Part shown: in pieces, positions 1 through 39,811 of the stretch
Layout of the letters: every line of letters starts with the position of its first letter
Numbering within the stretch: the first letter of the stretch is position 1
Assembly: GCA_021783475.1 (NCBI GenBank)
Contig: JAJXTU010000004.1
Location: 12,501-52,311 of the forward strand
Length of the DNA: 39,811 bases
Source of the DNA: a bacterium
GTDB lineage: Bacteria > Thermodesulfobiota > Thermodesulfobiia > Thermodesulfobiales > Thermodesulfobiaceae
Direction: 5' to 3'
Program-made: the position numbers and the translations under genes
The notes under the pieces: model-generated
What the model saw: the letters and a program-made list of their open reading frames with translations, nothing else
What the model was told of the DNA's origin: nothing
Databases searched by the model: none

Positions 1-646
1 CCCTATCACAGCCCTCTGGGGCGCTGATTCTCTCTCTTTATAGGTAAAACTGCCCATAGTCTGGCAGCCTGAGCCCCACGGAAAAATTACACTTTCGAAA
101 GAATCCCTGCCATAATTTGCAAGAACAACTAAAGCAGCCAGTTCATGTGGGTTCACAGGAAAGACTACTACCTCTGGCTTCTCTATATTAAAACCTACAT
201 CTTGCAAGGGTTTAAATATTACATATTCTGTAGGAACTTCCGTCATAGGCATCTGTTCTAAAAATTTTCTAATCTTTTCAGGGGTCTTTACGTATCTTTC
301 CCACTCAAGAAAGTCTTCAATAAAATCTTTCCTTGCCAAATTCTTTAATCTTGCAGCGACTTCCCTGCCTAATTCATCTTTTTTGTTACCGCTTGAAAAA
401 AATTTTCAAAACACGTTTGCCCCCAGGAAAGTATTTATAGGTGTTGCCAAAACCAAGACCAACTCCGCCACCCCCAACAGCCATAGGTTTTTTTGTCAAA
501 GACAGCAGCCCTTCCTTTAGCAGCATTTGCAAACAGCCCCATCTGCCCTCTTTGAATCTCATTGCATCTGCAGGCAGTTTGTCTGACCAGATAATCGCAA
601 CAGGATTAAACTTCATTTTCAAAGCCGATTCTATCTGACTTTGCAT
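1..646 (-). pseudogene. DUF169 family protein, frameshifted and cut by the window edge
   Basis: Starting at ATG 646 (preceded by an AAAGGGGG ribosome site), the first frame gives the typical DUF169 N-terminus, including a GRWGC motif and the glycine-rich GGGGVGLGFGN...FPGG segment, then stops at 386. A second frame picks up without a gap and stays open to base 1. It encodes the rest of a DUF169 domain: a WERYVKTPEKI stretch, EVPTEYVIFKPL, a PEVVVFPVNPHELAALV segment, and GCQTMG near the edge. The switch falls at a run of seven A at 396-402 (seven T on the coding strand); removing one base restores a single frame. DUF169 proteins have no settled function and are common in anaerobes. The shift could be a true mutation, slippage at the homopolymer or a sequencing error. 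The two halves are well preserved, so an old decayed pseudogene is unlikely. Confidence 0.8.
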
Positions 647-698
647 GTTTCCCCCTTTAAAAATTTAAAAAATTTTTAAAACATATAATATTATTATA

Positions 699-1466
699 TT
701 ACTGCAGACTAAATATCCTTCTGTCAACCAAAACGTTGAAATCGCTTCTGTATTTTTCTACCAATGAAAGATCTATATCAGAAAAATAAAGGCCTTCTTT
801 ATCGCCGCACTCCAAGATAGTCGCCCCACAAGGAGCGAAAATAAGAGAGTTGCCCGAATACAAGTTATTTCTATCAGAGCCCACCCTGTTTACTCCGATT
901 ATGAAACATTGGTTTTCAATCGCGCGAGCCTTTAAAAGAGCCTTCCAGTGTTCTATCCTGCTCTTTGGCCACATAGCGCTCACTATAGTAACCCTTGACT
1001 TTGTGGAAATCTTTCGAAAGAGTTCTGGAAACCTTATGTCGTAACAGATTGCAAGACCTACCTTGCCCAAATTCTTTGAATCTACCACAACAGGCTCATT
1101 CCCCTCTGAAAAGATATCTCTCTCCCCCATAATACCTATTAGATGGATTTTCTTGTATCTTCCAATGCAGCTTCCGCCGCTAAAATAAAAACCGCAATTG
1201 TACATGCTGTTGTCTTCTTTTAAAGGCAATGAACCATATATATCTATGTTGCATTCTCTTGACATGCTTGAAAGTTGATCAAAATAATATGATAGGTTTT
1301 CGCTAACCTTTTTAATTGAACTCTTGTAATATCCAGAGAGAAAGGTCTCAGGCAAAGCTAAAAGATTTAAGTTGTTCTTCTGAGCCTCTAAAATCGCCCC
1401 CTTAGCCCTCTCAAAGTTTAATTCAAAATCTCTTAATATGTCCGTCTGAAAGAGCCCTATTCTCAT
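699..1466 (-). CDS. Carbon-nitrogen hydrolase (nitrilase superfamily, omega-amidase-like)
   Basis: A 255-residue nitrilase-fold amidase, the normal length for the family. The catalytic Glu-Lys-Cys triad is visible: E40 in LALPETF, K106 in YKKIHL and C141 in AICYDIRFPE. The later stretch with WPKSRIEHWKALL and RAIENQCFIIGVNRVG closely resembles YafV/Nit2-type omega-amidases, which hydrolyse omega-amides such as 2-oxoglutaramate or 2-oxosuccinamate in the cytoplasm. The exact substrate cannot be read from the sequence. I chose ATG 1466 over the longer in-frame start at 1496 because it forms an ATGA overlap with the stop of the upstream ogg gene, and MRIGLFQTD is a typical nitrilase N-terminus. 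It is probably translated by coupling to ogg. Confidence 0.88.
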   Translation of the reverse strand: MRIGLFQTDILRDFELNFERAKGAILEAQKNNLNLLALPETFLSGYYKSSIKKVSENLSYYFDQLSSMSRECNIDIYGSLPLKEDNSMYNCGFYFSGGSCIGRYKKIHLIGIMGERDIFSEGNEPVVVDSKNLGKVGLAICYDIRFPELFRKISTKSRVTIVSAMWPKSRIEHWKALLKARAIENQCFIIGVNRVGSDRNNLYSGNSLIFAPCGATILECGDKEGLYFSDIDLSLVEKYRSDFNVLVDRRIFSLQ

Positions 1467-2089
1467 TTGTCCACACATCCTTTTTCCATAAACCATATAT
1501 ATAAATCCAAGACTCCCGGTGATTTTCCAAAATCACCTGCAATTTGAAAAAAAGCTTTCTCGAAATTAATATATGTTTTTTCGGTAATTGTTTTGGGAAT
1601 ATCATCAAGATAGCCATATTCCTTCATAACCCTTAATATGTGCCTGTCAAGAATCGCCACATCAAAGATACCAACGTTTCTAAGAAAGTGGCTTGCCTCT
1701 TTCATGCCAAAGCCCTTTACCTCTTTTACCAGGGTCTTTCTCTTATCAAAAGTGTTTACATCAGAACCCAGGATATCTCTCAACCTTCCAAAAAGTCTTC
1801 TGTTTTCTACGATAAATTTATATCGCGGATTCCAGAACCTATAGCCCAGCTCTCTAAGAGTTAGCTTTAGCTCTTCTTCCTCCATGTACAAGAAACCATC
1901 GCCTATCTTGTTCTGAATAGATATTCCGCCCTTAGCAGAGTAGTTTGCAGTCAGAACACAAAAACAAAGCTCCTCAAAGATCTTTTCTTCGCTGCGAGAG
2001 CCAACTTCTTTAAACTGAGAAATTCTCAATTCAATTTGACTCTCGCAAGGAGATCCCCTAAGAGAGTCTAGCTTATCTAATAGTCCCAA
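1463..2089 (-). CDS. ogg: N-glycosylase/DNA lyase Ogg (archaeal-type 8-oxoguanine DNA glycosylase)
   Basis: A helix-hairpin-helix DNA glycosylase of the Ogg2 type found mainly in archaea and thermophiles. It removes 8-oxoguanine and cuts the strand at the abasic site. The signature is the hairpin VKGFGMKEASHFLRN followed by DVAILDRHILR; from the start chosen here the catalytic lysine is about K130 and the aspartate D148. An open frame reaches back to ATG 2164, but that would overlap the upstream gene by 73 bases. TTG 2089 sits just after that gene's stop, has an AGGA about 15 bases upstream, and gives 208 residues, the usual Ogg2 length, so I prefer it. The 5' extension may be non-coding overlap. 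It overlaps the nitrilase gene by 4 bases. Confidence 0.85.
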   Translation of the reverse strand: MGLLDKLDSLRGSPCESQIELRISQFKEVGSRSEEKIFEELCFCVLTANYSAKGGISIQNKIGDGFLYMEEEELKLTLRELGYRFWNPRYKFIVENRRLFGRLRDILGSDVNTFDKRKTLVKEVKGFGMKEASHFLRNVGIFDVAILDRHILRVMKEYGYLDDIPKTITEKTYINFEKAFFQIAGDFGKSPGVLDLYIWFMEKGCVDK

Positions 2090-2091
2090 TT

Positions 2092-2505
2092 TTATTTGTG
2101 ATGTCCTGAGATCTCTCCCAATTCCAGCATAAAGCCCTCTTCCTTCATCTTTTCTATAGAGCACTCGCCTTCCATGCCCTGATCGTTGTATTCACATATC
2201 CTGTTCTCTATATCCACAGTAAGCTTCCCGTCGGCAATTTCATCTGAATGATACCACCACATAAAGATAGGCTTGTATTCATATTTTGAAAAATACTCTT
2301 TCCCTATAAACGATACTATATATGGAGCCATAAGCAGGAATTTCTTATCTACAGACTTAATATTGGCTGCCAGATCTCCTTCTAAATCAAGCTTGTTCTT
2401 CCACAATTGTTCTCTTGCCTCAAGGCCTCTATCGAGCTTAATAAGCATGTCCTCTTCATTTTGTTTTATAACATTTTGCCACAAAGCAAAAAATTCATTA
2501 TCCAA
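2092..2505 (-). CDS. Hypothetical protein, 137 aa
   Basis: I do not recognise a family. The predicted protein is soluble, charged and acidic, with no signal peptide or membrane segment. It has a helical, charged N-terminal half and a central hydrophobic APYIVSFIGKEYF stretch followed by an aromatic FMWWYHSDE motif. The start is TTG 2505, preceded by a strong GGAGG at 7-base spacing, which supports real translation. It is first in a minus-strand operon with ogg and the nitrilase gene and is divergent from the macro-domain gene across a 143-base gap. The context with ogg hints weakly at a link to DNA maintenance, but this is not evidence of function. Confidence 0.65.
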   Translation of the reverse strand: MDNEFFALWQNVIKQNEEDMLIKLDRGLEAREQLWKNKLDLEGDLAANIKSVDKKFLLMAPYIVSFIGKEYFSKYEYKPIFMWWYHSDEIADGKLTVDIENRICEYNDQGMEGECSIEKMKEEGFMLELGEISGHHK

Positions 2506-2560
2506 ATCTACACCTCCAAAATATTTAAAACCTAATATAAAATTAGATATTATATTATAC

Positions 2561-2610
2561 TATAATGTTGATATTAGCTTTTTGATAGAGAACTTATTGG
2601 TTTAACCAAT
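2561..2610 (+). promoter_or_regulatory. Putative -10 box and GntR/FadR-like operator of the macro-ALDH operon
   Basis: A TATAAT is present at 2561-2566, although no convincing -35 precedes it. About 30 bases downstream lies the perfect palindrome ATTGGT-TTA-ACCAAT (2596-2610), ahead of the ribosome site at 2639-2644. The palindrome matches the TNGTNNNACNA layout bound by FadR/PdhR-type GntR regulators. Its position downstream of the likely transcription start would suit a repressor. No GntR gene lies in this window, so the regulator is inferred. Confidence 0.4.
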
Positions 2611-2648
2611 TAAAATTTATTCTCAGTTTGCTAATTTCAGGAGGCAAG

Positions 2649-3224
2649 ATGGTTGATATCAATTTTAAAATAAAGGATAAAATTTTAGAAATTGTTAAAG
2701 GAGATATCACGCTCAGGGATACTGATGCCATAGTAAATGCGGCAAATAAGTATCTTCAACATGGGGGCGGTGTAGCCCTTGCAATTGTCAGAAGAGGCGG
2801 AGATATAATCCAGACAGAAAGCAATATGATAATTAGAAACCAGGGGCCTATTCCTACAGGAAAAGCGGTATATACTACCGCAGGCGATTTAAAGCCAAAA
2901 CACATAATCCATGTAGCTGGTCCTGATTACAATGAATATGCACCTGACGCAGCTATGGAACTACTAAAGATGTCTATAAATTCGTGCTTTGATCTCGCAT
3001 TGAAACTTAGGCTAAAAAGCATTTCTCTTCCTGCGATTTCATCAGGCATATATGGCTTCCCCAAAGACAAATGTGCTGATATTCTTATTCGAGAATCATT
3101 TGAACATCTTATGAAAGACGAATCACTGAGAAAAATTGAGTTTGTGCTCTATGAAGAAATTACGGCAGAGATTTTTGCAACAACAGCAAAAAAATATTTT
3201 GAAATTTATAAAAATAGAAAATAA
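2649..3224 (+). CDS. Macro-domain protein (ADP-ribose binding or hydrolase)
   Basis: A stand-alone macro domain of 191 residues. Visible hallmarks are the GD of VKGDIT (18-19), the VNAAN loop (29-33), the HGGGVA phosphate-binding loop (38-43) and the second loop LPAISSGIYGFP (127-138). Macro domains bind ADP-ribose, and many small bacterial ones hydrolyse ADP-ribosyl-protein bonds, ADP-ribose-1''-phosphate or O-acetyl-ADP-ribose. It most resembles the archaeal/thermophile Af1521-like type. ATG 2649 is chosen over the upstream in-frame TTG 2628 because AGGAGG ends 4 bases before it. The gene ends 4 bases before the aldehyde dehydrogenase start, so the two are co-transcribed and probably co-translated. 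Confidence 0.9.
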   Translation: MVDINFKIKDKILEIVKGDITLRDTDAIVNAANKYLQHGGGVALAIVRRGGDIIQTESNMIIRNQGPIPTGKAVYTTAGDLKPKHIIHVAGPDYNEYAPDAAMELLKMSINSCFDLALKLRLKSISLPAISSGIYGFPKDKCADILIRESFEHLMKDESLRKIEFVLYEEITAEIFATTAKKYFEIYKNRK

Positions 3225-3228
3225 TTAA

Positions 3229-4716
3229 ATGGAGAATATTGTAGATATACTGAAAAACAGTCCATTTTCCGACCTACTCTCGAAAGATCCAATCCCAGAA
3301 GTCAGCTTCCTGATTGGCGACTGGAAAGCCTTAGGCTCAAAGTTTGAAAACAAGATATCATCAATAGACAACAAGATACTTTACAGGTTTAGAGGGCCTG
3401 TAGCCCCTGACATAAAACAAATTATAAATATCTCCCAGGAGGGCTTCTTAGAGCTTTCAAAAATAAGCCATTACAAAAGATTTGACATGTTGATGAAATG
3501 CAGAAAGTTAATTGAGGAGAATTTCGACCTCTTGTCGAATGTCATAGTTATGGACAGCTCAAAGCCGATAAAGCTTGCAAGAGGCGAAGTAAATTCCACC
3601 ATAGAAAGGCTTAATTTCTCAAGTATCGATCTGATGGCGCTAAAGGGAGAATACATACCGTCAGGTGTATTTGATGACTTGAAGGATAGAAGCGTAATTA
3701 CCCTGAGAGAACCATACGGCATATCTGTCCTTATCAGCCCGTTTAATTTTCCCTTTTTTCTCCACGCATCCAAGCTCGCAAGTGCTCTTATAGCTGGCAA
3801 CTCTACCATATCCATACCTAGCGAACACACACCTTTATCAGTCCTACTCCTGATAAAGATATTTGAAATGGCTGGCTTTCCAAAGAAAGCCCTCACCACC
3901 ATTGCAACCTCAGAGACACAAATAAAAGAGATGATAGTAAATAACCAGAAAACAGACCTCGTTTCTCTTACAGGTTCGAGCAAAACTGGTGAGAGCGTAA
4001 TAAGAAATGCAGGTATAAAGAAGCTCCACCTTGAATTGGGCGGCAAGGCATTTGGCATAGTCCTGAAAGACGCCAACCCAAAAGAGGTTACAAGGTGCTG
4101 GCTAAACGGGGCACTAAAGAATGCAGGACAGCGTTGTGATGCCCTAAATGCAATATTAATTCCAGAAGAATTAGAAGAGGCCATTGTATCTTCAACGCTG
4201 GACAAAATAAAAAACATAAAAAGAGTTGACCCTTTTAGCGAAGAGTGTAACCTGGGACCATTGATATCTATCTCGTCTGCACATAGATTAAAGAAGCTAA
4301 TAAAAGAGGCAATTGACTCTGGCTCAAAGATAGTATTCTCAGGCAATCCAACCAATGCCTATTTTCCACCACAGCTGATAAAGGTCTATAATCCTGAAAT
4401 AAAGCTGATGAAGGAAGAGGTATTCGGTCCAATTTTCATATATTACGTATATAAAGATATAAATGAAGCAGTAAACATTATAAATTCTTGCAAATACGGC
4501 CTGGATCTTGCAATATTTGGCTCTGACGTGAACTATATGATTAAGCTGTCAAGAAGGCTCAAGGCTGGGCAGGTACATATAAACGACTATCCCAGACACG
4601 GCACGGGGTATTATCCTGTCGGAGGGGTCAAGTCATCAGGAACAGGCAGCAAAGAAGGTATATTCTACACTGTTCAAGAAATGAGCTACACAAAAGCGAT
4701 AATAATAAAAAATTGA
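3229..4716 (+). CDS. Aldehyde dehydrogenase family protein, GapN-like
   Basis: A 495-residue NAD(P)-dependent aldehyde dehydrogenase with all core residues: N173 in SPFNFP, the nucleotide-binding TGSSKTG (248-254), the general base E269 in LELGGK and the nucleophile C303 in NAGQRC. The C-terminal pattern (EEVFGP, AGQVHIND, PVGGVKSSGTG) and the overall spacing resemble non-phosphorylating glyceraldehyde-3-phosphate dehydrogenase and related archaeal enzymes more than acetaldehyde or succinate-semialdehyde types. Substrate assignment is therefore tentative. It has no clear ribosome site and starts 4 bases after the macro-domain stop, which suggests translational coupling. Pairing with a macro domain is unusual and might tie it to NAD(P)/ADP-ribose metabolism (inference). 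Confidence 0.85.
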   Translation: MENIVDILKNSPFSDLLSKDPIPEVSFLIGDWKALGSKFENKISSIDNKILYRFRGPVAPDIKQIINISQEGFLELSKISHYKRFDMLMKCRKLIEENFDLLSNVIVMDSSKPIKLARGEVNSTIERLNFSSIDLMALKGEYIPSGVFDDLKDRSVITLREPYGISVLISPFNFPFFLHASKLASALIAGNSTISIPSEHTPLSVLLLIKIFEMAGFPKKALTTIATSETQIKEMIVNNQKTDLVSLTGSSKTGESVIRNAGIKKLHLELGGKAFGIVLKDANPKEVTRCWLNGALKNAGQRCDALNAILIPEELEEAIVSSTLDKIKNIKRVDPFSEECNLGPLISISSAHRLKKLIKEAIDSGSKIVFSGNPTNAYFPPQLIKVYNPEIKLMKEEVFGPIFIYYVYKDINEAVNIINSCKYGLDLAIFGSDVNYMIKLSRRLKAGQVHINDYPRHGTGYYPVGGVKSSGTGSKEGIFYTVQEMSYTKAIIIKN

Positions 4717-4728
4717 CATATCAATTTT
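4709..4728. terminator. Bidirectional terminator-like hairpin between convergent genes
   Basis: An inverted repeat with 8-base arms (AAAATTGA / TCAATTTT) around a CATA loop overlaps the stop codon of the aldehyde dehydrogenase gene. An A-rich tract lies on one side and a T-rich tract on the other, so it could stop transcription both of that operon and of the permease gene arriving from the opposite strand. The stem is AT-rich and weak. Confidence 0.45.
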
Positions 4729-4738
4729 ATCTTTTTTA

Positions 4739-5830
4739 TTAGCTAAGCGTATTTCCTGTTGGTTCAATGTGACCAGCTTTTTTAAGGTAGTGCACAACAA
4801 CAGCCTTTAAGACGCCAGTCGCTGGTATAGCCAGAATTAAGCCTTCCAAACCAAAAAGCTGCTCACCAGAGACTAGAGCCAATATTATTAGAATTGGATG
4901 AACCTGAGCCTGCTTCCCCATTATCCTGGGGCACAATACATAGCTCTCCAGCCAGTGAATACAGAGTATCACTACCACAACCTCAAGAGAAACCGCCCAG
5001 GACTGAGTGAGTCCAAGAAAAACTGCAGGCAAGGTGGTAGAGAGGGTTCCGAAAACGGGTATCACAGAAAGACATCCTGCGAGCACCCCTATCAGGATTG
5101 CATATTGGATCTTTAAGATAACAAGAGCTATAGTAGTTAAGGTGCCATTTATAAGACATATCAGGAATTGCCCTCTAACAATTCTCTTCAAAACAAAATC
5201 TACATCGGTAGAGAGCTCCACGACCTCTTGCCTTCTGTCTGGAGGGAATAGAGTTAAGAGACCTTCTTTAATATTCTCAAAATCGATTATCCAGAAGGCG
5301 GCTACCATAAACACAATAAATATATTAACGCCCGTTCTTACAGATTCCAAAAAAAATGTCTTCAGAACTTTTGCGCTTTCGTAAAAGGAGAGGGAATATG
5401 GGTGAGACTGAACGTATTCCTGAGACAAAAAGACTCCGTTAAATGAAGACCTGATATCAAGGGGTATAGAAAATGAATTCAAAAGCGCCTGCAAGTTGTC
5501 CAGATAGCCCTTAATCGATTCAAAATATACAGGTATATGCCTTGCTATGCTTCTTACTTCGTTAGAGAGTCCAAAGAAGAGCACGGTACCGATACTGCCC
5601 AGGAAGGCAAAAACTATAACATAAGATATGATTAGGGATATTACCCTATTTTTTTGAAATCTCAACACTAAGTTAAAGAGGGGCTCTATCAGGTATGCAA
5701 GAAGAAGGGATATGAAAAATAGTATCAAAATGCCCTTAAAGATCCATACAACAAATAAGCTCAGTATTATAACAAGAGCGATAATAAAGACCTTTATTCG
5801 CGGATATATCAGATGCTCTTCGAGTTTCAT
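4739..5830 (-). CDS. AI-2E family transporter (PerM/UPF0118 permease)
   Basis: A 363-residue integral membrane protein with about seven to eight membrane segments: a paired hydrophobic N-terminus (about 14-60), a segment near 68-90, a large extracytoplasmic loop, then a cluster from about 160 onward. The family's conserved C-terminal region is present, including IPVFGTLSTTLPA and a segment near VGEQLFGLEGLILAIPATGV-like residues. Relatives include YdiK, PerM and TqsA, as well as Na+(Li+)/H+ antiporters; the family name reflects one proposed autoinducer-2 exporter, so the substrate is unknown. It follows gltX by 8 bases in the same operon, which probably reflects transcription convenience more than function. 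Confidence 0.85.
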   Translation of the reverse strand: MKLEEHLIYPRIKVFIIALVIILSLFVVWIFKGILILFFISLLLAYLIEPLFNLVLRFQKNRVISLIISYVIVFAFLGSIGTVLFFGLSNEVRSIARHIPVYFESIKGYLDNLQALLNSFSIPLDIRSSFNGVFLSQEYVQSHPYSLSFYESAKVLKTFFLESVRTGVNIFIVFMVAAFWIIDFENIKEGLLTLFPPDRRQEVVELSTDVDFVLKRIVRGQFLICLINGTLTTIALVILKIQYAILIGVLAGCLSVIPVFGTLSTTLPAVFLGLTQSWAVSLEVVVVILCIHWLESYVLCPRIMGKQAQVHPILIILALVSGEQLFGLEGLILAIPATGVLKAVVVHYLKKAGHIEPTGNTLS

Positions 5831-5838
5831 CTTATAAC

Positions 5839-7245
5839 TTATGCGTCATTGAGAAATTTTGAGACCCTTCTTATAACGATGTCCTTTCCAAGAGCGTCCA
5901 CGATCTCAAACAACCCTGGGCCTACCTTCATTCCAGTAACTAACAGCCTAAGGGGGTGAACTAAATCCTTGAAAGCAAGGTTAAGGGAGGCTACCATTTC
6001 TCTTGACTTGTTCTCCAAATCCATATGGGAATCATAGCCATTATTCAGCAGTTCGAGAAATTTCTCCAAAAGCAGTGCGGTTGAATTATTTGAATTTATG
6101 CTATCCATTTCTTCAGCCGAAAGCTCAGGCTCTACAAAGAAATACTTTGTGCCGATAACAAGGTCTTGCAAAGTCCTTGCCCTTACTTTGCCAAGATTTA
6201 TCGCCTTTAGGGTAAAGTCGTCTTTCACAACCTCTATACCTGCTTTATCATAAAAGGCTTTAGCAAGGTAAAATAAATTTTGATCGTCCATATTTTTTAT
6301 ATATTGAGAATTCATCCAGTCCAATCTCTTCATATCGAATACAGCGGGATTCGAGTTTAGCTTTGCAAGACAAAACATAGATATTAGCTCATCTCTTGAA
6401 AATATCTCCTGGCCCTCTTTTGGCGTCCAACCAAGGAGCGACAAAAAGTTAAAAAGGGCGTCAGAAAGGTATCCCATTTCCTTATATTCCAGGACGCTCT
6501 CAGCTCCATGCCTTTTCGAGAGCTTTGCCTTATCGGGTCCCAGAAGAAGCGGTATGTGGGCGAATTTTGGCAATTCTTTGCCAAAGGCTTTATAAATGAT
6601 CATCTGTTTAAAGGTGTTCGTCAGGTGATCGTCGCCTCTTATGACGTGTGTAATATCCATATCTATATCGTCTACTACCACCGCAAAGTTATAGGTCGGA
6701 TATGAGTCAGACTTCATTATTACCATATCGCCGCCCAGGCTGTCATTCGCAAATGAGACATCACCCTTTACGGCATCGCGCAAAAATGACTTTCCATCGG
6801 GTATCCTTATTCTTAGAACTGATTTTAAGCCCTTGGCTCTGAAGTCCCTCTTCTGATCCTCGCTAAGATCCCTGCACCTGCCGTCATATTTTGGAGGCCT
6901 GCCCATCTTTACCATCATCTCTCGTCTTTCTTTTAGCTCCTCTGGAGTACAAAAGCACTCGTATGCCAACCCTTTCTGGAGGAGTTCATTTGCCTTTTCT
7001 CTATATAGATCCAGTCTTTGTGACTGATAATATGGCCCCTCATCCCACTCTATCCCCATCCATTTCAAACTTTCTAAGATGACTTCCTCGTATTCCTTCG
7101 ACGATCTCTCTTTATCCGTGTCTTCAATCCTTAAGATAAATTTGCCTTCAAGGCGCTTTGCAAAAAGGTAGTTAAAAAGTGCAGTGTGGGCTCCGCCAAT
7201 GTGAAGTGCACCTGTAGGAGATGGAGCAAAACGAACTCTTATCAT
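5839..7245 (-). CDS. gltX: Glutamate-tRNA ligase
   Basis: Class I aminoacyl-tRNA synthetase of 468 residues that charges tRNA-Glu (and possibly tRNA-Gln, if the organism uses the amidotransferase route). The HIGH-type motif is HIGGAH at 15-20 after APSPTG, and the KMSKS-type loop is KLSKRHG. The bacterial GluRS domain order is intact: catalytic domain, then a C-terminal helical anticodon-binding region. The open frame begins at TTG 7248, but ATG 7245 has AGGAG at 6-base spacing, whereas the TTG would be only 3 bases from it, so ATG 7245 is preferred. It is the first gene of a two-gene operon with the AI-2E-type permease. Confidence 0.95.
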   Translation of the reverse strand: MIRVRFAPSPTGALHIGGAHTALFNYLFAKRLEGKFILRIEDTDKERSSKEYEEVILESLKWMGIEWDEGPYYQSQRLDLYREKANELLQKGLAYECFCTPEELKERREMMVKMGRPPKYDGRCRDLSEDQKRDFRAKGLKSVLRIRIPDGKSFLRDAVKGDVSFANDSLGGDMVIMKSDSYPTYNFAVVVDDIDMDITHVIRGDDHLTNTFKQMIIYKAFGKELPKFAHIPLLLGPDKAKLSKRHGAESVLEYKEMGYLSDALFNFLSLLGWTPKEGQEIFSRDELISMFCLAKLNSNPAVFDMKRLDWMNSQYIKNMDDQNLFYLAKAFYDKAGIEVVKDDFTLKAINLGKVRARTLQDLVIGTKYFFVEPELSAEEMDSINSNNSTALLLEKFLELLNNGYDSHMDLENKSREMVASLNLAFKDLVHPLRLLVTGMKVGPGLFEIVDALGKDIVIRRVSKFLNDA

Positions 7246-7363
7246 CAAGATCTCCTTTCATAAACGGTTCTGATGTGTAAAAAAATATATAAGTTTATTA
7301 TAAGCGATATTTTAAATTTATTAGCAATTTTAGAAATTAAATGCTTATTAAGACTTATTTTTG

Positions 7364-7369
7364 TATAAT
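7364..7369 (+). promoter_or_regulatory. Possible -10 box for the GT-C-like gene
   Basis: A TATAAT lies 26 bases upstream of the AGGAGG at 7395-7400 in the divergent gltX/7406 gap. No good -35 box is visible at the expected distance. A second TATAAT on the minus strand (7297-7302) could serve gltX and likewise lacks a clear -35. Confidence 0.4.
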
Positions 7370-7405
7370 GTTTAAGTTTATTGCAGATAATTTTAGGAGG
7401 GCCTT

Positions 7406-9412
7406 TTGAAAAAAGAAATGTTCTCATCGATTGACATCAAAAGAATATTAAGCTCCTTGAGATCAAGGCTTAACTCTTCTGCCCTGAAAGATAGCCTCAA
7501 GCTCAGCGAAGGGGCGTTTGCATTTATTGCCCTCTTCTTCCTTACTTTCTATGTTACGATTGTGCCCTTTGCAGCAGGGCTTGACCCCTCCTGGCAGTTC
7601 GCAATGAACTATGCCTTCGAGCACAGCCTGATCTTCGGCAAGGATATAATCTTCACATACGGACCTCTGGGCTTCCTGGTAACTCCTGGGCCAATGTATC
7701 TGCCACTAATCTTTGCAAACCCCATACTCATACTCATAAACTCATATATGATACTGTCCTTTATATTTCTCATTAAGCTATGTAGTCAGGAAGGCACGAA
7801 AAAAAGATACTTTGGCTATCTTCTAACATATATCTTGATTCTCGTCATAAACGATCACAACTATGTAAGATCCCTTGATTTAGAACTTATATTTACGAGC
7901 TTAAACCTTTCATTTCTTTTTTACCGCACGAAAAAGAGAGCCTACCTTCTAATGAGCGCACCCCTCCTGGTGCTGAGCTTTCTTTACAAGTTTGGAGCCT
8001 TTGCGATGTGTGCTGCCATCTATCTATTTAGCTATTTTATAGCGATCAAGAATCGCCGCTTTAAGCTCCTATCCTCTTATGTCCTTCTCATCGTCCTTCT
8101 TTTCGCTCCCTTTTACCTTTATTTCTTTAAAAATCTCACAAACCTTATAAACCTAACGCACGGCTATCTTGAGCTCTCATACGGCTACTTTGCAGCCTCA
8201 TCTTCATACCCTCCCATCCACGAAAACGCCTTTGCTATTGTATTTCTTCCGATTGCCTTTCTTGCATTTTATCTGGTAAAGAATAAAGAGTTTAAGACAT
8301 TTTTAATATCATTAATTCCATTTTTCTGGCTTGTCGCAAAGTATTCATTTTGTATAGAGGGGCCCTGGTTTTCAGGCTTTTTTACCACTGTCTATCTGGG
8401 ATTTGCCATCTTTACAATTATCGTCTTAGAGAATAATCAGATCGTCTCTTTTTTAAAAAGATTTGCCATCGCCTGGTTTATAATGCTTATCTTCTTGATA
8501 TCGTCCAATTCAATAATGCCAAATTACTTCTCAAACCTCCTTGGGAACGTCTCAAGCAGCCTGGACTTTAAGTATTTCAATGTAGTCACCCTCAATGCGA
8601 TGACACAGAATGCAAAGGTTCAGACGGGGAAAAACCTTGAAATAGACGCCCTGCCAGAAAAGATCGAGGGGAGAATCGCAAGATCATCGGTGGACACTTA
8701 CCCCTGGGAGTCATCTCTTATCTTTGCTAACTACTTAAACTGGGACCCCAGACCTGTATTTCAGTCTTACACCGACTATACGCCCTGGCTTGATAGCCAA
8801 AACGATGCCTTTTTGCGCTCAAGTAGGGCACCAGAATACTACATATGGTATAGATCTGACGACAATCCTCCTTTTCAGAGCTTCAGGGGCGGGATGCTCC
8901 TGAATGATGACCCAAAAACTGTCCTGGATATCCTCAGGAATTACTCTATGATAGAAAGAGAGAAGAAGTTTACCCTCCTTAAGAGAAGTGCGTCCCCGTC
9001 AACCTCTGAGCCCACAAGGATAGGTCAATCTGAGACAGGCTGGAACAAATGGACAAGCGTTCCCATAAGTGGCTCGGACAAAAATATAGTGCTTGCAAAG
9101 ATCTATATAAAGAAGAATCTCTTTGGCTCGATAAAGCGCATGTTGTATAAAGAAGAGCCAATTAGTATCGAGTATAAGGACATAAAGGGAGATATTCACA
9201 CCTTTCGCCTCCTCCCTGACAACGCAGCAGAAGGAGTCTGGATAAGCCCTCTGCCAACAGGCATTGACGAAAAAGACTACTTTATGAGTGCTCTGCCAAT
9301 AGAATCTTTTAAGCTAAGTACTCAGGACCAGCTGTTATACAGCAGCAATATTAAGTTAGTTTGGGAAAAGATAGATATATACAATAAAAATCTTATAAAA
9401 TTATCTAACTAA
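7406..9412 (+). CDS. Multi-pass membrane protein, GT-C-type glycosyltransferase-like
   Basis: A 668-residue protein of a poorly described family. The first 420 residues hold about 11-12 hydrophobic segments; the remaining 250 are polar and probably extracytoplasmic. After the first membrane span (about 38-60) comes LDPSWQFAMNYA and then FGKDIIFTYGPLGFLVTPG. An acidic residue in the first external loop is where GT-C enzymes, which use lipid-phosphate-linked sugars, carry their catalytic Asp. This suggests a role in glycosylating a surface polymer or protein, but only by analogy. TTG 7406 is chosen because AGGAGG lies 5 bases upstream; ATG 7418 would be 17 bases away. It is transcribed alone and its stop overlaps the convergent yjbQ stop. 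Confidence 0.75.
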   Translation: MKKEMFSSIDIKRILSSLRSRLNSSALKDSLKLSEGAFAFIALFFLTFYVTIVPFAAGLDPSWQFAMNYAFEHSLIFGKDIIFTYGPLGFLVTPGPMYLPLIFANPILILINSYMILSFIFLIKLCSQEGTKKRYFGYLLTYILILVINDHNYVRSLDLELIFTSLNLSFLFYRTKKRAYLLMSAPLLVLSFLYKFGAFAMCAAIYLFSYFIAIKNRRFKLLSSYVLLIVLLFAPFYLYFFKNLTNLINLTHGYLELSYGYFAASSSYPPIHENAFAIVFLPIAFLAFYLVKNKEFKTFLISLIPFFWLVAKYSFCIEGPWFSGFFTTVYLGFAIFTIIVLENNQIVSFLKRFAIAWFIMLIFLISSNSIMPNYFSNLLGNVSSSLDFKYFNVVTLNAMTQNAKVQTGKNLEIDALPEKIEGRIARSSVDTYPWESSLIFANYLNWDPRPVFQSYTDYTPWLDSQNDAFLRSSRAPEYYIWYRSDDNPPFQSFRGGMLLNDDPKTVLDILRNYSMIEREKKFTLLKRSASPSTSEPTRIGQSETGWNKWTSVPISGSDKNIVLAKIYIKKNLFGSIKRMLYKEEPISIEYKDIKGDIHTFRLLPDNAAEGVWISPLPTGIDEKDYFMSALPIESFKLSTQDQLLYSSNIKLVWEKIDIYNKNLIKLSN

Positions 9413-9810
9413 GAAGTAAGCTTTACTAAGTTTATATTTCTAACCCTTGGGCCATCTGCCTCTACAAAAAACACCCCCTGCCACCTGCCCAGCCTGAGGG
9501 CGCCTCTCTCTACAGGGACTATTACAGATGAGCCAATCAGAGTTGAGATGATGTGTGCGTCAGAATTTCCCTCCAGGTGTCGAAATCTTATACCTTCAGG
9601 AAGATGAAGCCTTAGAAAGCTATCAATGTCAAGGGCTACATCTGGATCTGCTGCCTCGTTTATGGTAATTGCAGCGGTTGTGTGCGGCACATAACATAGA
9701 ATCGCCCCATCATAAGCTCCGAAAATCTTCTTTACCGCGCTATCCATCATAGACGTAGCGTCTATTAGCTGAAGTTTTTTAGAGGTCCTGAGACTTAACA
9801 CCTCTATCAA
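9409..9810 (-). CDS. YjbQ/UPF0047 family protein
   Basis: A 133-residue single-domain protein of the YjbQ (UPF0047) family, with the diagnostic HTTAAITINE, EGNSDAHI and the final GRWQGVFFVEADGPR segment. E. coli YjbQ has weak thiamine-phosphate-synthase activity, but the physiological role across bacteria and archaea is unclear. The conserved His, Asp and Glu residues suggest metal binding. The start is TTG 9810, one base after the pilin stop and preceded by GAGGTGG, so it is translated with the pilin gene. Its place at the end of a pilus operon is probably incidental. Its stop overlaps that of the convergent membrane-protein gene. Confidence 0.88.
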   Translation of the reverse strand: MIEVLSLRTSKKLQLIDATSMMDSAVKKIFGAYDGAILCYVPHTTAAITINEAADPDVALDIDSFLRLHLPEGIRFRHLEGNSDAHIISTLIGSSVIVPVERGALRLGRWQGVFFVEADGPRVRNINLVKLTS

Positions 9811-9811
9811 C

Positions 9812-10174
9812 CTACCACCTCGTGCACTCTGGGGGATATGTGCAGCTTACACCCGCGGAAGTGACGCTAAGCTGATAGCTTCTCTCCAGGCCCAGTATCC
9901 CCTGAACTGTTACAAGACCGCTATCGTCCAACTTCACGCCAGCGACCTGAACAAGGCTGTTTATCTCAGAGAAGTTAACAGGATATGCCTTGTTTTGAAT
10001 GTAGTAGAGGACGTAGGCATCCCTCTCAGCTGACAATACCCCTGCCGCCACCGCATCGCAAGCCTTCTGGGTAAGATCCACGTAATTTGCAAAGGCTATC
10101 ACTGCGAGTATACCGATGATAGCTATAACCACCAAAAGCTCTATCAGCGTAAACCCGTCCCTATTAGATCGCAT
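9812..10174 (-). CDS. Type IV pilin-like protein (minor pilin)
   Basis: A 120-residue prepilin. The leader is short and positively charged (MRSNRDG), followed by the prepilin-peptidase site G|FTLIELLVV with the conserved Glu at mature position 5 and a hydrophobic N-terminal helix ILAVIAFANYVDLTQKA. Two cysteines near the C-terminus (CTYPPECTRW) probably form the disulfide loop seen in many pilins. It lies downstream of pilA but beyond a strong terminator, so it should be expressed at a lower level, which suits a minor or alternative pilin. Its own ribosome site is GGGGGAAAG just before ATG 10174. It needs a prepilin peptidase (PilD), which is not in this window. Confidence 0.92.
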   Translation of the reverse strand: MRSNRDGFTLIELLVVIAIIGILAVIAFANYVDLTQKACDAVAAGVLSAERDAYVLYYIQNKAYPVNFSEINSLVQVAGVKLDDSGLVTVQGILGLERSYQLSVTSAGVSCTYPPECTRW

Positions 10175-10190
10175 CTTTCCCCCTTAATAT

Positions 10191-10217
10191 AAAAAAAGGG
10201 CCGCCGAAGCAGCCCTT
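10191..10217 (-). terminator. Intrinsic terminator after pilA
   Basis: On the minus strand a 9-base stem (10196-10204 paired with 10209-10217, including one G-U pair) closes a UUCG tetraloop and runs directly into seven T. It starts 9 bases after the pilA stop and lies before the second pilin gene. It is one of the strongest terminators in the window and should make pilA the dominant message, with some readthrough to the second pilin and yjbQ. Confidence 0.92.
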
Positions 10218-10225
10218 TGAAGTCT

Positions 10226-10627
10226 TTACCAGCTTGTGCAGTTTGTGCCAGTTCCAGCAGTATTACAAGAAATAGTACCAGATGTAGAAAGATTAGTAGC
10301 ATCTAAGGTATAACTATAAGTTGTTCCTCCAGCAGCAACAGATATTGTATTTCCATTAAATGTAATTCCGCCTTGAGCGTTAGTCACAGCCTCAACAGCA
10401 GCCAAACCACTTGGATACGTTCCATTTTGTCCATAATACAGAGCAGCTGCGCCTCTCAGTGCAGCCAAAGCGCCCTTTGCTGAGGCATCAGCAGCACTCT
10501 TGGTAAGGTTTTGATAAAGCGGAAATGCTACTGCGGCGAGTATACCGATGATGACGATTACTACCAGGAGCTCGATCAGCGTGAAACCCTTCTTGTTCCT
10601 AAGACTCTTTCTTGGTAAATTTAGCAT
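10226..10627 (-). CDS. pilA: Major type IV pilin
   Basis: A 133-residue prepilin with a basic leader (MLNLPRKSLRNKKG), cleavage at G|FTLIELLVVIVIIG, Glu5 and a long amphipathic helix. The C-terminal domain is small, low in charge and rich in Thr, Gly and Asn, with a pair of Cys near the end (C123 and C130, in SCNT and NCTSW) likely to form the pilin disulfide. It has its own consensus promoter upstream, a strong AGGAGG ribosome site 7 bases before ATG and its own terminator, all as expected for the abundant structural subunit. The assembly ATPase, retraction ATPase and platform protein genes lie directly upstream. Confidence 0.93.
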   Translation of the reverse strand: MLNLPRKSLRNKKGFTLIELLVVIVIIGILAAVAFPLYQNLTKSAADASAKGALAALRGAAALYYGQNGTYPSGLAAVEAVTNAQGGITFNGNTISVAAGGTTYSYTLDATNLSTSGTISCNTAGTGTNCTSW

Positions 10628-10663
10628 ATAACCCCTCCTAAGATTATTTTTAGAGCTTGTTAC

Positions 10664-10691
10664 ATTATAAATCAGTTACAAAAGCTGTCAA
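10664..10691 (-). promoter_or_regulatory. Sigma-70 promoter of pilA
   Basis: On the minus strand TTGACA (10691-10686) and TATAAT (10669-10664) are both perfect consensus boxes separated by 16 bases. They lie about 37 bases upstream of the pilA start, in the pilC-pilA gap, which allows strong expression of pilA independent of the upstream operon. Confidence 0.88.
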
Positions 10692-10784
10692 TAGTAATAC
10701 TCAGTCCTATATACACACCTCCTTACACTAATATGATATACCATATATCGGCAAAAGAAAAGAGAAATCGCTTGACTTAAGAAG

Positions 10785-12029
10785 CTATTTTACAATTGCC
10801 TGATACAGGCTAAATATAGGCAGATACATTGCTATTACGATAAATCCCACAATGCCACCTATTATCACTATCATAGCAGGCTCCAGCATACTTGAGAGCG
10901 CCTTTACCGTGGTCTCCACCTCGTCGTCATAGTAGTCTGCAGATTTGTCCAGCATCTCGTCAAGGTGCCCAGTCTCCTCGCCGATAGCTATCATCTCCAC
11001 CAATACCATAGGGAATTTATCGGTCTTACTCATAGAATCGGCTATCGTCTGACCCCTCCTGACAGCGTCGTGTATAAACCTTATGCCCTTCTTCAGCACC
11101 ACGCTGGACAATACGTCTTCTATTATCTCAAGAGATGTGAGCACTGGCACGCCGCTCCTCGTCATAGAGCCGAATGTCCTTGCAAACCTGGAGCACTCTA
11201 TCTTCATATAAAGAGGCCCGAATATAGGCAGTCGAAATATGACAAGGTCAAATACTTCCCTGCCCTTTGGAGTCCTCAGAGCCCTGGTAAAAAGAAAGAT
11301 GCCAACTATCAAAAATATAACTATCAAGATAAAGTTGTTTATCAGAAAGTGGCTGGCGCCTACTACTATAGAGGTCATAAGAGGCAGCTTCGCCCCCATC
11401 CCCGTAAGAAAGCCAGCAAACATTGGGACTATAAACATCAGCAAAAAAGAGCTTAGGGCCATGGCAATGGTCAAGACAAATATAGGATAGCTCACTGCCT
11501 GCTTTACCTGATTCCTAAGAGCCATCTCCTTTTCCAGATATGTTGCGATCCTTGCAAGTATTACGTCAAGAGAGCCAGATGCCTCACCTGCCCTTACCAG
11601 GCTGGTATAGAGCTTGTTAAAAAGATTGCTGTGCCTCTCAAGGGCCTTTGCAAGGCTCTCCCCTCCCTCTACCCTCTTCAGGACGTCGTCGATAATATCC
11701 TTAAATGCCTTTTTTTTGGTTTGCGACTTCAGGGTGTTTAGCGTTCTTGCTATTGGTACCCCTGCTGCCACCAGGGTAGCGAACTGCCTTGAGAATATCA
11801 CAAGCTCCTTCTGGCTAACCTTGTTAAAAGGAGAGAAAGAGCCTGACGGCTTCTTGTCCTCCTTTTCGGCCGATAAAGCCTGGGCTTGATCTTTTATTTC
11901 GTTTATCTCCACCACCAGGAATCCCTTGTTTCTAAGGTCGTTTTTCAAGATCGCAAGGGATACCGCATCGGTATTTCCAGTAACCAGCTTGCCCTGAGCG
12001 TCTCTAACTCTATAGAAGAAATTAGGCAT
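10785..12029 (-). CDS. pilC: Type IV pilus inner-membrane platform protein PilC
   Basis: A 414-residue T2SSF/PilC protein. After a small N-terminal region with a polar linker (about 45-70), two copies of the T2SSF cytoplasmic domain follow (about 75-200 and 278-400), each with the family's FxRQFATLVAAGVP / FARTFGSMTRSGVP style motif. Membrane segments are near 181-203, 228-250 and 383-405. PilC is the membrane platform turned by the PilB and PilT motors. The start ATG 12029 shares one base with the pilT stop (TAATG), a coupling arrangement. The antisense frames here are shadows. Confidence 0.95.
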   Translation of the reverse strand: MPNFFYRVRDAQGKLVTGNTDAVSLAILKNDLRNKGFLVVEINEIKDQAQALSAEKEDKKPSGSFSPFNKVSQKELVIFSRQFATLVAAGVPIARTLNTLKSQTKKKAFKDIIDDVLKRVEGGESLAKALERHSNLFNKLYTSLVRAGEASGSLDVILARIATYLEKEMALRNQVKQAVSYPIFVLTIAMALSSFLLMFIVPMFAGFLTGMGAKLPLMTSIVVGASHFLINNFILIVIFLIVGIFLFTRALRTPKGREVFDLVIFRLPIFGPLYMKIECSRFARTFGSMTRSGVPVLTSLEIIEDVLSSVVLKKGIRFIHDAVRRGQTIADSMSKTDKFPMVLVEMIAIGEETGHLDEMLDKSADYYDDEVETTVKALSSMLEPAMIVIIGGIVGFIVIAMYLPIFSLYQAIVK

Positions 12030-13087
12030 TACAACCTCCCGACCAGGCGCATAAACTCTTCCTTGTTCACGGCGACCGTAAAGGCGTCCTCAAAGGATAC
12101 CTTACCGCGAAGCACCAGATCTTTCAGAGAAGAGTCAAGCTGCTGCATGCCGTATCTGCCCGAAGTCTGTATCACAGAATAGAGCTGTGCTGCCTTGCCC
12201 TCTCTTATAAGGTTCTTCACAGCTGGGGTAGCGATCATCACCTCCACCGCAGCCACCCTACCGCCCCCAATCTTTGGCAGAAGCGACTGGGACAGAACGC
12301 CTTGAAGGGCCGTGGAAAGCTGGGTTCTTACCTGCTGCTGCTGGTTTGTAGGAAATACATCTATTATCCTGTCTATAGTCTGGGGGGCGTCGTTCGTGTG
12401 AAGGGTTGAGAAGACTAGATGCCCCGTCTCTGCAGCAGTAATAGCCGCAGCTATCGTCTCAAGGTCTCTCATCTCGCCCACCAATATCACATCTGGATCT
12501 TCTCTTAAAGATGCCCTTACAGCGCGAGCGAAGGATTTGGCATCGTTTCCTACCTCTCTTTGATCCACTATGGACTTCTTGTGAGAGTGAAGGTATTCAA
12601 TAGGGTCTTCAATAGTAATAATATGACACTCTCTTGTTCTATTTATTATGTTTACAAGAGAGGCAAGCGTGGTAGACTTTCCCGAACCGGTAGGACCCGT
12701 TACCAGCACAAGGCCTCTAACCAGCTTGGCAAACTCAGCTACCACAGGAGGAAGGCCCAGGGTTTCCAGGCTTGGGATCTCCCAGGGTATTAGCCTGAGC
12801 GCTGCTCCCCATACGCCTCTCTGCCTGTACACGTTTACCCTGAATCTGCCTATACCAGATATGCCGTAAGAGAAGTCAATATCGAGCTCCTCTTCTATCT
12901 TCTTCTTCTGAAGATCTGAGAGCATAGAAAATATAGTATCAAAGGCTATCTTTGGCGTAAAATTGCCATATTCTTCCAACCTTACCAATCTCCCCTCCTG
13001 CCTTATGACGGGAGGTATTCCGACAGAAAGATGTATGTCACTCGCATTCATTTGAACAGCTTTTTCGAGAAGTTCTGATATCTCCAT
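12029..13087 (-). CDS. pilT: Twitching motility (pilus retraction) ATPase PilT
   Basis: A 352-residue hexameric secretion ATPase. Walker A is GPTGSGKST (131-139), the Walker B region is VILVGEMRD (200-208), and the histidine box STLHTNDA follows. The PilT-specific C-terminal motif AVKNLIREGK(..)Q and GMQQLDSSL separate it from PilB. PilT depolymerises the pilus and drives retraction, so the presence of both motors implies dynamic pili capable of twitching motility or DNA uptake. It lies 8 bases downstream of pilB and overlaps pilC by one base. Confidence 0.96.
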   Translation of the reverse strand: MEISELLEKAVQMNASDIHLSVGIPPVIRQEGRLVRLEEYGNFTPKIAFDTIFSMLSDLQKKKIEEELDIDFSYGISGIGRFRVNVYRQRGVWGAALRLIPWEIPSLETLGLPPVVAEFAKLVRGLVLVTGPTGSGKSTTLASLVNIINRTRECHIITIEDPIEYLHSHKKSIVDQREVGNDAKSFARAVRASLREDPDVILVGEMRDLETIAAAITAAETGHLVFSTLHTNDAPQTIDRIIDVFPTNQQQQVRTQLSTALQGVLSQSLLPKIGGGRVAAVEVMIATPAVKNLIREGKAAQLYSVIQTSGRYGMQQLDSSLKDLVLRGKVSFEDAFTVAVNKEEFMRLVGRL

Positions 13088-13095
13088 AATGCCTC

Positions 13096-14820
13096 CTAAT
13101 CTTCGGTAAATATCTTCTTTACAATTTCCTGGGGCGTGGTAATCCCCTTAAATATAAGATCTACACCATTTTCTCTCATTGTTCTCATGCCGCCTTTGAT
13201 AGCTGCGCTCTTTATCTCTTTGGAAGGCGCTCTGGACATAACAAGAGACCTGACCTCATCGTTTATCACCAGGAGTTCAGGTACCACAATCCTGCCCTTA
13301 TATCCCGTACCAAAACACGCGCTACAACCTGTGCCCTCAAAATATGTGATCTCGCCCACAGGCCCAAAGCCAAACCCTCCTGGAGAAATTCCCAGGGCCA
13401 CCTTCAGGTCATCAGGCATCTGCACCTCTCTTACACATTCGGGGCAGACTTTTCTTACAAGTCTTTGTGCCAGGACGCAAAGGGTGCTGGATGCGAGCAA
13501 AAACGGCTCTATATCCATATCCATAAGCCTTGGAAATGAGCTGGCAGCATCGTTTGTGTGCAGGGTGCTAAGCACAAGGTGCCCTGTCATAGCAGCCCTA
13601 ACAGCTATCTCAGCCGTCTCAGAATCTCTGATCTCACCAACCATTACGATATCAGGATCCTGTCTCAAAAAGGATCTCAGAAGGCTTGCAAAAGTAAGAT
13701 TTATCTGTGTGTTTACCTGAGACTGTGTTATGCCAGGGATATAAAACTCTACCGGGTCCTCAGCAGTCAATATATTAACGTCTTCTTTATTTAGAAGGCT
13801 AAGAGCAGAATACAGTGTGGTAGACTTTCCTGATCCAGTAGGACCAGTTACAAATATCATGCCATAAGGTTTTTGTAATATAGACTTAAAGGTCTTTAGC
13901 TCCCTTTCTGGAAATCCCAGAAGCTCCAGGTCCATAGCAACTGCCTTTTTGTCAAATATCCTAAGGACAACCTTTTCACCCTGTGTACAGGGCATTATTG
14001 ATACCCTCATATCTATCTCTTTGTTTGCCACATTCAGGTGCATTCTACCATCCTGAGGTCTTCTTCTCTCTGAGATGTCCAGAGTGGAGAGTATCTTTAT
14101 TCTTGAAACGATAGCAGGGCCAATTGATTTTGGAAATTCCGAAATCATTAAAAGCGAGCCGTCAATCCTATATCTTAAGGCTATCTTGTCTTCATAAGGC
14201 TCAATGTGGACGTCTGATGCCCTTTTTAGAACTGCCTCTTCCACAATCGAGTCTACCAGATCTACTACAGATTCGTCATCGCCATAGGTAAATTTCTCTT
14301 TTTGCTGTTGAGAATCGGTATAGGCCGATATATCGTCAGCTTCCTTACCGAACATCGTCTCTTCTCTTTTTTTAAAGCTTATCTCGCCAGAAATATACTT
14401 TGCAAAATCACTTGCAAGGATCATAGCAGGCTCAATCTCTGTCTTTGTAATCATACGAACGTCGTCAACAGTGGACAGATCCTGTGGGTTTACCATCCCG
14501 AGAAGGAGGTTGTTCCCCTTTAAAGCTAAGGGCAAGATTCTTCTTTGCTTTATGAAATCTGGAGACAAAACCTGCAGGGCTTTTTCATCAAGCGGGGTTT
14601 CTTGTATGCGTTTTATCTTAAAGTTATAAATACCCTCCAGCCTCTGGAGCATATCCTTCGTCAGAAGCCCTTTGTTATCCAGTATGTCGAGCAAGGGCAT
14701 ATCTCCAACCTCAAGTTCGTATAAAACATCCCTTACGTGGTCTTCTGTCAAAAGACCATCGTCCAAAAGCTTGCTAACTACCCGTGCTTCTTTCGGCCTT
14801 TTCGCGCTCTCTACTGTCAA
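13096..14820 (-). CDS. pilB: Type IV pilus assembly ATPase PilB (GspE family)
   Basis: A 574-residue assembly ATPase. An N-terminal MshE-type domain (about 1-150) is the kind that binds c-di-GMP in some relatives. It is followed by the N2 domain, Walker A GPTGSGKST (326-334), VMVGEIRDSET (about 392-402) and the histidine box TLHTNDA. Four cysteines form a probable zinc site: C459, C462, C499 and C502. The start is TTG 14820 behind GGTGGTGGG; an upstream ATG is out of frame. It is first in the pilBTC operon and divergent from mtaD. The missing pilMNOPQ and pilD must be elsewhere. Confidence 0.94.
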   Translation of the reverse strand: MTVESAKRPKEARVVSKLLDDGLLTEDHVRDVLYELEVGDMPLLDILDNKGLLTKDMLQRLEGIYNFKIKRIQETPLDEKALQVLSPDFIKQRRILPLALKGNNLLLGMVNPQDLSTVDDVRMITKTEIEPAMILASDFAKYISGEISFKKREETMFGKEADDISAYTDSQQQKEKFTYGDDESVVDLVDSIVEEAVLKRASDVHIEPYEDKIALRYRIDGSLLMISEFPKSIGPAIVSRIKILSTLDISERRRPQDGRMHLNVANKEIDMRVSIMPCTQGEKVVLRIFDKKAVAMDLELLGFPERELKTFKSILQKPYGMIFVTGPTGSGKSTTLYSALSLLNKEDVNILTAEDPVEFYIPGITQSQVNTQINLTFASLLRSFLRQDPDIVMVGEIRDSETAEIAVRAAMTGHLVLSTLHTNDAASSFPRLMDMDIEPFLLASSTLCVLAQRLVRKVCPECVREVQMPDDLKVALGISPGGFGFGPVGEITYFEGTGCSACFGTGYKGRIVVPELLVINDEVRSLVMSRAPSKEIKSAAIKGGMRTMRENGVDLIFKGITTPQEIVKKIFTED

Positions 14821-14956
14821 AACCCACCACCATTTTAAATAATTTATTTATGATACAAATTGGCATATTTTCAAAACTTATAAGTAAATTTTATTAACAT
14901 TCTCACTTTATAATAAAAATTATATAATATTATTTGATAAAATAACAGGAGGTAAT

Positions 14957-16237
14957 ATGAACGAATTATTGATAGAAAACGCATCAATACTCGATGTAAA
15001 GTCTGGCAATGTTTTAGAGGGGTCGAATATCTACATCTCCAATGGCATTATAAAAGGTATAAACGTTAAAAACGAATGTTCTGAAAAGGTAAACCTAAAC
15101 GGTCAGCTGGTGATTCCAGGACTGATAAATGCGCATACCCACGCAGCAATGACCCTCTTTAGAAGCTATGCAGACGACCTGTCCTTGATGGATTGGCTTA
15201 CCAACCATATATGGCCCAAGGAAGCCCAGATTATAAACCCTGAAACAGTTTATATAGGCACCCTTATCGCCTGTTATGAGATGGCGAAAAATGGGGTCAC
15301 TACATTTGTAGATATGTACTTTTACGAAGATATGGTAGCAAGAGCAGCAGAGGAAATAGGCCTAAGAGCTCTAATTGGCGAGGGGGTTTTGAGCATTCCT
15401 ACTCCTCATGCAAAGGGCGAGGCACAAGGAATAGAAAATACAAAAAGGTTAATAGAAAAGTATAAAAATAGCGAGCTAATATCCCCTATCGTAGCCCCTC
15501 ATGCACCATATACCTGTTCTGATACCCTATTAAAAGAGCTCTCATCAATAGCCATAAGAGAGAATTGCCCTATTCATATTCACCTGTCAGAGTCTGAAAA
15601 GGAGTTCCTCGATATGCAAAGGGAAAAGAACCTCACCCCCACGGAATACCTTGCAGACCTGGGACTATTTGAGGCAAAGACGCTCGCTGCCCATGCAAAC
15701 TACTTAACCGATAAAGACATCTCTATTCTAAAAGAAAACAACGCAAGTATTGTTCATTGCCCTGAGAGCAATGCGAAACTGGCGAGTGGGATATGTCCTG
15801 TGGTAAAACTTTTCGACTCTGGAGTGAACGTAGCTCTTGGCACAGACGGGGCAGCCAGTAACAACAACCTTGATATCCTTGGTGAAATGGATTTCGCGCT
15901 AAAGCTTCAGAAGATATCCAATGGAAATCCTCAGGCGCTAAAGGCCCTTGATGCCATTCAGATGGCTACCTCTATGGGCGCAAAGGCGATATTTAAAGAA
16001 GAAATTGGCAGCATCGAAGTAGGCAAGAGAGCTGATTTTCTTGTGATAGATAGAGAAAACCCCTCAATGCTTCCAGGGCACAGCATAGTAAGCGATTTAG
16101 TCTATAGCGCCACTCCTGATTGTATATTAAGCGTTTGCGTAAATGGCGAATGGATCATAAAAGACAGGCTTCCTCAATTCGATAAGGATAAGATAATAGG
16201 ACTTTCAAAAGAAGTTATGAAGAAGTATTTTCCATAA
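14957..16237 (+). CDS. mtaD: 5-methylthioadenosine/S-adenosylhomocysteine deaminase
   Basis: A 426-residue amidohydrolase that deaminates methylthioadenosine and S-adenosylhomocysteine to the inosine forms, part of SAM by-product recycling. Metal ligands are visible: H60 and H62 in NAHTHA, H209 in HIHLSESEKE and D297 in GTDGAASNN. The stretch LMDWLTNHIWPKE after the first motif is typical of MtaD and separates it from guanine or cytosine deaminases; a related deaminase such as TrzA/AtzA-like is the main alternative. An excellent ribosome site (AGGAGG, 5-base gap) precedes ATG. The upstream gap is AT-rich with several TATAAT-like boxes but no clear -35. The last 23 bases overlap the convergent O-antigen-ligase-like gene. 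Confidence 0.9.
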   Translation: MNELLIENASILDVKSGNVLEGSNIYISNGIIKGINVKNECSEKVNLNGQLVIPGLINAHTHAAMTLFRSYADDLSLMDWLTNHIWPKEAQIINPETVYIGTLIACYEMAKNGVTTFVDMYFYEDMVARAAEEIGLRALIGEGVLSIPTPHAKGEAQGIENTKRLIEKYKNSELISPIVAPHAPYTCSDTLLKELSSIAIRENCPIHIHLSESEKEFLDMQREKNLTPTEYLADLGLFEAKTLAAHANYLTDKDISILKENNASIVHCPESNAKLASGICPVVKLFDSGVNVALGTDGAASNNNLDILGEMDFALKLQKISNGNPQALKALDAIQMATSMGAKAIFKEEIGSIEVGKRADFLVIDRENPSMLPGHSIVSDLVYSATPDCILSVCVNGEWIIKDRLPQFDKDKIIGLSKEVMKKYFP

Positions 16238-18104
16238 AAAATTCTTTGAAGACAAAGATAATCGGGCTTAAAGGGTATCGGTCTTCAATATCCCGTAAGA
16301 ATGCCTTCGCATCAGAATACTGATGCATATGTATGTTGTATTCTACCAGGGTAATCAAGGTTAAAATTGAATCTGGGCTGGTCTCATAAAGAAGCTTGGC
16401 ATATTTAAAAGAATTCCTGCAGTCTTCATACGAACAGGATATATTTAGCAAGCCTACTATAGGCTCTTCGTAAAACGGATGAAGCCTAAGAGACTTCAAG
16501 AAATATTCTTTAGCCTCAGGATAATTTCCTTTCAGTCTATCTGCCTCTCCCAAATAATAGTAAAGGACAGGGTCGTTTGGGAACAGGCTAAGGCCTAAGT
16601 TGGAGGTTCTCTCTACCGAATTAGCCATTTCTTCTCTTACGCTTTTATCTGACTTTGGTAAACTCTTAGCAATTGCAAGATATTTGTCATCAAGGCCAAG
16701 ATATGCATAGTAATCATAAGGGTAAAAAGATAGAGCACTCGAGCCCACCATAACCTTTTGGAAATTGTTTTTTAGTTTATAAATTCCATTATCTATGTTG
16801 TAGTACACCCCCATATATGAAAAAACAAAAAGGCATATTATTGAGATAACCAGAGGTAAAATATTTAACCTAACTTCCTTCCCTTTGAAGGGCAAGTTTG
16901 CTAGTCCAAGAGCGAGGAAGAGAAAGAACAAGAGAGATACGCTTAATACAAAAAAGTTAAAGAAGAGATAAAATAGAGTAGCACAAAGCCCAAATAGAGG
17001 TATCAGGTTTAATTTATTTTTATAAATAGAAATATAATTCCCATAAAGTGCCAGTATTATTAAGATCACAAAAGATGTGAATAGTGGCAGCCCGCCCAGA
17101 GCCAGAAATTCCAGAAATTCGTTGTGAGACACGTCCACAAAAGTCATATTAGCGACGCTCCAATGGAAAAAGCTATCTGACTTATTAAAAAACCTTGATG
17201 CAATAGGATAGTAGTTTGAAAGGCCATAACCCGTAAGAGGCCTTCTCAAGAACATCTCAGATGACGCCTCCCACATTGTAATTCTCTGGGAAAGAGATTC
17301 GTCCTTTACATGCCCAACCTGCCTACTAAAGCCCATATCATACCAATTTGGATTTATATATGGAGTAGCGAAAAATATTATCACAGAAACAAGAATGCCA
17401 GCCATTAAGAAGAGACCTATTTTCTTCGACCCTAATACCTCTCTTTTCAAAATAAATAAAAGAGCGAAAAATAAAATGAAAAAGGCAGATATATTAGCCC
17501 TTGAATAAGTCAAAAGAAGCTCGAAAAAAGATAGTACAAAAACTGTATAAAAAAACGGAGTAAATTTTCTATATATATAGATAAAACATATAGCCGAAAG
17601 GCTAATAACAGACAAAAATACTGCATAGTCATTTGGCTGGCCAAAAAAGGTGGTAAGTCTACCAGGATATCCTTCAAGGTTTAGAAAATCAAAATTGGAA
17701 TACTCAAATAACCCATATAAAAGCGGTGGTATAGAGGAGACAACAATGCTAAGAAATACCTTGAACAATTCGCTATCTTTAAACTTGTGCTGGACAATAA
17801 GCCAGGTAAAACACAAGAAGATTAGATAGAAGAGAAGTCCTGTAAGCCTTGCGCTCTGGCCAAGAATGGCATAAACCTTAGAAGGCGCCACGTATACTGA
17901 TAACAAGAGAGAAAGGGTGAAGAAAGATATAGCAAGAGCTATAACTTGAGGTATACCCCTATCATTTCTAAGAGAATATATTGAGAACAAAAAACAAAAT
18001 ATAGAGATCAACACCAATTTTAGCAAAGAAAACGACTGAGGAATGTCCCAGGAGTAGAAAATAAATATTGGATAGATTGCTATAAGGAGAACCAATAAAG
18101 CCAA
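16215..18104 (-). CDS. O-antigen ligase (Wzy/WaaL)-like membrane protein with C-terminal TPRs
   Basis: A 629-residue protein. Residues 1 to about 410 carry 11-12 hydrophobic segments and a central Wzy_C-type region, with TGYGLSNYYP followed by a large loop containing VDVSHNEFLEFLALGG; the H-N-x-x-L motif is the family hallmark. The C-terminal 180 residues contain helical repeats such as PVLYYYLGEADRLKGNYPEAKEYFLKSL (read in part), a clear TPR. Such proteins transfer or polymerise lipid-linked glycans at the outer face of the membrane, or glycosylate pilins (PglL type). The pilus genes and the GT-C-like gene nearby make pilin glycosylation possible but unproven. The start TTG 18104 is uncertain; the frame upstream is open but has no standard start. 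It follows manC by 40 bases. Confidence 0.8.
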   Translation of the reverse strand: MALLVLLIAIYPIFIFYSWDIPQSFSLLKLVLISIFCFLFSIYSLRNDRGIPQVIALAISFFTLSLLLSVYVAPSKVYAILGQSARLTGLLFYLIFLCFTWLIVQHKFKDSELFKVFLSIVVSSIPPLLYGLFEYSNFDFLNLEGYPGRLTTFFGQPNDYAVFLSVISLSAICFIYIYRKFTPFFYTVFVLSFFELLLTYSRANISAFFILFFALLFILKREVLGSKKIGLFLMAGILVSVIIFFATPYINPNWYDMGFSRQVGHVKDESLSQRITMWEASSEMFLRRPLTGYGLSNYYPIASRFFNKSDSFFHWSVANMTFVDVSHNEFLEFLALGGLPLFTSFVILIILALYGNYISIYKNKLNLIPLFGLCATLFYLFFNFFVLSVSLLFFLFLALGLANLPFKGKEVRLNILPLVISIICLFVFSYMGVYYNIDNGIYKLKNNFQKVMVGSSALSFYPYDYYAYLGLDDKYLAIAKSLPKSDKSVREEMANSVERTSNLGLSLFPNDPVLYYYLGEADRLKGNYPEAKEYFLKSLRLHPFYEEPIVGLLNISCSYEDCRNSFKYAKLLYETSPDSILTLITLVEYNIHMHQYSDAKAFLRDIEDRYPLSPIIFVFKEFFMENTSS

Positions 18105-18144
18105 AATGGGCTCTTTTAAAAACCCCCTAAATTTAGAAAGAAAG

Positions 18145-19521
18145 CTATATGTACTCGACGTCGTCTTCCTCTAAATATTCTCCCTGCCAGATTTCCAATA
18201 TCTGAGCGCTTATCTTGCCAGGATTAGATATCTTGTGAGGAGTAGATTTCGGTATCAAAACGCTCTCGCCCCTGTGATAGAATGCCTTCTTACCATCTTT
18301 TTCAACCTCTACCGCCCCAGAGAGTATCATCCAGTTCTCCGATCTGTGGTGGTGCATCTGAAGCATTATCTCCTTCTTAGGAAGCAGCAATACCTGATAG
18401 ATAAGGAAATTGTCCCCCCTGCTCACAAGGGTTTTCTGACCCCAAAATCTATAAACAGTCCTGTGAATCTGACTCTCTTCTCTGCCCTGTTCTTTGAGGG
18501 CGTCAAAAGCGTCTTTTACATACTGTGAGTGGCCCCTCTTGCATACCAATATCGCGTCATCGGCGTCGACTACTATTAAATCTTCCAGGTCCACTCCCAC
18601 CATAAGCTTGCCAGTGCTATACATAAACGAGTCTTTACAATGAAGTGCAAGCACATCGCCTGTAGTCACATTTTTGTTCTTATCCTTTTTTGCCACATCA
18701 TAAAGGGAGTCCCAGCTTCCCAGATCGCTCCATTCAAAACCAGATGGGATGACCGCACCCAATTTGGAACGCTCCATCACAGCCTTGTCCACAGGGATGG
18801 ACGGCAAAGATGAATATATTCTTTCGGTATCTGACCCAGGAGAGTTTTCGAATATGCCTTTTACCTTGTCAAAGGTCTCTATATCAAAATTTCTTACCTC
18901 AGAAAGGAATACCTCAGGCTTCCACATAAACATTCCAGAATTCCATAGATAGTTCTCATCCTGAATATAGTTATTTGCCTTTTCTATCGAGGGCTTCTCC
19001 TCAAATCTTGATATCTTAAAACCCTTAGAGCCCTCAATCCTGTCGCCCTTTAAGATGTAGCCATAGCCAGTAGAAGCAAAAGATGGTTTTATGCCAAAGG
19101 TTACTATATAGCCCTTTTCAGCTAAATTTTCGGCATCTCTTGCAGCTGAATAAAAAAGGTCTTCATTCGAGATCATATGATCTGCGGGAACGACTAATAT
19201 CGGCTCATTAACACCAATTTTTTCAAAGTACAATGTAAGATAAAGGCAGGCCGCATAGGTATTTCTTGGGTATGGCTCGAGCAAAATATTATATTTTATT
19301 TTCGAATTACCGTTATTGCTAAGCTGCCATTCTAAATCTTCTTTGTGTGCCTCAATTCCTACAATTAAAATATGGTTTTCGCACAGTGGCAAAAGCCTAT
19401 CTATGGTATTCTGCAGTAAAGACTTATCGCCCGTAAGCGATATGAGCTGTTTTGGATATCTTTCTCTGCTCAAGGGCCAAAGCCTGCTCCCTACACCTCC
19501 AGCAAGTACAGCTATCTTCAT
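18145..19521 (-). CDS. manC: Mannose-1-phosphate guanylyltransferase / mannose-6-phosphate isomerase
   Basis: A 458-residue bifunctional type II enzyme (ManC/AlgA/CpsB). The N-terminal nucleotidyltransferase has AGGVGSRLWPLSR (7-19) and YPKQ, with the FEEKP active-site segment further on. The C-terminal cupin (from about 375) has HHHRSENW and the ...GESVLIPKSTPH metal-binding motif of the isomerase. It makes GDP-mannose for surface glycans from fructose-6-phosphate through mannose-6-phosphate (a phosphomannomutase would be needed elsewhere). ATG 19521 overlaps the upstream flavoprotein stop by 4 bases. The ligase-like gene follows, fitting a polysaccharide role. Confidence 0.94.
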   Translation of the reverse strand: MKIAVLAGGVGSRLWPLSRERYPKQLISLTGDKSLLQNTIDRLLPLCENHILIVGIEAHKEDLEWQLSNNGNSKIKYNILLEPYPRNTYAACLYLTLYFEKIGVNEPILVVPADHMISNEDLFYSAARDAENLAEKGYIVTFGIKPSFASTGYGYILKGDRIEGSKGFKISRFEEKPSIEKANNYIQDENYLWNSGMFMWKPEVFLSEVRNFDIETFDKVKGIFENSPGSDTERIYSSLPSIPVDKAVMERSKLGAVIPSGFEWSDLGSWDSLYDVAKKDKNKNVTTGDVLALHCKDSFMYSTGKLMVGVDLEDLIVVDADDAILVCKRGHSQYVKDAFDALKEQGREESQIHRTVYRFWGQKTLVSRGDNFLIYQVLLLPKKEIMLQMHHHRSENWMILSGAVEVEKDGKKAFYHRGESVLIPKSTPHKISNPGKISAQILEIWQGEYLEEDDVEYI

Positions 19522-20087
19522 TTTTCACTCTCCTCAGAGAAGAAATCCATTACACTATCAATATCGTTTTCAAGATTATATTTAGAAAAATCTTTATTGT
19601 TTTCAATATTCATATAAAACAAGGACTTAACTTCAGGCACCTCTATGACGTTCAAGAGCCATCTGACAGAAAGAGCAGCGCACTCATATCCCTTGGCAAA
19701 CGATGTGCCACCTATCAGCACGATTAGAGCCTTCCTACCATTATTATCAATCTTTTTGCCCAGAATATTTTTTCTTGCCCAGAAAGGTTGACATCTATCT
19801 ATCGCAGATTTTAAAGTAGAAGTAACTCCACCAAAGAATACTGGGGAGAAAAACAAAAAATACTTACAAGCCTCAATCTCCTCATAAATCTGGTACATAT
19901 CGTCTCTAATTATGCAGTTACCTGTCAAAGAACACTTTTCACATCCCCTACAGGGGGAAATATTCATCTCTCTGAGATCGAACCTGATAACATTATCCAA
20001 AAATGTCACAAATCTATCTATCAGAAAATCAGTATTTCCCCCTGCATTAGGGCTTCCATTGATAACCAAAAACTTTTCCTTAGTCAA
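19518..20087 (-). CDS. NAD(P)H-dependent FMN oxidoreductase / iron-sulfur flavoprotein-like
   Basis: A 189-residue flavodoxin-fold protein. The FMN phosphate loop is GSPNAGGNTDFL (11-22), and four cysteines lie close together (C46, C49, C52, C58 in SPCRGCEKCSLTGNC), the compact motif of the iron-sulfur flavoprotein (Isf) group; SPVFFGG is the second FMN loop. Such proteins transfer electrons between ferredoxin and small acceptors in anaerobes. The motif could bind a 4Fe-4S cluster, but some relatives with similar Cys spacing do not. The start TTG 20087 overlaps the NlpC gene by 8 bases, and the end overlaps manC by 4, so it lies inside the envelope operon. Confidence 0.85.
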   Translation of the reverse strand: MTKEKFLVINGSPNAGGNTDFLIDRFVTFLDNVIRFDLREMNISPCRGCEKCSLTGNCIIRDDMYQIYEEIEACKYFLFFSPVFFGGVTSTLKSAIDRCQPFWARKNILGKKIDNNGRKALIVLIGGTSFAKGYECAALSVRWLLNVIEVPEVKSLFYMNIENNKDFSKYNLENDIDSVMDFFSEESEK

Positions 20088-20538
20088 TATAACTTCTTGC
20101 CCCTAAATACCTCTCGGCATAGTATGATTCGTTCAAAGAATCAACCATTATCCCACCATGATAAGCTGCGTGAATAAAGCGGTTGTCACCGATATAGATG
20201 CCCACATGACTGGGACCGCTTTCATAAGTTTGGAAAAAAACCAGATCACCTGGCTTAAGGTCTGATGTAGAAATCTTATCCCCATCATAATACTGTGAGT
20301 CTGCATCTCTTGGAATGCTGATACCATTGATCCTAAAAACATATTGCACGAAACCAGAACAGTCGAAACCGGAAGGAGTTGTTCCTCCCCACCTGTAAGA
20401 TACCCCCTTGAGATGCAAAGCAGTTCTAATTATCTCCTGTCTCAAATCTTGATTGTTTGCATACGCGCTCGACGCAAACAGAACAGAAGAAAAAGCAAAA
20501 ACAGTCAACAACAAAAAACAAAATAATTTACCCTTCAA
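20080..20538 (-). CDS. Secreted NlpC/P60 peptidoglycan endopeptidase
   Basis: A 152-residue cell-wall hydrolase. Residues 1-27 form a classical signal peptide ending SAYA|NNQ. The NlpC/P60 domain has the catalytic C60 in FDCSGFVQYVF, H111 in SHVGIYIG and H123 in FIHAAY. It cuts gamma-D-glutamyl-diamino acid bonds in peptidoglycan stem peptides. An upstream GTG (20571) is also in frame, but TTG 20538 sits 9 bases after AGGAGG and starts exactly at the signal peptide, so it is preferred; the nearby ATG is out of frame. A terminator-like hairpin in the leader suggests regulated expression. It overlaps the flavoprotein gene by 8 bases. Confidence 0.92.
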   Translation of the reverse strand: MKGKLFCFLLLTVFAFSSVLFASSAYANNQDLRQEIIRTALHLKGVSYRWGGTTPSGFDCSGFVQYVFRINGISIPRDADSQYYDGDKISTSDLKPGDLVFFQTYESGPSHVGIYIGDNRFIHAAYHGGIMVDSLNESYYAERYLGARSYID

Positions 20539-20563
20539 ACATTCTTTCCTCCTTTCTTGGTCT

Positions 20564-20596
20564 AAAAACACACAGGCAAAGGAGTCCCTGCCCTGT
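20564..20596 (-). terminator. Intrinsic terminator or attenuator before the NlpC gene
   Basis: On the minus strand 20596-20572 folds into a stem of 5 + 5 pairs with one bulged G (ACAGG pairs with CCTGT, then an inner CAGGG/CCTTTG helix with two G-U pairs), followed by GTG and five T. It lies after the 36-residue-repeat gene and before the NlpC start. The upstream CCCCTGT at 20636-20630 could pair with the same ACAGGG and prevent the hairpin. The leader is much more GC-rich than its surroundings. Confidence 0.5.
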
Positions 20597-20636
20597 CCCC
20601 TTATTCTTTGTCCAGAATCGCCTAATCTAACAGGGG

Positions 20637-21431
20637 TTAAAAGTTGTTTGCAAAATTAAATGCATTTTCTGCATCAGATTTCGCGCCAATTGACTTAAAG
20701 CCGTCTCCCGCTTTGACCAGATCTTCTCTGTTGCCCTCGCTAAGTGCTACAGAAAATGCATAGTTGTAGGCAGTCCAGGCGTCAGCCTTAGAACCCACAC
20801 TCCTAAAACCATCTCCTGATTTGATTGCACCAGACGCAGATCTAAATTTCATAGCCAGTCCAAATGCATAATTGTAGGCATTCCAGGAGTTTTCTTTGTC
20901 ACCCAAAGACTTAAAGCCGTCTCCCGCCAATATACACCCATCTAATGACTTTTGCATCTTCGCAAAAGCAAATGCAATAGTATAAGCCTTCTTCGCATCA
21001 GAATCATTGCCCAACTTTCTAAAACCGTCTCCAACTGTAACAAGGGCCTGAATGTTCCTCTGAGAAATAGCAAGACCCAGGGCATAAGAATATGCGTTCC
21101 ATGCATCCTCGGTGTCTCCTGCATTCAAAAAACTGTCAGCAGCAGATAGAGTCTTGTCGATATTTCTCTGGATCATCGCAGCACCGAAGGATGTCGCAAG
21201 ATCAGATGTAGAAGTCTGACCAGAAGAGAGGTCGGTAGAAGATGCGCTGTTAGATCCAGAAGCTGATGGCATCACATTGGAATTAACACCTTGTGCATTG
21301 CTTTGCTGTGAAAATGCGCTGTTAGATAAAAAAGGGTTCTTTGCACTATCAACGCTTTTTGCACCGGCAGAAACTGGAAAAAAGAATAAAAGGACAGTTA
21401 AAAACGCTGCCATTTTGGTGCAACCTTTCAT
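20637..21431 (-). CDS. Secreted protein with exact 36-residue GDGF helical repeats
   Basis: A 264-residue exported protein. Residues 1-24 are a signal peptide (ending VSAGA), followed by a low-complexity Ser/Asn/Gln-rich linker to about residue 78. From residue 98 to the end come tandem repeats of exactly 36 residues (starts at 98, 134, 170, 206, 242) with the consensus GDGF-KS-GxKxDA-xAYNYAFxLA. The A-x-x-A-Y-x-x-A-F pattern is TPR-like, but the period is 36, not 34, and GDGF is distinctive. The last repeat stops after 23 residues. It is first in the operon with NlpC, the flavoprotein and manC, so an envelope or secretion role is likely; no function is known to me. ATG 21431 follows AAGGGGGT. 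Confidence 0.78.
   Translation of the reverse strand: MKGCTKMAAFLTVLLFFFPVSAGAKSVDSAKNPFLSNSAFSQQSNAQGVNSNVMPSASGSNSASSTDLSSGQTSTSDLATSFGAAMIQRNIDKTLSAADSFLNAGDTEDAWNAYSYALGLAISQRNIQALVTVGDGFRKLGNDSDAKKAYTIAFAFAKMQKSLDGCILAGDGFKSLGDKENSWNAYNYAFGLAMKFRSASGAIKSGDGFRSVGSKADAWTAYNYAFSVALSEGNREDLVKAGDGFKSIGAKSDAENAFNFANNF
20640..21140 (-). repeat. 36-residue (108-base) protein repeat array
   Basis: Four full and one partial copies of a 36-codon unit in the gene at 20637-21431. The residue starts (98, 134, 170, 206, 242) are exactly 36 apart. The first copy has ADSF instead of GDGF and so is the most diverged; the middle copies share GDGF(K/R)S(L/V)G and AYNYAF. A half-copy from residue 79 to 97 precedes the array. 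Confidence 0.85.
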
Positions 21432-21532
21432 TCAACTACCCCCTTTCAAGCGGGCAAATAAATTTTCAAAATAATTTAGGATAGTATAACATATTTTTTA
21501 AAAATACAATACATTTTGAAAGGAGAATTAAA

Positions 21533-21964
21533 TTGACAAATAATCTAATAGATGAACTCTATATTTTGTCCCTTTCTTCCTACAATGCTGGAGAATTGCC
21601 TGTGGGCTCAATAATCTACAAAGAAGGAGATATCTTATCAGCGTCAGAAAATCTGTGTGAAAGAAAAAGATCCCCCATCGAGCACGCCGAGATATCAGCG
21701 ATAAAAATCGCACTCGAAACTTACAATAGATGGCAGTTGCAAGGTTCTACTATATATTGTTCTCTTGAACCTTGCTTGATGTGCGCTGGCGCAATAATAG
21801 AATGCAAGATAAAAAACGTAATATTTTGTGTAGAGTCCAAAAAACCCACAAGGGAGATACTGGAATCAAACGGAGTTTTTTGTAGGCAGATATGTGACAC
21901 AAGGTTCAATCATCTTTTAGAGAGATTTTTTAAAAATATAAGAAATAGAAATAGCGCTATATAG
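21533..21964 (+). CDS. tadA: tRNA-specific adenosine deaminase (TadA-like nucleoside deaminase)
   Basis: A 143-residue cytidine-deaminase-fold enzyme. The zinc and proton-transfer motifs are H51-A-E53 and P80-C81-x-x-C84, with N40 in the substrate loop; the length matches TadA. TadA converts the wobble adenosine of tRNA-Arg(ACG) to inosine. The start is TTG 21533, with AGGAG 7 bases before it. The gene lies 102 bases upstream of the tRNA-Lys gene and is divergent from the repeat-protein gene. Guanine deaminases share the motif, so a different nucleoside substrate is a minor alternative. Confidence 0.88.
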   Translation: MTNNLIDELYILSLSSYNAGELPVGSIIYKEGDILSASENLCERKRSPIEHAEISAIKIALETYNRWQLQGSTIYCSLEPCLMCAGAIIECKIKNVIFCVESKKPTREILESNGVFCRQICDTRFNHLLERFFKNIRNRNSAI

Positions 21965-22026
21965 TATCAAGAGTCAGATATCCTCAGCGAAGATTGAAGT
22001 TCATTAAACAAAAAGTAGCGTAAATA

Positions 22027-22055
22027 TTGACATAAAATTATAAAAAGTTTAGAAT
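22027..22055 (+). promoter_or_regulatory. Promoter of tRNA-Lys
   Basis: TTGACA (22027-22032) and TAGAAT (22050-22055) are 17 bases apart. The predicted start falls about 4-6 bases before the mature tRNA at 22066, as is common for tRNA genes. Confidence 0.82.
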
Positions 22056-22065
22056 TACAACTTGT

Positions 22066-22142
<77 letters not shown>

Positions 22143-22224
22143 TTTTGTTTTTAAGTAATTGTGCAATGAAACCTTTTGCTTAGCGATTATGAGACAAAAT
22201 GAAAAAGCGCTATATAGAAGTTTA

Positions 22225-22950
22225 TCAGATTATTACATCTTTTGCAGAAAACACAGGCCCATCCTTGCAAACCCTTGCATATCCGCTGACACTCTTTACT
22301 ACACAACCCATACAAGCTCCTGCACCGCAGGCAAAAACAGACTCTAAACTTATCTGTGCGTTTTTGTGTCTCCTTTGGATTGCCTTCAACATTGGCACAG
22401 GTCCGCAAGCAAAAACGCCGTCATATTCTTTTTTCAATACAAAGTCAGCTACATTACCCTTTTCTCTATAAGATCCGTCATCAGTATAAACGAAAACTTC
22501 TCCGAGCTCAGCAAACGAATCTTCGTATATAACCCTATCTTTATTTCTAAACCCAAGTATTACGTCGATCTCTACACCATTTTTTTTGAGGTTCTTCGCC
22601 AGATAAAACATTGGCGCAATACCTGTACCACCCGCATACAGAAGAGCTTTTTTGACGTTGTCAAATTGAAATCCATTGCCCAGAGGTCCTCTGACCTTCA
22701 AGATATCTCCTGCCGTGGATCTGCTTAAAGTCTTTGTCCCATTGCCCTTTATCTCGATCAAAAATCTAAGAATATTTTTATCAGCATCAAAAACGCTAAA
22801 TGGCCTCATAAAAAATGGATCATTAAGATCGTTTATCTTCAACATAAAAAACTGCCCGGGAATTGGATTCAAATTAACTTTGGCGTCTAAATCAATTAAA
22901 AAATGGAAATTACCAACTCTTTTTACGCTTACAACTGTCGTATCAATCAT
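22225..22950 (-). CDS. pyrK: Dihydroorotate dehydrogenase electron-transfer subunit (PyrK family)
   Basis: A 241-residue ferredoxin-reductase-type flavoprotein. FAD binding is shown by RPFSV (49-53), the nucleotide loop is AGGTGIAP (106-113), and the family's ACGPVPM lies at 181-187. A [2Fe-2S] cluster site with C208, C213, C216 and C228 has the PyrK spacing. PyrK carries electrons between NAD+ and the PyrB-type dihydroorotate dehydrogenase. No pyrD lies next to it, so it may serve PyrD encoded elsewhere or act as a different NAD(P)H-linked electron-transfer module. It is last in the suf-panC-csaB-wecG operon, 5 bases after wecG. Confidence 0.85.
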   Translation of the reverse strand: MIDTTVVSVKRVGNFHFLIDLDAKVNLNPIPGQFFMLKINDLNDPFFMRPFSVFDADKNILRFLIEIKGNGTKTLSRSTAGDILKVRGPLGNGFQFDNVKKALLYAGGTGIAPMFYLAKNLKKNGVEIDVILGFRNKDRVIYEDSFAELGEVFVYTDDGSYREKGNVADFVLKKEYDGVFACGPVPMLKAIQRRHKNAQISLESVFACGAGACMGCVVKSVSGYARVCKDGPVFSAKDVII

Positions 22951-22955
22951 TTTCC

Positions 22956-23675
22956 CTATCTCCCAAAATTTTTTATCTTCCAGAAAAATGCAAGTAGGGC
23001 AAACTTTGGCAGCACCAACATTCTCCTTGCCCTCTTTGGTTCGCTAATCAGTCTGTAGAACCACTCAAGGCCCAAGCTTCTAAAGATCTTTGGCGCCCTT
23101 TTCTTTTTGCCCGACAATACGTCAAAAGATCCACCAACTCCCATACCGATTATATTACTCTTAACTTTGATAAGTTCATTTAAAAAGAGCTCTTGCTTTG
23201 GGAAACCCATAGCAGCCATCACAAATGACGCACCAGAATTAACTATTCTATCTACAGAAGGCCTAAAATCATCAAAATAGCCGTTTTCATAACCGACCAC
23301 TTTAATGCCAATTTTTAAGAATTTATCGTTTAGAGACCCTACCACATCGTCACTTGAGCCTATCAGATAAACCCCTTTGTTGTATTTTTTGCATATATCC
23401 AAAAAATGCGGTATAAGATCAATCCCACACATTCTATTTGTATTTAGATATAAGGCAATGCCAATTCCATCTGGCACTACCAGATCTGCCCCGTTAAAAG
23501 TTTCAAGAGCAATCTTTGAGCTGGCATCTTTTTTCATAGAGTACATAACCATTTCAGGGTTAAGGGTTACAATCCTAAAACCCATATTATTAGCCAGCCT
23601 TTCTTCGAAGGATGATAGTATGTCCTCAAGCCCTACTATATCAACAGGTACAAGATCGAATATAAGTTTTCTCAT
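22956..23675 (-). CDS. WecG/TagA/CpsF family glycosyltransferase (GT26)
   Basis: A 239-residue GT26 enzyme. Conserved motifs are NPEMV (39-43), PDGIG (68-72, with D69 in the position of the TagA catalytic Asp), GFPKQE (157-162) and the C-terminal GVGGSFDVLSGKKKRAP (179-195). Members transfer a UDP-linked sugar (ManNAc or ManNAcA) to a lipid-linked GlcNAc to start wall teichoic acid, enterobacterial common antigen or secondary wall polymers. The sugar here is unknown. ATG 23675 lies 12 bases after the csaB stop; no clear ribosome site is seen. Its pairing with csaB points to synthesis of a wall-linked polymer that is pyruvylated. Confidence 0.93.
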   Translation of the reverse strand: MRKLIFDLVPVDIVGLEDILSSFEERLANNMGFRIVTLNPEMVMYSMKKDASSKIALETFNGADLVVPDGIGIALYLNTNRMCGIDLIPHFLDICKKYNKGVYLIGSSDDVVGSLNDKFLKIGIKVVGYENGYFDDFRPSVDRIVNSGASFVMAAMGFPKQELFLNELIKVKSNIIGMGVGGSFDVLSGKKKRAPKIFRSLGLEWFYRLISEPKRARRMLVLPKFALLAFFWKIKNFGR

Positions 23676-23687
23676 CGAATTGCGCGT

Positions 23688-24647
23688 TTAAATATAATCA
23701 AAATTTTTATATGCCAATTTTTCAAGTTCTCTTAACTTTTTAGAAATTTGTTTTTCTGTTATGCTCTTTCTATCGTACATCTCTGAGAGATCTTTAAGAG
23801 TCAGAGTTTTATAGCAATATTCTTCTAAGCCTATCTGACGCATAAAGCCCCTAACCTTTGGATCATAATCAATAGAGACAAAAGGGGTCAATGACTTAGC
23901 GCAAAATACTGCGCCGTGAAACCTGGTAGCTACAAACATCTCACACTGGGCGACCGACCTAAATGTTGTTAAAAAGTCTCCATATAAAATTTCATCAAAA
24001 TTTATCCCACAACTCTTTAGATATCTTTCATCTTCCTTGTCGAATGCTACGCCTCTTATCGCAAAGCCATCGCCCTTCAATCTCTCAGAAAACAACTTCA
24101 AATCTTGAACTGACTGAAAAGATTCTTTGCAAGATCTAAGGTTGATACCGAAAATTTTTTCTTTCTTAGGAAGCAAGAAATCTATTGTAAAAGTTATATC
24201 AGCAACCTCTTTGAGAATATCACCCTTCAATCTCAGTCTTTTTGCCAAAGAAAGAGAGAGAGAATCCCTCAGAGCCAATACGTCAACTCTATTTAAAAAT
24301 CTAACAAAGAATTTTGATTTTTCAAGATTAATCGGGCCTAGCGATTGAGATAGCATTAAAGTCTTCTTCCCAAATAGGCTGGCAATAAAAATTATGCCCG
24401 TGTAAAAAACTAAACTGGAAAAGCTAGTTCTATCTTGGATAATTCCTCCGCCCGGAAAGACTACTCTATCAGCCAACAGGATATTTTTAATCACATCAAA
24501 TAATTTGCTTTTCTCAACGTGATTGGGCGCTGATTTTTTAGAATTCCACAGAATCTTTACTTCATTTTTATTCTTTAAAAGATATGCCTGCAGGATCGCA
24601 TCATCTCCCACATTGCCAGCACCGAAATATCCTACTAAAAAGTCCAA
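23688..24647 (-). CDS. csaB: Polysaccharide pyruvyltransferase CsaB
   Basis: A 319-residue member of the CsaB/polysaccharide pyruvyltransferase family. It has GNVGDDAIL near residues 11-19, GGGIIQD, a central SQSLGP segment and a conserved RFHGAVFC with the catalytic His. CsaB adds pyruvate ketals to secondary wall polymer sugars, which then anchor S-layer proteins carrying SLH domains. The organism may therefore have an S-layer or SLH proteins; none are in this window. The start is TTG 24647, one base after the panC stop. The wecG/tagA-type gene follows directly. Confidence 0.92.
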   Translation of the reverse strand: MDFLVGYFGAGNVGDDAILQAYLLKNKNEVKILWNSKKSAPNHVEKSKLFDVIKNILLADRVVFPGGGIIQDRTSFSSLVFYTGIIFIASLFGKKTLMLSQSLGPINLEKSKFFVRFLNRVDVLALRDSLSLSLAKRLRLKGDILKEVADITFTIDFLLPKKEKIFGINLRSCKESFQSVQDLKLFSERLKGDGFAIRGVAFDKEDERYLKSCGINFDEILYGDFLTTFRSVAQCEMFVATRFHGAVFCAKSLTPFVSIDYDPKVRGFMRQIGLEEYCYKTLTLKDLSEMYDRKSITEKQISKKLRELEKLAYKNFDYI

Positions 24648-24648
24648 C

Positions 24649-25488
24649 TTAAGACTCTATTATTATATTATCTATCAGACGAACTTTGCCAATCCAGCCA
24701 GCCACAAGAACAGCTACCGGCGGCTTAATATCTGATTTTTCATTAAGATTTTCTATGTCTACTGCTTGAAGATAATCTAATTTTATGCCCTTATCCTGAA
24801 GCCTTTTTTTTGCTTCTTCTATGGCTCCTATTTCAAACGAGCCAGATTCGATTTTCTCTTTTATCCAAAAAAGCTCTTTGCTAAGATTTAGAGCTAACTC
24901 TCTATCCTCAGTAGACAGATATGAATTCCTTGAACTTAAAGCTAAGTTATCAGTATCTCTTACAATAGGAGATGGAACAATTTTTACTGGAAAGTCCAAA
25001 TCCCTTACCATCTTTCTCAAAATCACCATTTGCTGAAAGTCCTTTTCACCAAAATGGGCAAAATCAGGCTGTACTATATTAAAGAGCTTGCTAACGACTG
25101 TGCAGACGCCTTTAAAGTGGCCCGGTCTAAATAAGCCGCACAGCTTATCCTGGAGCTCTCTTACCTCCACAAAACAAGATTGTCCCTCAGGATACATTTC
25201 TTCTGGGCTAGGACAAAAAACAGCGTCAACTCCTTCTCTATCGAGCAATCTGAGATCTGAGCCCAAATCTCTTGGATACCTGTCTAAATCCTCATTTGGG
25301 CCAAATTGTATTGGGTTGACGAATATCGATACCACCACAATTCCAGACATCCCCCTTGCCCTTCTGACAAGAGACATGTGACCCTCATGCAAAAATCCCA
25401 TTGTCGGAACAAGGGAAATTGTCTTACCAGCTGACCTTTTCGCTTCCAAAAACTTTCTCAGAGATTTCTTATCGAAAAAAACTCTCAC
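24649..25488 (-). CDS. panC: Pantothenate synthetase (pantoate-beta-alanine ligase)
   Basis: A 279-residue enzyme of the nucleotidyltransferase superfamily that joins pantoate and beta-alanine with ATP to form pantothenate, the CoA precursor. The HIGH-type motif is PTMGFLHEGH (28-37), followed by FVNPIQFGPNEDLDRYPRD and a later FHFGEKDFQQ-type stretch (here HFGEKDFQQM). The KMSKS-like region contains LALSSRN. It starts at GTG 25488, sharing one base with the sufB stop (TAGTG). Its place between sufB and csaB is unrelated to their functions. Confidence 0.95.
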   Translation of the reverse strand: MRVFFDKKSLRKFLEAKRSAGKTISLVPTMGFLHEGHMSLVRRARGMSGIVVVSIFVNPIQFGPNEDLDRYPRDLGSDLRLLDREGVDAVFCPSPEEMYPEGQSCFVEVRELQDKLCGLFRPGHFKGVCTVVSKLFNIVQPDFAHFGEKDFQQMVILRKMVRDLDFPVKIVPSPIVRDTDNLALSSRNSYLSTEDRELALNLSKELFWIKEKIESGSFEIGAIEEAKKRLQDKGIKLDYLQAVDIENLNEKSDIKPPVAVLVAGWIGKVRLIDNIIIES

Positions 25489-26738
25489 TACAGGGCGTCC
25501 TTTGCTGTAGCGTTTATAATATCTTTTATTTTATTATCTATAAATTTAGGAATGTATGGAATATTTAAGTTCAAAAAGCCTGTGGTAATCAAAGAAACAG
25601 CATCGTCTTTATTGATCCCCCTGCTCATCAGATACTCCACCTGCTCTTGAGAAATTGGACCAATGGATGCCTCATGAGAAAGGTGTGCCCTTACAGAGCC
25701 TTCTGATACCAGAGCAGGAATTGCATACATCGTAGCCTCTTTTGAAAAGACTATGCCTCTGCAGTCAAGATGAGCCATACATGCTTCCTTTGTCTTTGCA
25801 ATCATATCTCCTCTTGAATATATTACGCTCTGATCTGCTGCTATAGTCCTCGCAATCGACTCAGCGCGAGTGTTTGGAGCTTCAAGATACATCTTCGAAC
25901 CGAGATCTATATAAGAATCTTTTAGTCCATATATTACATTGTTAAATTGAGCAGCAGCATTTTTGCCAGTAAGGTAGACATTTGGCGCCGATTGAATTGA
26001 TTTTACGGGCTTCATAAGGATATAATTGTTAACAAATTTTGCATCCTCTTCAAGGTGAATGCTCGTCCTTGGCCTTACGTCAAAATTATCTGCCCAGTTG
26101 TGAATCATTGTAAAGGTTAGACTACCACCCTTTTTCACATAGAATTCACTAATGCCCAGATGAATGCCTTCAGCATCGTTCTTTGAAAGAGAGCACCCTG
26201 TAATAACGTTAAGCGAGGCACCCTCTTCGACGATGATGATATTGTGGACGTTTTGGCTTATGTTGTTCTCATCCACGAGCAAACACGCTTGCAAAGGGTA
26301 CTCTACATGCTGATTTGGAAAAACCCTCATAAAATATCCGTGCGAGGGATTAAGTGCAACTGCTGCAGTATATTTGTCCTGATCGGGCTTAACTATCCTC
26401 CAAAAATAATCCTCAATAAAATCAAATTTTTCTACCGCGTCATCTGTGCTCATTATTTGGAGCTGGTCTTTATACTTTTCATTGAGACTCTCATATATTA
26501 CGCTATGATTTAGCTGAACAAATGAGCCACTTCTTACATCTTCTTTTATATCCATACCGCTCATAATAGCGGCTTCCATAGTTTGGGCCTTTAAAGATGA
26601 CAGGTTCTCAACTCTATCTCTTTGGGCAAGTTCCTTAAACCTTTCAAGATCAACGTCAGGACCTAATAGAGCCTTTTTATCCTTTGCAGCAGCAGCTAAA
26701 GATTTTATTTCAGAAAGCCTATTTTCACTTATTGGCAT
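25488..26738 (-). CDS. sufB: SufB-like Fe-S cluster scaffold (SmsB/SufB)
   Basis: A 416-residue SufB/SufD-family scaffold. Near the C-terminus lie C326 in HLDC and the HEA motif H355-E356; these correspond by position to the SufB Cys and Glu that bind the nascent cluster. No sufD, sufS or sufU lies nearby, so with sufC it fits the two-gene SMS system of anaerobes and archaea. The open frame begins at GTG 26747, but the ribosome site GGGGTG would overlap that codon. ATG 26738 has about 8 bases spacing and gives MPISENRLSEI, so I prefer it. Its start overlaps the sufC gene by 10 bases. Confidence 0.88.
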   Translation of the reverse strand: MPISENRLSEIKSLAAAAKDKKALLGPDVDLERFKELAQRDRVENLSSLKAQTMEAAIMSGMDIKEDVRSGSFVQLNHSVIYESLNEKYKDQLQIMSTDDAVEKFDFIEDYFWRIVKPDQDKYTAAVALNPSHGYFMRVFPNQHVEYPLQACLLVDENNISQNVHNIIIVEEGASLNVITGCSLSKNDAEGIHLGISEFYVKKGGSLTFTMIHNWADNFDVRPRTSIHLEEDAKFVNNYILMKPVKSIQSAPNVYLTGKNAAAQFNNVIYGLKDSYIDLGSKMYLEAPNTRAESIARTIAADQSVIYSRGDMIAKTKEACMAHLDCRGIVFSKEATMYAIPALVSEGSVRAHLSHEASIGPISQEQVEYLMSRGINKDDAVSLITTGFLNLNIPYIPKFIDNKIKDIINATAKDAL

Positions 26739-27469
26739 ACCTGACACCCCTTATAACCATTTCGCTTTATTTCATTTAGCATATCTCTTGGATTACCGCT
26801 ACATATCACCCTGCCGTTTATGAAAATATAACCCTTGTCAGCATTAACAAAATCAAGAATATAACCCGTATGGGTTATTATCAATGCGCCCCTTTTGGGG
26901 CTTCTCACCTTATCTTTGCCTAGCAAATGATTGATGGCATGTCCTACAAGAGCAATATTCTCCATATCCACGCCCGATTCGGGCTCATCTATAAGCACAA
27001 ATTCAGGCTTTTGCAACATAAGCTGCAATATCTCAGATCTTTTCATCTCTCCGCCAGAAAATCCATCATTAATTGATCTCTTTATATGTTCTTTAATCTT
27101 AAGATTTTCCAAAATAACTTCAACTTCTTCTTCAGAGATGCCATTGTTCTTGCTTAACAAATTAATCAATCTTTCCAGGCTTACGCCTCCGACTGTAGGC
27201 GGTCTCTGGAACGATAGACCAATGCCCATTTTGGACCTTTCATATATGTCCTTGTCCGTAACGTCTTCACCTTTAAAAAATATCTTGCCCTGATCGACTT
27301 TATATTTTGGAAAACCCATCAAAGACATCATAAAGGAGGTTTTTCCAGCTCCATTCGGCCCAAAAAGAACGTTTACATCTCCATATCCCATAGAGAAGTC
27401 TACTCCCTTGAGAACTTGCTTGCCCTCTACAGATACCCATAAATCTACTACCTGCAGCATCTCTTGCAT
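26729..27469 (-). CDS. sufC: Fe-S assembly ATPase SufC (SmsC)
   Basis: A 246-residue ABC-type ATPase. Walker A is GPNGAGKTS (37-45), the signature is FSGGEMKRSEI and Walker B is FVLIDEPESGVD, with the switch His in ITHTGY. Such conservation marks SufC proteins. It is the energy module of the SufBC scaffold. The C-terminal end carries two cysteines, C242 and C245, in GCQVCQ. Ribosome site AAGGAG lies 8 bases before ATG 27469, and a promoter is visible upstream. It is the first gene of a six-gene operon. Confidence 0.93.
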   Translation of the reverse strand: MQEMLQVVDLWVSVEGKQVLKGVDFSMGYGDVNVLFGPNGAGKTSFMMSLMGFPKYKVDQGKIFFKGEDVTDKDIYERSKMGIGLSFQRPPTVGGVSLERLINLLSKNNGISEEEVEVILENLKIKEHIKRSINDGFSGGEMKRSEILQLMLQKPEFVLIDEPESGVDMENIALVGHAINHLLGKDKVRSPKRGALIITHTGYILDFVNADKGYIFINGRVICSGNPRDMLNEIKRNGYKGCQVCQ

Positions 27470-27504
27470 ATCGCTACTCCTTAGGAAAAATTTTTATACG
27501 TCTA

Positions 27505-27534
27505 ATTCTAACATAGAAAAATAGTAAAATTCAA
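27505..27534 (-). promoter_or_regulatory. Promoter of the sufCB operon
   Basis: On the minus strand TTGAAT (27534-27529) and TAGAAT (27510-27505) are 18 bases apart, about 40 bases before the sufC ATG. The boxes are near consensus but the gap to a second promoter on the other strand is short. Confidence 0.5.
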
Positions 27535-27562
27535 AGAAAATATTTAGTTCAAGAGCAGTGTA

Positions 27563-27579
27563 AAATTGTCTGACAATTT
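27563..27579. promoter_or_regulatory. GntR/FadR-like operator upstream of the nifV-like gene
   Basis: A perfect palindrome with 8-base arms AAATTGTC and GACAATTT around one T. Its core TTGTCTGACAA fits the TNGTNNNACNA pattern of the FadR/PdhR subfamily of GntR regulators. It lies 7 bases upstream of the -35 box at 27587. The same layout occurs before the macro-domain operon (2596-2610). No regulator of this family is encoded in the window. Confidence 0.45.
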
Positions 27580-27586
27580 ATAAAAT

Positions 27587-27615
27587 TTTACAAAAATATT
27601 TAGTTACATTAAAAT
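27587..27615 (+). promoter_or_regulatory. Promoter of the nifV-like gene
   Basis: TTTACA (27587-27592) and TAAAAT (27610-27615) are 17 bases apart; the ribosome site at 27632 follows within 20 bases. The operator palindrome at 27563-27579 lies just upstream. Confidence 0.55.
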
Positions 27616-27645
27616 TTTATAAGAAATATTCAGGAGGTGATAGGT

Positions 27646-28818
27646 TTGTATCCAACTCTTAAAGACTTTGCTGACAAGATTTTTATTGTCGACACAACGC
27701 TCAGAGATGGCGAACAAACGGCTGGAGTTGTTTTTGCAAACCAGGAAAAGATCCACATTGCAAAACTCTTAGACGAAGTAGGTGTTAATCAGATCGAAGC
27801 AGGAATACCTGCCATGGGAGGCGGAGAAAAAGAAGCTATCAGATCGATAGTAAACTTAGGGCTGAAAGCCTCGATAATGGCATGGAACAGAGCAGTAATT
27901 GAAGACGTAAAAAATTCAATTGACTGCGGAGTTGATGCTGTAGCAATATCTATATCCACGTCCGACATACACATTAAACACAAATTAAAAACATCAAGAG
28001 AAGACGTGCTTGATTCAATGTGTAAAACAGTTGAATTTGCAAAATCAAAGGGGCTTTATGTCTCAGCAAACGCAGAAGACGCATCTAGATCTGACATGGA
28101 TTTTTTGATCAAATTCGCTGAAAAAGCAAAGCAATCTGGAGCAGATAGGCTTAGATTCTGTGACACATTAGGGATTCTTGATCCCTTTGAAACCTTCGCA
28201 AAAATTAAGACTATATGCGATAGCACGGGAATTGATATAGAAATGCACACACACAATGATTTTGGTATGGCAACCGCCAACGCACTTGCAGGCGTAAGAG
28301 GTGGTGCAAAATATGTAGGAGTTACGGTAAATGGCCTTGGAGAGAGAGCTGGAAACGCTGCCCTGGAAGAGGTAGTAATGGCTCTTAAAATAATACACAA
28401 CCTTGATCTTGGATTCAAAACAAAGAAGTTTATTGAAATATGCGAATATGTAGCCAACGCTTCATCAAGGCAGATTCCAATATGGAAAACGATTGTCGGT
28501 GCTAACATATTTGCACATGAATCTGGAATACATGCCGATGGAGTGTTAAAGAATCCGACAACTTATGAGGCGTTTTCACCTGATGAAGTAGGTCTGGTTA
28601 GGCAAATCATCATAGGAAAGCATTCTGGAAGCGCAGCAGTAAAAAATAAATTTCATCAATTTGGCATAGAGTTGAGCAAAGAAGAGACAAAAATGATATT
28701 GGAAAGCGTTAGAAATCTCTCAATTCAGCTAAAAAGGCCCTTGTTTGACAAAGAGCTTATGTATATTTACAACGATGTCCAAAAGGATATAAACAAAGAA
28801 TCTAACTTAGCTGTCTAA
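27646..28818 (+). CDS. nifV: Homocitrate synthase, NifV-like
   Basis: A 390-residue enzyme of the isopropylmalate/homocitrate synthase group. DTTLRDGEQ (16-24) supplies the metal-binding Asp, the HTH motif is H201-T-H203, and NGLGERAGNAALEEV (229-243) is the stretch most typical of NifV homocitrate synthases. It would condense acetyl-CoA with 2-oxoglutarate to homocitrate, used in the FeMo cofactor of nitrogenase or in the lysine and 2-oxoadipate pathways. 2-isopropylmalate and citramalate synthases are close relatives, and no nif genes lie nearby, so function is likely but not certain. TTG 27646 is chosen, 8 bases after AGGAGG; the GTG 27637 overlaps that site. Confidence 0.82.
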   Translation: MYPTLKDFADKIFIVDTTLRDGEQTAGVVFANQEKIHIAKLLDEVGVNQIEAGIPAMGGGEKEAIRSIVNLGLKASIMAWNRAVIEDVKNSIDCGVDAVAISISTSDIHIKHKLKTSREDVLDSMCKTVEFAKSKGLYVSANAEDASRSDMDFLIKFAEKAKQSGADRLRFCDTLGILDPFETFAKIKTICDSTGIDIEMHTHNDFGMATANALAGVRGGAKYVGVTVNGLGERAGNAALEEVVMALKIIHNLDLGFKTKKFIEICEYVANASSRQIPIWKTIVGANIFAHESGIHADGVLKNPTTYEAFSPDEVGLVRQIIIGKHSGSAAVKNKFHQFGIELSKEETKMILESVRNLSIQLKRPLFDKELMYIYNDVQKDINKESNLAV

Positions 28819-28830
28819 TATTAATATCGC

Positions 28831-28851
28831 GGCCAGGTTAAATGCCTGGCC
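28831..28851. terminator. Shared terminator-like hairpin between nifV-like and epimerase genes
   Basis: A 7-base GGCCAGG/CCTGGCC stem with a 7-base loop, GC-rich in an AT-rich region. It covers the stop codon of the epimerase gene and lies 12 bases after the nifV-like stop. It has no long T run on either side, so termination may be weak. Confidence 0.55.
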
Positions 28852-29800
28852 TATTCTTTAGAAACCAGCTTACCGTCATATCGATACCGCTCTTCAAATC
28901 TGTTTTTGGCTCCCATTTAAGGTTTTTCTTGGCACTATTATAATCCAACAAACTCCTTCTAAGATCTCCCAATCTTGCGTCAGCATAATTTGGAATGGTT
29001 GCATCATCAGGTATCGACAAACCATATTTTTTTGCGCTCTCTAAAATTAGTAAGAATATATCTTTAGTCTTGGTCGCCATGCCCGTCGAAATGTTAAATA
29101 TACCACTCTCATCTGACATAAGGGCAAGATCGTTTGCCCTTACAACATCTTCAACAAACACATAATCTCTTATCATTCCGTCATTGTCTTCAGGAAATAC
29201 GTTTATGGTAGACTTCTTGCCATTAACTATATTTTCCATAAATATAGATACTACGCCTGCCTCACCGTGCGGCACCTGTCTTGGGCCATATACGTTTGAA
29301 TATCTCAAAATCACATATTTAAACCCCGAACTTAAAGCCAAAAGTTTTATATAGTTCTCAGAAGTTAACTTCGATAGGGCATATGGAGAAACCAAACAAG
29401 GCTCTGTGTCTTCTGTAGCGATATCTTTTATTTCACCATATATAGCGCCGCCAGTCGATGCAAATAAGAATTTTGCTTTCAGTTTTGAAGCGCATTCGAG
29501 CATTTTTATCGTGCCAAGTATGTTCATTTTTGCATCTGCGTATGGGTGGGTTACCGAATAGGGCACCGATATCTGAGCTGCCTGATGACAGATTGCATCA
29601 GGAGAGAATTCCAATATCCTATCAGATGTGCTGTCAGAACATATATCCCCCTGAAAGAACGAGCTCTTTGGGTTTACATTTGCAATATTGCCAGACGATA
29701 AATCATCAATTGATAGAACGTCGTGACCCTTCTCTATCCAATAGTCTACGATGGTTGATCCGATAAAGCCAGCTGCCCCAGTAACCGCAATCTTTGCCAA
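28838..29800 (-). CDS. NAD-dependent epimerase/dehydratase, GalE-like
   Basis: A 320-residue extended short-chain dehydrogenase. The Rossmann loop is TGAAGFIGS (7-15); the catalytic triad is the STGG Ser/Thr (115-116), Y140 and K144 in SPYALSK. ILRYSNVYGPRQVPHGEAG matches UDP-glucose/UDP-N-acetylglucosamine 4-epimerases. It would supply UDP-galactose or related sugars for surface glycans. It starts at TTG 29800, with AGGAGG 5 bases upstream. It is transcribed alone: a strong terminator separates it from the preceding cstA gene. Confidence 0.87.
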   Translation of the reverse strand: MAKIAVTGAAGFIGSTIVDYWIEKGHDVLSIDDLSSGNIANVNPKSSFFQGDICSDSTSDRILEFSPDAICHQAAQISVPYSVTHPYADAKMNILGTIKMLECASKLKAKFLFASTGGAIYGEIKDIATEDTEPCLVSPYALSKLTSENYIKLLALSSGFKYVILRYSNVYGPRQVPHGEAGVVSIFMENIVNGKKSTINVFPEDNDGMIRDYVFVEDVVRANDLALMSDESGIFNISTGMATKTKDIFLLILESAKKYGLSIPDDATIPNYADARLGDLRRSLLDYNSAKKNLKWEPKTDLKSGIDMTVSWFLKNRPGI

Positions 29801-29849
29801 ATTTACCTCCTGAATTATTAACCTAAGTTAAACATATTTAATTATATTG

Positions 29850-29898
29850 TATAACAAAAAAAGTAGGGACAAAAATCGTCCCTACTTTTTTTGTTATA
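29850..29898. terminator. Perfect 21-base inverted repeat, strong bidirectional terminator
   Basis: Arms at 29850-29870 and 29878-29898 are perfectly complementary over 21 bases around a 7-base loop AAAAATC. The core stem GTAGGGAC/GTCCCTAC is GC-rich, and each arm then has an A7 or T7 tract, so either strand gives a hairpin with U-run. It terminates cstA (its stop is at 29913) on the minus strand. Confidence 0.92.
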
Positions 29899-29912
29899 AA
29901 TTTTGGAAAATT

Positions 29913-31793
29913 TTAAATATTTGTTCCCTTTGCTTCCTTACCAGACAAGAGATTTGACCAAATTCTTATAGAATCTAACACTAACCAAATGCCCATAGCA
30001 AGGAGCAACAATGAAAGAAATGCGTTTATTCCCATAGCGAAGTTGCCCTTCATTGCAAGAGGCATATAAATATGGCTAAAGTTCAGCCAACAGGCATAAA
30101 ATGTGACAATTGCCATAAAAACAGCAGGTAAAAATGTGACCATAGCGTAAGAGAGCTTGCCAGTTCTCCTTAGAATTTCAGTGGTAGATATTATAAGGGC
30201 AAAGGTCGCAAGGAGTTGGTTGGTAGCTCCAAAGATAGGCCAGATAGTAGATACATTGCCCGAATAAAGCAAATATCCCCAAAAGAACGACATAAGAAAT
30301 CCTGTGGAAATAATGCCAAAGTTCCAGTGCATATCTTTAAATTGAGGTATAAAATACCCAAAGAACTCCTGCAAAAGATACCTGCCGACTCTTGTTCCAG
30401 CATCAATAGCAGACAAAATAAACATAGCTTCAAACATAATTATAAAGTGATACCAATAGGCCATCATGCCAGAAAGAAATGGTACCTGTTCAGTTATATA
30501 GGCTACACCAGCAGCAAGAGAAACTGCTCCGCCAGGCCTTCCTGCAAGATTTTCGTGAACCATTGCAGACAATATAGGAACCTGATTTGCAATCATGCCC
30601 AATTTTTCAAATACTGCAGGAGGAGTATTAATTGCAAAATAATCTCCTTGAGGCAGTACACAAGCGGCTATAAGGGCAAGAACGCCTACAAAGCTTTCTA
30701 ATATCATCGCTCCATAGCCTATAAATCTCGCGTCACTCTCACAGCTTATCATTTTTGGCGTGGTACCTGATCCAACTAGTGCATGAAAACCAGATATGGC
30801 ACCGCAGGCAATTGTTATAAACAAATATGGGAAAAGTGGGCCAGGAATAATCGGGCCGCCGCCTGCATCAAATTTAGTAAAGGCTGGCATTTGAAGATTG
30901 GGATGAACTATAAAAACACATATTGCAATAGCTACAGCTACGCCTATCTTCATATATGAAGATAAATAGTCTCTGGGGAGAAGGAGCATCCAAACTGGCA
31001 GGACAGATGCTATAAAGGCATAGGTAGGCAAAATAATCTTTACAGTATTCTCATCAAAGGTCAGCATCCTCCCAAGTTCTGATTGTGGCGGAACCAAGCC
31101 ACCAACCCAGGTAACGACAAACAAAAGAACCACACCTATAAGACTAGCCTCCAAAATTTTACCAGGACGAAATACATACATCCAAAAGGCCATTATAAAA
31201 GCTATCGGTATGGTAAGACCGACGGTTATAATACCCCATGGGGAGTTCTTAAGAGCATTTACCACAGCTATAGAAAGTCCAGCCATGGCAAGAACAAGAA
31301 TTAAGAATGTAGCAAGAGACAAAACTTTGCCTGTTGGGCCAGAAATCTCTCTTCTTGCTATATCTGCTAAGGAGCAAGCTCCTCTCCTGGTAGATGCTAC
31401 AAGAACCACAAAGTCATGTACTGCCCCAGCAAGCGCCGCGCCAATAACCAGCCAAAGGAGCCCTGGCATAAAACCAAACTGTGCAGCAAGTACAGGACCT
31501 ATAAGAGGACCGGCTCCAGCAATAGCTGCGAACTGGTGGCCAAATAAAACATATTTATTAGTAGGAACGAAGTCTCTCCCGTCATTGATCTTACATGCAG
31601 GAGTTTCGGCACCAGAATCCAAACACATCACCTTTGCAGCAAGAAAGGCACTATAATAGCGATATCCAATAGCCCAAACAGCAAAACCGAAGATTAAAAG
31701 CATTACAGCGCTTGGTACGCTTAAAACAGAAAGCAAAGCTAAGACAGCAACGATTAGAAGTAGAATGATCACAAAAATAGATGTAGCCTTCAT
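29913..31793 (-). CDS. cstA: CstA family carbon-starvation / peptide or pyruvate permease
   Basis: A 626-residue integral membrane protein with about 16 membrane spans. Typical CstA features are FVPTNKYVLFGHQFAAIAGAGPLIGP near 75-100 (read in part), AGAVHDF and GSGTTPK, with STTEI near the C-terminus. CstA takes up small peptides and, in E. coli, pyruvate under carbon starvation. Its abundance in sulfate reducers and fermenters would fit a scavenging lifestyle. ATG 31793 follows AAGGGGG. Upstream there is a 10-codon leader ORF that ends on its start codon and an extended -10 promoter. Confidence 0.94.
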   Translation of the reverse strand: MKATSIFVIILLLIVAVLALLSVLSVPSAVMLLIFGFAVWAIGYRYYSAFLAAKVMCLDSGAETPACKINDGRDFVPTNKYVLFGHQFAAIAGAGPLIGPVLAAQFGFMPGLLWLVIGAALAGAVHDFVVLVASTRRGACSLADIARREISGPTGKVLSLATFLILVLAMAGLSIAVVNALKNSPWGIITVGLTIPIAFIMAFWMYVFRPGKILEASLIGVVLLFVVTWVGGLVPPQSELGRMLTFDENTVKIILPTYAFIASVLPVWMLLLPRDYLSSYMKIGVAVAIAICVFIVHPNLQMPAFTKFDAGGGPIIPGPLFPYLFITIACGAISGFHALVGSGTTPKMISCESDARFIGYGAMILESFVGVLALIAACVLPQGDYFAINTPPAVFEKLGMIANQVPILSAMVHENLAGRPGGAVSLAAGVAYITEQVPFLSGMMAYWYHFIIMFEAMFILSAIDAGTRVGRYLLQEFFGYFIPQFKDMHWNFGIISTGFLMSFFWGYLLYSGNVSTIWPIFGATNQLLATFALIISTTEILRRTGKLSYAMVTFLPAVFMAIVTFYACWLNFSHIYMPLAMKGNFAMGINAFLSLLLLAMGIWLVLDSIRIWSNLLSGKEAKGTNI

Positions 31794-31822
31794 TTCTCAA
31801 ACCCCCTTAAAAAATTTGTCAA
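31790..31822 (-). CDS. Possible 10-codon leader peptide overlapping the cstA start
   Basis: TTG 31822 lies 8 bases after AAGGAGG and opens a frame of ten codons (MTNFLRGFEK) whose TGA overlaps the cstA start as ATGA. The ribosome site is stronger than that of cstA. Such an arrangement often couples or limits translation of the gene behind it. It may equally be chance in a short leader. Confidence 0.35.
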   Translation of the reverse strand: MTNFLRGFEK

Positions 31823-31870
31823 AACTGCTCCCTCCTTATTCCTCAAGATTTAATAAAAATATACAAATTT

Positions 31871-31879
31871 ATTATACCA
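31871..31879 (-). promoter_or_regulatory. Extended -10 promoter of cstA
   Basis: TGGTATAAT on the minus strand is the TGn-TATAAT extended -10 form, about 78 bases before the cstA ATG. No good -35 is present, which extended -10 promoters can tolerate. It lies 16 bases after the stop of the upstream gene. Confidence 0.6.
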
Positions 31880-31894
31880 CATAGTTATTAGCAT

Positions 31895-32407
31895 TTATTG
31901 AGTTAAACCATAAGAAAGTATTATAAAACCAACCTTTTCATTAATATTCATAACGGGGGACACTACAAAAAAAATACCTTTTTCATTCAGAACAGTTATT
32001 TTTTGGAAGCTTGAAAATTGTTCAGGATAAAACCTTGAGAAGTCAGAGCCTTCATATTTTTTATTAGTAGATATCTGAATTGTATTGCCGCTCACAAAGC
32101 TAATTTCTTTAAAACCTTTATTTTTAACAATTTGATTAAAGCACTCTTCCACTTGATAAGCTCTATTTGACTGGATGCTATCCCTAACAAAAAAGGTTAA
32201 TGGTATTGAGATATCTGTCAAAAAGTCTTTGCTATCGTTAGCAAACTTTTCACCTAAATCTTTTTTCACATTTTCAATGTTTTTTTGGCAGTTTCTATCA
32301 TAAGTTTCCTTAGCAGAATTGATTGCAAATATCCAGTATACATTTGATACGATCAGACAAACAAGCAAGATAAAAATGAAGTAAACGTACCACTTAAATT
32401 TTTTCAT
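31895..32407 (-). CDS. Membrane-anchored extracytoplasmic sensor-like domain, 170 aa
   Basis: A 170-residue protein with a single N-terminal membrane span (about 8-30) and a mixed alpha/beta extracytoplasmic domain. The shape resembles the input domain of a chemoreceptor or histidine kinase, but there is no kinase, HAMP, GGDEF or methyl-accepting domain after it; it ends near GFIILSYGL. I cannot name its ligand or family. ATG 32407 is preferred to the ATG pair at 32422/32419 because GGAGGGG ends just before it. It lies after the 23S/tRNA methyltransferase gene and before cstA. It may act as a stand-alone sensor or binding subunit. Confidence 0.6.
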   Translation of the reverse strand: MKKFKWYVYFIFILLVCLIVSNVYWIFAINSAKETYDRNCQKNIENVKKDLGEKFANDSKDFLTDISIPLTFFVRDSIQSNRAYQVEECFNQIVKNKGFKEISFVSGNTIQISTNKKYEGSDFSRFYPEQFSSFQKITVLNEKGIFFVVSPVMNINEKVGFIILSYGLTQ

Positions 32408-32455
32408 ATTCCCCTCCATCAAAATTATTTATGCAGCGTGTAACTTTAGCGATTT

Positions 32456-33223
32456 CTATCTAGCAATTAAATTTTTAAAATACAAGAAGGAAAGAACAAT
32501 GTTTACGCTCATAGCGACGTTTAAAGACTCAACGTTTTGGGTTGGTATATAAACTGTTTTGTTAGAGGTACCGATAATATCATCGCCTATCCCGCTGCCT
32601 TCGTTGCCAAAAACAAGAAGAGTTCTTTTGTTGAATTCACAATTAAAAAACGGTGTAGCAGCCCTTGGAGAAAAAGAAAATATCTCTAAGTCATCTTTCA
32701 TTTCATTGATAATTTCATTAAAGCCCTTCCTTCTAAATGGTACCTTAAAGATTGCTCCAGCTGATGACCTTATAACCTTTGAGTTGTAAACGCTGCAAGA
32801 GTCCTCAGATAAAAACACACCACCACATCCAAATGCCAGAGAACTTCTCAAAATAGTGCCCAGATTTCCAGGGTCTTGAATCCTATCCAGATAAATCCAC
32901 GGCGAGGGGCCAAACTCTTTTAGCTCAGGAGGTCTGCCAACGCTAACAATGCCGGCTGGAGATCTTTCGCTTGAGAGCCTCTTTATGATCTCTTCTTTAA
33001 CTATGGTGAATCTTAAATTTTTACATATTTCTGTAAAAGTTTTATCTTGAAAAAAGGCATTCTCGAGCATTTCTTCATCTTTTAAAAGGATAAGTTCTGG
33101 CAAACAATTTGCTCTGAGAGCTTCTTCCAGAGTATGAAACCCCTCAAAAAAAACAAATTGCCCAGATTTTTTCATTCTGAGCAATTCTTTAACTTCAGCC
33201 TTTGAAGCAAAGCTTATGTTCAC
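32456..33223 (-). CDS. SpoU/TrmH family rRNA or tRNA 2'-O-methyltransferase
   Basis: A 255-residue SPOUT methyltransferase with an N-terminal L30e-like substrate domain and the three C-terminal SAM-binding motifs: DRIQDPGNLGTILRSS, VFGNEGSGI and VESLNVAMS. This is the RlmB/TrmH class. It most likely methylates 23S rRNA; the exact nucleotide cannot be told from sequence. It starts at GTG 33223, 2 bases after the rplT stop, and follows the infC-rpmI-rplT group, as in many bacteria. Confidence 0.92.
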   Translation of the reverse strand: MNISFASKAEVKELLRMKKSGQFVFFEGFHTLEEALRANCLPELILLKDEEMLENAFFQDKTFTEICKNLRFTIVKEEIIKRLSSERSPAGIVSVGRPPELKEFGPSPWIYLDRIQDPGNLGTILRSSLAFGCGGVFLSEDSCSVYNSKVIRSSAGAIFKVPFRRKGFNEIINEMKDDLEIFSFSPRAATPFFNCEFNKRTLLVFGNEGSGIGDDIIGTSNKTVYIPTQNVESLNVAMSVNIVLSFLYFKNLIAR

Positions 33224-33227
33224 AAAG

Positions 33228-33575
33228 TTACAAATCCTTGACTTGCATTACTACCTTTTTAAATTGCTCTGGATAAGAAAGAGCCATTTGTGCCAAAACT
33301 TTTCTATCAAGATCAAGCCCAGACTTCTTTAACGCACAAATAAACTTGCTGTATGAAAGACCATATTCTCTCACGGCAGCGTTAATTCTCACGATCCAAA
33401 GACTTCTATATTCTCTCTTTTTCCTTCTTCTATCATTAAAGGCATAAGCAAGTGCGTGAAGCAAATGCTGATTTGCAGTCCTATAAAGTCTGTGCAAAGA
33501 ACCCCTAAAACCTTTAGTCATCTTTAAAACCTTCTTGTGACGCCTATGAGTCACAAAACCACCTTTAACGCGCAT
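33228..33575 (-). CDS. rplT: 50S ribosomal protein L20
   Basis: A 115-residue L20, with the typical basic N-terminal extension and [24 protein letters not shown]-like core (read in part), followed by the [19 protein letters not shown] segment. L20 is an early 23S rRNA binder and, in many bacteria, represses its own operon. Preceded by a good ribosome site GGAGG. Confidence 0.97.
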
Positions 33576-33610
33576 ATTCTTTTCCTCCTAAAAGATCCTA
33601 AATTTAAAAA

Positions 33611-33817
33611 TTAATTTACGTTGTGATATGGAAGCTGAATCAAAAGTCTTGGCAGGTCAGAGCCCGATAAGACTAAAATATTTGAAAGGCTTCTCTTTCT
33701 TTTTGGGCTCTTATGAAAAAGGAGGTGACTCCTATTTTGCTGTCTTCTGATAATCTTTCCAGAACCCGTTATCCTAAATCTCTTAGCTGCTGCTCTACAC
33801 GTTTTCATCTTAGGCAT
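33611..33817 (-). CDS. rpmI: 50S ribosomal protein L35
   Basis: A 68-residue L35 with the family's MPKMKTCRAAAKRFRITGSGK start and basic SHLLFHKSPKRKR (read in part). The start ATG overlaps the infC stop by 8 bases and has GGAGGG upstream. Gene order infC-rpmI-rplT is the conserved bacterial one. Confidence 0.97.
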   Translation of the reverse strand: MPKMKTCRAAAKRFRITGSGKIIRRQQNRSHLLFHKSPKRKRSLSNILVLSGSDLPRLLIQLPYHNVN

Positions 33818-34364
33818 CTTTCAACCCTCCTTTTTGTTCTATCTTTTGTTTTATTTTAGCTGGGCCGATAACTGCTACAAGGTGTTTCTCTGTCTCGACC
33901 TCAGGAAGTTTTTCTAAAACAGCATTTTCGAGTAGACCAAAAAATTTGTTAACAAGTTCTATTCCATGATTCATGTGAATCATTTCTCTGCCTCTAAATA
34001 TAACACTAAGTTTAACCTTGTTACCCTCGTCAATGAAGTCTTGTGCAGCTTTCGCCTTGGTTTTAAGATCGTTCCCGCCTATAGCAGGTCTCAAACGAAC
34101 TTCTTTAATGATAGTCTGCCTTTGATGTTTTCTTTGAGATTTTTCTTTTTTTGACTGCTCAAATCTGAATTTTCCATAATCCATAATTCTTGCTACAGGG
34201 GGGCTTCCCTGAGGAGCAATTAACACGAGATCGCTACCTTTTGTCCTCGCCAACCTTAAAGCCTCTTGCGTAGTCTGCACACCTAATTGCTGACCATCAA
34301 TATCGATCAGTCTAACGTTAGGGTAGATCTGGATCTCTTCATTAACGACATACTCTTTGCTTAT
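33810..34364 (-). CDS. infC: Translation initiation factor IF-3
   Basis: A 184-residue IF-3 from the chosen start: an N-terminal domain with VVNEEIQIYPNVRLIDIDGQQLG, the linker with QSKKEKSQRKHQRQ, and a C-terminal domain with VKLSVIFRGREM. IF-3 proofreads start codons on the 30S subunit. The frame opens at GTG 34373, but that GTG is part of the GGAGG ribosome site. The first codon at proper distance (8 bases) is ATA 34364, and IF-3 in many bacteria starts at AUU, AUC or AUA. This lets IF-3 reduce its own translation. The alternative is the GTG start, which lacks a usable ribosome site. Confidence 0.92.
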   Translation of the reverse strand: MSKEYVVNEEIQIYPNVRLIDIDGQQLGVQTTQEALRLARTKGSDLVLIAPQGSPPVARIMDYGKFRFEQSKKEKSQRKHQRQTIIKEVRLRPAIGGNDLKTKAKAAQDFIDEGNKVKLSVIFRGREMIHMNHGIELVNKFFGLLENAVLEKLPEVETEKHLVAVIGPAKIKQKIEQKGGLKDA

Positions 34365-34377
34365 AACATTCACCTCC
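34362..34377 (-). promoter_or_regulatory. infC ribosome site and predicted non-standard start codon
   Basis: GGAGG at 34377-34373, an 8-base spacer, then ATA at 34364-34362. The in-frame GTG begins inside the GGAGG, and the ATG between is out of frame and meets a stop at once. Confidence 0.6.
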
Positions 34378-34407
34378 GAATTTAAAAATAAGACAATAAT
34401 ACTAACA

Positions 34408-34433
34408 TAGATCTTTTATATAAAAAAGATCTA
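34408..34433. promoter_or_regulatory. Inverted repeat in the infC leader region
   Basis: Perfect 10-base arms TAGATCTTTT / AAAAGATCTA around a 6-base ATATAA loop, 30 bases upstream of the infC ribosome site. It could be an operator or an RNA hairpin in the infC leader. No U run follows, so it is not a normal terminator. Confidence 0.4.
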
Positions 34434-34491
34434 AAGTAAAATATATTTGATTATACGAAAAAACAAAAAAAATAACAACGATCAATTCATA

Positions 34492-34530
34492 ATAAACTAT
34501 AATAGTATAAACTATAATAGTATAAACTAT
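34492..34530 (+). repeat. Tandem 15-base repeat carrying duplicate -10 boxes
   Basis: The unit ATAAACTATAATAGT occurs twice exactly (34492-34506, 34507-34521), and its first nine bases occur a third time up to the ATG at 34529. Each full copy contains TATAAT (34498-34503 and 34513-34518). The second -10 box is 10 bases from the ATG, so a transcript from it would have almost no leader. Confidence 0.8.
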
Positions 34531-34954
34531 GAATTATAAATTTGCACAGATATTTATAAATGCTCTGGAAGACTACCTTGTATTATATTCTCTATTGTGT
34601 CCGCTTGATAGCTCTAGTTTTTTTACAATAGAGTTCGCTATAGCGTATATAGAAAGAGGCTTTCCAGGACTATATATAAAAGAATTGAGAACTCAATGGA
34701 AACACTATGCGAATGATATCCAATTTGTAGATTATCTTGTGCAAAATTCTACATTTATAAAAAACTTAGATTCCAAAGAGGTTGATTTTGAATTAATGGT
34801 CAAAGTGAGAGAATTTTTACAGACTGCGAAAAAGCCTGTTATCATTTATGTCCCTGAGGTAACAGAGAAACTCTTTCCATATATCAATCTCGATGAAAGA
34901 GAGCTTCTTGACCCTGTAAAACTAAAAAAATCTTTAAAGAGGGGTGCCTTTTGA
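34529..34954 (+). CDS. Hypothetical protein, 141 aa, probably leaderless
   Basis: I do not recognise a family. The protein has a hydrophobic and aromatic N-terminal third, a lysine-rich C-terminus and a KKPVIIYVPEVTEKLFPYI segment before the end. No signal peptide is evident, but residues 8-28 are quite hydrophobic. There is no ribosome site before ATG 34529, and a tandem repeat with TATAAT boxes lies right at the start, so the mRNA may be leaderless. The stop overlaps acpS by 4 bases (TTGA), so both are read together. The reading frame and coupling support a real gene. Confidence 0.7.
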   Translation: MNYKFAQIFINALEDYLVLYSLLCPLDSSSFFTIEFAIAYIERGFPGLYIKELRTQWKHYANDIQFVDYLVQNSTFIKNLDSKEVDFELMVKVREFLQTAKKPVIIYVPEVTEKLFPYINLDERELLDPVKLKKSLKRGAF

Positions 34955-35331
34955 TAGGGATTGATATTGTAAGCCACAAAAGAATAGAGAAAGTTTTCAA
35001 TCGATTTAAAAATGAATTTCTCAGAAAAATATATACAGAAAATGAGATAGAATATTGTCTAAGTAAAAAATCTTTTGTAGAATGCTTATCTGCAAGGTTT
35101 GCGGCAAAAGAGGCTTGCATAAAAGCTATTTATCAATACTGCTCTGTGCGCCTGGAAATGAAACAAATAGAAATATGCGGCAAGAGAAATGAAGGAGCGA
35201 CCATAAGGATATATTCCGATAAGTTAGATACATCAAGTTTACAAATATTACTCTCGATATCCCATGAAAAAGAGTGTTCTGTGGCAGTTGTATTAATTAA
35301 TACAAATAGCTTGGAAAAAGGAGGAAATTGA
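34951..35331 (+). CDS. acpS: Holo-[acyl-carrier-protein] synthase
   Basis: A 126-residue phosphopantetheinyl transferase that moves the 4'-phosphopantetheine from CoA to ACP. The metal-binding motifs are GIDIV (D5) and ARFAAKEA with E54, followed by an SISHEKECSVAVV region. It starts at TTG 34951 with GAGGGG upstream and overlaps the previous stop by 4 bases. The next gene (argA) begins around its stop. The panC gene of the same CoA-dependent route is encoded elsewhere in the window. Confidence 0.94.
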   Translation: MIGIDIVSHKRIEKVFNRFKNEFLRKIYTENEIEYCLSKKSFVECLSARFAAKEACIKAIYQYCSVRLEMKQIEICGKRNEGATIRIYSDKLDTSSLQILLSISHEKECSVAVVLINTNSLEKGGN

Positions 35332-35332
35332 A

Positions 35333-35782
35333 ATTATTAGAAAAGCCAGGATTGATGATGCAAAGAAGATAAAAGCCTTGATCGAAGGCTTCGCCAAACA
35401 CGATCTTATGCTTGTAAGACCGCTATCTGATATATACGAATGTATAAGGGATTTTTGTGTGGTAGAAATCGATGGAAAAGTGTGCGGTTGCGGAGCACTT
35501 CATATATTTTGGGATGATATAGCAGAGATAAGAAGTCTATCTGTAAGCTCAGAATATCAAAGAAGAGGAATAGGAAAAGAGATTGTGAATTTTCTTATTG
35601 ATGAGGCAAAACAACTTAAATTAAAAAAGGTATTCGCTCTAACCTATCAGGTTGTTTTCTTTAAATCTGCAGGATTTGACATAGTAGATAAGTCACATCT
35701 ACCGCAAAAAATATGGTCAGATTGCGTAAAGTGCCCCAAATTTCCTGATTGTGATGAAGTTGCAATGATTCGCAAGATATAG
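35333..35782 (+). CDS. argA: Amino-acid N-acetyltransferase (short ArgA-type NAGS)
   Basis: A stand-alone GNAT acetyltransferase resembling short N-acetylglutamate synthases of actinobacteria and thermophiles, which start arginine synthesis. Key parts are GCGALHIFWDDIAEIRSLSV, the acetyl-CoA loop QRRGIGKE and the C-terminal KIWSDC..CPKF..CDEVAMI with four Cys. The conserved N-terminus (IIRKARIDDAKKIKALI) begins upstream of the first TTG in frame (35378), yet no ATG, GTG or TTG precedes it in this frame. Either an ATT start at 35333 (8 bases after AGGAGG) is used, or one A is missing after TTG 35328, which would give MKIIRKAR and a 4-base overlap with acpS. The given start is the former. Start uncertain, identity firm. 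Confidence 0.8.
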   Translation: MIRKARIDDAKKIKALIEGFAKHDLMLVRPLSDIYECIRDFCVVEIDGKVCGCGALHIFWDDIAEIRSLSVSSEYQRRGIGKEIVNFLIDEAKQLKLKKVFALTYQVVFFKSAGFDIVDKSHLPQKIWSDCVKCPKFPDCDEVAMIRKI

Positions 35783-35791
35783 AACAGGACA

Positions 35792-36781
35792 TTGATAATA
35801 TTGGACTTTTTTGTGTTGCTCATATCTTTGCTCGCCATCTTAGCATTCTGTGAATTATTTACAAATGCTGTAGAATGGCTTGGAAAAAGTCTAAATTTCG
35901 GTCACTCAGTGGTGGGCAGCGTATTTAGTGCAGTTTCAACTGCCCTGCCAGAGACCATTGTGCCGATAATAGCACTTATAACCCTCCCAACCTTTACTTC
36001 CAGAGAGGAAATTGGTATAGGAGCAATTTTGGGCGCACCTCTAATGCTCTCAACGCTAACCTTTTCTTTGCTATCTATACCGGCTATCTTTAGAAAAAAA
36101 GATAGCAATCTAAATTTTAAAAGAGAATCTCTTCTCTTAGACATAAAGTTTTTTATATTAAATTTCTCTGTAGCGCTATTGATATCGCTCTTTGCAGAGC
36201 AGCTAAGAGGCTTTTTTGTTATATTTTTTCTAATATCTTATCTGGCATATTTATACATAGTTTTCAAAAATGATGAAGGCTTCGAAGAAGAAGATCTGCA
36301 CCCTCTTATATTTTGTAATTCAGCAGACCCTACAAATATCTTTATATTTTCACAATTAGGTATTGGTTTGTGCGGAATTGTTTTGTCATCATATTTTTTT
36401 GTAACGAGCATTGAATCGGTATCAAAAATTATTGGCCTTGCTCCTTTTATAATATCAGTGATACTTTCTCCGATAGCTACAGAGCTCCCGGAAAAGTTTA
36501 ACTCAATATCCTGGGTTATTAAGGGCAAAGACCATCTTGCTATGTCAAACATTACAGGCGCAATGGTATTCCAATCTTCTTTTCCAATAATAGTAGGGCT
36601 GACACTAAGCACATGGCACCTTGATGAGAGGGCGCTTATTTTAGGCTGTATAACAATTATTTCCTCTATATATCTATATTTCTTAATAAGAAGGGGCAGT
36701 ATCAATCCAAAAGCACTGTCCATAAACTTTATCTTATATATAACTTACATCCTAATATCTATAAACTTTGGAGCTAAATAA
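35792..36781 (+). CDS. Sodium/calcium exchanger (CaCA) family membrane protein
   Basis: A 329-residue protein with about ten membrane spans in two homologous halves. The alpha-repeat signatures are STALPETIVP (about 48-57) and PIATELPEKFNS (about 226-237), the acidic residues of which bind the exchanged cation. It belongs to the YrbG/NCX-like bacterial group; the ion (Ca2+, or other) is unknown. The start TTG 35792 has only a weak CAGGA before it, so TTG 35801 is possible. It lies in the acpS-argA-pth-mfd operon, 9 bases after argA and 2 bases before pth. Confidence 0.87.
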   Translation: MIILDFFVLLISLLAILAFCELFTNAVEWLGKSLNFGHSVVGSVFSAVSTALPETIVPIIALITLPTFTSREEIGIGAILGAPLMLSTLTFSLLSIPAIFRKKDSNLNFKRESLLLDIKFFILNFSVALLISLFAEQLRGFFVIFFLISYLAYLYIVFKNDEGFEEEDLHPLIFCNSADPTNIFIFSQLGIGLCGIVLSSYFFVTSIESVSKIIGLAPFIISVILSPIATELPEKFNSISWVIKGKDHLAMSNITGAMVFQSSFPIIVGLTLSTWHLDERALILGCITIISSIYLYFLIRRGSINPKALSINFILYITYILISINFGAK

Positions 36782-36783
36782 AT

Positions 36784-37362
36784 ATGAATTTAGATTGCTT
36801 ATTTGACAAAAAAGAGATTTTTCTCATAGTAGGGCTTGGCAACATAGGACAAGAATACAGCCTAACCAGACACAATATAGGTTTTTTATTTTTGGACTTC
36901 TTAGCAGACAGTCTTGGCATAAAGCTGTCAGGATACAAAACTAAAATTAACAATCTGATATTTCTAAAACCTACCACGTATATGAATAGATCGGGAATTG
37001 CAGTTCAAGAGGTTTCAAGTTTTTACAAAATTGAACCAAAAAACATTATAGTTATATACGATGATATGGATCTTGATTTCAAAACGATACGGTTTAGACC
37101 AAAAGGAAGTTCTGGAGGACACAAAGGCATAGGATCGATTATAGATATCCTTGGGACAGATTCAATTCCAAGAATAAAGATTGGCATAGGAAGAGAAAAA
37201 AACGCTGAGGCAAAAGACTATGTATTGTCAAGGTTTAACAGTGATGAAATGCTGTATTTGCCCAACATATTTGATGCTGCAAAAAATTGTCTTGAGATTT
37301 TTTTGGAAAAGGGAGCGAGTGCAGCACTTGAAAAATGCGGCAGAGTTAAAATTATCTCCTAA
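36784..37362 (+). CDS. pth: Peptidyl-tRNA hydrolase
   Basis: A 192-residue Pth that rescues tRNA from dropped-off peptidyl-tRNA. Conserved residues are N20 in GLGN, H30 in RHNIGF (catalytic), N68 in YMNRSG and D93 in YDDMDL. The GGHNG motif of most Pth has Lys in place of Asn here (GGHKG, 111-115). It starts at ATG 36784, two bases after the previous stop, without a clear ribosome site. The pth-mfd order is the one seen in many bacteria. Confidence 0.95.
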   Translation: MNLDCLFDKKEIFLIVGLGNIGQEYSLTRHNIGFLFLDFLADSLGIKLSGYKTKINNLIFLKPTTYMNRSGIAVQEVSSFYKIEPKNIIVIYDDMDLDFKTIRFRPKGSSGGHKGIGSIIDILGTDSIPRIKIGIGREKNAEAKDYVLSRFNSDEMLYLPNIFDAAKNCLEIFLEKGASAALEKCGRVKIIS

Positions 37363-37398
37363 ACGTCCTTGCGCTAAATCCTTGAAAGGGAGAATTAA

Positions 37399-39811
37399 TT
37401 GAAATTCATAGAAGATCTCTTTGATAATATATTGAAGCGTATCACAAAATCATACAAGGATCGTGTAATAAATATTCAATTTGAGAGTGCCCTATTTCTA
37501 ATTGACTCCTGTATGAAAAAGAAAAAGAGGTCGCTTTTTGTCTACAAAAACGAAAAACTATCTCAAGAAGTATATGCCCTATTTAGAAGAATCTCAAAAT
37601 ATGGTAGTGAAAAAGAAGAGATCCTGCCGCTTTCACTATACCCAGCGTGGGACATTCTGTTTGGGGAAAGGCTCTCGCCATCTCCCAGGATAACTTCTCA
37701 GAGAATCATAGCGCACAAAAGCGATTGTACAATGTTGAGCTCTGTAAAAGCCATTCTCGCGCCTCTCGAAGATAATTTTCAAAGTTTTAATCTCAGCCCT
37801 GGCATTGAGATTGACAGAGACAATCTAATAAGTATGCTAAACACTACATACGTTAGAAAGAGTCTTTGCGAATTGCCAGGAGAGTTTGCAGTTAGAGGGA
37901 TGTTGTTGGACATTTTTCCGTTTTATTTAGAAGCTCCGATAAGGCTCATTTTTAGCGATAATACGCTTAAACAGATAAAATATTTCAATCCAGAAGACCA
38001 AAGAACCCTACAGGAAATAGAAAACTTTAATCTAATAACCATTAAAACATTAAAATTTTCAGATGAAGAAAAAGAAAATATCAAATCATTTTTCGAGAAA
38101 CTGCCCAAAAATGACAGAGATCTGATATCCGACGAGATAGACAATATCATGTCAGACACGAATTTCTCTGGTATCGAAAACTATCTATATTTTAAGAAGG
38201 ACTTAAAATTTCTAATAGATGATTTTGACTCTATCTTTTTTGTTGAAACAGATCAAATCCAATCTGAGGCAGAAAGACTTTTGCAAGAAACCAAAAAACT
38301 CAGAACCTTTCAGATCGAAAACAACATTTATGTACAAATGCCTTGTTTTATTGATAGAATTAAAAATTTTGTTTATCCATCAACCAAGGACAACTCTGAG
38401 ATTGACTTCCATCATAAGGATGTCGTCAATTTAGATGAAAATCTCTTACAACCTTTTGCAATGGAAATTAAGCAAGCGCCACCTTTACCCAAAGGCAGAG
38501 TAGAAGACATTCAAAATACCCTAAAATGGTATCTAAACTCTGATTACACTGTCGAAATATCAATCAATCATATGCCAGATTTTATCAAAGATCTAGAAGA
38601 CCCTCAGATAATATTGTCAGAAAAAACCTATCCTGCTGGTATAGAAATTATCGGAATAGATAAAGAAATTGCAAAAAAATATAATATAAGAGAAAATTTT
38701 ATAATCTTTACCTCACAAGAATTCTCAACAAGGCAGGTAAAAGAAAAAACTTATAGGCGTAAAAACATAACAAGTCTGCAGGAACTCCAATATAATGATC
38801 TGGTAGTTCACAGAGATCATGGCATTGGAAGGTTCACAGGCCTAAAGCTAATGAATTTTAGTGGTGTACAAAAAGAATATGCGCAAATTTTATACAAAGA
38901 CAAAGACTTGCTATATATTCCAGTTGAAGAGTTCACAAGGCTCTCAAAGTATATAGGGCCAGATGATGTAGAGCTCTCAAGCCTGAAGTCAAACGAGTGG
39001 GTCGCAAAAAAAAAGAGAGCTAAAGAGTTTGCAGAGAAGATAGCCCATGAGATAGTTTTTATTGAGGCATCCAGACAAAATGTTCACAGAACCCCCTACT
39101 CTAAGGGTAAAGAACTTTCTATAGAAGAGTTAGACCTAAAAGAAAGCTTCATATATCAAGAGACGCCAGATCAGGAGAGAGCCATTGAAGATGTGTTTTC
39201 AGATATGTCAAAACCCTATCCAATGGACAGGCTCATAGTAGCAGATGCTGGGTTTGGCAAAACAGAAATTGCGATAAGAGCTTCCTATAGAGCAGTGCTC
39301 GCATCAAGACAGGTTGCAGTCCTTGCTCCAACAACTCTGCTCTCAGATCAGCACCTTAGAACATTCAAAAATAGGTTTGATGCACTTGGAGTAAGAGTAG
39401 AAGGCCTGTCAAGAATTTCTTCAGGCAATAAGAATAAGATACTACAAGATCTTGCAGAAAATAAAATAGATATAATTATAGGCACGCATTCATTGTTGTC
39501 AAAAAATGTAAAATTCAAAAATTTAGGGCTATTAATCATAGACGAAGAACAAAAATTTGGCGTTATGCAGAAAGAGCGCTTCAAAAAAATTAGAACAGAG
39601 CTTGATGTCTTATCTCTATCTGCGACGCCCATACCCAGGACGTTAAATATGGCACTAAGCGGTCTAAGGGATATATCTACTATCTTTACGCCTCCGCAAA
39701 ACAGGATGCCAATTCGATCAATAGTCTCGGTATTTAAAGACGTAATAGTTAGAGAGGCAATACTCAGAGAAATAGACAGGGGCGGACAGGTATTTATCGT
39801 CGATGCAAGAA
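37399..39811 (+). CDS. mfd: Transcription-repair coupling factor Mfd, cut by window end
   Basis: The first 804 codons of Mfd, open to the edge. It removes RNA polymerase stalled at lesions and recruits UvrA. Visible parts are the UvrB-like N-terminal domain (W84-D85 in PAWDILFGERLSP), the RNA-polymerase-interacting domain from D467 (DLVVHRDHGIGRF), Walker A (ADAGFGKTE, 615-623), DEEQ (715-718) and LSATPIPRTL further on. The Walker A region normally reads GDVGFGKTE; here it is ADAGFGKTE. It starts at TTG 37399 with AGGGAG 6 bases upstream. The C-terminal translocase part and the UvrA-masking D7 domain lie outside the window. Confidence 0.96.
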   Translation, partial: MKFIEDLFDNILKRITKSYKDRVINIQFESALFLIDSCMKKKKRSLFVYKNEKLSQEVYALFRRISKYGSEKEEILPLSLYPAWDILFGERLSPSPRITSQRIIAHKSDCTMLSSVKAILAPLEDNFQSFNLSPGIEIDRDNLISMLNTTYVRKSLCELPGEFAVRGMLLDIFPFYLEAPIRLIFSDNTLKQIKYFNPEDQRTLQEIENFNLITIKTLKFSDEEKENIKSFFEKLPKNDRDLISDEIDNIMSDTNFSGIENYLYFKKDLKFLIDDFDSIFFVETDQIQSEAERLLQETKKLRTFQIENNIYVQMPCFIDRIKNFVYPSTKDNSEIDFHHKDVVNLDENLLQPFAMEIKQAPPLPKGRVEDIQNTLKWYLNSDYTVEISINHMPDFIKDLEDPQIILSEKTYPAGIEIIGIDKEIAKKYNIRENFIIFTSQEFSTRQVKEKTYRRKNITSLQELQYNDLVVHRDHGIGRFTGLKLMNFSGVQKEYAQILYKDKDLLYIPVEEFTRLSKYIGPDDVELSSLKSNEWVAKKKRAKEFAEKIAHEIVFIEASRQNVHRTPYSKGKELSIEELDLKESFIYQETPDQERAIEDVFSDMSKPYPMDRLIVADAGFGKTEIAIRASYRAVLASRQVAVLAPTTLLSDQHLRTFKNRFDALGVRVEGLSRISSGNKNKILQDLAENKIDIIIGTHSLLSKNVKFKNLGLLIIDEEQKFGVMQKERFKKIRTELDVLSLSATPIPRTLNMALSGLRDISTIFTPPQNRMPIRSIVSVFKDVIVREAILREIDRGGQVFIVDAR

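Follow-up and report, generated by a model that had tools for sequence, protein, structure and literature searches.

In the window, by which we mean the whole 39,811-nucleotide stretch of DNA analyzed here, the gene for IF3 (infC) and a short open reading frame, orf141, are divergent neighbors. Downstream of orf141 lie acpS and an N-acetyltransferase gene, and an exact tandem repeat runs into the orf141 start codon (Table 1). The locus was compared between the window's own genome (G000) and three further genomes of the same genus (G001, G002, and G003), each of about 1.8 to 2.0 Mb and each the only one from its species. As an observation apart from the locus, dsrA scored above its cut-off in all four genomes, the match (G000:C32:12520-13701 and its orthologues) having one TAA inside the matched stretch, possibly an effect of the match end.

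Table 1. Positions of the features discussed, numbered along the window
Feature	Position	Strand	Remarks
Probable infC promoter	34450..34478	-	-35 TTGTTA (34478-34473), 17-bp spacer, -10 TATAAT (34455-34450)
infC (IF3), from probable AUA start	33810..34364	-	TIGR00168; divergent neighbor of orf141
Exact 15-bp tandem repeat, 2.6 copies	34492..34530	+	Second full unit derived in G000
Upstream TATAAT	34498..34503	+	25 nt before ATG; predicted leader of ~19 nt
Downstream TATAAT	34513..34518	+	10 nt from ATG, a distance shared by 4/4 genomes; predicted leader of ~3-5 nt
orf141, 141 aa, genus-restricted, probably leaderless	34529..34954	+	From ORF list and genome searches
acpS (holo-ACP synthase)	34951..35331	+	4-nt overlap with orf141; predicted co-transcription
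N-acetyltransferase gene, probable AUU start	35333..35782	+	Two genes downstream of orf141; NF005840

Results

An exact 15-bp repeat at the start of orf141

The repeat (unit ATAAACTATAATAGT, period 15, 100% matches) has the top score, 78, among the 26 tandem-repeat rows for the window. As the original prediction had claimed, each of its two full copies contains a TATAAT box, and the third, partial copy reaches the start codon: ATAAACT (34522 to 34528) abuts the ATG at 34529, with no Shine-Dalgarno-like sequence upstream. It is the sole exact tandem repeat in the window in which a run of at least 20 matches spans at least one unit (a run of 24 at a lag of 15), and runs of at least 24 arose in none of 20 simulated Markov windows and in none of 2,000 simulated intergenic regions. 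In congener DNA totaling 269.3 kb, from 14 stretches, the lower threshold of 20 was passed at just one further locus, a 12-bp tandem repeat with about four copies of ACCTTTCTCCAT (L007:9237-9288, in G002). Pairs of TATAAT boxes at most 30 nt apart number 15 in 259.8 kb, counting both strands and including the orf141 pair and that of its G001 orthologue. Because such pairs are not rare in the A+T-rich DNA of these genomes, it is the exact 15-bp duplication that is the unusual feature.

The orf141 protein is restricted to the genus

A protein search of 60 genomes matched orf141 in four, which are all the searched genomes of this genus. A profile search of 386 genomes returned four strong matches and five weak ones (E values of 0.0047 to 0.0081) that we take as chance, leaving no convincing match in the 382 genomes outside the four congeners; a protein scan of a genome contig collection, from which near genomes are possibly absent, also yielded no relative. 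Protein identity to the window copy is 93, 62, and 59% in G002, G001, and G003, respectively. With 10 of 26 fourfold sites the same in G000 and G001, against a protein identity of about 62%, orf141 does encode a real protein. No Pfam or NCBIfam family scored above its cut-off, weak names (GxDLY, NMP1, coat protein, and Cas2; E values of 0.011 to 0.15) were treated as chance, and a single-sequence structure prediction was unusable (mean pLDDT, 38.4).

orf141 is probably leaderless

The start codon of orf141 is fixed by an in-frame TAA two codons 5' of the same ATG in all four genomes. Each has an exact TATAAT ending 10 nt before that ATG and, by a simple 4-base test, none has a Shine-Dalgarno site. 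Taken together, these conserved features favor the claim, already made in the original prediction, that the gene is probably leaderless. By the usual distance from a -10 box to +1, RNA from the downstream box would start near 34524 to 34526 and carry a leader of 3 to 5 nt. In the passages of PMC3160421 that bear on this, a TA-like box located about 10 to 12 bp ahead of the start codon serves as a sign of leaderless bacterial genes, a distance that the box of orf141 matches. The folds of the 5' ends predicted from both boxes were not better than those of shuffled sequences.

The -35 region on the + strand matches poorly, at 2 to 3 of six positions in G000 and G002, and at four of six in G001 and G003, where the match is found only at a 19-bp spacing. 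An unlikely reading, though the best placed of the alternatives, is that of a promoter farther upstream, with a leader devoid of a ribosome site and a TATAAT near the ATG that owes its presence to chance in A+T-rich DNA. A TAAAAT with a four-of-six -35 element does occur on the same strand, upstream of the ATG by 86 nt in G000 and by 71 nt in G002; G001 and G003 also have a TAAAAT, 70 nt upstream of the ATG, with a -35 match of three of six. TATAAT is also frequent in intergenic DNA (94 in 27,879 positions, both strands). Such a reading must nevertheless account for the exact TATAAT at an equal distance from the ATG in 4/4 genomes, when at the intergenic density five positions on a single strand should hold about 0.008 boxes, a figure to be read with the four genomes being related and non-independent. 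The upstream TAAAAT is a weaker candidate than the box near the ATG.

Leaderless genes seem to be uncommon in the genus. A crude test found a ribosome-site word at some start in 215 of 245 ORFs, orf141 being among the 30 without one. An exact TATAAT 5 to 15 nt before the start was found for three genes among 334 candidate ATGs, two of them orf141 and its orthologue, and the pattern TATAAT-8 to 12-ATGAA occurs at 147 sites in the four genomes versus 119 for the reversed pattern. These counts leave the idea of leaderless starts as a habit of the genus unsupported. A promoter pattern search also matched one Clostridia contig, which resembles neither the window nor any of the eight window proteins compared.

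The divergent infC gene probably starts at AUA

The hexamers and spacing of the infC promoter are present in all four genomes, as is the arrangement GGAGG, 8 nt, and AUA (at 34364). The first in-frame NTG of infC, a GUG at 34373, overlaps this ribosome site, and residues 3 to 170, counted from the AUA, match positions 3 to 169 of the TIGR00168 profile. We conclude that infC probably starts at AUA in the four genomes. The infC start codon is AUA in S. aureus, where autoregulation is likely (PMC13009471). E. coli uses AUU and Streptomyces ATC, with autoregulation via the non-NTG start (PMC5472188), and AUU is described for both E. coli and B. subtilis (PMC1805508). The infC leader also contains a hairpin, AGATCTTTT/AAAAGATCT (34374 to 34443, - strand; z of -1.72 versus shuffles), in which one base is changed in G002 and for which the aligned sequences of G001 and G003 are different.

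The closeness of this promoter raises the question of which gene the repeat serves. Its -35 element lies only 13 bp from the repeat, and TTGTTA-17-TATAAT is found in 4/4 genomes, so that the A+T-rich repeat might be mainly an upstream element of the infC promoter, with the + strand boxes incidental. In favor of the orf141 promoter, the last unit and ATAAACT (22 nt) are identical to G001 at 20 of 22 positions and to G003 at 19 of 22; for comparison, 56 of 125 fourfold sites in four genes of the locus are identical between G000 and G001. The excess over the adjacent infC leader (39 of 54 kept) is weak (Fisher P = 0.066), and the stronger contrast with that leader obtained by pooling 34440-34491 and 34507-34528 (65 of 71 kept; P = 0.004) concerns a stretch that contains, in its 34440-34491 part, the infC promoter. 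Among the kept bases, nevertheless, is an exact -10 box whose distance from the orf141 ATG does not change, and some promoter is required for orf141 and acpS. We regard service mainly to infC as improbable, although the repeat may play some part there.

A second probable non-NTG start in the predicted orf141 operon

The acetyltransferase frame has no in-frame NTG before 35378 and none at the conserved N terminus. In all four genomes, GGAGG is followed by ATT ATT AGA AAA, with an extra ATT in G001 and G003. Among eight homologues from outside the genus, a GTG or ATG stands exactly at the first ATT in three (L031, L033, and L034) and a GTG stands one or two codons upstream in two (L032 and L036); the remaining three (L030, L035, and L037) have neither arrangement. 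An AUU start is thus probable in the four genomes. The NF005840 profile begins about three residues before the first ATT, so the assigned N terminus may be wrong by a few codons. Among 256 open frames surveyed for non-NTG starts there were 16 candidate rows, seven of which are infC, the acetyltransferase gene, and their G001 orthologues; three of the other nine (L010, L011, and L013) lie at most 10 codons from the frame start and are still candidates. At gathering scores, Rfam matched nothing in the window but one tRNA.

A recently duplicated unit in G000

The original prediction had suggested that repeat number could change promoter strength between strains. Between species the number does vary: there are two full units in G000 (one draft genome of 138 contigs) and one, or its equivalent, in each of the other three. 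Compared with G002, the sequence of G000 is longer by exactly 15 nt between identical flanks (36/36 and 22/22). A single box is a property of G002 only, as G001 and G003 carry a second, differently arranged TATAAT 17 nt before the ATG. The window aligns with G002 in four blocks totaling about 37.6 kb (94.9% identity in the longest and 85.9 to 93.0% in the others), in which only two indels of at least 5 nt were found, the 15 nt of the orf141 promoter and another of 13 nt. With a single unit in 3/3 relatives and so few large indels relative to G002, the second unit is therefore, on this comparison, derived and recent, and would most simply have arisen by replication slippage.

That unit number differs among species could recall a contingency (phase-variable) promoter, in which changes in repeat number switch expression within populations; promoter repeat-number changes do alter expression in several bacteria, according to passages of PMC3899988. 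We consider this very improbable here, given just one versus two full units, a comparison at one genome per species, and a gene with no known surface or variable role. Equally remote, and rejected as the main reading, is a duplicated palindromic operator (ACTATAATAGT) bound by a repressor: the unit is near-palindromic, and the window holds six sites with at most one mismatch versus 0.95 expected, four of the six being the repeat on both strands, but the palindrome is not kept in G001 and G003 and the four genomes show no enrichment (15 sites versus 19 for the reversed control).

Discussion

We favor, with reasonable though far from complete confidence, the reading that the repeat belongs to a near-leaderless sigma-70-type promoter of orf141, one 15-bp unit of which was recently duplicated in G000. 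Such a promoter, with its -10 box 10 nt before the start codon, would drive orf141, whose message would therefore be nearly leaderless; acpS and the acetyltransferase gene are probably carried on the same message. Slippage in G000 would have duplicated one unit together with its -10 box. The box adjoining the ATG would probably remain the source of leaderless RNA, while a further RNA, its leader about 19 nt long, may come from the upstream box, and one or both boxes may be active. After the duplication, the upstream box retains the old upstream DNA and sits 25 nt from the ATG, whereas the downstream box retains the old spacing to the ATG and sits 15 bp farther from the old upstream DNA. The old context is thus split between the two boxes, and promoter strength could therefore rise, fall, or stay the same.

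Each component of the locus is of a known kind. Set against the bacterial leaderless genes described in passages of PMC3160421, orf141 is alike in its box, start distance, AUG, and lack of a ribosome site; it differs in having a duplicated box in one species and in that leaderlessness is predicted here from sequence. It resembles the variable-repeat promoters covered in the relevant parts of PMC3899988 in having a repeat inside the promoter and a unit number that differs in relatives, but the difference is between species and amounts to only one or two full units. The unit at orf141, moreover, contains the -10 box, while in those parts of PMC3899988 the repeats alter spacing or how many factor sites are present. 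As for infC autoregulation via a non-NTG start, the AUA behind a good ribosome site is in keeping with the systems in the portions of PMC5472188, PMC1805508, and PMC13009471 considered; the difference from these lies in the divergent operon, with its probably leaderless first gene and third gene probably started by AUU.

The probable leaderless start of orf141, AUA start of infC, and AUU start of the acetyltransferase gene lie within about 1 kb, and all three are of kinds to which IF3 could respond. In the sections of a review that concern IF3 (PMC9031893), leaderless messages are reported to be inhibited by high-level IF3, while a stimulating effect is cited for low-level IF3, and one report has IF3 being required. 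We speculate, and think it rather improbable, that the infC-orf141 region is a locus sensing translation fidelity, where IF3 would limit infC and affect orf141 and the acetyltransferase, and where the duplication would partly free orf141. A full-text literature search, limited to the portions of text it returned and no proof of absence in print, found no such IF3-linked locus. If the idea is true, the level of free IF3 or the state of the ribosome would be read out through the operon of orf141 and the acetyltransferase, and the duplicated -10 box could add an RNA with a 19-nt leader, loosening the control of orf141 by IF3 in this species.

Non-NTG starts such as those proposed for infC and the acetyltransferase gene are prone to misannotation. 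The duplicated -10 box of G000 and the single unit of a near relative, with the same adjoining bases, form a natural before-and-after pair for the study of promoter evolution at a gene that is probably leaderless. Present in 4/4 genomes, the cluster of a probable leaderless gene, an infC likely to start at AUA, and an acetyltransferase gene likely to start at AUU offers a setting in which to ask whether IF3 controls more than infC.
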